A model generated the notes under the pieces. It was not told where the DNA came from. It did no database searches and saw only the letters and a program-made list of their open reading frames with translations. Made by a program: the position numbers and the translations under genes. From Candidatus Zixiibacteriota bacterium (GTDB lineage: Bacteria > Zixibacteria > MSB-5A5 > GN15 > PGXB01), in assembly GCA_900498245.1 (NCBI GenBank), contig LS998015.1:3438384-3491724 (forward strand): a DNA stretch of 53,341 nucleotides, written 5' to 3'. This document shows positions 1 through 53,341 of the stretch, piece by piece (the stretch's first letter is position 1; each line of letters opens with the position of its first letter).

Positions 1-904
1 CCGCCTGGCAGTTCAGGCAAAGGTGACATTCACTCTGGCGCCAGGGATGGCCGATATCGGGATTATCCGCTCCCTGGCAGTGCAGGAGACACTCGTTGCA
101 GTGATTGCAGGCCGACTCGCTTTTTTGGAGTCCGAATATGGCAAAGCGGGAAAAAAGACCCAGCATCGCTCCTAAGGGACAGATGCCGCGGCACCAGAAA
201 CGGGTGAATATTAAATTAAGCATAAGTACGGCCGCGAAAATAAGTGCAATGGAAAAAATGGTATGGAAATGGACCATCCGGAAATTAAGCAGGAACGGCG
301 CCAGAAAGTCATAGATAGCCTGCGCCGCGGAACCGATGGTCGGGACGCCAAGCGATTTGACCCATTGAATAGTACCCGATGCGGCCGCCTGAGCAGTCGG
401 AAGAATCACTGTTCCGATGGAACGGGCCAATAACGGCAGGGGATCAAGCAATCCGATCTGCAATGATCCCAATAGTGCCGACGCGATAAAAAAGAGAAAA
501 ATATAATATTTGATTCGCTGATATTTTTTGTACCGATTGGACTCGATTCGCCTTCCCCCTTTTCTGACCGCCCGCTCGGAGCGAATTTCCGATATCCAGT
601 GATTAAGCGAACCCAGAGGACAAACCCATCCGCAAAAGAATCGCCCGATGAAAATGGTCGGCACAAGTACGACCAAAGACCAGATGAGACCCTTATAAAG
701 GGACCAGCTTGAGAGAAGGGTTCCTAAGGCAGTCAGCGGGTCGAATTGGAGGGCGATCGAAACCGGATACGGCAGGCGAATAGAGTTGGGATCGGATGAG
801 GAGAAATTTACGTTGAAATTGGTTTTGAGAATAAGAAAAAAGAAGATCAGAAAGAATAGGACTTGCGAAATTCGGCGCAGATTACGGACGCTCTTTATGG
901 TCAT
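1..904 (-). CDS. 4Fe-4S polyferredoxin-like membrane protein (NapH/CcoG-like), 3' end beyond window
   Basis: The reading frame is open from the ATG at 904 to the left edge, so the C-terminus is missing. The N-terminus has a membrane segment, followed further on by several more hydrophobic helices. Two cysteine motifs of the NapH type are visible, FCGWVCPLG (about residue 90) and WCRGICPLG (about residue 245), followed by ferredoxin-like clusters CNHCNECLLHC and ECHLCLNC near the window edge. These would bind 4Fe-4S clusters and pass electrons between the membrane and a partner. The start codon overlaps the stop of the upstream DUF362 gene by one base (TGATG), implying translational coupling. 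DUF362 and polyferredoxin genes are often neighbours; the electron donor and acceptor cannot be told from the sequence. Confidence 0.85.
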   Translation of the reverse strand, partial: MTIKSVRNLRRISQVLFFLIFFFLILKTNFNVNFSSSDPNSIRLPYPVSIALQFDPLTALGTLLSSWSLYKGLIWSLVVLVPTIFIGRFFCGWVCPLGSLNHWISEIRSERAVRKGGRRIESNRYKKYQRIKYYIFLFFIASALLGSLQIGLLDPLPLLARSIGTVILPTAQAAASGTIQWVKSLGVPTIGSAAQAIYDFLAPFLLNFRMVHFHTIFSIALIFAAVLMLNLIFTRFWCRGICPLGAMLGLFSRFAIFGLQKSESACNHCNECLLHCQGADNPDIGHPWRQSECHLCLNCQA

Positions 905-1857
905 CAGATGATTTCCTTATAACCGGCCGATCTGAAATCGATATTGCCCAGGCCGTTCTGTGCGGCCAGAACAATATGGCTGATGCGATCGGCCGTCAAC
1001 CCCAGAAATTCGCAGGCCCGGGCATCGGCCGCCACCGGATCGCTGGCGCACATTACCGTATTCTCGATCTTGACATCGTCGAATGATCCCCCCTGCGGCC
1101 CGCCGCGCATCAGGACATGAGTGGCATCGACCACGGTCAGGGTCGGCCTGAAAAACGACATCAAATCAACCAGTGATTGGTCGATATCCTGATGCAACTG
1201 ATTGCGGCGTCCTCCCAGCACGCCATAAAGATTTTTGAGCCCGATGGTGCAGGAGGTGAGAGAATGTTGTTTGACGATCGGCATGTTAATCAATCGATCG
1301 GTTTCCAGAAATGGCCGAAGAACCGGCCAGACATTGAGGACCTTCCCATTCAAATCGATTTTGACCATATTTTCGTCGGACGGCAGGATAACTTTGGCCC
1401 CGGCTTTTTCGGCTGCTTCGCGAATACCCGACCGGAGAAAGCAGCGCCGCGGATCATTGCATGATATATCGGAGACGATAACGGAGGCGGCCCCGGCCGC
1501 AAGACAGAGACGAACCATCTCGGCCACCAGTTCCGGATTGGTATTAGCGGCTTGCGCCGGGGTGCGATCCCACCCGATATTCGGCTTGATGGTCACTCTC
1601 TCGCCCGGCTTTACGAATCTCTTTATTCCACCGATACCGTCGAGAGCCTTGTTTAAGGCCTTCGATGATTGCGAATCATGCGCCGAAGTGAGCGCCGGTA
1701 GAGCGCTGTCGGCGGGAACAACATAATCTGTTTTCTTTGAAAGCAGGGGTGTGTAACTGCTTTTCTCTCGATTGTGAAATAGAAATCCGGTTCCACCGGT
1801 GATGGCGGCCAGAGCGAGGGCCTGACCCGTCTTTTTTATGAAATCGCGCCGTTCCAA
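904..1857 (-). CDS. DUF362 domain-containing protein with Tat-like signal
   Basis: A 317-aa protein whose N-terminus, MERRDFIKKTGQALALAAI, has the twin arginine and hydrophobic stretch of a Tat signal, so it is probably exported folded. The rest matches the DUF362 family: a conserved region with NxGW, DISCNDP, the segment PIVKQHSLTSCTIGLKNLYG, and VVDATHVLMRGGPQGG. Some family members carry Fe-S clusters, but no ferredoxin Cys motif is visible here. It sits 32 bp after the UbiA gene and is coupled by a 1-nt overlap to the polyferredoxin gene, suggesting the two form a redox pair outside the cytoplasm. The biochemical function of DUF362 is not established, so the substrate is unknown. Confidence 0.8.
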   Translation of the reverse strand: MERRDFIKKTGQALALAAITGGTGFLFHNREKSSYTPLLSKKTDYVVPADSALPALTSAHDSQSSKALNKALDGIGGIKRFVKPGERVTIKPNIGWDRTPAQAANTNPELVAEMVRLCLAAGAASVIVSDISCNDPRRCFLRSGIREAAEKAGAKVILPSDENMVKIDLNGKVLNVWPVLRPFLETDRLINMPIVKQHSLTSCTIGLKNLYGVLGGRRNQLHQDIDQSLVDLMSFFRPTLTVVDATHVLMRGGPQGGSFDDVKIENTVMCASDPVAADARACEFLGLTADRISHIVLAAQNGLGNIDFRSAGYKEII

Positions 1858-1889
1858 TATTAGCCAGTCCGGTTTTTAAAATCGTTTAT

Positions 1890-2765
1890 TTAGAGAATAT
1901 ACAGAATGAGCAAAACCGAGGCAAGCCAAAGAAGGACATCAAGGAGTAGCGGCCGATCGTTCAAAAGAAGGGTGGTCGGTGACCCCCCTTGTTCTTCTTT
2001 GTGTACCAGATAGAGGTAACGGAATATTCCGTAAATTACAAAGGGAATTGTGACATAAAGATATTGGGTATGCAGTTTGACCTGTATATCCCGGGATAGG
2101 GTGTAAAACAAATAGGTAATCACCGTAGAGGCGGTGACCACCCCGATCAGCTGATCCAAGAGCTGTGTGGAGTATTTCTCGAGAATCTTGCGATGCGCCG
2201 TTGCCTCGCCCTGCAGAAAAGTAATCTCGTGCCGCCTCTTGCCCAAGGCGAGAAAAAGGGCCAGAACAAAAGTGGCCACCAGGAGCCACCCGGAGAATTC
2301 AACCCGGATTGCCACGGCTCCCGCCAGGGCCCTCAAGACGAATCCGGCGGCAATAGTCATGACATCGATTATCACGACGTTTTTCAGCAAAAATGTATAA
2401 AGGATATTCAAGGTGACATAGGCCACGGAGACGATGAGTAGACTGGCGCCGACAATATATGACAGCCCCAAACCCGCTATCAACAGAATAACGCCGGTAA
2501 CACCGGCCGTCATGGGTGAAATCCGACCCGACGCCAGCGGCCGGTTTTTCTTAAGAGGATGCAGGCGATCCCGATCGCGGTCTACGATATCATTCAAGAC
2601 ATAGACCGATGACGACAGAAAACAGAAGGCAACCAAAACCAGAAGCGATTTTTCCACCAGAACCAGTTGATCCGCTTTTTCGGCGAAGATTAAGCCGGCC
2701 AGGACCACTCCGTTTTTGATCCATTGCGAGGGGCGAAGAAGTTTGACGATTTCTTTAAGCATCAC
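1890..2765 (-). CDS. UbiA-family prenyltransferase (decaprenyl-phosphate phosphoribosyltransferase-like)
   Basis: A 291-aa polytopic membrane protein with about eight or nine hydrophobic helices. The opening LLRPSQWIKNGVVLAGLIF and the aspartate-rich motif NDIVDRDRDRLHPLKKNRPLASG (about residues 58-80) are typical of the UbiA branch that includes 5-phosphoribosyl-1-pyrophosphate:decaprenyl-phosphate transferase, which makes a lipid-linked pentose donor. The second Asp-rich region, expected near residue 190-200, is less clear. A GTG at 2765 and an ATG at 2762 are both possible starts. It lies 46 bp after the EpsI-like gene and 32 bp before the DUF362 gene. Its place beside an exosortase suggests a role in lipid-linked glycan synthesis; that is inference. 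Confidence 0.85.
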   Translation of the reverse strand: MMLKEIVKLLRPSQWIKNGVVLAGLIFAEKADQLVLVEKSLLVLVAFCFLSSSVYVLNDIVDRDRDRLHPLKKNRPLASGRISPMTAGVTGVILLIAGLGLSYIVGASLLIVSVAYVTLNILYTFLLKNVVIIDVMTIAAGFVLRALAGAVAIRVEFSGWLLVATFVLALFLALGKRRHEITFLQGEATAHRKILEKYSTQLLDQLIGVVTASTVITYLFYTLSRDIQVKLHTQYLYVTIPFVIYGIFRYLYLVHKEEQGGSPTTLLLNDRPLLLDVLLWLASVLLILYIL

Positions 2766-2811
2766 GGTATAGATTAGCTGGTTGAGGGCGGCTTTTCAAG
2801 AGAAATATGCC

Positions 2812-3447
2812 TTAAAAAGGGAGGGAACGCTCGATAGACGGATAAAATATTTGGAGAAAATGGACCCCTTTGGCAATCGCTTTCTTTATATCACCATCGG
2901 GAACATCCACCGTCAGACGAACGATGGCGGCGTCAGTCGGCCGGAACAAAAGAGCATTCTTGATTAAATCCAACTTGAGACCGTATTCGCTCCGAATCAT
3001 ACCGGAACGGGTCTGATACCAGTAAAACATCACGGAACGGTACTCCTCCTCGGCAATTACAAGAAGGTTTATTACGCGGATGGAACTGTCGGCCAGATGC
3101 AGGCGATATGGCCGGATCGATTCGATGCGCCATCCTCCCCCCGGAAGGCAATGTTTGGGAGAATGAATCTGACTGCCGTATTTCTGTGATCTGAAATACG
3201 CGAGGAACAGATTCTCCCGGGAATGATCCGGAGAGACATAATCGCGATACGTGACGGTGTCGGCTTTAAGAACTTCATAGGTGGCGTCAGTAAGCCGCAG
3301 TTCGGTCCCAGAGTACTCGTCAAGATTAGCCGGAATGACGGAATAGTTTGGTCCTTTGTCGGGCAGACGACCCGAAAAACGAAGGACATTTCCGACAATG
3401 CCGCCAACCAGGATCAGAACAATGCTGAAAAGATACCGTTTTTTCAT
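2812..3447 (-). CDS. epsI: EpsI-like protein (exosortase C-terminal associated domain, DUF3485)
   Basis: A 211-aa protein with an N-terminal membrane anchor (residues 4-22) and an extracytoplasmic domain. The motif IHSPKHCLPGGGW (about residues 94-106), YRDYVSP upstream of it and a later FYWYQTRSG are characteristic of the EpsI/DUF3485 family, which occurs as a separate protein or as a C-terminal extension of exosortases. Its ATG overlaps the end of the exosortase gene by 4 nt. EpsI proteins accompany exosortases in exopolysaccharide and protein-sorting loci; their exact activity is unknown. The Cys in the HSPKHC motif is conserved in the family. Confidence 0.85.
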   Translation of the reverse strand: MKKRYLFSIVLILVGGIVGNVLRFSGRLPDKGPNYSVIPANLDEYSGTELRLTDATYEVLKADTVTYRDYVSPDHSRENLFLAYFRSQKYGSQIHSPKHCLPGGGWRIESIRPYRLHLADSSIRVINLLVIAEEEYRSVMFYWYQTRSGMIRSEYGLKLDLIKNALLFRPTDAAIVRLTVDVPDGDIKKAIAKGVHFLQIFYPSIERSLPF

Positions 3448-4280
3448 TTAAACGCCCTTTTCAGGATTGCGCCCAGGATAAGGAGCAGGATGAAAGCGAT
3501 GACAAAAACCGAGGCCCCCATAATAGAATGAACCGGCTCGGCGGTAACATTGACATTTGAAGTGTAAACTATCAGGGCGGTAATAAAAACCCGAAAAACA
3601 TTGCCAATTACGGCGATAGGGATGGTGGCCAGAAACAAAATCATTTTGGCCGAAAATCTTTTCTGTGTCAGATAGGCATAAATAGCGCCGAGCGCCAAAA
3701 GCGAAACCAATGACCGCATTCCGGAACAGGCTTCGGCGACCTCAAGCGATTGCGTCGGCAGATGAATGATATTACCCTGCCGGACCACCGTCATCCCCAG
3801 GAAATTCAGCAATGCGCCGGTAACTTTGCTGGCAAATAACTGCATCGGGAAGGTGGCCGAAAAATAGATTACGTATGGAATCGGTATCATGAATATCAAG
3901 AAGAGTATTTCAAACCAAGTCCGTTTGATGACAGAATGACCGAACAGATAAAGAACGAGGCCAAAGAGGGTTACGACCAAGGAGAGGCGAATCGTGAAAT
4001 ATTCCGAGGCGGCATTGCCGAGAATAAAGAGAACGACGCCCACAATGGTAATATAAAGCCCGGAGATACTGCTTGAAAAATCAAGTTGGGAGAGCTCGCG
4101 ACGTTTCCGCCAAATAAGGTAGGCGGATATAAGCGGGACAAGAAAACCGTGGGAGTAATTGCCGTCGGTCGACCAGTCTATGACCAGATCATAAAGGGCC
4201 GGCAGATATGCCAGCAACAGCAAAGCAGCAATCAGGATGATATAATTTCTGTTGATAGTCGCTTCCACCTGGAAACCCAT
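3444..4280 (-). CDS. exosortase (EpsH/XrtA-type transpeptidase)
   Basis: A 278-aa integral membrane protein with about eight helices. The exosortase catalytic signature is visible: Cys in VAEACSGMRSLVS (about residue 187), Arg in IGNVFRVFITALI (about residue 226) and His in EPVHSIMG (about residue 248). The early motif DGNYSHGFLVPLISAYLIW is also typical. Exosortases cleave PEP-CTERM-like sorting signals and release or attach the protein to an envelope glycan. No protein with a PEP-CTERM tail is encoded in this window, so substrates must lie elsewhere. It is the first gene of the run ending at the left edge. The ATG at 4280 has no clear Shine-Dalgarno, only AT-rich sequence upstream. Confidence 0.9.
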   Translation of the reverse strand: MGFQVEATINRNYIILIAALLLLAYLPALYDLVIDWSTDGNYSHGFLVPLISAYLIWRKRRELSQLDFSSSISGLYITIVGVVLFILGNAASEYFTIRLSLVVTLFGLVLYLFGHSVIKRTWFEILFLIFMIPIPYVIYFSATFPMQLFASKVTGALLNFLGMTVVRQGNIIHLPTQSLEVAEACSGMRSLVSLLALGAIYAYLTQKRFSAKMILFLATIPIAVIGNVFRVFITALIVYTSNVNVTAEPVHSIMGASVFVIAFILLLILGAILKRAFK

Positions 4281-4397
4281 TGTTATTATTTAATATATGT
4301 TTTTTTATGGCACGGCGAAATTAAATCTTCGCCCATTTAACGGAATTAATCGGGCATAAATCGGAAGACTTTATCTTCAGGAGCGATTCTCAACCCT

Positions 4398-4430
4398 AAA
4401 AAAAACGAGCCCCCTGGTGAAGGGGCCCGT
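4398..4430 (-). terminator. intrinsic terminator after the copZ-like gene
   Basis: A 9-bp stem (4405-4413 with 4422-4430, one mismatch, loop of 8) is preceded on the plus strand by eight A residues. Read on the minus strand this is a GC-rich hairpin followed by a T-run, placed about 70 bp after the stop of the metallochaperone gene. It separates that transcript from the exosortase run downstream. Confidence 0.8.
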
Positions 4431-4497
4431 TTGGTCTCAAATTAGGTCCTATCGGAGTTATTTGTCGGCCGCCCGTCCAAATTAACGGCGCGGGCGC

Positions 4498-4716
4498 TCA
4501 GGCCGTAGGCAGGGCTTCATACCCGGCCTTTTTGACCGCTTCGGTCAGTTGCTGCATCGACGGAGGGTTTCCCTCGTAGAAAACGACCGCGGACTTTGAT
4601 GGCAAATTAACCTCGGCGGAACTAACTCCGGCCACGGACTTGAGAGCCCGTTGAACGTTTGCTGCACATCCGTTGCAGCTCATTCCATTTATTTTAAGAA
4701 GAATCTTGTTTTCCAT
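4498..4716 (-). CDS. copZ: heavy-metal-associated domain protein, CopZ-like copper chaperone
   Basis: A 72-aa single HMA domain. The metal-binding loop GMSCNGCAANV (about residues 11-21) gives the MxCxxC motif for Cu(I), and the spacing of the remaining strands and helices matches the 70-aa family length. It likely carries Cu(I) in the cytoplasm to a P-type ATPase or regulator; none is adjacent, though a Cus-type copper pump lies 7 kb away on the other strand. It follows the peroxiredoxin gene by 16 bp and is the last gene before an intrinsic terminator, so the two probably share a transcript. Metal specificity is inferred from the family. Confidence 0.9.
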   Translation of the reverse strand: MENKILLKINGMSCNGCAANVQRALKSVAGVSSAEVNLPSKSAVVFYEGNPPSMQQLTEAVKKAGYEALPTA

Positions 4717-4732
4717 GATTTCATCTCTTTCC

Positions 4733-5272
4733 CTATTTCTGAGCCAGGAACGATTTCAAGGCATCATAGTCTTTCTCGTCGGCCACGGAGTAATTGTAAT
4801 TGATATACTGGATTATTCCATCCGGCCCCACCACGAAGACCGCCCGTTTGAAATAGCCGGTCTGATCGTTATAAACGTCCAGTTTGCGGCCGAATTCGCG
4901 AGTCGGGTCGCTCATCAATCTGAAATTGAATTTTTGATTTTTGGCCCATTCATGCTGGGTGAAGACAAAATCCCCGGAGACCGCAAGAATTTCGATGTTC
5001 AATTTGGCCAAATCGGCGAAAGTATCGCGAAAGGTGCACATTTCTTTGGTGCATCCGGGCGACCAGGCCGCCGGAAAGGTGGCCACCAGATAGCGTTTAC
5101 CTTTCAAATCGTCTGCACTTATTCCCTTGAAATCAACCGTATCCTGAGTGGCATAGGCAAGCTTGAAGTCCGGAATCCGATCCCCCACTTTCAGAGTTTC
5201 CCCGGTTTGGGCGCGGGCCAGTCCGAAAATTACCATTACCGAAATTAAATTGAGAAATATTGGCAGACGCAT
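4733..5272 (-). CDS. exported peroxiredoxin, PrxQ/BCP type
   Basis: A 179-aa thioredoxin-fold protein with an N-terminal signal peptide (hydrophobic residues 4-20, cleavage plausible after ARA). The active-site segment SPGCTKEMCTFRD (about residues 73-85) has the peroxidatic Cys in PGCT and a second Cys five residues later, the arrangement of two-cysteine PrxQ/BCP enzymes. It would reduce hydroperoxides in the periplasm. The start has a strong ribosome site, AAGGAGG five bases before the ATG. It shares a transcript with the copZ-like gene, which fits a link between copper handling and oxidative stress; that link is inference. The reductant is unknown. Confidence 0.88.
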   Translation of the reverse strand: MRLPIFLNLISVMVIFGLARAQTGETLKVGDRIPDFKLAYATQDTVDFKGISADDLKGKRYLVATFPAAWSPGCTKEMCTFRDTFADLAKLNIEILAVSGDFVFTQHEWAKNQKFNFRLMSDPTREFGRKLDVYNDQTGYFKRAVFVVGPDGIIQYINYNYSVADEKDYDALKSFLAQK

Positions 5273-5378
5273 CTTATCCTCCTTCGCTATCCAATATTGA
5301 CGGAAAGATTAAACAGTCGAACGACCCGATCGGTTCCCCGAGAAGAAATAGAATAGCCGCCGATTTCTCAGATAAGTT

Positions 5379-6764
5379 CTATAGTTCGACACTCTGCCCG
5401 AGGGTCGGTATCATGCAGTTCCAACCCCGTTCGTCTTTGATATGGCCCGCCATTGCTTCCGACTGGGAAAGTTCGCCATGCGTAACAAAAACCGTCCTGG
5501 GCCCTTTTTTTATCGGTTCCAGCCAATGCAGAAGTTCGAAAAAGTCGGCATGTCCCGAAAGGCTTTGAATGGAAATGACTTGGGCCAACACCGCCACCAG
5601 GGTTTTGTGAATATAGACTTCTTTTTCGCCATCCATGATTTTCCGCCCGATGGTCCCCTCAGCCATGAAACCGACCAATAGGAGCACTGTCTCGGGATGA
5701 TTGAGCCGATTGAGCAGATGGTGAAGAATTCGCCCGCCGGTCATCATGCCGCTGGCGGAGATTATGACAGCCGGGCCCTTGAGACGGTTTAGCGCTTTCG
5801 ATTCCGAGCGCTCGCGGTGAAAAAAGACATTTCTGCCGTTCAGAAGGCATTGATCGCTTTTCAGTTCCTCTTCAGTCAGGGAGTGATAGGATCGATATTT
5901 GACATAGATATCGGTGGCTGAAATCGCCATAGGAGAATCGATATGAATATCTATTGGCGGAATCACTTTATGCCGAATCAGGTGATTGATCATGTAAACA
6001 ATCTGCTGGGTTCGTCCCACGGCAAACGCAGGAATAAGCAGAACAGTGTTAGTCCTGTGGATATCATTTATAATTTTGGCCAGTTCATAGGACGGTTCTT
6101 CGGGCGGATGAATTCGTCCGCCATAGGTCGATTCGCAGACCAGATAATCGGTTTCGGGAGGGGCGGAGGGATTAATGGTCAGGGGATTGCCATAGCGGCC
6201 GACATCGCCAGAGAAAAAGATATTGACTTTCCGCCCGGCATCAAGCAGTTCCACTTCAACCCCGGCGGCCCCCAGAATATGTCCGGCCCGGTGGTACCGG
6301 AATCGAAAACCCTTACCGACTTCAACCCATCGCGAAAATTCTATCGGCTTCAGGCAATTAATGGCGGCCTGAGCGTCATCGGTATCAAAAAGAGGCAGGG
6401 CTTTGGGATGCCGGCTCAATTTGTTGCGATTGCGATATTCGGCATCTTCCATCTGCAGATGAGCCGTATCCAGTAAGGAAATGGTGCTTATATCAACCGT
6501 CGGCGGTGTGGCAAAAATCGGCCCCTTATACCCTTGCTTGACCAGTCTCGGGAGATAGCCGATATGGTCTATGTGCCCATGTGTCAATACGATAGCGTCA
6601 AGTTCAGCGGGATCAAATGGCGGCGATTCCCAATTCAACTGGCGTAATTCACGGGCCCCTTGAAACAGGCCACAGTCTATCAGGATTTTCCGGTCATTGA
6701 CAGTTATCAAATACTTGGAGCCGGGAACCATCCGGGCGGCGCCATGAAAGGACAATTTTATCAA
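5379..6764 (-). CDS. beta-CASP metallo-beta-lactamase fold RNA/DNA-processing protein
   Basis: A 461-aa protein of the YSH1/CPSF-like branch. The zinc site motif LTHGHIDHIGYLPR (about residues 59-72), RAGHILGAAGVEV (about 159), SGDVG, VCESTYGGR, the beta-CASP segment LIPAFAVGRTQQI, ASGMMTGGRILHHL and the late SGHADFFELL and FVTHGE motifs are in the family order. Such proteins are exo- or endonucleases acting on RNA; the exact substrate in bacteria is often unclear. Translation appears to start at TTG 6764, five bases after AAAGGTG. A 106-bp gap separates it from the downstream peroxiredoxin gene. Confidence 0.9.
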   Translation of the reverse strand: MIKLSFHGAARMVPGSKYLITVNDRKILIDCGLFQGARELRQLNWESPPFDPAELDAIVLTHGHIDHIGYLPRLVKQGYKGPIFATPPTVDISTISLLDTAHLQMEDAEYRNRNKLSRHPKALPLFDTDDAQAAINCLKPIEFSRWVEVGKGFRFRYHRAGHILGAAGVEVELLDAGRKVNIFFSGDVGRYGNPLTINPSAPPETDYLVCESTYGGRIHPPEEPSYELAKIINDIHRTNTVLLIPAFAVGRTQQIVYMINHLIRHKVIPPIDIHIDSPMAISATDIYVKYRSYHSLTEEELKSDQCLLNGRNVFFHRERSESKALNRLKGPAVIISASGMMTGGRILHHLLNRLNHPETVLLLVGFMAEGTIGRKIMDGEKEVYIHKTLVAVLAQVISIQSLSGHADFFELLHWLEPIKKGPRTVFVTHGELSQSEAMAGHIKDERGWNCMIPTLGQSVEL

Positions 6765-7010
6765 GATTTCACCTTTCTATTGTCAGACAAGAATCCGATT
6801 CAAAATAAACGGATTGACGGATAAAGGCAAACAATTTGGGGATTATCGGGATGAATTGTAAATAAATGTATCTAAAAATAAACTGACTCTTGCTTTTATT
6901 TGTCTAATGATTATTAAGATGAAGGAAATGGATTAAGAGGATATATATTATATTGATTAGATAATTTGCGAAAGGATGCTTCAGGTATCCAAAGCGGGAA
7001 CGATTAACAC

Positions 7011-7032
7011 AACCTTAAGAAAGTGTAAGGTT
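7011..7032 (+). promoter_or_regulatory. 7-bp hairpin covering the ribosome site of the MacA-like gene
   Basis: AACCTTA (7011-7017) and TAAGGTT (7026-7032) are perfect inverted repeats with an 8-nt loop. The right arm contains AAGG, the best Shine-Dalgarno candidate for the ATG at 7040 (spacing 9). Folding would hide it, so the hairpin could modulate translation, or the dyad could be an operator. The rest of 6765-7039 is AT-rich and carries no recognisable gene. Confidence 0.4.
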
Positions 7033-7039
7033 AATAAAT

Positions 7040-8365
7040 ATGAAAAGAACAAAGAAAATATGGTTTGCATTAATACTAGTTGTTGTTGTGGTAGTGGCCG
7101 GATATTTCTGGCTGAATAAATCCGAAGCCAAAATCACCTATCGCACGGAGAAGATTGATACCGGTGATATTGCCGTAACTATCAGCGCTACCGGCACTCT
7201 GGAAGCGGTTACTACCGTTCAGGTTGGCTCACAAGTTTCGGGAACCATTTCCAAACTATACGCCGATTACAATTCGAAAGTCACCGAAGGACAACTCCTG
7301 GCGCAACTTGATCCGACCTTTCTTGAGGCCAATGTCAGCCAGCAGAAAGCCAATCTCGACCGCGCCAGGGCCCAGGTAAATGAATCTCAGCGCAACTACG
7401 AAAGGACGACGCAATTATTTACAAAATCGCTGGTGTCCCAGGCCGATGTGGATGCGGCGCTGACCGATCTGGAATCATCGAAGGCCTCTTTGAAGCAGGC
7501 CGAAGCCGCCCTTCAGGGAGCGGAAGTGAACCTCAGGTATGCCACTATTAAGGCCCCGATCAGCGGCGTGGTAATTTCGAGAAATGTCGATGTGGGACAG
7601 ACGGTAGCCGCCAGCCTTTCGGCCCCGACCCTATTCACAATTGCGAATGACCTGCGCAAAATGCAGGTCGAGGCGGCCATCGATGAAGCCGACATTGGGA
7701 GTGTGAAAATAGGGCAGCCGGTGACCTTCCGGGTCGATGCTTATCCCGATGATGAGTTCAATGGGGTTGTCAGCCAAATCCGACTGGCTCCGAATATCTC
7801 GCAGAATGTCGTGACCTATACGGTAATAATCGATGTCGATAATCCGAATTTAAAATTGATGCCGGGGATGACGGCGACGGTGACAGTGGAAGTCGACAAG
7901 AGAGAGGGTGTCCTGAGAATTCCCCTGACGGCACTAAAATTTACGCCTCCTAATGCGGCGGCTCTTATGGCCGGTGAACAGCAGGGAGATGGTTCCGAAG
8001 CGATGGCAAAAGAACCCCCGACCGGAGCACCGCCGCCAGCCGGGGATAGCCTGGCCCGCGGCATGCGCGGTCCCCGCCCCGATAGCGGCGGAGGAAATTG
8101 GCACAGGAGTAGAAATGATTCCGCTCATGCCCAGGGGATGATGCATAACGGCAATCGCGCCCATGTCTGGGTGCTGGTCGACGGCAAACCCAAAATGATG
8201 TCGTTCGTAAAAGGACTGCAGAATACCCGTTATGTTGAAGTCATGCGATCCCGTTTGGAGTCCGGCGAAGAAGTGATAGTCGGTTCCAGCGGCGGGCAAA
8301 GCAACAATAATCAGGGGAATGTGAATCCGTTCATGCCTCGTTTCGGTCCGGGAGGAAGACATTAA
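7040..8365 (+). CDS. RND/ABC efflux periplasmic adaptor (MacA-like membrane fusion protein)
   Basis: A 441-aa membrane fusion protein: inner-membrane anchor (residues 7-25), barrel-sandwich half ATGTLEAVTTVQVGSQVSGTI, a coiled-coil hairpin (about 90-165), second half-motif IKAPISGVVISRNVDVGQTV, beta-barrel and membrane-proximal domain. It would link an inner-membrane transporter to a TolC-type channel. Between the barrel and the last domain is an unusual Pro/Gly/Met/His-rich insert (about residues 312-376), and the C-terminus is rich in Gly and Asn. The FtsX-type permease gene starts 5 bp later, as in MacAB operons, but no ATPase gene lies between them. The substrate is unknown. Confidence 0.9.
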   Translation: MKRTKKIWFALILVVVVVVAGYFWLNKSEAKITYRTEKIDTGDIAVTISATGTLEAVTTVQVGSQVSGTISKLYADYNSKVTEGQLLAQLDPTFLEANVSQQKANLDRARAQVNESQRNYERTTQLFTKSLVSQADVDAALTDLESSKASLKQAEAALQGAEVNLRYATIKAPISGVVISRNVDVGQTVAASLSAPTLFTIANDLRKMQVEAAIDEADIGSVKIGQPVTFRVDAYPDDEFNGVVSQIRLAPNISQNVVTYTVIIDVDNPNLKLMPGMTATVTVEVDKREGVLRIPLTALKFTPPNAAALMAGEQQGDGSEAMAKEPPTGAPPPAGDSLARGMRGPRPDSGGGNWHRSRNDSAHAQGMMHNGNRAHVWVLVDGKPKMMSFVKGLQNTRYVEVMRSRLESGEEVIVGSSGGQSNNNQGNVNPFMPRFGPGGRH

Positions 8366-8370
8366 ATCAT

Positions 8371-9591
8371 ATGATGCGATTCATGGAAATAATTCGGATT
8401 GCGGTTGACTCCCTGATGCGTCATAAGACGCGGGCAATCTTGACCATGCTCGGTATTATTATCGGAGTCGCCGCGGTGGTGGCCATGGTGGCGATCGGCC
8501 AGGGCGCCCAGAATGCGGTTGAGACTCAAATCGCCAGTCTGGGGAGTAATGTAATTATGATTTTCCCCGGGGCAAGCACCCGGGGCGGTATCAGCAGCGG
8601 CGCCGGCGGAATGCAATCACTCACGCTCGATGATGTTCAGGCCCTGAAAGAAGAATGTCCGGCGATAGGGGCAATTTCACCCGCGATCCGCACCAACCGT
8701 CAGGTGGTAGCCGGTAATCTCAACTGGATGACTTCCATTCAGGGCGGTTATCCCGATTTCTTTCAGATTCGCGAATGGTCCTTGCAATCGGGCGAATTTT
8801 TCACCGATCAGGACGAGCGGGCCGCAACCAAAGTTTGCGTCATCGGGGAAACGGTCAAAGATAACTTATTTCCCAATCAGGATGCAGTCGGGCAGATAAT
8901 TCGTATCGGCAACATTCCTTTCAAAGTCCTCGGCGTCTTGGCGTCAAAAGGACAGACCGGTATGGGAAATGATCAGGACGACCTAATTATAGCTCCTTTT
9001 TCTACTGTTCAGCGCCGGATTATAGGGACCGATTGGGTCAGCCAGATCATCGTCTCGGCCGTAACCAAATCGCAAATGCAGGAGGCCCAGGACCAAATTC
9101 GCACGGTCCTTCGTATCCGGCATAAATTGCAGGATCGCGACGACGATGATTTCTTCATTCGCACGCAATCGGATATTGCGACCGCCGCCACCGCCACCTC
9201 GAGCATCATGACCATCCTGCTCGGAAGTATTGCTTCGGTTTCGCTTCTGGTCGGCGGAGTCGGCATTATGAATATCATGCTGGTTTCGGTGACCGAGCGG
9301 ACCAAGGAAATCGGGATGAGGATGTCAATCGGGGCCCGCCGCAAAGATATTCTCCAGCAATTTCTTCTGGAATCGATTATGCTGAGCATTCTGGGCGGCG
9401 CGGTGGGATTAGGTCTGGGACTTCTGGCCTCCAATCTGATTTCGCGATTTGCCGGATGGCCGGTTCTGGTTTCGCCGGCATCGATGGCGCTGGCGTTTTT
9501 ATTTGCGGCGGCCGTCGGGATGTTTTTCGGTTACTATCCGGCCTATAAGGCGTCGCGGTTAAGCCCGATTGAGGCCCTGAGATACGAATAA
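8371..9591 (+). CDS. ABC transporter permease, MacB/FtsX type (no ATPase domain)
   Basis: A 406-aa permease with an N-terminal helix (about residues 19-42), a large periplasmic MacB_PCD domain (about 43-260) and a C-terminal FtsX domain with three helices, including GGVGIMNIMLVSVTERTKEIG and a terminal SRLSPIEALRYE, both family hallmarks. E. coli MacB is fused to its ATPase; here the protein begins directly with the first helix and no Walker motifs are present. The ATP-binding subunit is not encoded anywhere in the window. With the MacA-like adaptor it should form a tripartite mechanotransmission pump exporting lipoproteins, peptides or drugs; the cargo is unknown. It ends just before a shared terminator. 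Confidence 0.9.
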   Translation: MMRFMEIIRIAVDSLMRHKTRAILTMLGIIIGVAAVVAMVAIGQGAQNAVETQIASLGSNVIMIFPGASTRGGISSGAGGMQSLTLDDVQALKEECPAIGAISPAIRTNRQVVAGNLNWMTSIQGGYPDFFQIREWSLQSGEFFTDQDERAATKVCVIGETVKDNLFPNQDAVGQIIRIGNIPFKVLGVLASKGQTGMGNDQDDLIIAPFSTVQRRIIGTDWVSQIIVSAVTKSQMQEAQDQIRTVLRIRHKLQDRDDDDFFIRTQSDIATAATATSSIMTILLGSIASVSLLVGGVGIMNIMLVSVTERTKEIGMRMSIGARRKDILQQFLLESIMLSILGGAVGLGLGLLASNLISRFAGWPVLVSPASMALAFLFAAAVGMFFGYYPAYKASRLSPIEALRYE

Positions 9592-9594
9592 AAA

Positions 9595-9618
9595 AACCCG
9601 GCCGTTTCGGGCCGGGTT
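9595..9618. terminator. bidirectional intrinsic terminator
   Basis: AACCCGGCC (9595-9603) and GGCCGGGTT (9610-9618) form a perfect 9-bp stem with a 6-nt loop. An A-run lies on its left and a T-richer stretch on its right, so it can end both the plus-strand permease transcript (stop at 9591) and the minus-strand lipoprotein transcript (stop at 9638). Confidence 0.9.
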
Positions 9619-9637
9619 ATAAATCAATTTTCCGTAC

Positions 9638-10183
9638 CTATCCGGTTTTATTCAGTTTTTTCATCTCCTTTTTCAGTTCTTTGGCGAAATTGGAAGCCAC
9701 CCGCTGAAACATCTGATCGCCTTCCTCTTGCCAACTGGAAACCTTACCATTAAAATTGCCGCTAAAAATAATAACATTTGTTTTTTTATCTACAAGACGA
9801 AGCGTCACGGTAATTCGGGCACTGCCCGCTAATGAACCGAACATGAACCGCAGGAAACTACTTCCCTTTTCATAATCAAGAATACCGCCATTGATCTCAT
9901 ATAAGCAATCATCATTGTTGGTCCAGAAAGACGAGAATACCTTTTTTTTAACTAAAGCATCCGATAAATATTTCTTCAACTTGTCGATATTCTCGGCGGA
10001 CGGCTTTTTTGCGGGGTCGAAATCACTCGGCAACTCATCGGTGATACTTCCCATATTGCACGCCGACCCCGGCTGTAGCGGCTGTTTCAATTCGTCGGTA
10101 ATTATATACGGTTTGCCGCATCCGGCGAAAAGGACGGCTGCAACAAGCAGGATCAGCACTGAAATAATTCTCCAAATCTTCAT
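9638..10183 (-). CDS. lipoprotein of unknown function (possibly DUF4410-like)
   Basis: About 181 aa. The N-terminus has a lipoprotein signal with lipobox LFAGC, so the mature protein is lipidated. The rest alternates a helical segment (SAENIDKLKKYLSDALVKKKVFSSF) with beta strands of the type seen in DUF4410 lipoproteins (ILDYEKGSSFLRFMFG, ITVTLRLVDKKTNVIIFSG); that assignment is tentative. Two starts are possible, ATG 10195 and ATG 10183; both have a GGAG upstream, and the second gives a compact signal peptide. It follows the beta-barrel gene by 23-35 bp, so the two are probably cotranscribed, perhaps as an outer membrane protein and its partner. Confidence 0.75.
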   Translation of the reverse strand: MKIWRIISVLILLVAAVLFAGCGKPYIITDELKQPLQPGSACNMGSITDELPSDFDPAKKPSAENIDKLKKYLSDALVKKKVFSSFWTNNDDCLYEINGGILDYEKGSSFLRFMFGSLAGSARITVTLRLVDKKTNVIIFSGNFNGKVSSWQEEGDQMFQRVASNFAKELKKEMKKLNKTG

Positions 10184-10218
10184 ATTGCTCTCCATACCAA
10201 GTCTCCGGAATTATTCAA

Positions 10219-11121
10219 CTACAACAAAATCATGAGGCCGACTTTCAAATCAAAAACATAAGCATCGCGATATTCATCGGACGAAGTAAAAGTCAGGGCC
10301 AGATCGATACCGGCATCAAGCGCCAGTGATCGGCTCAAAAAGACCGCTCCCCCGGTACCAAAATTAGTCATAAACTTCGAGGATGAAGTCGATTTCTTTT
10401 CAGTATAGGTTTCTCCGCCGGAAATATACGTCATGTCGGTAGAAAATTTATGCTGTATGACACCCAAACCGCTATGGGCGAAAAAAAATCCCTTTCCGGC
10501 TACCCGCGCGATATTCCGTGAATTATATTGCACCCCGATGGCATACTTGCCTATGGTAAAATTATTATCCTGACCAATAATTACAACGTCCGGATCAAGG
10601 GAATAAAAACCATAACCCTCTTCCAGATCCAGCGGAGAAATCGCCACGGCCCCTCGCAGAGCGACATTATCAGTAAGCTGAATCAAGATATTTCCTTCGA
10701 ACCCCGGACCGGATTTGATCCCCTCGTAATAGCGGCCGATCGGGATGGTAAAATTTCCACCCAGCCGAAACACCACGCTCCATGGTTTCGGGGTAGCATA
10801 TTTCTGCCGGACCTGATTCTCCGTCTCCCAGGTTTCCATCTGCTTATCGGAATATCCTTCCAGAACCGAGGCCGTTATGTCGCGTCCCTCTTCATCCAAT
10901 ATTTGACTGATGCGGTCAAAACTGACATTGGTCTTCTTTCCGTCCTGATTGATAGTTATCACTTTATAGACGGAATTGACGGTGAAATTAACACTTTCAA
11001 AACGGGTGCCGTCAGTGGTGATTATTGTCCCTTTTGGTGTTTGAGCAGCTACGAAATTCGCCAGGGCGACTATGAAAACAAGGGAAAATAAGACAGACAC
11101 AGTCATTTTTAGATTTGCCAT
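10219..11121 (-). CDS. predicted outer membrane beta-barrel protein
   Basis: I do not recognise a named family. The start is ATG 11121, seven bases after AGGAGG; the 21 codons open upstream are not used. A signal peptide ends near NFVAAQT. A short beta domain (residues 28-75, with TTDGTRFESVNF) is followed by a region of amphipathic strands with alternating aromatic residues, ending in VFDLKVGLMILL, as expected of a small outer membrane barrel with an extracytoplasmic N-terminal domain. It is the first gene of a two-gene unit with the lipoprotein and has a good promoter upstream. Function is unknown. Confidence 0.75.
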   Translation of the reverse strand: MANLKMTVSVLFSLVFIVALANFVAAQTPKGTIITTDGTRFESVNFTVNSVYKVITINQDGKKTNVSFDRISQILDEEGRDITASVLEGYSDKQMETWETENQVRQKYATPKPWSVVFRLGGNFTIPIGRYYEGIKSGPGFEGNILIQLTDNVALRGAVAISPLDLEEGYGFYSLDPDVVIIGQDNNFTIGKYAIGVQYNSRNIARVAGKGFFFAHSGLGVIQHKFSTDMTYISGGETYTEKKSTSSSKFMTNFGTGGAVFLSRSLALDAGIDLALTFTSSDEYRDAYVFDLKVGLMILL

Positions 11122-11149
11122 TACATGTCCTCCTAGTTGTTTCCAAACA

Positions 11150-11177
11150 AATATAAAGGTGTATCCACCTAAGTCAA
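11150..11177 (-). promoter_or_regulatory. promoter with an internal dyad for the beta-barrel gene
   Basis: On the minus strand TTGACT (11172-11177) is followed after 16 bp by TATATT (11150-11155), a good sigma-70-like promoter about 29 bp before the gene start. The spacer contains the dyad AGGTGtatcCACCT (11157-11170), well placed for a repressor or activator. Confidence 0.6.
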
Positions 11178-11431
11178 AATCCAATCTGAAAGTTAGTGAA
11201 AATATGCCTTATTTCACCATTCCTGCGGGACTCGCTTTGTCCTCCGGAATCAATCACACTTACTAATCAATATTATCGAGATACAGAGCGTCACTAAACA
11301 ATATTGTTCAGACTCGCACAGAGACACAGATCTAATTATCAGATAACCTATTATAAAATAACAACATACACGATATTTAAAAGATGGCACGGAATTTGAC
11401 ATAATATTGAAAAATTGTAATTGAAAATAGA
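11178..11431. other. divergent intergenic region upstream of the cus-like operon
   Basis: No gene is supported here. It is AT-rich and should hold the promoter of the efflux operon on the plus strand. A TTGACA lies at 11396-11401 but no convincing -10 follows at 16-18 bp. The perfect 12-bp palindrome AACAATATTGTT at 11297-11308 is a candidate regulator site. Confidence 0.5.
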
Positions 11432-11443
11432 TTGAGGACCGAT

Positions 11444-12790
11444 TTGAGATTAAATTTTGAAAATTATCTATATGGTGGAAGCCAACTTGGGGTTTTGCTG
11501 ATTGCCATTCTCACGGCTTTTACTTTCCCTGTTTCGGCCCAACAGACGTCTAATACGACCGCAGACACGCTTAGTTTAGACCGGGTCATTTCCGACGTCC
11601 TCAAAAATAATGATCGGTTGGCGGCGGCTCGGTTCATGGAGCAGTCGTCGACGGAAAAAGCCAAAGGAGCCGGCAAATGGGATGACCCGATGCTGATGCT
11701 GGGGGTTCAAAACATCCCGACATCATCCTGGAAACTTAATAAAGATGACATGACCATGCAAATGGTCGGCTTGAGCTGGCCGATACCTTATGCCGGAGAA
11801 AAAGGGTTGGAATCTAAAGCCGCCCAAGCGGAAGCGACGGCTTCTACGGCGGCCCGCAATATGACTGCCAGCGATTTGATTACGGCCGCCAAATTGGCCT
11901 ATTACAATTTATACTACCAGCAGATCTATTTCCAAGATCTTGAGACGCAGCGGGAATTGATGCTGGAAGTGGTCAAGGCGGCCAGGGTTCGTCTCGAGAC
12001 CAACCAGGTCGGCCAGGAAGATGTTCTGGCGGCGCAATCTAATGTCTGGCGGCTCGACGCGGAAATACTCGACGCCCGGCACATGATTGACGACGCCATA
12101 TATAATCTGAATAATCTCCGCGGCCAGAAAATTATTTCATCGGAGCCGACGGTTAAGGCCCCGACCTTCCCCCCTCTCACAAATAACGTAGCCGAACTGG
12201 TTGATGCGGCCTATGCCAACTATCCCGAATTGCGCCGTCTGGAATCCCAGTCGGAAAGTTATCATTTTTCATCGCTGGCGGCGGGACGGATGCGCTGGCC
12301 GATGCTTTCATTATCGGCACAATACGGTTATCGCACCGGATACGGTATGATGGGACCGCGTGATAATATGGTCAGTTTCGGCGCCAATCTTTCTCTCCCG
12401 GTATTTTCCCACAGCAAGCAAGGAGCAATGGCCCGTTCCATGGACTTAATGCGACAAAGCGCCGACGCCCAAATCAACCAATTGCGGCGCGATATCGAAA
12501 GCGGGATGGCCACTCTATATCAAAATGCCTGGAGTTATTCGGAGAAAATATCAATATACAACGATAAAATTATTCCGGCGTCGGAGCAGGCCTACAAGAG
12601 CGCCTTCGCCGGATTTATCAACAATCGCACTCCATTCACGACCCTTCTGGATTATGCCGTGGATCTTTATCGCGACAAAATTACGGCCAATCAATTGGCC
12701 CTTGATTACGCCCGGATAACGGCCGAAATAGAACGCTACACGACCGATACCGGTGCGATAACCGTCAATAATACATCAGAGGTTAAATAA
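11444..12790 (+). CDS. TolC-family outer membrane efflux protein (CusC-like)
   Basis: About 448 aa. The likely start is TTG 11444, five bases after GAGGA; an upstream TTG at 11432 is in frame but lacks a ribosome site. A signal peptide ends near VSAQQT. The body has the TolC arrangement of two repeats of long helices and short strands, with LAYYNLYYQQIYFQDLETQRELMLEVVKAA-type coiled-coil and a second copy ending in the DYARITAEIERY region. It would form the trimeric outer membrane channel of the following CusB and CusA proteins. The next gene begins 1 bp after its stop, so the three are one operon. Confidence 0.9.
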   Translation: MRLNFENYLYGGSQLGVLLIAILTAFTFPVSAQQTSNTTADTLSLDRVISDVLKNNDRLAAARFMEQSSTEKAKGAGKWDDPMLMLGVQNIPTSSWKLNKDDMTMQMVGLSWPIPYAGEKGLESKAAQAEATASTAARNMTASDLITAAKLAYYNLYYQQIYFQDLETQRELMLEVVKAARVRLETNQVGQEDVLAAQSNVWRLDAEILDARHMIDDAIYNLNNLRGQKIISSEPTVKAPTFPPLTNNVAELVDAAYANYPELRRLESQSESYHFSSLAAGRMRWPMLSLSAQYGYRTGYGMMGPRDNMVSFGANLSLPVFSHSKQGAMARSMDLMRQSADAQINQLRRDIESGMATLYQNAWSYSEKISIYNDKIIPASEQAYKSAFAGFINNRTPFTTLLDYAVDLYRDKITANQLALDYARITAEIERYTTDTGAITVNNTSEVK

Positions 12791-12791
12791 T

Positions 12792-14429
12792 ATGTCAGAC
12801 AAACATCTTTACGATCTATACGAAAATGAACCGCTCCCGGAAGGGGAGGAGGCGGCTCCGCCATACGCCCATACTATGGCGGTCATTCGCTGGGCAATCC
12901 TGGGCGGATTGACCATTTTTGCCCTTGTAATGTTTCTTACGGCCTTTGGCTTCGCACCGTGGGCCAATGCCGGATCCGGCGCAGTGCAATATCATTGCCC
13001 CATGCACCCGACCTACATAAGCAATCAGCCCGGGGAATGCCCCATCTGCGGCATGACTCTGGTTCCAATTGACAGCAAATCCGGCGATACTAAAACCATA
13101 AAAGATACCGCCGCAGCGCCCTCATCTCATGCGACAGAACAGCCGGCGGAGCAACCAGCCGAAATAACTAAGGCCAAACCCGGGCAGTACACTTGTCCGA
13201 TGCATCCCGAAGTGGTCTCGGATAAGCCGGGACGCTGCCCGATCTGCAACATGAAACTGGTGCAGATAAAGGGCGATTCGACGGCCACCGAAGACCCACC
13301 CCCGGCGTCATCGGGAGACCCAATGCCGGGAATGGATATGAGTGACAAAAATGAGACCCCTTCGGTGATGGATGAAGAATCGAACGTTCCCGGTTTGGTA
13401 GAAGTAACAATCGAGCCGGAACGGCTGCAATTAATCGGGCTTACCACCGGCAAAGTGGAAGAGCGGGCGCCAGAGAGCAATTTGCATCTGGTCGGATTTA
13501 TCGCTCCTGATGAGACCAAATTGTCGAATATTCATATTCGTACCAGCGGCTGGGTCTCTCAACTTTTCGTCGATCAAACCGGGCAGTTTGTCAAAAAGGG
13601 GGAATTACTGCTCTCTCTATACAGCCAGGACCTTTACCAGGCGGAGCAAGATTATCTTCTGGCGCGCGAGGGTGCCTCTCAGAAATCGAACGATGAAGCC
13701 CTTAATGATACCCGTCAGCAGCTTCTTTCCGCCGCCCGCCAGAGACTTCACCTTCTCGGTCTTCCCGATGACGAAATCTCCCAATTGGAAAAGACTTCGG
13801 CACCGACCCCCGATCTGGCGCTTCGCAGCCCGTTCTCAGGATTCGTGATGGAAAAGAATGTTTATTCCGGCCAATATGTCTCCGCCGATCAAAACCTTTT
13901 TTCCATCGCCGACCTGAGTAAGGTCTATCTGATCGCCGAGGTTTACGAGCAGGATATATCCGGGGTTCACATTGGGCAGGAGGCCGATATGCGCCTGACC
14001 GCTTTCCCGGGGCAGATATTCAGGGGTAAAGTCGGCTTCATTTATCCGGCAATCTCGAATCCGTCGCGGACCCTTCAAATCCGCCTGGAATTCCCCAATC
14101 CCGATCTGCGCCTGCGCCCCGGCATGTATGCGGAAATCGATCTGGCCGGTGGAAGCGGGAAAATACTGACGGCTCCGGCGGATGCGATTATCGACGCCGG
14201 AGATATGCAATATGCCTTTGTAATGCATGATAAGATTCATTTTCAGCCGCGGCTGGTCAAAGTCGGACATCAATATGACAATTGGGTTGAGATACTCTCC
14301 GGCTTGTCGGCCGGTGACGAAGTGGTCACGAATGCCAATTTTCTGATCGATTCCGAAAGCCGCTTGAAGGCGGCCATTGTGGGAATGAACGCGGGCCAGG
14401 CGACTACCCATAGCGGTCACACGAATTGA
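12792..14429 (+). CDS. cusB: CusB-like efflux adaptor with two heavy-metal-binding domains
   Basis: A 545-aa membrane fusion protein. It has a cytoplasmic start, one membrane anchor (residues 33-55), then two copies of a small metal-binding domain with motif Y(H/T)CPMHP...CPIC(G/N)M (about 67-93 and 133-159), separated by low-complexity linkers. The adaptor core follows, with SGWVSQLFVDQTGQFVKKG, a hairpin and LRSPFSGFVMEKNVYSGQYV. Cys, Met and His in the N-terminal domains point to Cu(I)/Ag(I) capture in the periplasm before hand-over to CusA. Most CusB-like proteins have one such domain or none; two in tandem is less common. It sits between the channel and the pump genes. Confidence 0.93.
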   Translation: MSDKHLYDLYENEPLPEGEEAAPPYAHTMAVIRWAILGGLTIFALVMFLTAFGFAPWANAGSGAVQYHCPMHPTYISNQPGECPICGMTLVPIDSKSGDTKTIKDTAAAPSSHATEQPAEQPAEITKAKPGQYTCPMHPEVVSDKPGRCPICNMKLVQIKGDSTATEDPPPASSGDPMPGMDMSDKNETPSVMDEESNVPGLVEVTIEPERLQLIGLTTGKVEERAPESNLHLVGFIAPDETKLSNIHIRTSGWVSQLFVDQTGQFVKKGELLLSLYSQDLYQAEQDYLLAREGASQKSNDEALNDTRQQLLSAARQRLHLLGLPDDEISQLEKTSAPTPDLALRSPFSGFVMEKNVYSGQYVSADQNLFSIADLSKVYLIAEVYEQDISGVHIGQEADMRLTAFPGQIFRGKVGFIYPAISNPSRTLQIRLEFPNPDLRLRPGMYAEIDLAGGSGKILTAPADAIIDAGDMQYAFVMHDKIHFQPRLVKVGHQYDNWVEILSGLSAGDEVVTNANFLIDSESRLKAAIVGMNAGQATTHSGHTN

Positions 14430-14451
14430 TTCACTCGGAAAGGTTGCAGCC

Positions 14452-17400
14452 ATGATCAAAGGAATCATAGATTTTTGTGCCAGAAATAAATTAATGGTGA
14501 TTGTCGGGACCGTCCTGGCACTGGCGGGAGCCGCCTATTCCATCTATAATATCAAACTCGACGCCATTCCCGATCTTTCCGATACGCAGGTTATTATCTA
14601 CACGGAATGGATGGGGCGAAGTCCTGATTTGGTCGAAGACCAGGTTACCTATCCTATCGTTACATCCCTACTCTCGGCCCCTCATGTCACCGATGTCAGG
14701 GGATACTCCATGTTTGGGATGTCGTTTGTCTATGTTATTTTCGACGAAGGGACCGATATTTACTGGGCTCGCAGCCGCGTCCTGGAATATATGAAACAAT
14801 TCCAGAATCGGCTCCCGGCGGGAGTAACATCGGTTCTGGGTCCCGATGCCACTTCGATCGGGTGGATTTTTCAATATGCTTTGGTCGATACCACCGGCCA
14901 TAACGATCTGGCTGATCTGCGGACATTTCAGGACTTTAATCTTCGCTACGCGCTCGAATCGGTCCCGGGGGTCGCCGAAGTAGCCAGTGTCGGTGGATAT
15001 CAGAAGCAGTATCAGGTGGAAGTCGACCCCGATAAATTGCGGGCCTATAATTTAACGATAAGCGACGTAACCCGAGCCATCAGGCGGAGCAATAACGACG
15101 TTGGCGGTCGCATCATCGAAATGAGCGGGCGGGAGTATTATGTCCGCGGCCGCGGTTATATCAAAGATCTGGATGCCATTCGCGATATCGGCCTGGGAAG
15201 ATCACCCAACGGAACGCCGATTTTTATCAGCAATATCGCCAATGTTTCATATGGACCGGATATCCGCCGGGGACTGGGAGAGTTAAACGGAATCGGCGAG
15301 GCGGTCGGCGGGATTGTTATCATGCGGTACAATGAGAATGCCCTCGATGTAATAAACCGGGTCAGGCAAAAATTAGCCGAAATCAAACCGTCATTTCCGC
15401 AAGGCGTCGACCTGAAAATAGTTTATGACCGGAGTAATTTGATCGAACGGGCCATCCATACCCTCAAACACAGTCTGGTGGAAGAGGGCGTCGTGGTCGC
15501 TCTGATTATCATAATTTTTCTTCTGCACTTTCGAAGTTCATTGGTGCCGATCATAGTCCTGCCGGTTTCGGTGGCGCTGTCGTTCATTCCCATGCACTTT
15601 CTGGGGATCAACTCCAATATCATGTCGCTGGGGGGGATCGCGATCGCCATTGGAGCCATGGTCGATGCCACCATTGTGCTGGTGGAGAATGCCCACAAAC
15701 GGCTGGAAAAGGCGCCGCCCGGGGTGGACCGCAAAGAGGTTATAATTGCCGCCGCCAAGGAAGTGGGACCGTCGATCTTTTATGCCCTCTTAATAATCAC
15801 GATCGGCTTTCTGCCGATCTTCGCCCTCAACGGCCAGGGCGGACGTCTTTTCAAGCCGCTGGCATTTACCAAGACATTCGCCATGTTTTTCGCGGCCATC
15901 TCCGCCATAACACTGGCCCCGGCTCTGATGACGATGCTTATCAAAGGGCGGATTTACCATGAGAGCAATCACCCGGTTTCAAAATTTCTGATTAAAATTT
16001 ATAAGCCTTTCGTGTACGTGGCTCTCCGCAATCCCAAAACGACGGTTGCGATTGGCCTGATGGCAGTGCTGGCGACTATTCCAATGTTTCCCAAGATCGG
16101 CTCCGAATTCATGCCGCCGCTAAATGAGGGGGATGTCCTCTATATGCCCACCACATTCCCTAATATCTCCATCGAGCAGGCCAAGCAGTACATCCAGTAT
16201 CAGGACCGGGTAATAAAGTCATTCCCGGAAGTAATTTCGGTTTACGGCAAAGCCGGACGCGCAGAAACCGCCACCGATCCGGCCCCGTTGAGCATGCTGG
16301 AGACGGTGGTGCAACTGAAACCGCGCAATGAATGGCGCAAGGTTCCCGAAAAGAGATGGTACTCGTCATGGGCCCCGGAATTCGTAAAGAAGGGACTCCG
16401 CCACATTTGGCCGGAGGAAAGAACTATTCGATATGATGAATTGATCGCCCAGTTTGATAAGGCAATGCAGTTCCCCGGATGGACCAACGCCTGGACAATG
16501 CCGATCAAAACGCGTATAGATATGCTTTCTACCGGGATCCGCACTCCTATCGGTGTAAAAATCTTCGGAAATGACTTGAATGAAATCGAAAAGATCGGCC
16601 TTAAACTGGAGCAATCTCTGTCCAAGATCCCCGGCACAAGAAGTGTTTATTCGGATCGCAACACCGGCGGCTATTTTATAGATATCACCCCCAATCGCGA
16701 CGCCATTGCAAGATATGGATTGACCTTGGGCGACGTTGAGGATGTTATCGAGGCGGCCATCGGCGGCATGCCGATTGAGACTACGGTCGAAGGACGAAAC
16801 CGCTTCACCATTAATGTCCGCTATCCCCGCGACTTAAGGCAGAATATCGAGCGTTTGAAGCAGGTGCTGGTCCCTCTGCCGGCGCAGTCTCCGGCGCCGT
16901 CGGAGAAAATGTCGATGCCGGGAATGGGGGCTCTGGATCCCGAACCGTCATCACCGATGCTGGCCAGTACTGACGAAAGCGACGGTTACATGGTCTGGGC
17001 ACAGATGGAAAATATGGGAAGCAGCGGATCGAAAAGCATGAGCGGCGGCTCCGCCGCCACCCAGGGCATGAAAATGTCGGGCGGCATGAACCAAGCCAGC
17101 CGAAATGCGATGCCTTCCGGCGGAAATGCCGAACGCTACTCCCTGCCGCAAGGGGGAGCCAATATTCCGCTGGGACAGATCGCCGACATTCGGGTTGTTA
17201 CCGGTCCGCCCATGATAAAAGATGAAGCGGGCATGCTGGTAGGTTATGTATTTGTGGATATAGATCAGGGTCAGCGCGATATCGGTGGGTACGTCAATGA
17301 TGCCAAAAAGATAGTGGCCAAAGAAGTGCCCCTTCCCAGCGGTTATTATCTCAAATGGACCGGCCAGTACGAGTTATTGCAGCAGATGACACGTCGTATG

Positions 17401-17937
17401 AAGGTGGTCATTCCAATTACTCTAATACTGGTTATCATTCTGCTGTATCTCAATTTCAGGAATTTTACCGAAGCGATGATTGTTCTGGCATCGGTGCCAT
17501 TTGCCCTGGTGGGAAGTATCTGGCTGATGTATTTTCTCGGATACAATTATTCGACTGCCACGCTGGTGGGAATTATTGCCCTGGTCGGCCTGGCGGCATC
17601 GACCGGAATCGTGATGGTCATATATCTTGACCACGCCTATGAACGCCGAAAACGCGCCGGCAAAATCCGCGATCTGAATGATATCATTTGGGCTCATATG
17701 GAAGGGACCGTGATGCGGGTCAGGCCAAAATTGATGACAGTCGGGACGACCATGATCGGACTGGTGCCGCTTCTCTGGGCGCAGGGAACGGGTGCCGATG
17801 TGATGAAGCGTATTGCGGCCCCGATGGTGGGGGGACTGATAACTTCGGCTTTCCTGACCCTGGAGATTATTCCGGTAATTCACACTTATTGGCGGCTATG
17901 GCAATTAAAGCATGAACAGAAAAAAATGGCCTCTTAA
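14452..17937 (+). CDS. cusA: CusA/CzcA-family heavy-metal RND transporter
   Basis: A 1161-aa resistance-nodulation-division pump. It has the RND plan of twelve helices in two halves and two large periplasmic loops. GRSPDLVEDQVTYPIVTSL near the start and GAMVDATIVLVENAHKRL in helix 4 (proton relay Asp) are hallmarks of the metal-exporting HME-RND class. E. coli CusA is about 1047 aa; much of the extra length is a Met/Ser/Gly-rich insert at about residues 815-890 in the second periplasmic loop, with several MxxM and MSGG patterns. The pump uses proton influx to export Cu(I)/Ag(I), as suggested by its CusB partner. Confidence 0.95.
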   Translation: MIKGIIDFCARNKLMVIVGTVLALAGAAYSIYNIKLDAIPDLSDTQVIIYTEWMGRSPDLVEDQVTYPIVTSLLSAPHVTDVRGYSMFGMSFVYVIFDEGTDIYWARSRVLEYMKQFQNRLPAGVTSVLGPDATSIGWIFQYALVDTTGHNDLADLRTFQDFNLRYALESVPGVAEVASVGGYQKQYQVEVDPDKLRAYNLTISDVTRAIRRSNNDVGGRIIEMSGREYYVRGRGYIKDLDAIRDIGLGRSPNGTPIFISNIANVSYGPDIRRGLGELNGIGEAVGGIVIMRYNENALDVINRVRQKLAEIKPSFPQGVDLKIVYDRSNLIERAIHTLKHSLVEEGVVVALIIIIFLLHFRSSLVPIIVLPVSVALSFIPMHFLGINSNIMSLGGIAIAIGAMVDATIVLVENAHKRLEKAPPGVDRKEVIIAAAKEVGPSIFYALLIITIGFLPIFALNGQGGRLFKPLAFTKTFAMFFAAISAITLAPALMTMLIKGRIYHESNHPVSKFLIKIYKPFVYVALRNPKTTVAIGLMAVLATIPMFPKIGSEFMPPLNEGDVLYMPTTFPNISIEQAKQYIQYQDRVIKSFPEVISVYGKAGRAETATDPAPLSMLETVVQLKPRNEWRKVPEKRWYSSWAPEFVKKGLRHIWPEERTIRYDELIAQFDKAMQFPGWTNAWTMPIKTRIDMLSTGIRTPIGVKIFGNDLNEIEKIGLKLEQSLSKIPGTRSVYSDRNTGGYFIDITPNRDAIARYGLTLGDVEDVIEAAIGGMPIETTVEGRNRFTINVRYPRDLRQNIERLKQVLVPLPAQSPAPSEKMSMPGMGALDPEPSSPMLASTDESDGYMVWAQMENMGSSGSKSMSGGSAATQGMKMSGGMNQASRNAMPSGGNAERYSLPQGGANIPLGQIADIRVVTGPPMIKDEAGMLVGYVFVDIDQGQRDIGGYVNDAKKIVAKEVPLPSGYYLKWTGQYELLQQMTRRMKVVIPITLILVIILLYLNFRNFTEAMIVLASVPFALVGSIWLMYFLGYNYSTATLVGIIALVGLAASTGIVMVIYLDHAYERRKRAGKIRDLNDIIWAHMEGTVMRVRPKLMTVGTTMIGLVPLLWAQGTGADVMKRIAAPMVGGLITSAFLTLEIIPVIHTYWRLWQLKHEQKKMAS

Positions 17938-17954
17938 TTCCCTGTTATATCTTT

Positions 17955-19115
17955 TCAAAATGGAGGTTGTTCCTTTTCTTTCACGAAGACCATCAGAATT
18001 AGCGCCACAGCGGTCAGTGACAGAGATAGAAGGAACGGCGCCGCCGGGCCAACTTTGTCCCACAGAATTCCGGCTATGAACGAGGCCGGCAGGGCACCCA
18101 GCCCGATAACCATCTGAAATCCGCCCAGGGCGCTGGCCCGATATTCGGCGGGACAAAGTTCCGAAACAAAAGCCTTCTGGACCGTATCCAGAGCTCCTCG
18201 ATGCATACCATATAGAACAAAGGCGATGATAATGACGGCAAGGCTCTTCTCCATCAACAGACAAACCGATACCAGTCCCCATAATAGAAATGCGATCCCA
18301 ATGACTTTCTTGCGCCCAATTCTGTCCGCCAACCGCCCGAAAGGTATCGAAGTCACAAATGCCACCGCCGTAAAGAGCAGATAAAGCGCCGGCACGGTTG
18401 TCATTCTGAAGCCGTTCTTCTCGGCAAATATCAGGAGGAAAGAATAACTGAAGGCTCCGAGAGAAAAAATGGCGCTGGCTATCAGAAACAGACGAAAATT
18501 CGGGTTCAGATCCCGCAGCCGCATCCCTTTATAAATGGTCTTGATTGTATCGCGCTGCTCTTTCACGCCAAATGTAATCAGAAGGACAGCCAGCACCGAG
18601 GGAAGCGCGGCCAGGAAAAAAATTTTGCGGTAGCCCAAAATCGGCAGAAGAGCGATGCTGGCCAGGATGCCGCAGACCGCTCCAAGATTATCCATCGCCC
18701 TTAAGATTCCGAAATTCCCCCCGCGATTTTCGCGAACCGAAATATCGGCAATTATGGCGTCGCGGGGAGCACTCCGAATTTTGCCCGAACGGTCAAGAAT
18801 CCGTATCGGTATCAATTGCGGCCAGGAACGGGAAAGGCCATAGCCCACCCGAGAAATTGCTCCCAGAGCATAGCCGACGCTGATAAAGATCTTTCTTCGT
18901 TTGATTCGGTCGGAAATATATCCCGAGGCGGCCTGGGAAATAGAAACGATGGCGTCGCCGAGGCCATCGATAAATCCGAGCACCGCCATGTTGGCGCCGA
19001 GAACGGACGTGACAAAAAGCGGCCAGATGGGATAAATCATATCGGAGCCGAGGTCGTTTAAAAACGAGGCCACCGCAAAAATGCCAATTATTCGCCGCGG
19101 ACGTTCCGGTTTCAT
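17955..19115 (-). CDS. MFS transporter
   Basis: A 386-aa major facilitator with twelve predicted helices. The loop 2-3 signature is GYISDRIKRRKIFISVGY and its repeat in the second half is GRLADRIGRKKVIGIAF. The sequence resembles drug/solute efflux members (MFS_1), and the substrate cannot be told. It converges with the cusA gene, separated by 17 bp, and diverges from the DUF134 gene, from which it is 129 bp away. The 26-bp palindrome at 19203-19228 could therefore affect it as well. Confidence 0.88.
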   Translation of the reverse strand: MKPERPRRIIGIFAVASFLNDLGSDMIYPIWPLFVTSVLGANMAVLGFIDGLGDAIVSISQAASGYISDRIKRRKIFISVGYALGAISRVGYGLSRSWPQLIPIRILDRSGKIRSAPRDAIIADISVRENRGGNFGILRAMDNLGAVCGILASIALLPILGYRKIFFLAALPSVLAVLLITFGVKEQRDTIKTIYKGMRLRDLNPNFRLFLIASAIFSLGAFSYSFLLIFAEKNGFRMTTVPALYLLFTAVAFVTSIPFGRLADRIGRKKVIGIAFLLWGLVSVCLLMEKSLAVIIIAFVLYGMHRGALDTVQKAFVSELCPAEYRASALGGFQMVIGLGALPASFIAGILWDKVGPAAPFLLSLSLTAVALILMVFVKEKEQPPF

Positions 19116-19197
19116 GAAGAATGAATCTATGCCTTAATGGACAAAATGGCAAGTTCCGTGAAACACTCCGATTATAAGAAAAAAGACAAAATAGGAC

Positions 19198-19228
19198 TTG
19201 ACATATTATGAGCATATGCTCATAATAT
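19198..19228 (+). promoter_or_regulatory. promoter with 26-bp palindromic operator
   Basis: TTGACA (19198-19203) and CATAAT (19221-19226) are spaced by 17 bp, a near-consensus promoter. Positions 19203-19228 are a perfect 26-bp palindrome (core TATGAGCATATGCTCATA), so it fills the spacer and covers the -10 element. A dimeric regulator bound here would block RNA polymerase. The DUF134 HTH protein encoded just downstream is the obvious candidate autoregulator. AAGGAGA at 19234-19240 is the ribosome site of that gene. Confidence 0.85.
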
Positions 19229-19244
19229 AGGTAAAGGAGAATCA

Positions 19245-19739
19245 ATGCCGCGACCAAAGTGCGCTCGACAAATAGCCTGCCGGCCCGAGGTAGTCTATTT
19301 CAAACCCCGGGGCGTTCCCTTGCGATCGCTTGTGGAAGTCGTTCTGGAAAAGGATGAGCTCGAGGCGCTTCGCCTGGCCGATTGCGAGGGCCTGTACCAG
19401 GAGGAAGCTGCTTTGCGGATGAAAATTTCCCGGCCGACCTTTGGCCGGATTATCGATTCGGCTCACAGGAAAGTGGCTGAAGCCCTGCTTGACGGCAAAG
19501 CTCTCCGCATAGATGGAGGTAATGTTGAAATGGTGGAAGAGAGAAATTTTAAATGTCGTGACTGCGGTCACGAATGGGCGGTGGCTTTCGGAACCGGTCG
19601 TCCGCAGGAATGCCCCAACTGCCGCAGCCTGAATCTACATCGCTCCGATCGGGGTTTTGGCCAGGGGGGCGGACGGCGCAACCGGGGACAGGCATGTCGC
19701 GGGGGCGGGCAATGGAAAAGAAACAGGGAAACCGCTTAG
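19245..19739 (+). CDS. DUF134 family HTH regulator with C-terminal zinc ribbon
   Basis: A 164-aa protein. Residues 1-95 match DUF134 (UPF0251): MPRPKCARQI start, the acidic segment LEKDELEALRLADCEGLYQEEAA and the helix-turn-helix ALRMKISRPTFGRIIDSAHRKVAEAL. The second part (residues 104-126) has CRDCGHEW and ECPNCRS, a C-x2-C/C-x2-C zinc ribbon, then a basic, Gly-rich tail. DUF134 proteins are presumed DNA-binding regulators and are frequently next to NifX/NifB-domain proteins, as here. The start is fixed by AAGGAGA five bases upstream. It is the first gene of a three-gene unit with overlaps. Confidence 0.88.
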   Translation: MPRPKCARQIACRPEVVYFKPRGVPLRSLVEVVLEKDELEALRLADCEGLYQEEAALRMKISRPTFGRIIDSAHRKVAEALLDGKALRIDGGNVEMVEERNFKCRDCGHEWAVAFGTGRPQECPNCRSLNLHRSDRGFGQGGGRRNRGQACRGGGQWKRNRETA

Positions 19740-19903
19740 GGCCGGGCGGATTCTGCGTCTGCCCCAAATGCGGATGGAAAAAGGGACATTATCCCAATAT
19801 CCCCTGCATTGAAGAGAAATGTCCGCGGTGCGGCGCGACCTTATTAAGACAAGAGGGCGAGCATTTTAGCATATTAGATAAAAAGAGGAAGAACAAATTA
19901 TGA
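19712..19903 (+). CDS. small zinc-ribbon protein
   Basis: The frame is open further upstream, but the likely start is ATG 19712, just after a G-rich ribosome-site-like stretch; this gives 63 aa and overlaps the DUF134 gene by 28 bp. It begins with a basic part and has GGFCVCPKCGWKKGH and PCIEEKCPRCGATL, forming two CxxC-type pairs for zinc or a cluster. Proteins of this size and pattern accompany DUF134 and NifX/NifB-domain genes. Its stop overlaps the next ATG by 4 nt. Function unknown; a metal- or redox-linked role is inference. Confidence 0.75.
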   Translation: MEKKQGNRLGPGGFCVCPKCGWKKGHYPNIPCIEEKCPRCGATLLRQEGEHFSILDKKRKNKL

Positions 19904-20292
19904 AAATCGCAATTGTATCCGACGATCAAAAGACAATTGCTGCCCATTTTGGGCGGGCCGCTGGTTTCGTCATTTTTAATACAGACAATGGTTCTGTAAT
20001 CGGCCGTGAATATCGGCTCAACCGCTTCACCATGCATGTCCTGCAACCCGAACGCCACCATGAGCCGGGCCATCATCACAGCCATGGACCAATTATAGAG
20101 GCGCTTCGAGATTGTACGGTTGTCATTTCTCGGGGCATGGGCCGAAGGATATTTGACGATCTGAAGGAGGCCGGGAAAGAGGTCTTTATTACTTCGGAAT
20201 CGGAGGTCGATACGGCCGCGCAGATGTACCTTGGCGGAACCCTCGTGAATCGGCCCGACATGCGGTGTGAGCACGGCGCTCATAATGGATAG
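19900..20292 (+). CDS. NifX/NifB-domain protein (dinitrogenase iron-molybdenum cofactor family)
   Basis: A 130-aa single-domain protein of the NifX/NifB/NafY family: MKIAIVSDDQKTIAAHFGRAAGFVIF at the start, ISRGMGRRIFDDLKEAG in the middle. A His-rich loop, ERHHEPGHHHSHG (about residues 50-62), and a second CEHGAH near the C-terminus could bind metal. In nitrogen fixers the fold carries FeMo-cofactor precursors. No nif genes are present here, so a general iron-sulfur or metal-cluster role is more likely. The ATG overlaps the zinc-ribbon gene stop (ATGA). Confidence 0.88.
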   Translation: MKIAIVSDDQKTIAAHFGRAAGFVIFNTDNGSVIGREYRLNRFTMHVLQPERHHEPGHHHSHGPIIEALRDCTVVISRGMGRRIFDDLKEAGKEVFITSESEVDTAAQMYLGGTLVNRPDMRCEHGAHNG

Positions 20293-20537
20293 ATATTTCC
20301 ACTAATCCCCGATCTCCGCAATTCGATTTAACGAGAGTCTATTCTCAGCCAGTTTCTCCTCAATGATTCCTGAAAATAGGAAAAAAAGTCCTTGTTTATA
20401 GCATTTTTGATTCGTAATCTCTTCTGGAGTCAAAAGGAAAATGAACAAGATTCCTTCCCTTAAGCCGTCGACGCCCAGCATCGCATTGCCGCACAACGGA
20501 TTGTGGGATATTGTAATTTTGACTGGGGAGTCAGATT
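20293..20537. other. intergenic region without a recognised gene
   Basis: About 245 bp between the NifX-like gene and the next promoter. The frames show only short, unconvincing openings (for example 20302-20496 on the minus strand, without a ribosome site). I see no strong terminator hairpin. Confidence 0.5.
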
Positions 20538-20601
20538 TGAAGTGAATTATTTCAAAAAATAGTTGACAAATATCGACCCCCCTATATATTAATTCACTTC
20601 A
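20538..20601 (+). promoter_or_regulatory. strong promoter flanked by a 12-bp inverted repeat
   Basis: TTGACA (20563-20568) and TATATT (20585-20590) are spaced by 16 bp, giving a strong promoter for the lipoprotein operon with a start near 20597. TGAAGTGAATTA (20538-20549) and its exact inverse TAATTCACTTCA (20590-20601) flank it with 40 bp between. The right arm overlaps the -10 edge and start site. Such an arrangement could bind a regulator at both sides of the promoter. Confidence 0.75.
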
Positions 20602-20614
20602 TAAAAAAAGAGAT

Positions 20615-20734
20615 ATGGTATTTGAAGCCGGAATAGAGCATCATTACCAGACTTCTTTGAGAATGAAAGGAAATGACCGAATTGCGCGACAATTCGGAGA
20701 TGCAGAAAAATTTGAAGTAAACAAAGAGACCTAA
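20615..20734 (+). CDS. possible 39-aa leader ORF
   Basis: An ATG at 20615, preceded by AAAAAGAGA, opens a 39-codon frame (MVFEAGIEHH... ending KFEVNKET) inside the about 220-nt leader of the lipoprotein gene. A second in-frame ATG is at 20663. I do not recognise the peptide. It may be a regulatory upstream ORF, a small protein or chance. Confidence 0.3.
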   Translation: MVFEAGIEHHYQTSLRMKGNDRIARQFGDAEKFEVNKET

Positions 20735-20817
20735 TCAGTCGCGGGATGTGTGCAAGTGAGATTCTTGTGCGTATCCTTTTTTTTCGTCCGTTACGGCGGA
20801 CAGAAAGGAATGTCAAC

Positions 20818-21414
20818 ATGTTGAAGAGAGTATCATTGGTTCTTGTCGCCCTGACGCTGCTGGTGATTGCCGGTTGCAGTAAGGCTCCTGAAGTTGAGAT
20901 GCAGGCGGCTCAGGCGGGGTTGGATGCGGCGAAAACCGCTGAGGCTCAGGATTATGCTCCCGATGCATTCAGAATGGCATCCGATACTTTGAACGCCGCT
21001 ATGGCTGCCAAGCAGGAGCAGGATTCCAAATTCGCACTTTTCCGCTCGTATGGCAAATCGAAAGAAATGTTTGTCCGGGCCAAAGCTCTGGCTGACAACG
21101 CTTCTACTCAGGCCGCTCAGGAAAAAGAGCGTGTGAAACAGGAAGTGACGAATTTAATCACCCAGGCCCAGGCCGCTATCGACAGTGCCGCCGCGGCATT
21201 GAAGAAAGCTCCTAAAGGCAAGGGAAATAAAGCCGAGATCGAATTGATCAACAATGATCTCGTCGGCGTTCAGGCCTCCTTCACGGAAGCTCAGAACGAT
21301 TTCAACGCCGGCAAATACAAAGTGGCTCAGGCCAAGGTTCAGGCTGTAATTCAGAAGGCCGACAGCATCATCAATGAAATAGCCATGGCCGCGGCGAAGA
21401 AGGCGGGCAAGTAG
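20818..21414 (+). CDS. Ala-rich coiled-coil lipoprotein (DUF4398-like) with C-terminal lysine
   Basis: 198 aa from ATG 20818, which follows AAAGGA; the upstream 24 codons are not part of the protein. A lipoprotein signal ends in lipobox VIAGC. The mature protein is almost all helical and very rich in Ala, Gln, Glu and Lys, with the pattern Y-x-P-x-x-x-x-x-A of DUF4398-type domains (about residues 38-100) and a long coiled coil after it. It ends in ...AAAKKAGK, that is, with a C-terminal lysine. The first part is clearly similar to the N-terminal domain of the L,D-transpeptidase encoded next. Its own strong promoter and a hairpin after it suggest high expression. I infer a structural envelope role, possibly a covalent link to peptidoglycan. 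Confidence 0.88.
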   Translation: MLKRVSLVLVALTLLVIAGCSKAPEVEMQAAQAGLDAAKTAEAQDYAPDAFRMASDTLNAAMAAKQEQDSKFALFRSYGKSKEMFVRAKALADNASTQAAQEKERVKQEVTNLITQAQAAIDSAAAALKKAPKGKGNKAEIELINNDLVGVQASFTEAQNDFNAGKYKVAQAKVQAVIQKADSIINEIAMAAAKKAGK

Positions 21415-21452
21415 GTCGGGAAATATTACGATCTTGAACGCACCTAATTCTC

Positions 21453-21493
21453 GCGGGGGTCGAACGAATACAGTACGACCCCCGCAGCATTTT
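21453..21493 (+). terminator. terminator-like hairpin between lipoprotein and transpeptidase genes
   Basis: GCGGGGGTCG (21453-21462) and CGACCCCCGC (21476-21485) form a perfect 10-bp stem with a 13-nt loop, followed by AGCATTTT. The T-run is short, so partial read-through is likely. It lies 38 nt after the lipoprotein stop and before the ATG at 21527, which would make the lipoprotein mRNA more abundant than the downstream part. Confidence 0.65.
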
Positions 21494-21526
21494 GGCCCTC
21501 GCCCCTCGCGTCCTGCTTCGAGGAAA

Positions 21527-22612
21527 ATGCGGAAACTCATTATTGGCTTCGGAATCATTCTCCTTCTGATCGGAGCTGTTATAGTATTATTCGTCGGGGC
21601 TCCGAATCCTCCGACAGTGTCGCTGGAGCACGCCAAGCAGATGCTCAACAAAGCTGAAAAGGCGGCTTCGTTGCGCTACTCCCCTGAAATGTACCGTGCC
21701 GCCGAGGACTTAATCAAAATCGGATGGATGGAAATGGCTCGTCAGAACGGCCGGTTGGCCCCGTTTCGCAATTATAAAACGGCCGATTCGCTCTTGACCC
21801 TGGCTTACCAGAAAGCATCGGACGCCGCCGATCAGGCCCAGAAAACTCTACAAAATCTTCAAGCGACTGTGCAGGGAGAACGTAACCAATTATATGACGA
21901 GTTGCTCGAATGGCGGGAGTCGCTTAACGGCACTCTGGCCAAAAATGACGGCGAAGCTTACTGGAACCGGGCCGAAATGGCCTATAAGACCAGTGAAAAA
22001 CTTATGAATATGGGCGAATACGAAGAGGCGCGAAGTAAAATAATTCTGGGTAAAGAATCATTGCGGCATCTGGGTAAAATCGTGGCCGACTATTCCAATG
22101 ATGAGGCCCAGAAACTTCATATCTGGCAGCGCTGGGTCCAGGAAACAATCGACAATTCACGCGCTGACGGTACCTACGCGGTCATTGTCGATAAAGGAAA
22201 ACACAAGGCATATCTTATTCACCGGGGAAAATTGAAGTTGACTTTCGATTGCGATCTCGGCTACAACCCCTCGACACAAAAACTGTTTGCCGGAGATGGC
22301 GCCACTCCGGAAGGCAAATATTATGTGACGGCCGTCAAGGGCAACGGCGCCAGCAGGTATTATAAGGCCCTGCTCATAAATTACCCTAACGCCACCGATC
22401 GCCAGCGATTCGCGGAAAGCAAATCCCGGGGAATTATTTCAAAACGATCCCGCATCGGAGGGCTTATCGAAATTCACGGAGAAGGCGGGCGAAATCGCGA
22501 CTGGACCGAAGGGTGTGTGGCGCTGTCAAACCGGGATATGGATCGTCTGATGCAATATATTTCAATCGGGACGCCGGTAACAATTGTGCGGCGCTCCAAC
22601 AACTGGCCATGA
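21527..22612 (+). CDS. L,D-transpeptidase (YkuD) with N-terminal helical module
   Basis: 361 aa from ATG 21527, preceded by GAGGAAA; an upstream TTG at 21434 would place the hairpin inside the gene and is unlikely. A basic start and a membrane anchor (about residues 4-22) are followed by a helical domain (30-180) similar to the preceding lipoprotein (both have Y-[SA]-P, then A-x-F-R-x-Y about 30-40 residues later). The YkuD domain (about 205-355) has IEIHGEGG and TEGCVAL with catalytic Cys about residue 330. YkuD enzymes make 3-3 cross-links in peptidoglycan or attach lipoproteins to it. The helical module may bind the lipoprotein or the cell wall. Its stop overlaps the next ATG by 4 nt. Confidence 0.9.
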   Translation: MRKLIIGFGIILLLIGAVIVLFVGAPNPPTVSLEHAKQMLNKAEKAASLRYSPEMYRAAEDLIKIGWMEMARQNGRLAPFRNYKTADSLLTLAYQKASDAADQAQKTLQNLQATVQGERNQLYDELLEWRESLNGTLAKNDGEAYWNRAEMAYKTSEKLMNMGEYEEARSKIILGKESLRHLGKIVADYSNDEAQKLHIWQRWVQETIDNSRADGTYAVIVDKGKHKAYLIHRGKLKLTFDCDLGYNPSTQKLFAGDGATPEGKYYVTAVKGNGASRYYKALLINYPNATDRQRFAESKSRGIISKRSRIGGLIEIHGEGGRNRDWTEGCVALSNRDMDRLMQYISIGTPVTIVRRSNNWP

Positions 22613-23259
22613 AAAAGTTAGTACTTTTTGTCATATTACCGCTGATGATCATTATTGCCGGCGGTGTAATTTATCTTCTGACACTGACACCCGGCGACGC
22701 GGGAGAAGCGGATTCACCGGTTTACGCCGACAGCATTTCGGCGGTGTTGCCCAAAGACGCCAAGGCCGCCAAAAAGGCCCTGGTCTCGGCCCGCGCCAAT
22801 ATGACAAAATTGAGGCCGCGCAAGCCGTATTTGGTTATTGATACCCACGCTAATAAAATTTTCCTGCGGACCGAAGATTCCGTTCTGATCGAGGCCACCT
22901 GTTCCACCGGTTCCGGCGGCGAATATATCGACAGCACCACCGGGCGAAAGTGGATTTTTAATACCCCCCGGGGTATTTTTAAAATCAGTAACAAGATTCC
23001 CCATCCCTGGTGGCGCAAGCCGGACTGGGCCTTTCTCGAAGAAGGCGAAACTATCCCCAAAGATGAAGGGGAACGTCTCGATCCCAATATGATGGGCGAT
23101 TACGCCATGGGGTTCGGCGACGGCTATTTTGTGCACGGCACTATTTATGAACGTCTGCTCGGGATAAATGTCACGCACGGGTGTGTTCGGGTCGGGTCCG
23201 ATGACCTCGAGAAAATTTACAATAAAACGCCGATAGGAACCGCATTATATATCTTTTAG
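22609..23259 (+). CDS. L,D-transpeptidase (YkuD family)
   Basis: 216 aa from ATG 22609, in a 4-nt overlap with the preceding gene; the frame is open upstream but that part overlaps the first transpeptidase. It has an N-terminal anchor or signal (residues 4-24), a short linker and a YkuD domain beginning KPYLVIDTHANKIFL. The classic catalytic motif VHGTIY...THGCVRV is complete, with Cys about residue 192. It is a canonical ErfK/YbiS-like enzyme working in the periplasm on peptidoglycan tetrapeptides. With the previous gene, it gives this operon two different transpeptidases, which could split cross-linking and lipoprotein attachment; that division is inference. Confidence 0.92.
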   Translation: MKKLVLFVILPLMIIIAGGVIYLLTLTPGDAGEADSPVYADSISAVLPKDAKAAKKALVSARANMTKLRPRKPYLVIDTHANKIFLRTEDSVLIEATCSTGSGGEYIDSTTGRKWIFNTPRGIFKISNKIPHPWWRKPDWAFLEEGETIPKDEGERLDPNMMGDYAMGFGDGYFVHGTIYERLLGINVTHGCVRVGSDDLEKIYNKTPIGTALYIF

Positions 23260-23264
23260 ATGTG

Positions 23265-23966
23265 ATGCCTTATTTTATAATGAAATACCGGGTTCTCATT
23301 CTTCCATTAATTTTCCTTTTGCTTATCGGCGGCTGTCGTTCAAAGGAAACCACAAAAGCCGCCGAACCATCCGTAAAAAAGAAGGCCGCCGGCGCAGAAA
23401 CCGGTAAACCCGAAGAAGTGTACCTCCTTCTCCAGTCGGAATTGAAACTGGCCAAAGAGAAAAAGGTATATCTGGTAATCGACATTCCCAATCGGGAGAT
23501 TCTTCTCAAACTGGGCGGGGTGACGGTCTGGAATGATCCGATAAAAATCGATCCTGCCGGGGACTCGGACAGCCTGAAAGATTTCGCCCGCAAATTTACC
23601 GACGGCAATAAGGTCTTCATCCGCCCCGTGATTGATAAACATCTGTATGCCGCATCGGATAAGAGTTCCGATTCGGTTCTCAAAATTGTCAGTGAAGTGG
23701 TGCGGGCCAAAATCGATCTGATGCAGCGGGTCATTCCGGAACGATTCGAGATCCTCTGGGCCAACGACCTGCTTTTGGATATCCGCACCGATGTCCCCGG
23801 AAAGCCGCCCTCAAAATTCAAAAATACCGTGGTGGAACTTCAGCACGCTCTTCAGCGTCCTTTCGGCGAATCGCATGTGGTTATCCGTATGAACGCCGAC
23901 CAGGCCATTACTCTGTACCGGGTGGCGGAGCGGGGCCTGCCAACTTTGATTTATCCCGGCAATTGA
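23265..23966 (+). CDS. lipoprotein resembling an L,D-transpeptidase without catalytic Cys
   Basis: About 228-233 aa; starts at GTG 23262, ATG 23265 and ATG 23280 are all in frame, and the last gives the neatest signal MKYRVLILPLIFLLLIGGC with lipobox IGGC. Residues near 60-85, KKVYLVIDIPNREILLKLGG, resemble the first strands of the YkuD domain of the preceding gene, but the remainder lacks HG and HGC motifs and no Cys follows the lipobox. It may be a pseudo-enzyme or regulatory partner of the two transpeptidases, or an unrelated fold. It is 5-20 bp after them and ends the operon. Confidence 0.75.
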   Translation: MPYFIMKYRVLILPLIFLLLIGGCRSKETTKAAEPSVKKKAAGAETGKPEEVYLLLQSELKLAKEKKVYLVIDIPNREILLKLGGVTVWNDPIKIDPAGDSDSLKDFARKFTDGNKVFIRPVIDKHLYAASDKSSDSVLKIVSEVVRAKIDLMQRVIPERFEILWANDLLLDIRTDVPGKPPSKFKNTVVELQHALQRPFGESHVVIRMNADQAITLYRVAERGLPTLIYPGN

Positions 23967-23978
23967 AATTTTCCCAAA

Positions 23979-24362
23979 TTATCCCCCAGACAGACTGAAG
24001 AGCAAAATTATCAAGACTATTAAAGTGACTACCGTATAAAAATAATCTCTCTGCTTTAAAAACGCCGCGACCGAAAAGGCCACCCGTGCGATCGGCGTAG
24101 CAATCAATAATAATAATCCCAATTGAATGATGGCCTGACTGCGGAGTTGGAACGACTGTGATATAATTTGCGGCAGTTCTTTAAGGGATTTCGGCATTTC
24201 AGTAAAAGTCGAATAGTCGGGGCGGGTCAGGCCGTACTTCCAGAGATAAATAATTCCGCCGAAAAGAACCACCCCCGCCGAGATAAGAACCCCGATCCGT
24301 AGAAGATTGCCGATGGTAATTTCCAGGCGATCGCCTTTTTCTATTTCTGGATGAGGCCTCAT
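23979..24362 (-). CDS. DUF1634 membrane protein
   Basis: A 127-aa protein with three hydrophobic helices (about 20-42, 78-98, 104-124). ISAGVVLFGGIIYL and GLLLLIATPIARVAFSVAAFLKQRD match DUF1634. Genes of this family are regularly next to TauE/SafE exporters; here its ATG overlaps the stop of such a gene by 1 nt (TGATG). It is probably an accessory subunit of the exporter. It is the last gene of the long minus-strand run. Confidence 0.88.
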   Translation of the reverse strand: MRPHPEIEKGDRLEITIGNLLRIGVLISAGVVLFGGIIYLWKYGLTRPDYSTFTEMPKSLKELPQIISQSFQLRSQAIIQLGLLLLIATPIARVAFSVAAFLKQRDYFYTVVTLIVLIILLFSLSGG

Positions 24363-25198
24363 CAGATACCGCCCGTTATTCCTTTGTATATCATTTCGAG
24401 GGCCATGATCACGACCACAATTCCGAAAACCAGGCGCAATTTTGATGTCGCCGTTTTGACCAGAATTCGGGCGCCGATAAGAGACCCCGCCAGAACCCCC
24501 AGCATCACCGGCATCGCCAGGCCGGGACGGATGTACCCCTGGGATAAATATATCCCCGCACTGGCGGCGGCCGTGACCCCGATCATAAAATTGCTGGTAG
24601 TCGTCGAAACTTTAAAGGGAATCCGCATAATCTGGTCCATGGCCAGAACTTTCATCGCGCCGGAGCCGATCCCCAAAAGTCCGGAAAGAGTTCCCGCTAT
24701 AAACATCAGGCTAAATCCCTGCGGAACATTTTTGACATTGTAACTTCGCAATCCTTCGGCTGTCGGAAAAGTGCTATTCATCCTGAGGCGGGTGGCCAGT
24801 TTGTCCTGAGGAATCAATTCATCCTCATTTTTCCTGGGGCGGGCCGAGAAAAAGGCCGAATAGATGAGGACGACGCCGAATATCACCGCAATTAGCCCGG
24901 TCGAAAGATACGGGTGCAGGAAGGCGCCGATTATTGCCCCAACCGTGGTTGCCATCTCCAGAAACATCCCGATGCGGATATTTGAAAATCCTTCTTTCAC
25001 GTAGGCCGCGGCGGCGCCGGACGATGTTGCGATGACCGACACCAGGGAGGCCCCGACCGCCAGACGAATGTCGACTCCGAATAAGAGAGTGAGCATCGGT
25101 ACAATGACGACACCCCCTCCCAGCCCCGTCAGAGAACCGAGAAATCCGGCCAGAAGAGAACCGGCGGCGATAAACCCGGAGAACTCAATCGTATTCAT
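24362..25198 (-). CDS. TauE/SafE family sulfite/anion exporter
   Basis: A 278-aa membrane protein with about eight helices in two repeats. GSLLAGFLGSLTGLGGGVVIVPML (start) and FIAGTLSGLLGIGSGAMKVLAMD (second repeat) are the paired signatures of the TauE/SafE family, which export sulfite, sulfonates or related organic anions. It overlaps the tsaD gene by 4 nt and is followed by the DUF1634 gene. The substrate is not determinable from sequence. Confidence 0.9.
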   Translation of the reverse strand: MNTIEFSGFIAAGSLLAGFLGSLTGLGGGVVIVPMLTLLFGVDIRLAVGASLVSVIATSSGAAAAYVKEGFSNIRIGMFLEMATTVGAIIGAFLHPYLSTGLIAVIFGVVLIYSAFFSARPRKNEDELIPQDKLATRLRMNSTFPTAEGLRSYNVKNVPQGFSLMFIAGTLSGLLGIGSGAMKVLAMDQIMRIPFKVSTTTSNFMIGVTAAASAGIYLSQGYIRPGLAMPVMLGVLAGSLIGARILVKTATSKLRLVFGIVVVIMALEMIYKGITGGI

Positions 25199-26220
25199 AA
25201 GCCCCGAACCCCTCTGGCCGCCAATTTAAGATACGGCACGGCATTGATGTTCAAAGGGGACGGTCCATCGCGGAGGAACCGCATATAACCGGCGGCGGCA
25301 ATCATGGCGGCATTGTCGGTGCAAAGCGACGGTGGGGGATAATAGAATTCCGCCCCGACTGCTCTAAGTTTCGCCTCCATCAGATCTTTCAAGCGGCTGT
25401 TCGACGCCACGCCGCCGGATAACGAGACTGTATCAATATTGAATTCCATGACGGCCCTGACAGTCTTGTCCACAAGGACCTCGATAGCCGCTTCTTGAAA
25501 CGATGCCGCAATATCGGCGCGATGCTCCGCAAGTTCATCATCGGTGAGGTTTTTAATATGAAGAGCCACCGCCGTCTTCAAGCCCGAATATGAAAAATCA
25601 AAACTATTCTCCTTGATCACACCCCGAGGAAAGCGAAAGTAACGGCGATCTCCCAACTGCGATAAGCGGTCGATTTCCGCTCCGCCCGGGTACCCCAATC
25701 CCAGTATTTTGGCTACTTTATCATAGGCCTCACCGACGGCATCATCCTTGGTCTGCCCCAGTACCCGGTAATTTCCAAATCCGTCCACAAGAACCAGCGA
25801 AGTATGTCCGCCGGAAATAATCAATGTCAGGTGCCGATCCGGAATATCCCTGTGAATCAGGAAATTGGCGGCCACGTGCCCTTCGAGATGATTTACGGCG
25901 ATGAATGGTTTGTTCCATCCATACGCCAATCCCTTGCCAAAATTCAGCCCGACCAGAAGTGCCCCAACGAGCCCGGGGCCGTATGTGGCCGCCACCAATT
26001 CTATTTCCTCCGGCTTTACATCGGCGGCCTGAAGAGCCTCGGTGTATACCGGGATTATAGATTTGAGATGTTCCCGGCTGGCCAATTCGGGCACCACACC
26101 CCCGAATTTTTTATGAACAACTTGACTCAGAATGATATTGGACAGAATTTCGTCTTTGCCGCGGACAAGGGCAACCGAAGTCTCATCGCATGACGTTTCT
26201 ATACCTAAAGTCAGCATCAC
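25195..26220 (-). CDS. tsaD: TsaD, tRNA N6-adenosine threonylcarbamoyltransferase
   Basis: A 341-aa protein of standard length. LGIETSCDETSVALV at the start, the metal-binding NHLEGHVAANFL (about residues 108-119), LIISGGHTSLVLV and LSGGVASNSRLK near the C-terminus are the family motifs of the ASKHA fold. With TsaB, TsaC and TsaE it makes t6A37 in tRNAs decoding ANN codons; those partners are not in this window. GTG 26220 and ATG 26217 are both possible starts; the ATG lies in the overlap with the YbbR gene. It is the one clearly essential housekeeping gene in this run. Confidence 0.97.
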   Translation of the reverse strand: MMLTLGIETSCDETSVALVRGKDEILSNIILSQVVHKKFGGVVPELASREHLKSIIPVYTEALQAADVKPEEIELVAATYGPGLVGALLVGLNFGKGLAYGWNKPFIAVNHLEGHVAANFLIHRDIPDRHLTLIISGGHTSLVLVDGFGNYRVLGQTKDDAVGEAYDKVAKILGLGYPGGAEIDRLSQLGDRRYFRFPRGVIKENSFDFSYSGLKTAVALHIKNLTDDELAEHRADIAASFQEAAIEVLVDKTVRAVMEFNIDTVSLSGGVASNSRLKDLMEAKLRAVGAEFYYPPPSLCTDNAAMIAAAGYMRFLRDGPSPLNINAVPYLKLAARGVRGL

Positions 26221-27140
26221 TCTTTGATAATTCGGACCGAGTCGGCCGAGCGCGACACCAGAGAAATCCCGGGCGGCAGTGTAATTTCAATCGGCGCCAT
26301 TCCTCTGTCATTGGCCTGATTGTAGTCGGCATACGCGGAGATTTTGAGGGATGTAATGGAATCGATATTCTTCTGCAAACCCCCGGCCCGAACATCAATC
26401 TTCGGCGGAAACACTTCCACAATCCGGCCCGAAGGGGCATTTTTGACTCGAACCGGTATACCCTTAAAGCTCTTCGACTTAATGGGAATCAGTCGAACAT
26501 TGACCGTCACCGACTCCGGGTCGATTTCCATACTATAGATATTTGGTTTCTCAATCGGAATCCTCATGGTTATGTCATTGCGGGCGCCCTTAAGAATTTC
26601 ATACTTGGTGTCAATATAAGCCAGATCCTTTATTTGATCGGCCGGTCCACTGACCGTGACAATATCCGGCGATATGGAATCCGGACCGCTCACAGCAAAG
26701 CCGTCGTCGGGGACAGCCACTATTCGGGATCGTACCGGGAGACGTTTCTCCTGCTTTCTATCGCATTCGAATTCATACTCCCGGGGATAAAGGACCTCGG
26801 AAATTTCTATTTTATCCCCATTTATCAGGCTGAAATTCGAGGGGTTCAATTCTGTTTTGAACCGTCCCGGCTGACTGCGATTTATCAGAAGTTTGAGTCC
26901 GCCCGTTCTCCAATTGGACTGAAGAAGCTTTTTTCCGGTGGCGGTGACCCGCACCATGACCGATTCCGGGGGCGGCTCCGCCAGAAGCAGTTTACCCGTC
27001 AAATCAACTTGCTTCAGGGGCATCAAAACGTCCTGCTGATACACTTTATTGGTCGCCACATGGAACCAGAGAAGCCCCGCCAGAATCAGCGAGGCCAGTT
27101 TAACCCAAAGATTTTCAAATATCTTCGGCTTCCGCATCAC
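26217..27140 (-). CDS. YbbR-domain protein (CdaR-like)
   Basis: A 307-aa protein with one N-terminal membrane helix (about residues 12-27, ending LLWFHVATN) and an extracytoplasmic part with several YbbR repeats, visible as recurring 'VxVxG' and 'P-x-x-I/V-x-V-x-G' strands such as DSISPDIVTVSGPADQI and FPPKIDVRAGG. In Firmicutes YbbR (CdaR) regulates the diadenylate cyclase CdaA encoded next to it. No CdaA gene is in this window. It overlaps both the upstream zinc-ribbon gene and tsaD by 4 nt. Confidence 0.85.
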   Translation of the reverse strand: MMRKPKIFENLWVKLASLILAGLLWFHVATNKVYQQDVLMPLKQVDLTGKLLLAEPPPESVMVRVTATGKKLLQSNWRTGGLKLLINRSQPGRFKTELNPSNFSLINGDKIEISEVLYPREYEFECDRKQEKRLPVRSRIVAVPDDGFAVSGPDSISPDIVTVSGPADQIKDLAYIDTKYEILKGARNDITMRIPIEKPNIYSMEIDPESVTVNVRLIPIKSKSFKGIPVRVKNAPSGRIVEVFPPKIDVRAGGLQKNIDSITSLKISAYADYNQANDRGMAPIEITLPPGISLVSRSADSVRIIKE

Positions 27141-27337
27141 TTCGTTGAAATCCCTATCGGCTTACCGTAACTTATCTCGCCATTATCTATCCGCAGGGAA
27201 AAGCCGCATTCCGGATTGGAACAGACCCAGGCCTTATATGTAATTGTGGCGCCGTCGCGCCCGTAATCGGAGAGCGGCAGAAGGCTCCCTCTGTTACATT
27301 TTAAACAAACCGGAAATTCATGCTCCGACATCACCAT
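27137..27337 (-). CDS. small zinc-ribbon-like protein
   Basis: 66 aa. VCLKCNRGSLLPL and VCSNPECGFSLRIDNGE give two pairs of cysteines (CxxC and Cx4C), a likely zinc ribbon, with nothing else recognisable. Starts at ATG 27337 and ATG 27331 are possible after AAGGGAG. It lies between the FG-GAP gene (9 bp) and the YbbR gene (4-nt overlap). Function unknown. Confidence 0.7.
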   Translation of the reverse strand: MVMSEHEFPVCLKCNRGSLLPLSDYGRDGATITYKAWVCSNPECGFSLRIDNGEISYGKPIGISTK

Positions 27338-27346
27338 ATCACTCCC

Positions 27347-28849
27347 TTATAATTGATTATTTTTATTTTTCAGCACTGTCAGCCGATCAATTCGTCCGCT
27401 GAGATTATGTTCCACTATCAGATCAGAAAATTTTCCCTTGTTCAAGTGTACCGGATGAATTTCTGAAGGATGCTCCAGCGGCACCTCCAAATCCGGCTTG
27501 CGCGATAAATAACTGTCGCTGCGGCCCCAATAGAATTGCAGCCGCCCGCTCCCGTCGGAAAAGACCAGGTCCAGGGGCCCGTCGCCATTGAAATCGGCCG
27601 ACCAATCAACCATTACTTCACGGGTCGGCACCGGTTCATCGAAATTGATGCGGAATTCCAAACCGGTTCTCTGTACCGGTTCGTCGTCGGGCACGCCGTC
27701 CCGTAAAGTATAAATCAGAAGGTGCAACGAAGTCTTCTTCATTAAAAGCATCTTGGTGGCGGCGATGGCACCCAGTTCCACGGCCGGGACCACTACCTCC
27801 TGCCGGCGGTTCTGCGTAAGATCGCCAATGATAAGATTGCAGTGGGAATCGGACAGACTAATCTCTTTTCTCGGCACAGCATTTATGCGGCCTGATCCAT
27901 CGGCATAATAAAAGCGAAGCTTGGTTTCGGTCTTGGTAATCCCGCCCGAGGTGTACGAAACCACGGCGTCCGGACGGCCGTCGCCGTTCAAGTCGGCCAG
28001 GCGGCTCTGCAAATAACCGTCGGCCACCGCTGGCTGGAATGAGATTTCATCATCAGGAGTCTGCGCAAAATTGCCGCTGCTGTCCTGGAAAAAATAGCAG
28101 AGCCGTCTATCCCAGAGCATATAAAGATCCTTCCGGCCGTCCAGGTTGCCGTCAGCCACGACAATTTTCGGCAGGGAGAGGCGAAATCCACTTTCATTTC
28201 GTCCCGAAAAGTCATCGATTTCTCTGACCATGTTGCGGCAGGCAAAAGACACATTCAATTGGTTCAGAATCTGATAGCGCCCGTCGGATCCTTTTTCAAA
28301 CAAGGCCAATCCCCTGGCGGTGGGCACAGCCAGCTCCGGACCCGGTGAATCCGCGAGCTCAAAGGCAAATGGCTGGGCGATAATCCCCTGAAACATCGGA
28401 ACGGCATATATGGTATTTTGACGGACGATACGATTCGGAGCGGCAAAACCCGATGCCGCCGCATATTTCAGCGACAGAACACCGTCGCCGTCAATGGCCA
28501 GAATTTCCGCCTGACCATCGCCGTCAATATCAGCCACATCGATTTGAGTCACTGTCGGGGGCAGAGATACCAGGTAATCGGCTTTACCGGAAAAACCGGC
28601 CGGGCCCTTCTGAAGATGCAGCCCGATGTAGCGGCTATTCGGATCATTGTAAGGGGAATAAATCATGGCGATATCGGTCCAACCGTCGCCATTAAAATCT
28701 CCAGAGACATAGTCGTAAATGGTTCCTTCCACCTCAAGATTATAGATACTGAAAAAATCCTGATCGGCAGAATGAACCACTTTTGAAATGATCACCAGGA
28801 ACATCAGCCAAATTAGAATTACTGGAACTTTTAACATCTTAACTGACAC
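27347..28849 (-). CDS. FG-GAP/VCBS repeat secreted protein
   Basis: About 500 aa. I favour GTG 28849, six bases after GGAAG; GTG 28867 and ATG 28837 are alternatives. A signal peptide ends near VVHSADQ. Five or more calcium-binding repeats of the type D-x-(N/D)-G-D-G are visible: DFNGDGWTDIA, DIDGDGQAEI, DGNLDGRKDL, DLNGDGRPDAV, DFNGDGPLDLVF, spread from about residue 55 to 470. This is the signature of an FG-GAP/VCBS beta-propeller, usually exported and used in adhesion or binding. It has no sorting domain at its C-terminus. It follows the propeller gene by about 100 bp. Confidence 0.85.
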   Translation of the reverse strand: MSVKMLKVPVILIWLMFLVIISKVVHSADQDFFSIYNLEVEGTIYDYVSGDFNGDGWTDIAMIYSPYNDPNSRYIGLHLQKGPAGFSGKADYLVSLPPTVTQIDVADIDGDGQAEILAIDGDGVLSLKYAAASGFAAPNRIVRQNTIYAVPMFQGIIAQPFAFELADSPGPELAVPTARGLALFEKGSDGRYQILNQLNVSFACRNMVREIDDFSGRNESGFRLSLPKIVVADGNLDGRKDLYMLWDRRLCYFFQDSSGNFAQTPDDEISFQPAVADGYLQSRLADLNGDGRPDAVVSYTSGGITKTETKLRFYYADGSGRINAVPRKEISLSDSHCNLIIGDLTQNRRQEVVVPAVELGAIAATKMLLMKKTSLHLLIYTLRDGVPDDEPVQRTGLEFRINFDEPVPTREVMVDWSADFNGDGPLDLVFSDGSGRLQFYWGRSDSYLSRKPDLEVPLEHPSEIHPVHLNKGKFSDLIVEHNLSGRIDRLTVLKNKNNQL

Positions 28850-28950
28850 ATTAATCTTCCGCCTCACCGACCCTATAAATTTCTTTTAGGATATCAAGAT
28901 ATAAAACCGGCTCTTAATCTTCAACCATATTTTGGGCACATGAATGGCCC

Positions 28951-30420
28951 CTAATAATTCAGCGCCGGGTCCAAATACCAGAACCGGGTCAGACCCAAGT
29001 CCGTCCCCAGCCACAAATAATCCCCGTCAAAAACCAGGTCTTTGACATCATTGGATATAAGCCCGTCGCTCACGGTATAAAGATAATGCTGGGGCCGGTC
29101 GCCAATAAAAAACAGCAGAAGACCCTGCGGCGTGGCCGCCGCCACCAGTGTGTCCTGGACCGCCAGGGCTCTCGCCCCGCCATATCCGTTGATTTCGGGA
29201 TAATCGTGTGCTTCGGCTGTCTTGAGATCAATCGAAACAAGATTGTCATATGTCGCCAGCCAGACCTTCTCCTCCGAATGCTTAATATCATAAACGGGGC
29301 CGGTTTGGGTCACTTCCGGAACCGTTAGGCGGCTGACTTTGCCTGTCGACGGCGTCAGGCGGAAGGCCCCCTGTGAAGTTCCCATCCAGAGGTCACCATC
29401 GATATAATCGAGCGATAGTATGGCCAGCGATGCCAGAAAATTTCGGGATTGATGCGTCGCAGTATCTTTGCCCATATAGATCATTCCCAATCCGGAATTC
29501 GATCCTGCGAAAAGAGTATCATTCCCTGCATAGACACTATAGACCTGATTATCGGGAAGGCCGGAACTTCGGTAAAGATGATTCTTAATTTGACGGCTCT
29601 TTTTATCCACCACCCATATGCCATTGTCGGTGGCGATATAGGTATTTTTCTTGTCGGGAAATATATCATTCACATTCTGGGGGTTGAAAATATAGGCCGC
29701 CTGCGATTCCACATAACTGAATTCGTTATTTTGCCAGTCAAAAACCGTGATTCCGGTGCGCTGGGAATTCCCGGGTTGACCGCCCATCCAGAGAACCCCC
29801 TGATCGGCGCAAATCGTAATAATATCCGGCTGAATTAGGCCATAGGGCAAAGGTTGCATAATATGACTGGTATTATCGGCCCGAAACACCCCCATACCCC
29901 AGGTTCCGATCCATAAATTCGACCAGCCGTCGTCAAGAATGTCGGTGATGGAAAAGGTCCGCCCATATTCATCGACAATGCTCCCGGTCGTCAGATAGGT
30001 AAACCCTGGCGGAGGGAAATATGAAGGATCCGGTCTTAAGTGTCTGCCATTGGTCGGTTCATCGGACGGCATCTGATCCACTTCATCCCACCGGTCGAAA
30101 GCATCGGTATATTCAAATATACCCTGATTCGTTCTAACCCACACATCTTGATCATCACGTGAGACCTTAATGGCGCGAATATCGCGGCCCCGGAGACCGT
30201 CTATTCCGGTCATCGGGTCACCCCAGTTATCCTTGCCGATATCATATCTGATTACCCCGCTGGTCGTGCCGAAATAGACATATTGAAATCCCACCGCGAT
30301 TGATGACACATAAGAGAAATCGCCATAATTTACCACCAGCCCTTTCAGAATTTGAAACGAATAACTCCCTGCCGGGATTAGAGTAAGGATTGAAAGTATG
30401 AGCCAGCGAAGTCTCTTCAT
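28951..30420 (-). CDS. exported beta-propeller protein (two-component regulator propeller-like)
   Basis: A 489-aa protein with a signal peptide (residues 1-21) and repeated blades. Blades show the pattern G-x-x-x-x-x-x-x-W-(I/V/L)-G-T-x-x-G-(V/L/I)-x-R, for example VYFGTTSGVIRYD, LWIGTWGMGVFR, LWMGTSQGAFRL and LWLGTDLGLTRF, as in the Reg_prop domains of hybrid sensor kinases. No kinase or other domain follows, so it is a stand-alone propeller, probably periplasmic or secreted. It overlaps the upstream amidohydrolase gene by 4 nt. The ligand is unknown. Confidence 0.85.
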   Translation of the reverse strand: MKRLRWLILSILTLIPAGSYSFQILKGLVVNYGDFSYVSSIAVGFQYVYFGTTSGVIRYDIGKDNWGDPMTGIDGLRGRDIRAIKVSRDDQDVWVRTNQGIFEYTDAFDRWDEVDQMPSDEPTNGRHLRPDPSYFPPPGFTYLTTGSIVDEYGRTFSITDILDDGWSNLWIGTWGMGVFRADNTSHIMQPLPYGLIQPDIITICADQGVLWMGGQPGNSQRTGITVFDWQNNEFSYVESQAAYIFNPQNVNDIFPDKKNTYIATDNGIWVVDKKSRQIKNHLYRSSGLPDNQVYSVYAGNDTLFAGSNSGLGMIYMGKDTATHQSRNFLASLAILSLDYIDGDLWMGTSQGAFRLTPSTGKVSRLTVPEVTQTGPVYDIKHSEEKVWLATYDNLVSIDLKTAEAHDYPEINGYGGARALAVQDTLVAAATPQGLLLFFIGDRPQHYLYTVSDGLISNDVKDLVFDGDYLWLGTDLGLTRFWYLDPALNY

Positions 30421-31640
30421 TTGGCGATCTCCCCAAGACCCTTAATCGCGGCCAGGGTCAAAAGCGACGTTCCATAAAAAATACTTCTTTCATCAGCCAT
30501 GAATTTGTCGCTGTGCCACGGCTCCGTGGCGCCGATCTTTCGGTTTCTGACGCCGAGGCGTAACATCGCCCCGGGGATTTTCTGAATATAGTTGGCGAAA
30601 TCCTCGCCGCCCATGCTTTGAGGGGAAGTTACCACTTTCCCGGGACCAAACAAAGTTGTGTAGCATTCTGCAAATATTTTGTTTGCTTCGGGCCAGTTGG
30701 ATAGCACCGGATATTGGGCGATAAAGTCAATTTTATATTCAGCCCCGCGGGCGCGGCAGACACCATCTACGGTCCGTCTGATAAGATTGGGGATGACCTT
30801 GCGGCTTGCGGCCGACAGGGTACGGGCCGTCCCGCATATTTGCACCCGGTCACAAATTACATTGCGGGCTCGACCTCCGGAAATCATCCCGAAAGTGATA
30901 ACAACCGGCTGAAACGGATCAGTCTCGCGCGACACTATTTTTTGCAGCGATTCGACAATCTCAGTGGCAGTGACGATGGCATCGACTCCCAGATGGGGCC
31001 GCGCAGCGTGACCGCCCCGGCCGATAACAGTAATATCAAAATCGGTGACCGACGCCATTATCGGGCCGTCACGAAGGCCGATTTTTCCCACGGCCAGGCT
31101 CGGGTCATTGTGCAATGACAATACCATTTTCACGTCGGGATTTCTGAGAATCCCTTCCCTTATCATCATCTCGGCACCGCCGGGCGGCATCTCTTCCGCC
31201 GGTTGATAAATGACTTTCACCGCTCCCGGAAGATTTTCCTTCAAGATAGATAGAAGAACGGTTGTGCCGAGCACGACCGCCATATGAATATCATGGCCGC
31301 AGGCGTGCATGATTCCGTCATTCCGCGATTTAAAAGCAACTTTGTTCTTCTCGTCAATTGGAAGGGCATCAATGTCGGTGCGAATGGCCAGGGCGATCCC
31401 TTTCTTTTCATTCATGAGGGCCAGTGCTCCCGTCTTCATTTTCAAAGGAACCGTCTTGACGCCTCTTTTTTTAAGTTGCTCCAATATGAATTTGGTCGTA
31501 TCGAATTCCCGATTGGAAAGCTCCGGGTGTTGATGCAGCCATCGCCGCCATTCGACCTGTGTCGGATAGAGTTTTTCGGCCGCTTTGAGAACGATTTCTT
31601 TCAATCTATCCAAGTTACCAGGAATTGCTGTCTTCACCAT
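30417..31640 (-). CDS. M20D family amidohydrolase (N-acyl-amino-acid/IAA-amino-acid hydrolase-like)
   Basis: A 407-aa metallopeptidase-fold protein. Metal ligand motifs are MHACGHDIHMAVVLG (about residues 110-124), YQPAEEMPPGGAEMMI (about 144-159), SLHNDP (about 175) and the late SMGGEDFANY. These define the M20D branch that cleaves N-acyl or N-aminoacyl amide bonds (hippurate, IAA-amino acids, N-acetyl-diaminopimelate). The substrate is not clear. No signal peptide is visible, so it is cytoplasmic. It starts 26 bp inside the end of the endonuclease V gene. Confidence 0.9.
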   Translation of the reverse strand: MVKTAIPGNLDRLKEIVLKAAEKLYPTQVEWRRWLHQHPELSNREFDTTKFILEQLKKRGVKTVPLKMKTGALALMNEKKGIALAIRTDIDALPIDEKNKVAFKSRNDGIMHACGHDIHMAVVLGTTVLLSILKENLPGAVKVIYQPAEEMPPGGAEMMIREGILRNPDVKMVLSLHNDPSLAVGKIGLRDGPIMASVTDFDITVIGRGGHAARPHLGVDAIVTATEIVESLQKIVSRETDPFQPVVITFGMISGGRARNVICDRVQICGTARTLSAASRKVIPNLIRRTVDGVCRARGAEYKIDFIAQYPVLSNWPEANKIFAECYTTLFGPGKVVTSPQSMGGEDFANYIQKIPGAMLRLGVRNRKIGATEPWHSDKFMADERSIFYGTSLLTLAAIKGLGEIAK

Positions 31641-32370
31641 GGTTTCGTCCTTTCGCGACGGATAATTCAGCCTTGTCGACCGGTAAAAAATCTTGAGTAA
31701 TTCGGCGCTTCATTTTCCCCGCCAGAAGATGAGCCTGGCGGAGCGGTTCCGGAAGGCGATATTCGGTAATACAGGCTCGTACAATCTCAAATGAATCGGC
31801 CAGCGAACACTTATATCCGGGAGAAATAAAAATCGGCTTCACGTTGGCTTTGGAGCGATATACCGTGCCGGCCTCCTTGTTGAAAATGTATAAGGGGGAA
31901 CGTGTCCCCTTGTTAAGTTCCGGAATCCGATACTCCCCGACCAGCTTCTTGCGTGCACATCCGATCGAGGGAATATTTACGAGCATTCCAAGATGGGAGG
32001 CCATTCCAAAAGAACGGGGATGGGCCTTTCCGTGCCCGGCAAATATAATCACATCCGGAATCTGCATTAAGCGCGCCAGGGCCTCCAAAATAATTGGCCC
32101 TTCCCGAAAACTGAGGAGCGCCGGCATATAGGGAAATTCCGCTTTCCGCCGGGAAAAGGCCCGCTCCACCGGTATCAAATCGGAGAACCTGACCGTCACA
32201 GCGGCCGCAAAAAGCATATTACTCTTTTCATCAAACGCCGTATCGACCGCGGTCAAATATTCCACTCGACCCATCGGTTCAACTGGTTTTGTTCGGCGGC
32301 AAAGTTTGCTCTGAATCATAATTGCATCTTCGGGATCTTGCGGCCATTCATGAAGATTTAGAATTTGCAC
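31615..32370 (-). CDS. nfi: endonuclease V homologue with substituted catalytic Asp
   Basis: A 251-aa protein with the full endonuclease V layout: TAVDTAF (D43), FPYMPALLSFREGP (E90), HGKAHPRSFGMASHLGML and IGCARKKLVGEY. Endonuclease V nicks DNA (or RNA) next to inosine, using an Asp-Glu-Asp metal centre. The third residue, in the motif normally written DGHG, is Ala here: the text reads IFAGHG, with codon GCC at 32038-32040 on the minus strand. An Asp codon GAC would differ by one base. Apart from this the protein looks intact, so it may be catalytically weak or dead. It begins the nine-gene minus-strand run. Confidence 0.9.
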   Translation of the reverse strand: MQILNLHEWPQDPEDAIMIQSKLCRRTKPVEPMGRVEYLTAVDTAFDEKSNMLFAAAVTVRFSDLIPVERAFSRRKAEFPYMPALLSFREGPIILEALARLMQIPDVIIFAGHGKAHPRSFGMASHLGMLVNIPSIGCARKKLVGEYRIPELNKGTRSPLYIFNKEAGTVYRSKANVKPIFISPGYKCSLADSFEIVRACITEYRLPEPLRQAHLLAGKMKRRITQDFLPVDKAELSVAKGRNHGEDSNSW

Positions 32371-32613
32371 ACGCCCTCATTTCCGGACATCAAAGTCCGA
32401 TCTCCGCATCGCGCCATCTGGCGCTGCCGACAAAGCCGGACCGGGCCGGATACCCGGTTTCTGCGGAAACCGCATACCCATAAATTTAACATATAACATT
32501 AAATACATCAATATTAATCTTGGCACGGAGCTTCTCAGATGCATATTGAAATTCCATCTTTTCCGACAATCTTTTTTGTTGCCAAAAGGGTCGTCCGGTA
32601 AGAAATTATAATT

Positions 32614-34011
32614 ATGCGACGGATCGTGATATTGATTCTTTTCATTATACCGTCCCTGGGAGGAGCGAATACCACACCGCTATATTCAATCGGAGCGGGG
32701 CCGGGCGCCGGGAATCTACTGGGAGGCAGACCACCATGGTTCACAATTTCTCCCCTTTTGCAGTGCCAATTGGAAGCCCGGTTGAAAGGGCACTGGTTTC
32801 TCGCACTTACATTTGCATCCGGCAAAAATTACGATGATTCGTCGGCCCGTACCAATTTTAAATTCGGCTCCGATAAAAATACACGTTCCCGCTCCCATGT
32901 CAGCCGTGATCTGATACTCACTTTTAAATATCGCAAAGATATTGTGGCAAATGAATTGTCTCTTTTTGGCGGTTTCGGCGGCGGAATTTCCATCTGGGCC
33001 TTCAAGGATAAAGAGGGCGAATCGATTCTTCCGGTGGAAGGGCCGCACGGCGAAACGGTCAACTTCTCCGCCACCGAAATCATTATCGGCCCGTCAGTCG
33101 GATTGGAATATCAACTTTCCGCACGCTGGCGGCTTTCATTGGAATCGAGAATTTCATATTTAACCGGGGCCGGTTCAGAATTTGCCGAAGCCGTCGAGGA
33201 TGCCCGTCCGCCCTGGAAGGCGGCCATTACGGTCAATCTAAATTATCTTTTTGGCGGACGTTCCCAGTCCCTTTCGCAAAACGATGAAAGGCGACATCCG
33301 GCAAAACAGCAATCCGAAGAGCGCGACACGATTTCGACTATCATCGGACAGAATCTTCTCGCAGCGCCGACTGTGCCGAAACCGGCATCATCGCCCCCAG
33401 TAGCGCCTCAGCTCGATAGCGATAATGACGGTATCCCGGATTTTTCCGATTTCTGCCCCGGGACCGAATCCGCCGTCAGAGGAAAGATAGATATTAATGG
33501 GTGCCCAATCGATACGGACTGTGACGGAATTCCGGACTACAGAGACAGGTGTCCGGACAATATTATTGGTGGGATCGTCGATAAAGAGGGATGTCCCATA
33601 GACAGTGACGGTGATGGTGTCCCCGACGGGCTTGACGATTGCCCCGGGAGCGTTTCCGGATTGACTGTCAACAGTTCGGGATGCCTTGATGACGGCATAT
33701 TCGCAAAAGCGATAATTATTCCGGTACGGTATCGTCCCGGTTCCTTTGAATTGGATCCGGGTGCAATATCGAGATTGGACACTCTCGCCCTGGCCATGAA
33801 AGTAGTCACGACAGCCAAAATGCAAATTTATGGATATGGCGACGATTCCGGCAATACTGAGGAAAATCTGACCCTGTCCCAAAAGCGGGCCAATCGTGTG
33901 AAGGATTATCTGGTAAGTCGGGGAATCGCTGGTGATAGGTTGACTCCCACGGGCCGGGGACCGAGACCTTCAAATATAGGCGATAATATTGAACTCAGAT
34001 TTAACAGATAG
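32614..34011 (+). CDS. OmpA-family outer membrane protein with thrombospondin type 3 repeats
   Basis: A 465-aa protein: signal peptide (residues 1-18), an N-terminal beta-barrel (about 25-215), a linker, three calcium-binding thrombospondin type 3 repeats (DSDNDGIPDFSDFCP, DTDCDGIPDYRDRCP, DSDGDGVPDGLDDCP; about 268-350) and a C-terminal OmpA domain (about 360-465) with YGYGDDSGNTEENLTLSQKRANRVKDYL, the peptidoglycan-binding signature. It is a common architecture of FCB bacteria, anchoring the outer membrane to the cell wall non-covalently. Its leader region is divergent from the endonuclease V run. Confidence 0.92.
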   Translation: MRRIVILILFIIPSLGGANTTPLYSIGAGPGAGNLLGGRPPWFTISPLLQCQLEARLKGHWFLALTFASGKNYDDSSARTNFKFGSDKNTRSRSHVSRDLILTFKYRKDIVANELSLFGGFGGGISIWAFKDKEGESILPVEGPHGETVNFSATEIIIGPSVGLEYQLSARWRLSLESRISYLTGAGSEFAEAVEDARPPWKAAITVNLNYLFGGRSQSLSQNDERRHPAKQQSEERDTISTIIGQNLLAAPTVPKPASSPPVAPQLDSDNDGIPDFSDFCPGTESAVRGKIDINGCPIDTDCDGIPDYRDRCPDNIIGGIVDKEGCPIDSDGDGVPDGLDDCPGSVSGLTVNSSGCLDDGIFAKAIIIPVRYRPGSFELDPGAISRLDTLALAMKVVTTAKMQIYGYGDDSGNTEENLTLSQKRANRVKDYLVSRGIAGDRLTPTGRGPRPSNIGDNIELRFNR

Positions 34012-34270
34012 GCTAATGGCTTGCCGGTCAGGCGCTTTTGAGAGTAAAAAAAAGAACTAAAATTGGAAAAAACATGGCCGATTTATTTATTGCAGATTGA
34101 ATACAACAAAATACCTCATTCTGAGTTTATTTAATTAAAGGGTCCATGAAACAGGTTTTTCAATGTCTTGATTATATTGTTAAGTTCATTGCATATAATA
34201 AAGTGGATGAATGGCAGGATGATTTTTTATATTGCCTTTTTAAAACGGCAATAGTAAATTATCGGTCTAA

Positions 34271-35503
34271 ATGCGGAAGTCTATGAGAATTTTATTGGTA
34301 ACTCAGCACTTTCCGCCCGAGAGAGGGGCGGTGCGTCGTTTATTTGAATTTGCCAAATTTTTCCGGAAAAACGGACACGATGTTACTGTCCTGACGGCCC
34401 TGCCCAATTATCCCGATGGCATAGTTCCACCGAAATATCGGGGGAGATTTCTTTTAAAAGAGGAAATCGACGGAATTAAGGTTTTCCGTTCCTATGTTTT
34501 GCCCGCCTCCAATGCCCAGCCCAAGAAACGGATGATCGGATTCATAACGTTTCTGGCTTCTTCGCTGATAAATAGTCTTCGGATCCGGGGGCCATTCGAC
34601 CTAATATTGGCATCGTCCCCGCCGGTCACCTCGCCACTTATCGGTTATATTTTGAGCCGATTACGGCGAACCAAACTGGTGCTGGAAATCCGCGACCTAC
34701 AGCCGGAATCGGGTGAGCAGTTCGGTAATCTCAATAAATCATTCTTTACGGAGCTGGTTCGCAAGGTGATGCGGTTTCTTTACAAGAAAGCCGATCATGT
34801 GGTCTGCGTCACGGGAGGAATTACTCAATGGATGAAAGAAAACGGTATCCCGGAATCGCGCCTGACCACCATTAAATCGGGAGTCGGCCCCGATTTTATC
34901 AACAGCCATTCCAACGGTATTCGCAAGAAACATGGTTGGGAAGATAAATTTCTTATTCTCTTTTCGGGAACACTGGGCTGGGTGCGGCCGCTCGAATCGA
35001 TCATCGAATCGGCGCGACTGCTTGCCGACGACAAGCAGTATCATTTTGTATTCGTCGGAGATGGCCAGAAGCGCCATGCCCTGGAAATTCTGGCCAAACA
35101 ATACAATCTGACCAATGTCTCCTTTATCGGCCTCCGCCCGCTCGAGGAAATCCCCTTTTATCTCCGGGCCGGCGACGTCCTGGTGGAATGCCTGAAAGAG
35201 GTTCCGGTGGCCCGCATGGCATTGCCTACCAAAATTTTCGAATATATGGCGGCCGGAAAACCGATCGTTTTTAATACCATCAATGGCGAAACCAGCCGTC
35301 TTCTGGAAAATGCCGGCGGAGCCCTTACTTTTTCTTCCCAGAAACCGGATGAATTGGCCCGGATCATCAGATCCATTTACAATAAGGAGATCGATGGGGT
35401 TGATCTGGGACAAAAATATTACAACTTTGTCAGTCAACATCATACCCGGGAAAAATGGGCGCAGAAATATCTCTCTCTGCTGACCACCATTGAAAAATCC
35501 TGA
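34271..35503 (+). CDS. glycosyltransferase family 4 (WbuB-like)
   Basis: A 410-aa GT-B fold enzyme; ATG 34271 and ATG 34283 are both possible. The N-terminal part has LLVTQHFPPERGAVRRLFEFAKFF and LTALPNYPDG, typical of the WbuB/WcaI-like subgroup making O-antigen or capsule. The C-terminal donor site has FVGDGQKRHALE and the ALPTKIFEYMAAGKPIVF motif with the conserved Glu. It probably transfers a nucleotide-activated sugar in exopolysaccharide or lipopolysaccharide synthesis. It stands alone: no other sugar genes are adjacent. A 7-bp hairpin (34230-34253) precedes it in an AT-rich 259-bp gap. Confidence 0.9.
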   Translation: MRKSMRILLVTQHFPPERGAVRRLFEFAKFFRKNGHDVTVLTALPNYPDGIVPPKYRGRFLLKEEIDGIKVFRSYVLPASNAQPKKRMIGFITFLASSLINSLRIRGPFDLILASSPPVTSPLIGYILSRLRRTKLVLEIRDLQPESGEQFGNLNKSFFTELVRKVMRFLYKKADHVVCVTGGITQWMKENGIPESRLTTIKSGVGPDFINSHSNGIRKKHGWEDKFLILFSGTLGWVRPLESIIESARLLADDKQYHFVFVGDGQKRHALEILAKQYNLTNVSFIGLRPLEEIPFYLRAGDVLVECLKEVPVARMALPTKIFEYMAAGKPIVFNTINGETSRLLENAGGALTFSSQKPDELARIIRSIYNKEIDGVDLGQKYYNFVSQHHTREKWAQKYLSLLTTIEKS

Positions 35504-35618
35504 GCGCCTTTTTAACTCGAAAATCTGATCGCACTTTTCATCCGACGCGGCCCGTCGCATTTGTCTTTGGCAAGGGACCTTTAACTTCCTATAATCGGAG
35601 CAAAAGGTAAACACAAAG

Positions 35619-36842
35619 ATGAAAACGACAGAGTGGCACTATATAATACTTCTTTTCGGCCTTTTCGTCGTCCCGCGTTTCCTGCAGCGCTTCCGGCTGC
35701 CGACAGCCATAACGAGTCTGGCTCTCGGATTGCTGGCCGGATTGGGTTTGGGGCTTTTTACGGGAGATGAGACAATTCGGCTTCTTTCAACTTTCGGCAT
35801 CGTCTCGCTCTTTCTATTCGCCGGGCTGGATCTCAATTTTCATGAAATCCGTTTGGAAGTCTGGGTCATCTTCCAGCATATTATCTTCAATATTGTAGGC
35901 ATAGTGATTGTCTCGGTGGCGGCGGGAAGAATTTTCCATCTTGATATGCGGGCGGCCCTGCTGACGGCTCTGGCATTGGTGACACCATCGACCGGCTTCA
36001 TCCTCGATTCTATCAGGCAATTTGGACTCGATAGCCGGGAACAATTCTGGGTCAGATCCAAGGCCATTGCCACCGAACTGGTCGCTCTGATCGTTTTATT
36101 CATCACTCTGCAGTCGGTCACCATGGGCAAGCTGGGTCTTTCCTTTTTGGCGCTGATTGCCATGATTGCCATTCTCCCGGTGCTGTTCCGTTTTTTCGCC
36201 CTGCGCGTGGCGCCATTCGCCCCGAACTCGGAATTCGCTTTCCTGCTTATTGTCGCCGTAGCCAGCGCTTTTCTGACTATGTATCTCGGCGTTTATTATC
36301 TGGTCGGCGCTTTTGTGGTCGGGATTACGGCCCAGCGGTTCCGAACCGTTCTACCGTCTCTGACATCGGCCAAAATGCTATTTGCCGTCGAGGTTTTTGC
36401 CTCATTTTTCGTGCCGTTCTATTTTTTCGCGGCCGGGCTTAACCTGGAACGATCCCATTTTTCTCTCCCCGCTTTCTATACCGGCCTGCTGTTGGCCACC
36501 ATAATAATCCCTTTACGTCTCCTGGTAGTGGCTCTTCACCGCCGGGTCACACTCGGGGAATCCTATCGCAAAAGTTTTCGAATCGGCTTGTCGATGCTGC
36601 CGACTTTGGTATTTTCGTTGGTGATATTGGCCATTCTCCGGGATCGTTTCGACCTGCCCCCATACCTTTTTGGCGGAATCGTGATATATACCATTATCAA
36701 TACGGTACTGCCGGGATTTATTTTGAGGATCTCCCCGCCCGATTATGAATCGCCGCATGTCCCGGAGACCGCTACGGGTCTGCCGGAAAATAATATCGAT
36801 TTCCTCAGCGAGAATAGTAACTCACAACCGGCAGATCGCTGA
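35619..36842 (+). CDS. cation:proton antiporter (CPA2/Na+/H+ exchanger family)
   Basis: A 407-aa membrane protein with about twelve helices. It matches the Na_H_Exchanger domain in its order of helices and motifs, for example FLFAGLDLNFHEIR, LVTPSTGFILDSI and LLIVAVASAFLTMYLGVYYLVGAFVVGI. No C-terminal TrkA-N domain is present, so it is a short KefB/NapA-like protein. It would exchange Na+ or K+ for protons. Its last 38 bp overlap the end of the convergent gene on the minus strand. Confidence 0.88.
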   Translation: MKTTEWHYIILLFGLFVVPRFLQRFRLPTAITSLALGLLAGLGLGLFTGDETIRLLSTFGIVSLFLFAGLDLNFHEIRLEVWVIFQHIIFNIVGIVIVSVAAGRIFHLDMRAALLTALALVTPSTGFILDSIRQFGLDSREQFWVRSKAIATELVALIVLFITLQSVTMGKLGLSFLALIAMIAILPVLFRFFALRVAPFAPNSEFAFLLIVAVASAFLTMYLGVYYLVGAFVVGITAQRFRTVLPSLTSAKMLFAVEVFASFFVPFYFFAAGLNLERSHFSLPAFYTGLLLATIIIPLRLLVVALHRRVTLGESYRKSFRIGLSMLPTLVFSLVILAILRDRFDLPPYLFGGIVIYTIINTVLPGFILRISPPDYESPHVPETATGLPENNIDFLSENSNSQPADR

Positions 36843-37926
36843 TGTCACGGAACCTGTCCCTCTCCTCTGCATGATTGACAATCAGAATGCTGTCATCGGA
36901 TCGGAGTTTCGAAAGATCCAGATCGCCGATATGCCGATATTCCTTTTCCGGCGTCCAGTCGCCCCTGATTCCCATATTTTGAAAGTACGGTCTATCTTCG
37001 GTATCAAGATATTGATACATGTCCCTATGGCCATAGAAGACCCTTTTTATACTCAACTTTTCGGCAAAATCGGCCCTTATGGCAATCCCGTACGGTTCAA
37101 AAGTCATTTCTTGATAGCGGGCCCGCCAGCGCATCAGGGCGGCCGCCGCGGATGGCTTTAGTGATGAAAACGGAACCGCCGGATATTCCGTTCGATAATG
37201 TCTTGATGAGGCCCTCAATTTTCTTTCCAACACAATTCTAATCAAAGTATCCAGAGCCGATCGCGCATAATGGTCTTCACAACCGGCTATTGCCTGATAA
37301 AATTGGAATGAGGTCTCCCCGGGCCAGGGCCCATTGGAGGATTTGGTCCAGTGAATCAAATAGTCGTCAAGCAACATATCAATTTCTGGGTCTATTTTAT
37401 TCTTGTCTACTGATATTTTGCAGATCCTGTGGTCCCGTTGATATTCAACCCTGAAATTATCTTCAACCGCCGCGCCGTTCGCCCGAGCCATACGAAGCTG
37501 TTCATCCAAATTCCCGCCGGACCTGATAGATACGGGAAATATCAGGTCGGCCTCTCTCATCATGGTCCGGTCGCGCAGCTCTTGAAAATTCGATTTTTTT
37601 GATCGCTTTTTATCACATTCAAGAAACCGCCAGCCGATTAAACCATCGTCCAGATGAAAGCCCTCAATTATTCCTTTGGTTACCCTGTCTGCATTTTCAT
37701 CGGGCGCCAATGGAATGTAGATCATCAGTCTCACTTTATGGCGCGATGCCAAATAGAGAGTCATCTCCCAGCTGCTCATTCCGATCGATGTCAGGATTAT
37801 GGCGCCGCGCTCCTTTGATTCAAGCACCGCTTTTTCGGTATTAGTTATCCAGGCATCGTTCCCGAACGGCCGCAAAGTCTGTCGTGAATTCAGGATCAAT
37901 ATTTTGGCATCCGAACGATGAATCAT
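36805..37926 (-). CDS. uncharacterised protein, Rossmann-like N-terminus and AbiGi-like C-terminus (tentative)
   Basis: 373 aa from ATG 37926; TTG 37935 is also in frame. I do not recognise the whole protein. The N-terminal half has alternating strands and helices, with GAIILTSIGMSSWEMTLYLA and, further on, ADLIFPVSIRSGGNLDEQL, reminiscent of SLOG/Rossmann nucleotide-binding folds. The C-terminal half contains EMTFEPYGIAIRADFAEKL, VFYG and DWTPEKEYRHIGDLDL, which recall the EPYGI and W-x-x-E-x-E-(W/Y)-R patterns of AbiGi/DUF2971-like proteins from phage defence. Both resemblances are from memory and weak. It is the last gene of the cell-wall run, 60 bp after the SpoIID gene. Confidence 0.6.
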   Translation of the reverse strand: MIHRSDAKILILNSRQTLRPFGNDAWITNTEKAVLESKERGAIILTSIGMSSWEMTLYLASRHKVRLMIYIPLAPDENADRVTKGIIEGFHLDDGLIGWRFLECDKKRSKKSNFQELRDRTMMREADLIFPVSIRSGGNLDEQLRMARANGAAVEDNFRVEYQRDHRICKISVDKNKIDPEIDMLLDDYLIHWTKSSNGPWPGETSFQFYQAIAGCEDHYARSALDTLIRIVLERKLRASSRHYRTEYPAVPFSSLKPSAAAALMRWRARYQEMTFEPYGIAIRADFAEKLSIKRVFYGHRDMYQYLDTEDRPYFQNMGIRGDWTPEKEYRHIGDLDLSKLRSDDSILIVNHAEERDRFRDISDLPVVSYYSR

Positions 37927-37986
37927 CGGAAACAATATAATGATATATATTTGGCAGGAAATAAAATAATCAGTTCAGGATTCTAA

Positions 37987-39267
37987 TCAGTACAATTTCA
38001 CTAGATTGGTATTGCGATAGTAAAATTTCAGGATTTGATCAAATTTCTTGCCTCTGCGGGCCATACCCATTGCCCCGCATTGGCACATACCCACCCCATG
38101 ACCGTACCCGCCTCCGGCAAAATCAACCTTGATCAGTCTCCCATTATTATCATACAATGGCTCGACATCGAATTTCGCCGATTGAAGAATCAATTCCGGA
38201 TTCGAAGAGCGTTTGAACACCCAGCGGATCTTATCCTTGCCGAAAGTGTAATCGCGCGAGGTGGTTTTTAAAATCATTTCGGCTACCCGCCCCCCGGCCG
38301 TACGTGATGTAATTCTTATGTCGGTGATATCGTCAAGATGCACCTCCCGGCCCCGATCGGCGGAAAGGTACTGCTCCAGACGCATTTTCAGTTGCTGGGC
38401 GGTATAAGTCTCATGCCAGCGATAATATTTCGACCAGCTGCACGCGCCGCTGTCATCAACCGCCCTGAGATATGGTGCCGCCGGTTTGTCCCAGACTTCC
38501 TCGATATCATCGGTATAACCGCCGCAGGTGGAATGATAATAAGCGGTGATGAAGCCATCTTGAAATTTTATCACATAGCCCCGGGTGGCGTCGATCGCTT
38601 TTGAAATCAGAGGGACTTCGGCTTCCACCCCTTCATATAATTGATCGGTGACATCATTACGCAGATCGTATGATTCGCCGGGATATTGCGATAGACGCGA
38701 CATCGAGTAGGTTCGCGCCGCCACGGCCTGGGCCTTGATCGCTTCCAGATCGGAATCACCCACCTTGCCCATTTCCGGAGGTACCACCCCCTTGAGATAA
38801 TCATCGATATGTGCCACATTTATGACCATTAAATTCATTCCGTGCCGCACGATGCGGAGCATCCCCCGATATCCTTTGCCATTAAATTCCAGATAGCCGT
38901 CTCCTCCACGCGGCATGACCATGACCTCATCATAACGTTCCCCGATTTTGTCCCGCCCCAGGGAAAGCGACATCATCCCCCGATCGGGGCGGATCTGAAT
39001 CGGATGCGACGAATAATAGACATAGCTCTTGTCACCGATTAAACCTTCCAGCGAATATGACCCATGACTAGATATTTTTACTTCCGGAGAGTTATTTTCC
39101 ACCAGGACCCGCACAAAAGGCAGCCTGACATTAACCATTTCCCCGCCCTCGTGAAGCTGCGGAACGGCGCTGCAACCCCAAACCACAATAATTACTGCCA
39201 AGCCGACAAACAGACGCAGTGATGGCCTTACCGAGGACTTGAGAAAATTCCTGTTTAATTGAGTCAT
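37987..39267 (-). CDS. SpoIID/LytB domain lipoprotein (lytic transglycosylase-like)
   Basis: A 426-aa protein with a lipoprotein-like signal, ending VVWGC (about residue 32). The SpoIID domain (about 140-410) has GVVPPEMGKVGDSDLEAIKAQAVAARTYSMSR; the Glu of PPEM corresponds to the catalytic Glu of SpoIID. HSTCGGYTDDIEEVWD and the C-terminal GGGYGHGVGMCQCGAMGMA are also typical. SpoIID cleaves denuded glycan strands, leaving 1,6-anhydro-MurNAc ends. In this non-spore-former it probably remodels the wall during growth or division. The AnmK gene, encoded just upstream, would use the anhydro-sugar it produces. Confidence 0.92.
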   Translation of the reverse strand: MTQLNRNFLKSSVRPSLRLFVGLAVIIVVWGCSAVPQLHEGGEMVNVRLPFVRVLVENNSPEVKISSHGSYSLEGLIGDKSYVYYSSHPIQIRPDRGMMSLSLGRDKIGERYDEVMVMPRGGDGYLEFNGKGYRGMLRIVRHGMNLMVINVAHIDDYLKGVVPPEMGKVGDSDLEAIKAQAVAARTYSMSRLSQYPGESYDLRNDVTDQLYEGVEAEVPLISKAIDATRGYVIKFQDGFITAYYHSTCGGYTDDIEEVWDKPAAPYLRAVDDSGACSWSKYYRWHETYTAQQLKMRLEQYLSADRGREVHLDDITDIRITSRTAGGRVAEMILKTTSRDYTFGKDKIRWVFKRSSNPELILQSAKFDVEPLYDNNGRLIKVDFAGGGYGHGVGMCQCGAMGMARRGKKFDQILKFYYRNTNLVKLY

Positions 39268-39278
39268 TAATGTCTTTC

Positions 39279-40469
39279 TTAACGGCCCGCGGGCAAGACT
39301 ATTCTTCCCGCAACCGTCCGACCCGCGACTCCGGTCAATCGGCTCAAGTCGGCCCTCGTCCCGTGTATGACCAGACCGCCCATTACCGCATAACAGACCG
39401 CTTCCAGATAGTCGGGATTAAAACCAAGTTTGTCAACGGTGATAAACTGCAATTGGGGAAGATTCATCTTTAGGCGTGTCTGAAGGTACTTGTTTTTCGC
39501 TCCGCCCCCGAATAGATATATTTTATCTATCTTGTAACGAGAAATATCCCTCGCAATGCCTTTGGCTATCGATACGGCCGTCAATTCCGTGACCGTCGCC
39601 AATATATCTTCCCGCGGCAGGTTGAGTTGTCCGGTGAATCCCAGCGTTTTGTCGGCGAATTTTTCTCCAAATCGCTCCCGCCCGGTCGAGACTCCAAAAT
39701 GCCCTTTCAGAAATTTATCGGATAAAAGCAATGTTAGCAATCTTCTTGAAATTTTGCCCTTCGCCGCCAATTTGCCGCCGGAATCGAACGTGCGCCCGTA
39801 CAGCCGCCGCGCCAGAATATCAAGAAGCGAATTCCCCGGACCGCAGTCACGGGCCGAGATCATTCCATGATTCCTGGCCGACGGAAATAGAAAATAATTG
39901 GCAATGCCGCCGATATTGATTAACAGGCGGCTCTCTTTTTTGTCGGAAAAGAGAATATGCATCGCCTCGGTAGTTATCGGCGCCCCTTCACCTCCCATGG
40001 CTATATCGGTCTGCCGAAAATCGGCAATCGTTGTCAGTCCGGTCAGGCAAGCGATCGATTCGGGATGACCCAATTGTAGAGTCGCACTTAATTTTTTCCC
40101 TCTATGGATAAATTTCCCCGGAAGGTGCCTGACGGTCTGCCCGTGGGAGGCAATTAAATCTATTCGGATACCTCTTCTTTTCAATAATCTGATCGTCCGC
40201 AACGCTTCTTCTCCGAAAAAGACGCCCAGACGGCGATCCAGGAGTATCATTTCATCTATGGAACGGAAACGGTCACCTATACCATCAATGATTTTCATTG
40301 AGAGTAAATTAGGATACGGCACGGTTCTTCCATACAGGCAATCTATTTTCGGACCCGTCGGAGAAAGATCCATTTTCACCGCGGCCAGATCAAGCCCATC
40401 GGCCGATGTCCCCGAATTGAGACCCAGCACAATCAGTTGTTTATGTTTGATTAATTCCCGGAATTTCAT
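39279..40469 (-). CDS. anmK: anhydro-N-acetylmuramic acid kinase
   Basis: About 396 aa; ATG 40469 is the likely start, overlapping the region of the NagZ stop. LGLNSGTSADGLDLAAVKM at the start, SHGQTVRHLPG, INIGGIANYFLFP and the LFGGGAKNKYL segment near residue 325 mark the AnmK family. The enzyme opens the 1,6-anhydro ring of anhMurNAc and phosphorylates it to MurNAc-6-phosphate in cell-wall recycling. Its neighbours are NagZ and SpoIID, the enzymes that come before it in this pathway. MurQ, the next step, is not in the window. Confidence 0.95.
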   Translation of the reverse strand: MKFRELIKHKQLIVLGLNSGTSADGLDLAAVKMDLSPTGPKIDCLYGRTVPYPNLLSMKIIDGIGDRFRSIDEMILLDRRLGVFFGEEALRTIRLLKRRGIRIDLIASHGQTVRHLPGKFIHRGKKLSATLQLGHPESIACLTGLTTIADFRQTDIAMGGEGAPITTEAMHILFSDKKESRLLINIGGIANYFLFPSARNHGMISARDCGPGNSLLDILARRLYGRTFDSGGKLAAKGKISRRLLTLLLSDKFLKGHFGVSTGRERFGEKFADKTLGFTGQLNLPREDILATVTELTAVSIAKGIARDISRYKIDKIYLFGGGAKNKYLQTRLKMNLPQLQFITVDKLGFNPDYLEAVCYAVMGGLVIHGTRADLSRLTGVAGRTVAGRIVLPAGR

Positions 40470-40472
40470 CAA

Positions 40473-41456
40473 TCAGGTCACCGGAATTATTAATTTTGAC
40501 TTGATTCCCGAAATCCGGTCAAGAGAAACGCCGACCCGGCTCTTATCGACATGACCATTGCGGTAAGCCTTTTTGAAGTATTGAAGAGCCTCGCGGGCGG
40601 CACGGAAATCACTCCCGAAGAGAAGCATATCATGGCCGGCCTGAAATGCCTTCAGGGCCCTTTCGCCGACCGGACCGAGCTCTTCGGCTCCTCCCATCAA
40701 GAGATCATCGGTGATTGCAATACCGTCAAAATCCAGCGTCTCCCGAAGCAATTTTCTTATGATAAGTTCGGATACGGTCACCGGATAATCATCAAAGGCC
40801 GAAAGAATCATATGGGTGGTCATAATCATGTCGGCGCCGCCGGCAATACCGGCTTTGAAAGTCAGGGCCTCACGATTAACGAATGTCTGAAAGTCGTATT
40901 TAGCCACCGCCATTTTCTGATGGGGATCGTTGCAGGCGGCGCCAAATCCGGGGAAATGCTTCAGACAGGATATGATTCCGGCCCGTCCGGCCAGACGCAC
41001 CGCCTCGTCGATAAAGGGAATGACCTTGGCCGGATTTTGCCCGAAAGTCCGGCCCTTTATACAGGCATTGGCTTTATTCAGATTGAGATCTGCGACCGGC
41101 CCGAATACAAGATTTATCCCCAGGGAATTCAAGTAATAGACCGCCCGTTCATAATGCTCGGTAAACAACTCCAGATTCTCTTTTTCCCCATATATTGACG
41201 GCGCCTCATATTCGGCCGGGACGCCACGGAAACGGCAAACCCGTCCACCCTCCTGATCGACTCCGATAAACGGGGTGACGGCCGAAACTGACTGAATCTG
41301 CTTGATACTGTCTTCGGCCAGACTGTGGGGGTTGCAGTTCGGTTCGAACAGGATGACACCGCCAATCCCTTCCTTTCCTATAAATTCGAGAAATTCGTCC
41401 GATGGTTTTTCGGTATCGAAGCCCGTTATGAAGAGTTGTCCCAATCGTTCTATCAT
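40473..41456 (-). CDS. nagZ: beta-N-acetylhexosaminidase NagZ-like (GH3)
   Basis: A 327-aa glycoside hydrolase of family 3. GQLFITGFD, VDQEGGRVCRF, SCLKHFPGFGAACNDPHQ (with the Asp-His loop of NagZ) and the catalytic nucleophile region IAITDDLLMGGA (about residues 243-254) are in order. It removes GlcNAc from muropeptides. No signal peptide is visible, so it works on imported muropeptides in the cytoplasm, as E. coli NagZ does. It starts 1 bp after the diguanylate cyclase gene stop. Confidence 0.93.
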   Translation of the reverse strand: MIERLGQLFITGFDTEKPSDEFLEFIGKEGIGGVILFEPNCNPHSLAEDSIKQIQSVSAVTPFIGVDQEGGRVCRFRGVPAEYEAPSIYGEKENLELFTEHYERAVYYLNSLGINLVFGPVADLNLNKANACIKGRTFGQNPAKVIPFIDEAVRLAGRAGIISCLKHFPGFGAACNDPHQKMAVAKYDFQTFVNREALTFKAGIAGGADMIMTTHMILSAFDDYPVTVSELIIRKLLRETLDFDGIAITDDLLMGGAEELGPVGERALKAFQAGHDMLLFGSDFRAAREALQYFKKAYRNGHVDKSRVGVSLDRISGIKSKLIIPVT

Positions 41457-41457
41457 A

Positions 41458-43023
41458 CTAAATCACACACACCAAATTTTTACCCGCGCCTTTGGCACGG
41501 TACAGGGCCTGGTCGGCGATCGAGAGGATCTCGTCGTGCGACTTGCCGTTTTCCGGGAACGAAGTCACACCGACCGACACCGTGACTTTCAGTTCCGGAA
41601 TATTATCCCCGCCGCCGAATGTGGCCTCTTCCACCTGCTGGCGAATCCGTTCGCCGATCCGCGAGACCTCAATCTGCGGCGTCTGCGGTAATATTATTAT
41701 AAACTCTTCGCCCCCATAACGGCAAAATATATCTACATCGCGTATGCATTTTTTCACGACCCCGGTAATGCCTTTCAGGACAATGTTACCGACCTCATGC
41801 CCGTAAGTATCGTTGAATCTTTTGAACCAGTCGACATCGAGCATTATTAGCGACAGCGGCAAATTGTATCGGGAGGCGCGCCGCTGTTCTTCTTTCAATT
41901 TCTCAGCGAAATATCGGTAATTGTAAATCCCTGTCAATTCATCGGTAATGGTCAATTCTTCCATGCGTCGATGGAGTAAAGCGTTATCGATCGCCAAAGC
42001 GGCCGATCTTGCCACCACCGAAAGCATCTTTTCATCGCGCTCGGCGAAGGCGCCGGCCTGCGGAGATTCGGCGGTCAGGACCCCAATCGTCTTTCCATGG
42101 GCGATCATCGGCACCAGCATGACACTCCGGGTCGCTTTTTTCAGCGGCTGATAATCGCTTCGGCCGCTGATATCATTAATGATCGCCGTTTCCTCCTGCC
42201 TGACCACCATATGAAGCAATTCCTGACGGTTATTCTCTATGGCCTTGAGATGAAAATTATTTTGCCCCCCGATATTGCGGCCGCGATAAATGAAATTTCC
42301 CCCGGGCCCCGCAAGAAGCAGACCACTGGCCGGATAAGCCAGGATCCCGCCCATAATATTCATTACCTCCTCAATGACGCCGTCAATATCGAGGATCCCG
42401 GTCAAAGCGCGCGAATGCTCATAAATCATTTCCAGGTGCGCCTGCGACTTTTCCAATTCGGCGGTACGCTGATTTAACGTATCGAAGAGATTCAGGAGGC
42501 GTCTTTCGGAGCGGCGGATATAATCAGAAACGAAATATATGGCAAAAAGAAGGAACCAAAGGAATCCGACACGCAATACCAGCGGCACGAGGCTGTACAG
42601 CTGAATATCACCCAGCACCAGCGAAGCATAGGTGACAGTCACGACGGCGGTCAGAATGGTGGCCGCCCCCAATGTCAAAATGTATGCAGAAAAAGAGACT
42701 ATCAGATAGTAAAGCAGAAAGAAATCGGACTGAATCCCGCCCGAGAAATGAATAAGAGTCGAGACATAAATAAGGTCGAAGAGTATGACCGAAAGATACG
42801 GCTTTTTTAAATCATATTTTCCCTTCTTCACCAGATATCCGAATATTCCCATCTGGATAAGGAAAGTCAGAGTAAGAACCGAGAGAATCAGAGTCTCCCG
42901 CGCGCTGATATTCAGAAAAAGAAAAATCCAAATTGTGGCAATAACGGTCAGTAACCGGGAAATCAGAAATATCGAGTCAACCCGGGGAAGTAGCGTTTTT
43001 CCCTTATCCTGAAAAATCTTCAT
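41458..43023 (-). CDS. membrane diguanylate cyclase (GAF-GGDEF)
   Basis: A 521-aa protein: five or six membrane helices (about 20-180), a GAF-type sensor domain (about 200-345) and a GGDEF domain (about 350-521) with the intact GGEEF active site and RDVD inhibitory site (RxxD five residues upstream). It should make c-di-GMP from GTP in response to a signal at its N-terminus. Start ATG 43023 follows AGGGTG. It is adjacent to NagZ, so c-di-GMP could be linked to wall turnover; there is no direct evidence. Confidence 0.93.
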   Translation of the reverse strand: MKIFQDKGKTLLPRVDSIFLISRLLTVIATIWIFLFLNISARETLILSVLTLTFLIQMGIFGYLVKKGKYDLKKPYLSVILFDLIYVSTLIHFSGGIQSDFFLLYYLIVSFSAYILTLGAATILTAVVTVTYASLVLGDIQLYSLVPLVLRVGFLWFLLFAIYFVSDYIRRSERRLLNLFDTLNQRTAELEKSQAHLEMIYEHSRALTGILDIDGVIEEVMNIMGGILAYPASGLLLAGPGGNFIYRGRNIGGQNNFHLKAIENNRQELLHMVVRQEETAIINDISGRSDYQPLKKATRSVMLVPMIAHGKTIGVLTAESPQAGAFAERDEKMLSVVARSAALAIDNALLHRRMEELTITDELTGIYNYRYFAEKLKEEQRRASRYNLPLSLIMLDVDWFKRFNDTYGHEVGNIVLKGITGVVKKCIRDVDIFCRYGGEEFIIILPQTPQIEVSRIGERIRQQVEEATFGGGDNIPELKVTVSVGVTSFPENGKSHDEILSIADQALYRAKGAGKNLVCVI

Positions 43024-43075
43024 TATTCACCCTACAAGATGTCCGACTCAAGCCAGGCTTCTTTTCGTGCTCTTT

Positions 43076-43099
43076 CGGTATTTTATCGGCAAAATACCG
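43076..43099. other. 9-bp hairpin between cstA and the diguanylate cyclase gene
   Basis: CGGTATTTT (43076-43084) and AAAATACCG (43091-43099) form a perfect stem with a 6-nt loop. No T-run follows on the minus strand, so it is not a typical terminator. It may be an operator or leader structure of the cyclase gene. Confidence 0.4.
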
Positions 43100-43124
43100 G
43101 TATTATTTATTGGGACTTAAATGA

Positions 43125-44876
43125 TTACAAGGAATTGACTGCAGTCTCTCCGGACCCGGCGGCAGCCGCTGCTTTCCTTAAGGTCTGAAGCACCACACCA
43201 ATCGAGAGCAGGAGTAAGACTATATCCGTAACAGAAAGTATAACATTGGCTTTCGGTATATAGTCAACAACCAGTGAATATAAAAGTGAAGCTATTGTCG
43301 TGACCACCATGATAACCGCGGGGATCAAAGTATACCACGATTTCCGGCCCATCAAATTGAGCCATGCCGTCACGGCAATAAGGGTCAAGGCCGCCAGTAA
43401 TTGATTGCTGGCTCCGAAGATCGGCCAGATTAATCGATAACCATTTGTCACCGCCAAAAGGAACATGGCGGCCACGGCGATCCCGGAATTGACCCAGTAA
43501 TTTTTCAGGAGTCGCGGCTGGGTCTTGAAAAGTCGGCGCCACAGTTCCTCAAGAATATAGCGATTGAGCCGGACGGCGGCGTCCAGAGTTGTCACCACAA
43601 AGCCCTCGACCATTAAAATGCCTATGATGGACCCGAGAGCCACGGAAATGCCGAAAGCGCTGTTCATCAGGTGCCCGACCCCGAGGGAAAAAGCCAGAAT
43701 GGGATTACCGGCTCCCTCAGCGGGCCAGGTTATTTTCATATAGTCATCAAGGCGGAGCGACGATGTCAGCACCAGCACCACCAATATGGCCAGAAGCGAT
43801 TCCAGAAGCATTCCGCCGAAACCAATCGTTTTGGCTTGCGATTCCCTGGCGATCTGTTTGGATGATGTGCCGCCCGCGACGAGAGCATGAAAGCCGGAGA
43901 TGGCGCCGCAGGCAATTATAATAAACAGCATCGGCCAAACCGGTCCCATGTTTTGACTCCCCGCCGCCAGATTGACAAATGGCATGCCCGTTTTCACTCC
44001 TCTAAAACCACCGATGATAATGCCTGATAAGATCGCGGCCATTCCGGCATAAAGAATCTGGACATTTATAAAATCGCGCGGCTGAAGAATTGTCCAGACC
44101 GGAAGGCCCGAAGCAAACAGGACATAAATCGAAATGATTATCATCCAGGATAAACTGGGCATGCTCACGGGAAATTTAAAGCCGAAATAAATTGAGATGA
44201 AGCAGACCAGGGCCGCCAGAACAAAGGACAAACTGGTCTTCAAATTCCTCTTGAAAATCAGATATCCCAGAAAGGGCGCAACCAGAGTTATTATTATCAC
44301 CGAGGTCGAAGCGATACCGCCGATGACGCCCATTTCGTGCCCATCCACCATCCGCGTATGCAGAAGGGTCTGCCCCGGCTCCAGTCCAAGTTTCTCCACG
44401 GGCCAAATGGAGGTCAAGGAAATTCCGGTAAGCGATAAAAACGCCGATGTCACCAGGACGAGCATGATACCCGTAAATGTAATAAACATTAGAAAGCCGG
44501 AATCACCGAGGGCCTTGCGGGCAATTTCTGCCATAGAACTTCCCTTCTCGCGGATTGAGGCGAACAGTGCCGAAAAATCATGGACCGCCCCGAAAAATAT
44601 CCCGCCGAAAACAATCCACAACCAAACCGGCCCGATTCCGTATAGAATACCTAGGGTCGGTCCGATAATCGGTCCGGCCCCGGCGATGGCCGAATAATGA
44701 TGGGCAAAAAGAACCGGCAGACGGGTAGGTACATAATCGACCCCGTCATTCTTCTCAACCGCCGGAGTAGGGCGATCCGCTTCGATACCCAATCGCCGCG
44801 AAATGAAATTGCCGTAAGTGCGATAGGCGATGACAAAAATAAGGAGCGCTAATAGAAGTAGATATAAGACATTCAT
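43125..44876 (-). CDS. cstA: carbon starvation protein CstA family
   Basis: A 583-aa membrane protein with about sixteen helices. TRLPVLFAHHYSAIAGAGPIIGP (about residues 50-72), FHALVAGGTSSKQI and EGFVVTTLDAAVRLNRYILEEL are signature segments of CstA/BtsT-type transporters, which import peptides or pyruvate during starvation. This short form lacks the C-terminal domain of E. coli CstA (about 700 aa). The gene stands 101 bp upstream of the diguanylate cyclase. A CstA-linked two-component system is not in view. Confidence 0.93.
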   Translation of the reverse strand: MNVLYLLLLALLIFVIAYRTYGNFISRRLGIEADRPTPAVEKNDGVDYVPTRLPVLFAHHYSAIAGAGPIIGPTLGILYGIGPVWLWIVFGGIFFGAVHDFSALFASIREKGSSMAEIARKALGDSGFLMFITFTGIMLVLVTSAFLSLTGISLTSIWPVEKLGLEPGQTLLHTRMVDGHEMGVIGGIASTSVIIITLVAPFLGYLIFKRNLKTSLSFVLAALVCFISIYFGFKFPVSMPSLSWMIIISIYVLFASGLPVWTILQPRDFINVQILYAGMAAILSGIIIGGFRGVKTGMPFVNLAAGSQNMGPVWPMLFIIIACGAISGFHALVAGGTSSKQIARESQAKTIGFGGMLLESLLAILVVLVLTSSLRLDDYMKITWPAEGAGNPILAFSLGVGHLMNSAFGISVALGSIIGILMVEGFVVTTLDAAVRLNRYILEELWRRLFKTQPRLLKNYWVNSGIAVAAMFLLAVTNGYRLIWPIFGASNQLLAALTLIAVTAWLNLMGRKSWYTLIPAVIMVVTTIASLLYSLVVDYIPKANVILSVTDIVLLLLSIGVVLQTLRKAAAAAGSGETAVNSL

Positions 44877-45015
44877 AGCAGTTTTATATTGCTATTCCAG
44901 TAACCTTATTACATAATACGAAAGATAGCCGTTCCAGACAATCGGTATTTGGGCTTTTCGCCCGGAAAGGGTCGAAATCATAAGTGCCGTCAGGAATCAT
45001 AAACGGGGTCCAATC

Positions 45016-46194
45016 ATGAATAGATTCCGCTGCAGCCTCATTGCGATATTTCTGATTTTTATTCCTTCCCTTTCCTTCGCTTCGCAATTCATGACCCGCA
45101 AAACGGTTTCAATCGGCCGGGAAGAGCAGATTGACGATGATATATACATTTTCTCCAACAACAGCAAATTATACGGCCGGGTCAACGGCGACTTTACCGC
45201 TTTCTGTTACGATATAAATACGGTCGGTGAAATCGGGGGAAACGCTAATCTCTTCGGATATCGGGTGGACCTCAACGGCACCGTTGAGAAATCGGCCCGC
45301 CTTTTCGGTAATATCGTCAATATCAATGGGCAGGTGACCGGAAATCTGCTGGCATTCGGTAACGATTTGAGCCTGGGCGATAAATCATCAATAAGCCGTG
45401 ATGCCAATTTCTATGGGCAGAGGATGACCATTGATGGAACGGTCAACGGTAATCTCACGGTCGACGGAAGCGATGTTGTCATTTCCGGAACAATCAACGG
45501 CGATGTTAAGGCCGAGGTCGAGAAACTGGTTATTATACCTCCGGCGAATATCAAGGGAAACCTCCATTACACCTCCAAAACCGAAGCTGTCATAGAAAAC
45601 GGGGCGGTCGTCCAGGGTCAAACCGACTGGAAGAAACCGGAAAAGAAGAAGAGCGAGGAAGGCGAAGGGATTTCGGCATTCACGGTTCTCCTGCGGCTCA
45701 TTCTTTTCATCATGGCTCTCTTGGTCGGTCTGGTTTTGATATTTTTATTCAAGAACCACACCGCACAATCGGTGAACCAGATCGACAGGAAATTCTGGTT
45801 TACCCTGGCGGTCGGATGTCTCACTTTTATCGTCTGCACCGCCGTCGCGCTGTTTTTTATGATATTGATTATCGGCCTGCCACTCGGAATATTTCTTTTC
45901 GGATTCGGAATCATGCTCTTTTACGTGGGGAAAATATATGTCGCCATATATATTGGGCGATTGATTCTGCGGGCTGTCAATCGCGCCCGCCCTTTTGCCC
46001 TGGCCCTGGAATTTATCCTTGGACTGATAATTCTGACAATACTCTTCCAGTTGCCTTACCTGGGCTGGTTGATATATACGTTGACTTTTCTGCTTGGAAT
46101 GGGGGCGGCTGTCAATGGATATATCGCTCTTTGCCGAAATTATAGAAACAACGCAGCCCCAGCAACTGCTCCGGGCGAACCCCAGGCCCTATAA
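45016..46194 (+). CDS. exported polymer-forming (bactofilin-like) domain with membrane helices
   Basis: A 392-aa protein: signal peptide (residues 1-22), a repetitive beta region (about 30-205) with G-x-(V/I)-x-G steps such as KLYGRVNGDFTAF, LNGTVEKSARLFG, INGQVTGNLLAFG and ISGTINGDVKAE, resembling the right-handed beta-helix of polymer-forming cytoskeletal proteins, then a charged linker (KKPEKKKSEEGEG) and four membrane helices (about 225-380). Bactofilins are normally cytoplasmic; here the signal peptide implies a periplasmic beta-helix tethered to the inner membrane. Function unknown. It diverges from cstA. Confidence 0.8.
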   Translation: MNRFRCSLIAIFLIFIPSLSFASQFMTRKTVSIGREEQIDDDIYIFSNNSKLYGRVNGDFTAFCYDINTVGEIGGNANLFGYRVDLNGTVEKSARLFGNIVNINGQVTGNLLAFGNDLSLGDKSSISRDANFYGQRMTIDGTVNGNLTVDGSDVVISGTINGDVKAEVEKLVIIPPANIKGNLHYTSKTEAVIENGAVVQGQTDWKKPEKKKSEEGEGISAFTVLLRLILFIMALLVGLVLIFLFKNHTAQSVNQIDRKFWFTLAVGCLTFIVCTAVALFFMILIIGLPLGIFLFGFGIMLFYVGKIYVAIYIGRLILRAVNRARPFALALEFILGLIILTILFQLPYLGWLIYTLTFLLGMGAAVNGYIALCRNYRNNAAPATAPGEPQAL

Positions 46195-46234
46195 TAATTC
46201 GTGTCAATTTAAAGCCGGAATCGTGAATAATTAA

Positions 46235-46260
46235 AAGGCGGCCATCCGTTCAGCCGCCTT
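46235..46260 (-). terminator. intrinsic terminator of the GH35-like gene
   Basis: AAGGCGGC (46235-46242) and GCCGCCTT (46253-46260) form a perfect 8-bp stem with a 10-nt loop. Read on the minus strand the hairpin is followed by TTTTAATTATT, so it ends transcription of the minus-strand gene (stop at 46291). It may also help to end the polymer-forming gene on the other strand. Confidence 0.85.
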
Positions 46261-46290
46261 AATATCATTGCCTAATTGGCATAATCACAA

Positions 46291-48468
46291 TTACTTTTGA
46301 TCGAGCAGAAACATATATCCATTGGGAAAATCGATCTTAATAGGAACGCCCCGCTTAAGGCTATCGGCCGTGTATTTTAAGGATTGCGTCCCCTCCCCGG
46401 CAAGAAGGTCGGTCATCTTTATCTTGGCCGATGTGATGCCCAGCTTTCGCAAATCGACGCGAATAATTACTTCCCGGCTCGAGGTATCAGCCGATGCGGC
46501 CAACTCACCGGCCGGGGGACAGACCAGATACAGAACCGCCCGCTTTTCTCCTTTGTGGAGCGCCATATCGACCGACGGGTCGGAGCAATAAAGCGCCGAG
46601 GAAATATTATTTTCGGCCAGCAAAGCTTCGATGAACACCATTTTGTTATGATCCGATCCTGACCCGATATTGAAAGTGTAAAGATAAAAGGTCCCTTTAT
46701 AGCGGGATGAAGCCACGCCGACATTCTTCTTATTAACCGTCGCCAGTTTCTTGACCTTGGGATCGGTAGAAAGGATATAACCATATATTTGAGATGTGAA
46801 TTGCTGGTTCTTCAATTTAATAATGTCGATCCCTTCTCCGAGGGATGTCTTGAGACGCAGGTGCCGGCTCAAAATCGGGCATTCCCTGAAATTTTCATCA
46901 TATTTCGGCATCAACCCGCAGGCCACCACATTTACGCCCTTTTTTAAAAGTTCCACTATCGCTTCCTGCTGGGCCGCCGGCATGAATTCCGCCATCGGTA
47001 CAAAAACCAAGTCATACTTGGCCAATTTCTCCAGATCCATTGTTTCCCTGATATCATAGTCGAGTTTTAGACGCATCAAGTCGCGGCAGAAACCGGACGA
47101 AGCGTCGCTCATCAATCGCTCCACATATTGAAATTCCTTGGGGTGATCCAAAAGACTCAGCCACTGGTACATCCGGTTTCCAATAATACAAATCTTCTTG
47201 GAACTCTTCAATTCATGCAACTTGACTCCAAGGATGGCGGCATTGAACAGTTTGATGACTTCATAGCCGCTGGAAATTGTCCCGTCTTTAGCCAGGGGGG
47301 CTCCATACCAGTGATCTCGATCGACGAACATATAATAATTCATTCCTTTAAAGCCACTGGACATGGCGGCGGTTAGATAAAAGCGCCTCAAACCATCGGG
47401 ATAATTGCGAACCCCGACCTGAATCTGCCTTTCCGTGGCAGCCGAGCCGGAAACAAACGACGCCGCCCAGGCGAAATCAAATTCCCCCTGCAGGAATCGT
47501 CCTTTTTGGAGAAGATCAAAGTATCCGCCTTCCGGAAAAATATTCGCACCGAGCATCGGTTGGTTCTCTTTCGGAACCAGATTGAAAGCCGGAAGCAAAT
47601 CGCCATGTCGGAAATAAAGAGAGCGGAAAAAGAGCGGCTCCACCGTATAGGACTTAAATAACTCCTCAAGCGCCCCCAGATAAGTGCGAAGCATATGCTC
47701 ACGGAATCGGAACCAGTCGAAGACCTTGGGAAGGTCCCTTGTGTCCAGGCCGGCAAAATTCCGCGGCGGCTCTACGGCCTCAAAACTCTCCGCCTTTTCC
47801 CGATAAGCCTGGTTTAATTTCTTTATATCTTCATAAATCGACATAAGAAATTCGGGATAGTACTTGGCAAGAACATCGGGGTTGTAGTCCGCCGCACCCG
47901 GATCAAGATAGTGGCCAAAGGATGTCTCAAAATCCAATTCCACCATAAAGATCGGCCCACGGGGATGGATGTAATTACGGGTTGTTTCTATGAAGGTCTT
48001 GAAGTAGTTGCGGAGGAAATGCTGAAAATGGGAATGCAAATAACTTGGCAAATAGCCACCGGAAACCCCAGCATCATCATTTAACCGCAGCTCCTGGCCG
48101 CGCGAATCGCGGGCGAAAATTTTCAGATCAGAAAAAAGAAATTGTGGCAACCCCCCGTTTGGCCACTGGCCGGAAACCCAGGGGCCGGGACGAAGAATCA
48201 CTTTGAAGCCAAATTCTCTGGCCAACTCCAGAAAAACGATTAAATCCTTGCGGGAATCGGAAAAACCGGTGAAATCAATATTCTTGTTGGCATCCTGATG
48301 AAGATTCCAGGGAACGGCGGAAGATATGATTCGGAAGCCAGCCCTCTTAATCCGTTCGAAGCAAATTGACCAATATCTCTTGTCAACCCTGAAATAATGA
48401 AGTTCGACGGCAAAGGGATAATAGACCTCTTTTCCTATCGTGAATCTGTCATCAGCAACGCCCAACAT
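46291..48468 (-). CDS. GH35-like glycoside hydrolase (beta-galactosidase family, divergent)
   Basis: A 725-aa protein with a TIM-barrel start typical of GH35: ELHYFRVDKRYWSICFERIKRAGF, VPWNLHQ, LRPGPWVSGQWPNGGLPQFL. The acid/base region reads GPIFMVELDFETSFGHY, where GH35 enzymes have N-E; the Glu is kept but the Asn before it is Phe. The position of the nucleophile is unclear. After the barrel come a Rossmann-like segment (about 440-560, as in GH42) and beta domains. No signal peptide, so probably cytoplasmic. Start ATG 48468 follows AAGGTG by four bases. The substrate cannot be deduced. Confidence 0.8.
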   Translation of the reverse strand: MLGVADDRFTIGKEVYYPFAVELHYFRVDKRYWSICFERIKRAGFRIISSAVPWNLHQDANKNIDFTGFSDSRKDLIVFLELAREFGFKVILRPGPWVSGQWPNGGLPQFLFSDLKIFARDSRGQELRLNDDAGVSGGYLPSYLHSHFQHFLRNYFKTFIETTRNYIHPRGPIFMVELDFETSFGHYLDPGAADYNPDVLAKYYPEFLMSIYEDIKKLNQAYREKAESFEAVEPPRNFAGLDTRDLPKVFDWFRFREHMLRTYLGALEELFKSYTVEPLFFRSLYFRHGDLLPAFNLVPKENQPMLGANIFPEGGYFDLLQKGRFLQGEFDFAWAASFVSGSAATERQIQVGVRNYPDGLRRFYLTAAMSSGFKGMNYYMFVDRDHWYGAPLAKDGTISSGYEVIKLFNAAILGVKLHELKSSKKICIIGNRMYQWLSLLDHPKEFQYVERLMSDASSGFCRDLMRLKLDYDIRETMDLEKLAKYDLVFVPMAEFMPAAQQEAIVELLKKGVNVVACGLMPKYDENFRECPILSRHLRLKTSLGEGIDIIKLKNQQFTSQIYGYILSTDPKVKKLATVNKKNVGVASSRYKGTFYLYTFNIGSGSDHNKMVFIEALLAENNISSALYCSDPSVDMALHKGEKRAVLYLVCPPAGELAASADTSSREVIIRVDLRKLGITSAKIKMTDLLAGEGTQSLKYTADSLKRGVPIKIDFPNGYMFLLDQK

Positions 48469-48787
48469 ATAACACCTTATGGTTTATAGACTTATAATCA
48501 AATCCGGAATCTGTCCCGTCAGGCAATCTTAACTAAAATGGAGTCATAAGTCAACAGGATTTATCAACAATATTTGCGCCTGGATAAGAATTCCTTAACA
48601 TAGGCTTGTCCCTTTAACTAACTAATTATTAATTAACGAGTTAAATGAATGAACGAGTTTCAACATGGGAATCGATGATGCTCCGGCTCATAACTTTAGC
48701 CACAATTGACTGAAATATATCATGTTAGATGATTAGGGAATGAAATCCAGATATCAAAGATAAGTTTCTGAATTACAATAAATTAAA
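48469..48787. other. AT-rich intergenic region with direct repeats
   Basis: No gene is supported. It should hold the promoter of the GH35-like gene on the minus strand. Two direct copies of AACGAGTT lie at 48635-48642 and 48652-48659 (17 bp apart), possible binding sites of a regulator. Confidence 0.4.
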
Positions 48788-48819
48788 AAGCCTCTCGCCC
48801 AAATATGGGCAAGAGGCTT
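48788..48819 (-). terminator. intrinsic terminator of the sorting-domain protein gene
   Basis: AAGCCTCT (48788-48795) pairs with AGAGGCTT (48812-48819), with a further GCCC/GGGC inner stem after one mismatch. On the minus strand a T-run (TTTTTAATT) follows. It is 21 bp after the stop of the adjacent gene. Confidence 0.9.
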
Positions 48820-48840
48820 AAAATCAGATATTCTGTAACA

Positions 48841-49746
48841 TTACTTGAGCAACATCAATTTCTTAGTATTGGCGTAATTATTGGCCTCAATCTTGTAGAA
48901 ATAGATTCCCGAAGCCGCCGCGGAACCACTGTCTGTCATCCCATCCCAAGTCACTGACTTATATCCGGCTGTCAACTGCTCATCAACCAGGGTCTTAATC
49001 TTCTGACCGAGGAGGTTATATACCACCAGTTTCACGTGCGATGCCGTCGGCAGAGCAAAATCAATGGTCGTCGTCGGATTGAATGGATTTGGATAGTTTT
49101 GATTTAAAGCATAGACTTTGGGAAGCGGTAGATCGGAGCGATCCTTGACATCGCTCTGGCCCAAAACCTCCCAACAGACCTTTGAATTGCCGCCGTCAAA
49201 TGTCGGCTGCGGGTCTTCGAAAAGCCAATTATATGTAGGATCGGCGGCCACACCCGTATCAATACAGAAAGTGCCGGCCTGATCCAGAGTTATGGTGGCG
49301 CCGCAATGCAGAAGCAGGTGCTCAACCCCGTCAGTCGCAAAACAATTATTTAGAGTCGCCCCAGTAAAATTGAAAAGATCACCCGGCTCGCCGGCAATTA
49401 TTTCGTCAGTCAAATCGCCATCCCAACTTTCCGCGTAGGTCGTGGCAAAAATGGTCTGCAGGGCTTTGAAAGCAGGATCAACCCACGTCGAGGTGTCGGT
49501 CCAGGTTACATTCGTGACCGTCCCTGTCCCGGAAAAAGTGAAAGTCATGCCGAATCCGGTTCTGGGATCAGTATTCGTCCCATAAACATCGACGAAGAAC
49601 GGCTGTCCGGATTGAATTTGCTTGACAGTACCTTCAACTACACCTGTTCCGGAAATATCATACCGGAAAACCAGGCTGGCACTGGCCTGCCCGAAGATTC
49701 CCACCATTAACAAAATCGTCAAGAGAAAAATCCCATTTCTCTTCAT
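48841..49746 (-). CDS. secreted protein with T9SS-type C-terminal sorting domain
   Basis: 301 aa from ATG 49746, seven bases after AGGAG; the open frame upstream is not used. Signal peptide with cleavage near GQASAS. The middle (about 25-205) is beta-rich with no named family; it contains several Cys and the phrases DISGTGVVEGTVKQIQSG and FTFSGTGTVTNVTW. The end (about 220-301) is a T9SS type A sorting domain: NQNYPNPFNPTTTIDFALP, LVVYNLLGQKIKTL, WDGMTDSGSAAASGIYFYKI and a Lys-Leu tail, LMLLK. It should be secreted through the outer membrane and attached to the surface. A strong promoter and a 240-nt leader precede it. Confidence 0.88.
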   Translation of the reverse strand: MKRNGIFLLTILLMVGIFGQASASLVFRYDISGTGVVEGTVKQIQSGQPFFVDVYGTNTDPRTGFGMTFTFSGTGTVTNVTWTDTSTWVDPAFKALQTIFATTYAESWDGDLTDEIIAGEPGDLFNFTGATLNNCFATDGVEHLLLHCGATITLDQAGTFCIDTGVAADPTYNWLFEDPQPTFDGGNSKVCWEVLGQSDVKDRSDLPLPKVYALNQNYPNPFNPTTTIDFALPTASHVKLVVYNLLGQKIKTLVDEQLTAGYKSVTWDGMTDSGSAAASGIYFYKIEANNYANTKKLMLLK

Positions 49747-49989
49747 TTCAACACTCCTATAGTTAAATTTCAATTTTCCTCTCTCATTCGATAAACGATC
49801 ACCGCAGGAGAATCGTTTATTAAATTCTCTCCGCATCAACTGCGGCGGAAACAAAATACTTCAACTTATGGGCGATTCCTCTCGCGGCCTCCCTGCCGTA
49901 ATGCCCGCAGTGAAATATGACTTTAACAATTATCTTTTCTATTCACCTCCCTGATTTAGGCAAAACTCCCTCATCGATTATTGCTCAGC
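49747..49989 (-). promoter_or_regulatory. structured 5' leader of the sorting-domain protein
   Basis: The promoter at 49996-50024 implies a leader of about 240 nt. ATAAACGAT (49791-49799) and ATCGTTTAT (49812-49820) are a perfect 9-bp inverted repeat close to the ribosome site. A second, competing pairing GAGAAT/ATTCTC lies in 49808-49830. No known riboswitch class is recognised. The part near 49862-49927 is open for about 22 codons after a TTG, with no ribosome site at a proper distance. Confidence 0.5.
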
Positions 49990-49995
49990 CTGAAT

Positions 49996-50024
49996 ATTAT
50001 ACAATCCCGCAAATAATCAGTCAA
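49996..50024 (-). promoter_or_regulatory. consensus sigma-70-type promoter
   Basis: On the minus strand TTGACT (50019-50024) is separated by exactly 17 bp from TATAAT (49996-50001). It reads towards the sorting-domain protein gene; start near 49989. It is one of the best promoter matches in the window. Confidence 0.8.
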
Positions 50025-50071
50025 CAAAAAAATCACCCTTAATTAAATCCGGGCCCGAGGCTTCTCCCCCC

Positions 50072-52462
50072 TTAATTTACGGGTGGCGGCGGACCTCCCT
50101 TATAGAGATACGAAATTAAATAAGAAACATCGAGGATGTTAATTGTGCCATTGCCATTGACGTCCCCGGCATATGGATCCGGCGGCAGACCCCCTTTATA
50201 AAGGAAATTTATTATGTAAGATACATCCAGAATGTTTATAGTTCCATTCATATTAGCGTCGCCGCGCTGATATATCGAAACATAAACGGTTCCGGCTTTA
50301 AAAGCCGGCACGTAATCGGCGACAATCGATTCGATTTTCAAACTGCGTCCCGATAACGTGGTCGTATCAATCTTAAAAAATCCCTCGGCCGGCTGATATA
50401 ACAGCGTAATATAGAGATTCATCACCGGACCGGTCCCCGGGCGAAGATAGGTCGAGCCCGAGGTCAGATTGGAACGCAACACCACCGTGAATCTCTGGCC
50501 ATTTTCATCCCAGGTAGGGGTCGTAACACTCGCAAAATAAGAAGTGCGAAGGCCGGCAACGGAAACGGAGTCGAAGCGACAACTGACCGAATCGGACAGG
50601 TGGAACGGAAAAGTAATCGACTTGGCCTGGAACTTATTGTCCAGATAGACCGGCACTACAACTTGCTGGCCCGGCTGGCCGTGGACATTCTCCGGCCGAA
50701 GCGTATCTTCCGTGACCATCACCAAATTCTTAAGCACCCGTGTCGCCGTTCCCTTGGGCGGTGCGGCCGTAAGAGAGACGGTATAAAGCCCATAGTGAGT
50801 AAATTGGTGGCTGGGATTCTGCAAGGCGGAGTTACCGCCGTCGCCGAAATCCCAATTCCATGATGACGGCGTAACCGGCGATTGGTCGGTAAAATTGACC
50901 GTCAGAGGGGCTTTACCGACTAAAGTCGGTCCGGCGGAAAATTTCACCACCGGCAGAACCGACAGAGTCGAACAGGCATTGATTCTCCCTGTTCCCAATT
51001 GTAACTCATATCCCGGATTGAGATAATCAATGGTATCGGCGTGATACATTATCAAAGTATCTATTTCTCTTTTTCCGAACTGCGGCATAGTCGACTTGAC
51101 CAGGGCGGCCAGACCAGCCACACAGGGAGCCGCCATCGATGTCCCGCTAAGGTAAGCATAACCGGCTGAATAATGGTTGGAATAAGTGTTATATATTCCT
51201 TCCCCCGGCGCCGAAACGTCGATCCAGTTTCCATAATTTGAAAAACTGCTCTTTTGATCGCCGTATCCCGTGGCCGCTACCGTCAGGGCAACCGAATACC
51301 CATTATACTGATAAGTGTCCAGGAAACTGTACCCGGTCGAGGAACCGTCGTTGCCCGCCGCATGAGTGATGACCATGCCGGAATCATTGGCCCGATTGCA
51401 GGCGGCGCGCATCGCCGGAGTATCGCTCGATCCCCAGCTTGCATTTAGGACGCAGGCGCCCATTTTGGCCGCATAGTCTATTGCCTGGGCGCAATTGGCC
51501 GAATTGACGTAGCCGGTTTCATACCCATTGTCGGGATTTACATATGACCCCCCAACCCGCAGGCACATAATGCGGGGCCCTCTATATGGTCCCATTCCGC
51601 CTCCCCAACCGCCAGCTATTCCGGTGCCGCCGACACCATTATTAGTCGTCGCCGCCGCAATTCCGGCACAATTTGTCCCGTGGCCGTTAAAATCCCTGGG
51701 ATCGGTATCGACCGCGCCACAGTCTTCCCCGGTCCAGCAGGTATAGCCGCTGATACCGGTGAAGAAATCATAGCCAATTAAATCGTCAATAATGCCGTTA
51801 TGATCATCATCGACACCATTAAGGTCGTCGGTATCATAAACCACGCCATCACTGTCAATATCCTCACCGGGATTGACCCAGATTTTATCTATGAGATCGG
51901 TATGGCTGTAAAGGACGCCGGTATCGGCGATAGCGATTTTGGCGGTATCCGACCCGGTTTCGCTGTCCCAAGCGGCCGGCGCCATGATTTTCGGAATATA
52001 CCACTGATTGCCCAGATTGGGGTCGTTCGGCGTAACATCGACTGGAATCGCCCATACCGGTGAGACCGAGCGAATAGCCGAATTGTGCGACAAATCACTT
52101 ATAATTGCACTCAGATCGACTGATTCAGGAAATTGGATCTCGAAAAACTGGGACAGATTATCGGCTCCCGCCACCATTTTTTCGCCATTTCGCCAGGGGA
52201 ACATCTGCTGGGCCTCATTGACATGATACTTATCGAGAATCTGATCCAGAGCCGGAACCCCAACATTCACCATACCGAACCCTCTGGCTATTTTCCCGGT
52301 ACTTACATTTGCTTCAAACTGAACTTCCAGCCGACCCGGAATTACAGTCGGCCGGGCGCCCCCGATGACACCATTAAACCTTGCTTCCGTAACTGTCGCT
52401 GCCAAGGTCAGCGTCATTAGCAAAAATAAGGTCTTCAGGAGTTTGCGATAACCTTTTTTCAT
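50072..52462 (-). CDS. S8 subtilisin-like protease with PKD and dockerin domains
   Basis: A 796-aa secreted protease. It has a signal peptide (residues 1-27), a propeptide (about 40-145), and a subtilase domain with the catalytic triad Asp180 (IADTGVLYSH), His261 (NGHGTNCAGI) and Ser442 (GTSMAAP). A calcium-binding-like insert, DIDSDGVVYDTDDLNGVDDD, lies between Asp and His. A PKD domain (about 505-590, with WNWDFGDGG) and a beta domain follow. The end (about 735-796) is a two-repeat dockerin, RGDANMNGTINILDVSYII and GDVNGNGTINILDVSYLI, each with a calcium loop. Dockerins bind cohesins; no cohesin gene is in the window. No T9SS domain is present. Confidence 0.93.
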   Translation of the reverse strand: MKKGYRKLLKTLFLLMTLTLAATVTEARFNGVIGGARPTVIPGRLEVQFEANVSTGKIARGFGMVNVGVPALDQILDKYHVNEAQQMFPWRNGEKMVAGADNLSQFFEIQFPESVDLSAIISDLSHNSAIRSVSPVWAIPVDVTPNDPNLGNQWYIPKIMAPAAWDSETGSDTAKIAIADTGVLYSHTDLIDKIWVNPGEDIDSDGVVYDTDDLNGVDDDHNGIIDDLIGYDFFTGISGYTCWTGEDCGAVDTDPRDFNGHGTNCAGIAAATTNNGVGGTGIAGGWGGGMGPYRGPRIMCLRVGGSYVNPDNGYETGYVNSANCAQAIDYAAKMGACVLNASWGSSDTPAMRAACNRANDSGMVITHAAGNDGSSTGYSFLDTYQYNGYSVALTVAATGYGDQKSSFSNYGNWIDVSAPGEGIYNTYSNHYSAGYAYLSGTSMAAPCVAGLAALVKSTMPQFGKREIDTLIMYHADTIDYLNPGYELQLGTGRINACSTLSVLPVVKFSAGPTLVGKAPLTVNFTDQSPVTPSSWNWDFGDGGNSALQNPSHQFTHYGLYTVSLTAAPPKGTATRVLKNLVMVTEDTLRPENVHGQPGQQVVVPVYLDNKFQAKSITFPFHLSDSVSCRFDSVSVAGLRTSYFASVTTPTWDENGQRFTVVLRSNLTSGSTYLRPGTGPVMNLYITLLYQPAEGFFKIDTTTLSGRSLKIESIVADYVPAFKAGTVYVSIYQRGDANMNGTINILDVSYIINFLYKGGLPPDPYAGDVNGNGTINILDVSYLISYLYKGGPPPPVN

Positions 52463-53171
52463 TCTTGGCCTCTTAAAATATCTTGAATCACTCTTCTTCT
52501 TATCTTATATCGATATTTATTAATCTAAAATATCTCAAAATGCGTTCAAACATACCATTTTTGATCATTTAATCGCACAGCTTCGCATTTATTTTATCGG
52601 ACAGAAAAACCGTAACTGAAACAGGGTCGGCGCAGGGAATAAAATGGCTTTTCCGGTCATTTCGAGCTGGCCCAAAAACTTGAGGAAGCTTATCCAATAT
52701 CGATCTCGTTCCATCCATAAGAAAATTGGAAACGAAAAAATCATCGTTCCCGCAAAATATCTTAAAAATTTGACAAAATTCTCGTCTGCTATTATTGCCC
52801 TGATTCAATCCAAGGACGCTTAGCAGAATTCAATCTAATACCCTTCCGCCATCCAATAAGGATCTGCGCAATTGGCCGGCATATTCCAAAACGGGGGCGC
52901 TTATATGAGCGCCTTCCGAGGCATCCGGGAAATCGGCATGGGAATGAATTCCTCGGCCCAATTCAAAGACCAAAAAATCTATCTGAAAGTTCAAAATGGA
53001 CGGGCGGATGCATCCAAATTCTCCACGTGAGGTAAAAGAGGAGCTTCAGGGCCTGCCTAATCGTTTCCCTTCACACTTTCGGTAGCCATTCAAAAATAAG
53101 CCATAAGTCCCCTTTTGTCAAGGGAATTAAGCTTCTCGGGCCCAAAACTCCCGGTCGTTTTTCAGAAAAAA
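52463..53171. other. intergenic region without a recognised gene
   Basis: About 700 bp. The left end is AT-rich and should carry the protease promoter. A 79-codon minus-strand frame (52569-52808) and a 41-codon plus-strand frame (52905-53030) show no ribosome site or family features. A small hairpin GGCGCTtatatgAGCGCC lies at about 52896-52913. Confidence 0.4.
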
Positions 53172-53195
53172 AAGGCCGCCTCTTCAGGCGGCCTT
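53172..53195 (-). terminator. intrinsic terminator of the right-edge gene
   Basis: AAGGCCGCC (53172-53180) and GGCGGCCTT (53187-53195) form a perfect 9-bp stem with a 6-nt loop. On the minus strand the hairpin is followed by a long T-run. It lies 24 bp after the stop of the partial gene at the right edge. Confidence 0.92.
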
Positions 53196-53218
53196 ATTAT
53201 CAAAGCAATTTAGATTGC

Positions 53219-53341
53219 TTAGTCGATATGACCACAGACGGCCGGTATACCACCTTTGTATTTCCAGTTAATAATTCTTGAAACGTCAAGAATATTCACG
53301 GCTCCGTTGCCGTCCGCATCGGCCTGCGACTGGCAAACCGG
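53219..53341 (-). CDS. C-terminal end of a dockerin-domain protein (5' part beyond window)
   Basis: The last 40 codons of a minus-strand gene that begins outside the window. The peptide contains ADADGNGAVNILDVSRIINWKYKGG, a dockerin repeat with a calcium loop (D-x-D-x-N-x-x-x-x-x-x-D) like those at the end of the S8 protease, then a short tail with one Cys. The stop TAA is at 53219-53221 and a strong terminator follows. Nothing can be said of the rest of the protein. Confidence 0.8.
   Translation of the reverse strand, partial: PVCQSQADADGNGAVNILDVSRIINWKYKGGIPAVCGHID

Follow-up and report, generated by a model that had tools for sequence, protein, structure and literature searches.

A four-gene cassette of Zixibacteria that may encode a reversible covalent tether between outer membrane and peptidoglycan

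In Escherichia coli, the L,D-transpeptidases LdtA, LdtB and LdtC join a lysine side chain of Braun's lipoprotein (Lpp) to the mDAP of a peptidoglycan stem peptide, and a second type of YkuD enzyme, DpaA (YafK, LdtF), cuts Lpp off peptidoglycan. The absence of the transpeptidase arginine two residues after the catalytic cysteine (Cys+2) has been tied to hydrolysis instead of transfer (PMC8263019, PMC10653827), and DpaA-like enzymes are present in many bacteria without Lpp, where their substrates are unknown (PMC8263019). An abundant lipoprotein of Methylacidiphilum (WP_009060351), which has a C-terminal lysine and occurs in the peptidoglycan fraction, is proposed as an Lpp analogue (PMC10260701). 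Here we describe a cassette from candidate division Zixibacteria, an uncultured phylum, that brings a candidate substrate, attacher and detacher together in a single operon. We lean slightly toward the reading that its lipoprotein, which is not related to Lpp, ties the outer membrane to peptidoglycan by a covalent bond that can be undone again, an attachment that we infer.

The window, i.e., the whole stretch of 53,341 nucleotides that was analysed, carries the four genes as one operon on the + strand: the lipoprotein LIP (198 aa, 20818-21414), two YkuD proteins, P0002 (21527-22612) and P0003 (22609-23259), and a second lipoprotein (23280-23966). A preliminary description had placed all four genes at these positions, and each was found there. 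Both YkuD proteins match Pfam PF03734 with 68 bits (E about 1e-18), and in both the catalytic histidine and cysteine are present, the cysteine being Cys330 in P0002 and Cys192 in P0003.

The second enzyme, P0003, has an N-terminal membrane anchor and a YkuD fold with the motif HG...THGCVR, i.e., with an arginine at Cys+2; THGCVR is found in 26/26 members of its family. It groups with E. coli LdtA/B/C/E in the tree and is encoded by the genome's only YkuD gene with an arginine at that position. Judged from motif and tree, P0003 is an L,D-transpeptidase of the LdtA/B/E type and the candidate attaching enzyme. The first enzyme had likewise been described as a transpeptidase, which the Cys+2 residue and the tree rule out. 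Its motif is TEGCVA, with Ala332 at +2 from Cys330; alanine occupies this position in all 30 members of the P0002 family, the arginine in none of them, and E. coli DpaA has the matching Ala145. Alanine or asparagine here is the mark of DpaA/YafK amidases. Lys252 and Tyr278 (Tyr in 26 and Phe in 4 of the 30) correspond to DpaA Lys83 and Tyr109, and the stretch SRYYKA is common to both proteins. The NCBIfam DpaA profile is matched by 29 of the 30 members (best E 8e-11). Both cassette enzymes score far under the NCBIfam equivalog cut-offs, and since P0002 reaches only 27.8 bits against a DpaA cut-off of 365, we regard it as a relative of the DpaA type and not as an orthologue of E. coli DpaA. On these residues, P0002 is a YkuD protein of the DpaA/YafK type, not of the transpeptidase type, and a candidate detaching hydrolase.

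In front of its catalytic domain P0002 carries an N-terminal domain homologous to LIP (hhalign 99.3%, E 2.6e-20), and the predicted models of LIP and of the P0002 rod share their helix pattern. Other members of the P0002 family are often lipoproteins themselves; in this genus the lipobox cysteine is lost, so that the membrane-anchored protein is probably in the inner membrane in this species. The last lipoprotein of the operon had been said to resemble a YkuD protein. Its profile does resemble that of the transpeptidase to a modest degree (hhalign 90.8%), but a Pfam search of the protein gave no match, and we set aside the idea of a degenerate YkuD. Instead, because it strongly matches (98.6%) the extra C-terminal domain that lies behind the transpeptidase in a fusion protein (L153) of genome G127, we treat it as a separate accessory domain. 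G127 retains just LIP and this fusion, which suggests that LIP and the transpeptidase-accessory pair are the core of the cassette.

LIP itself has its lipid-anchor residue at Cys20 of the lipobox VIAGC. The window protein matches DUF4398 (PF14346) with 21 bits in a profile search, below the gathering cut-off of 27.9, and 24 of 27 family members match it with E values up to 0.01 (best 4e-7). The Lpp profile PF04728 was not found anywhere in the genome, with a positive E. coli control; NCBIfam Ala_zip_lipo gave 20 bits, below its cut-off of 43, and LipL71 matches were weak. The initial view of a DUF4398-like lipoprotein distinct from Lpp with a lysine-rich C-terminus (AAAKKAGK) is supported. In the predicted structure a central helix of 52 residues would by itself measure about 78 A, close to what Lpp spans. 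Fold searches returned only helical-bundle matches of low confidence. Among them, the N-terminal domain of Borrelia BB0323 (Z 10.4, rmsd 6-7 A over 150 residues) was rejected as a relative because helical bundles with no kinship can be expected to give values of this order. High abundance of LIP gains no support from codon usage: its CAI of 0.653 is near the window mean of 0.635, with ribosomal proteins at 0.718.

The terminal lysine is not strictly conserved, a result that, read literally, goes against the preliminary description by its own test. Among 43 cassette LIP proteins the last residue is lysine in 24, arginine in 7 and neither in 12, and on the family tree the terminal lysine changed between 4 and 11 times. 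A weaker form of the claim does stand: 41 of the 43 have at least one lysine among their final 8 residues, and 56% end in lysine compared with 11.5% of neighbouring genes. Attachment through a non-terminal or truncated-tail lysine is known in LimB, Lpg1810 and OutB, which speaks for a tether. The two exceptions, L073 (...SRTGQR) and L157 (...FAENMP), lack a tail lysine next to intact enzymes; no lysine-rich alternative frame was found for either, and a frameshift was rejected as the origin. Divergent LIP homologues in four YkuD-free genomes (G109, G110, G115 and G116) also end in lysine-rich tails, which means that such tails are not confined to genomes with a transpeptidase. The labile terminal residue, the two lysine-less cassettes, the tails in YkuD-free genomes and the unremarkable CAI all count against a tether.

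The distribution of the genes points the other way. The order lipoprotein, YafK-type enzyme, transpeptidase, accessory protein is kept throughout the phylum while the flanking genes vary, with no conserved neighbours beyond the cassette except lineage-specific ones, and this recurrence argues that the cassette is more than chance. In 132 genomes, a transpeptidase orthologue accompanies LIP in 41 of 43 cases and is present in 0 of the 89 genomes without LIP (Fisher 4e-32, relatedness not corrected); in both LIP genomes without it the cassette stops at a contig end. The proposed linkage of LIP to an ErfK/YbiS-type transpeptidase is thereby borne out at the level of genomes. About 60% of the phylum have no YkuD gene at all, and most cassette genomes have none besides the cassette pair.

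The alternative that best survives these data, although we think it unlikely, is that the cassette encodes enzymes that edit the wall, with the lipoprotein as their scaffold. P0003 would then make 3-3 cross-links or swap D-amino acids, and LIP would be a non-covalent, outer membrane-anchored partner or activator, as LpoA and LpoB are for PBPs, with its basic tail binding anionic wall material. The variable last residue, the missing tail lysines and the basic tails in YkuD-free genomes are all consistent with this, and the homologous rods of LIP and the YafK-type enzyme could pair. However, 3-3 cross-linking requires no lipoprotein, and the transpeptidase was never found without one in the 132 genomes; lysine far outnumbers arginine as the last residue; and a DpaA-type hydrolase next to a transpeptidase better fits attachment and detachment.

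A second alternative, likewise unlikely, concerns P0002 alone, and attachment of LIP may still be real under it: the enzyme could be an L,D-carboxypeptidase like Csd6, Pgp2 or Bd1075, trimming tetrapeptides to tripeptides and so tuning substrate supply. The best Foldseek match is indeed the carboxypeptidase Bd1075 (3.8e-8), with DpaA just behind (3.4e-7), and L,D-carboxypeptidases lack the arginine too. By sequence profile, in contrast, DpaA (8ikr, 4.8e-8) ranks ahead of Csd6 (1.2e-6) and Bd1075 (5.8e-5), and the carboxypeptidase-specific tryptophan of the D-Ala pocket (Csd6 Trp158) is absent from P0002, where Glu315 takes its place (29/30 members); DpaA has Met133 there. The low NCBIfam scores, the structural match to Bd1075 and the lost lipobox cysteine count against the tether. 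Finally, it is very improbable that the lysine-rich end is a chance product of the composition of LIP, a helical lipoprotein rich in Ala and Lys, and that the genes share an operon only through a common role in the envelope: the codon usage of LIP would fit, but gene order and exclusive co-occurrence persist despite non-conserved flanks, and a domain duplication ties LIP to the YafK-type enzyme.

The regulatory sequences previously described are in place. The sigma-70-like promoter, TTGACA-16-TATATT at 20563-20590 (+ strand), matches 11/12 consensus positions, and is kept in 5/5 aligned sequences, where it is invariant or nearly so. The GC-rich hairpin GCGGGGGTCG...CGACCCCCGC between LIP and the first YkuD gene (about 21452-21486, + strand) is clear in the window and a genus-mate and weaker in more distant relatives. 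An unexpected extra, overlooked earlier, is a conserved terminator-like hairpin with U8 in the 5' leader of LIP (20743-20785, + strand), which ends about 40 nt upstream of the start codon. RNAalifold gives it 14 pairs, 9 of which are changed on both sides in at least one relative; part of the conservation counts refer to relatives only, with the window sequence left out. A pattern search found a single copy in the genome. An Rfam search of the leader gave no match, and a known riboswitch was rejected; we regard the hairpin as a candidate attenuator.

In the tether that we favour, Cys20 would carry the lipid that anchors LIP, probably to the outer membrane, with its helical rod projecting into the periplasm and the lysine-rich tail at the far end. 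P0003, assisted by the fourth protein, would link a tail lysine through its side chain with a stem-peptide mDAP. P0002, on its duplicate of the LIP rod, would have its active site at about the height of the contact between tail and wall and would cut the amide bond between them. Computation gives the domain types, the diagnostic residues of the active sites, the homology of the rods, the conserved gene order and the co-occurrence; what we infer is that LIP sits in the outer membrane, that its lysine is linked to mDAP and released again, how the rods are arranged and what the fourth protein does. A fuller version, which we put forward tentatively, is a self-contained, reversible covalent tether that evolved independently of Lpp and whose detacher is a rod duplicate with a catalytic domain in place of the lysine tail, i.e., with a built-in ruler, the whole cassette being governed by a new leader attenuator. 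Because the candidate parts share one operon and the YkuD enzymes of the phylum are nearly confined to it, the question of DpaA substrates becomes directly testable by expression in E. coli. If the proposal is true, covalent tethers that consist of a lipoprotein and have a release enzyme of their own evolved more than once.

Like the Lpp system, the cassette has a small helical lipoprotein with C-terminal lysine, with a rod predicted to be of similar length, and an LdtA/B-type YkuD enzyme with GC(V/I)R. Unlike Lpp, a 58-residue coiled coil, LIP is an unrelated DUF4398-like multi-helix rod of about 180 residues whose lysine is often not the last residue, and the Zixibacteria genes share one operon. 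P0002 resembles DpaA in its missing arginine and in the residues matched above, but differs in that its catalytic domain sits behind a copy of the LIP rod, in often being a lipoprotein, in the glutamate at the position of Met133 and in being encoded beside its candidate substrate. BbpA, LimB and Lpg1810 (Coxiella, Legionella) and OutB (Dickeya) are also envelope proteins that YkuD enzymes attach to mDAP, in LimB and Lpg1810 through a non-terminal lysine; they are unrelated proteobacterial proteins, and the sources used here describe for them no cassette of their own that includes a DpaA-type enzyme. WP_009060351 is, like LIP, a lipoprotein with C-terminal lysine from outside the Proteobacteria, but belongs to a Verrucomicrobiota-specific family, and the part of the source used here describes no linked LDT/DpaA cassette (PMC10260701). 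The cassette may be an independently evolved, reversible counterpart of the Braun-lipoprotein anchor of E. coli.

The four genes of the cassette lie on the forward strand, at the places and with the content that the preliminary description gave them: the lipoprotein LIP (20818-21414), the YkuD protein P0002 (21527-22612), a second YkuD protein, P0003 (22609-23259), overlapping P0002 by 4 nt, and a further lipoprotein (23280-23966). The host genome is a single contig of 3.5 Mb affiliated with candidate division Zixibacteria, in which the window spans G000:3438384-3491724. LIP homologues occur in 49 of 132 genomes of the phylum, 43 of the close kind, and nearly all close homologues have the other three cassette genes downstream in unchanged order. 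Because this order is kept while the flanking genes vary between relatives, the four genes form one unit. Of the 43 LIP genomes, 41 carry an orthologue of P0003, against 0 of the remaining 89, a statistic that ignores relatedness; in the other two (G069 and G092) the contig ends inside the cassette. By Pfam scan, YkuD is absent from 79 of the 132 genomes, and cassette genomes usually have exactly two copies, both in the cassette. The window's genome has a third outside it (L092:5576-6310, G000:984896-985300), but this one is of the YafK type (TNGCIAV), so that the genome's only transpeptidase-type YkuD sits in the cassette.

The two YkuD proteins had both been called L,D-transpeptidases, which holds for P0003 and not for P0002. 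P0003 reads THGCVR, with Arg two residues past the catalytic Cys in all 26 aligned orthologues, matches the LdtA/B/E models, and clusters with E. coli LdtA, B, C and E in a quick tree with long branches. The P0002 motif is T-E/D-G-C-V-A, with Ala in 30/30 members. E. coli DpaA, which cuts Braun's lipoprotein (Lpp) off peptidoglycan, has Ala145 at the Arg position; published work recognises it by the missing Arg and has shown that it acts as an amidase rather than as a transpeptidase (PMC8263019, PMC10653827). Aligned with MG1655 DpaA, P0002 Lys252 corresponds to Lys83, and its SRYYKA to Arg108-Tyr109. L,D-carboxypeptidases likewise have no Arg, and P0002 could be read as one of them, but their pocket Trp is replaced by Glu315 (29/30 members; Met133 in DpaA); a structure search placed the P0002 model near Bd1075, YkuD, DpaA and Csd6 alike. 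Judged by its residues P0002 is of the DpaA/YafK type, yet it falls below the curated cut-off for a DpaA orthologue.

The fourth-gene protein matched no Pfam family. G127 has the transpeptidase and this protein's domain as one fusion, the domain coming second (L153:4517-5572); its locus has no YafK-type gene, and the whole genome only one YkuD gene. This arrangement suggests that domain and transpeptidase act together, and that these two and LIP make up the minimal set.

LIP is homologous to the N-terminal portion of P0002: their hhalign match spans 168 columns, lipobox region included, at a probability of 99.3% (E 2.6e-20), and HMMER matches run in both directions. The AlphaFold models have the same helix order, 25-40, 48-69, 79-130, 138-163 and 167-195 in LIP (pLDDT 91.7) and 30-45, 53-74, 84-133, 139-161 and 165-214, then the YkuD domain, in P0002 (pLDDT 87.7). 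From the helix lengths, the ends of this rod would lie about 80 Å apart, the far end being the Lys tail in LIP or the catalytic domain in P0002. P0002 retains a lipobox Cys in many relatives, in approximately 19 of 30 alignment rows by eye and in 20 of 41 by a strict pattern; in the window's genus the segment reads FVGAPNPP and is probably a membrane anchor. In its fold, the LIP model (residues 25-198) weakly resembles the N-terminal domain of BB0323, which is a Borrelia LysM protein required for outer-membrane stability; a likeness of this size lies within the noise among helical bundles.

The C-terminal Lys expected to be conserved is not: the final residue of the 43 cassette lipoproteins is K in 24, R in 7, M in 5, P and T in 2 each, and G, N and A in 1 each (background, 11.5% Lys-terminal among 477 neighbouring genes), with 11 changes of terminal Lys on the LIP tree, of which well-supported branches require at least 4. 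What is conserved is a Lys-rich tail, with Lys among the last 5 residues in 39/43 and among the last 8 in 41/43. Attachment by L,D-transpeptidases through a non-terminal Lys is reported for LimB and Lpg1810, and OutB remains attached once its last Lys is lost. Against a tether, the lipoproteins of L073 (G037) and L157 (G131) have no Lys in the last 8 residues, both enzymes being apparently intact, and divergent stand-alone LIP homologues with Lys-rich ends (L159-L162) occur in genomes in which no YkuD was found (G109, G110, G115, G116). L073 and L157 are natural exceptions that could serve to test the tether model.

Upstream, a promoter (TTGACA-16-TATATT, 20563-20590, forward strand) precedes a leader of approximately 230 nt containing a terminator-like hairpin with U8 (20743-20785), also present in the leaders of relatives, including L060, L061, L064, L079 and L149. 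Of 40 cassettes, 24 have a hairpin with a run of 7 or more T after it, at a distance of 37-63 nt upstream of the LIP start codon. Among the 14 consensus pairs, 9 are changed on both sides in one or more sequences. The element is single-copy in the window's genome and has no Rfam match. Together with the conserved promoter some 150-170 nt upstream, hairpin and T tract suggest transcription attenuation, or else a short leader RNA that is partly read through; the hairpin is a candidate new attenuator or leader RNA.

The genome also encodes eight OmpA-like peptidoglycan-binding domains above cut-off, one at 33730-33960 (G000:3472113-3472343), so non-covalent links between outer membrane and wall are probably present as well. 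Outside subscription journals, we found no description of the cassette system in the literature. The tether idea of the preliminary description gains a candidate enzyme for detachment, one that shares the fold of the tether itself; it is weakened in that the terminal Lys is not strict and that LIP gives no sign of unusual abundance. LIP is not Lpp; its cassette is most likely, with a confidence we put barely above even, a Braun-type covalent tether, putatively attached to the wall, that brings its own attaching and detaching enzymes.
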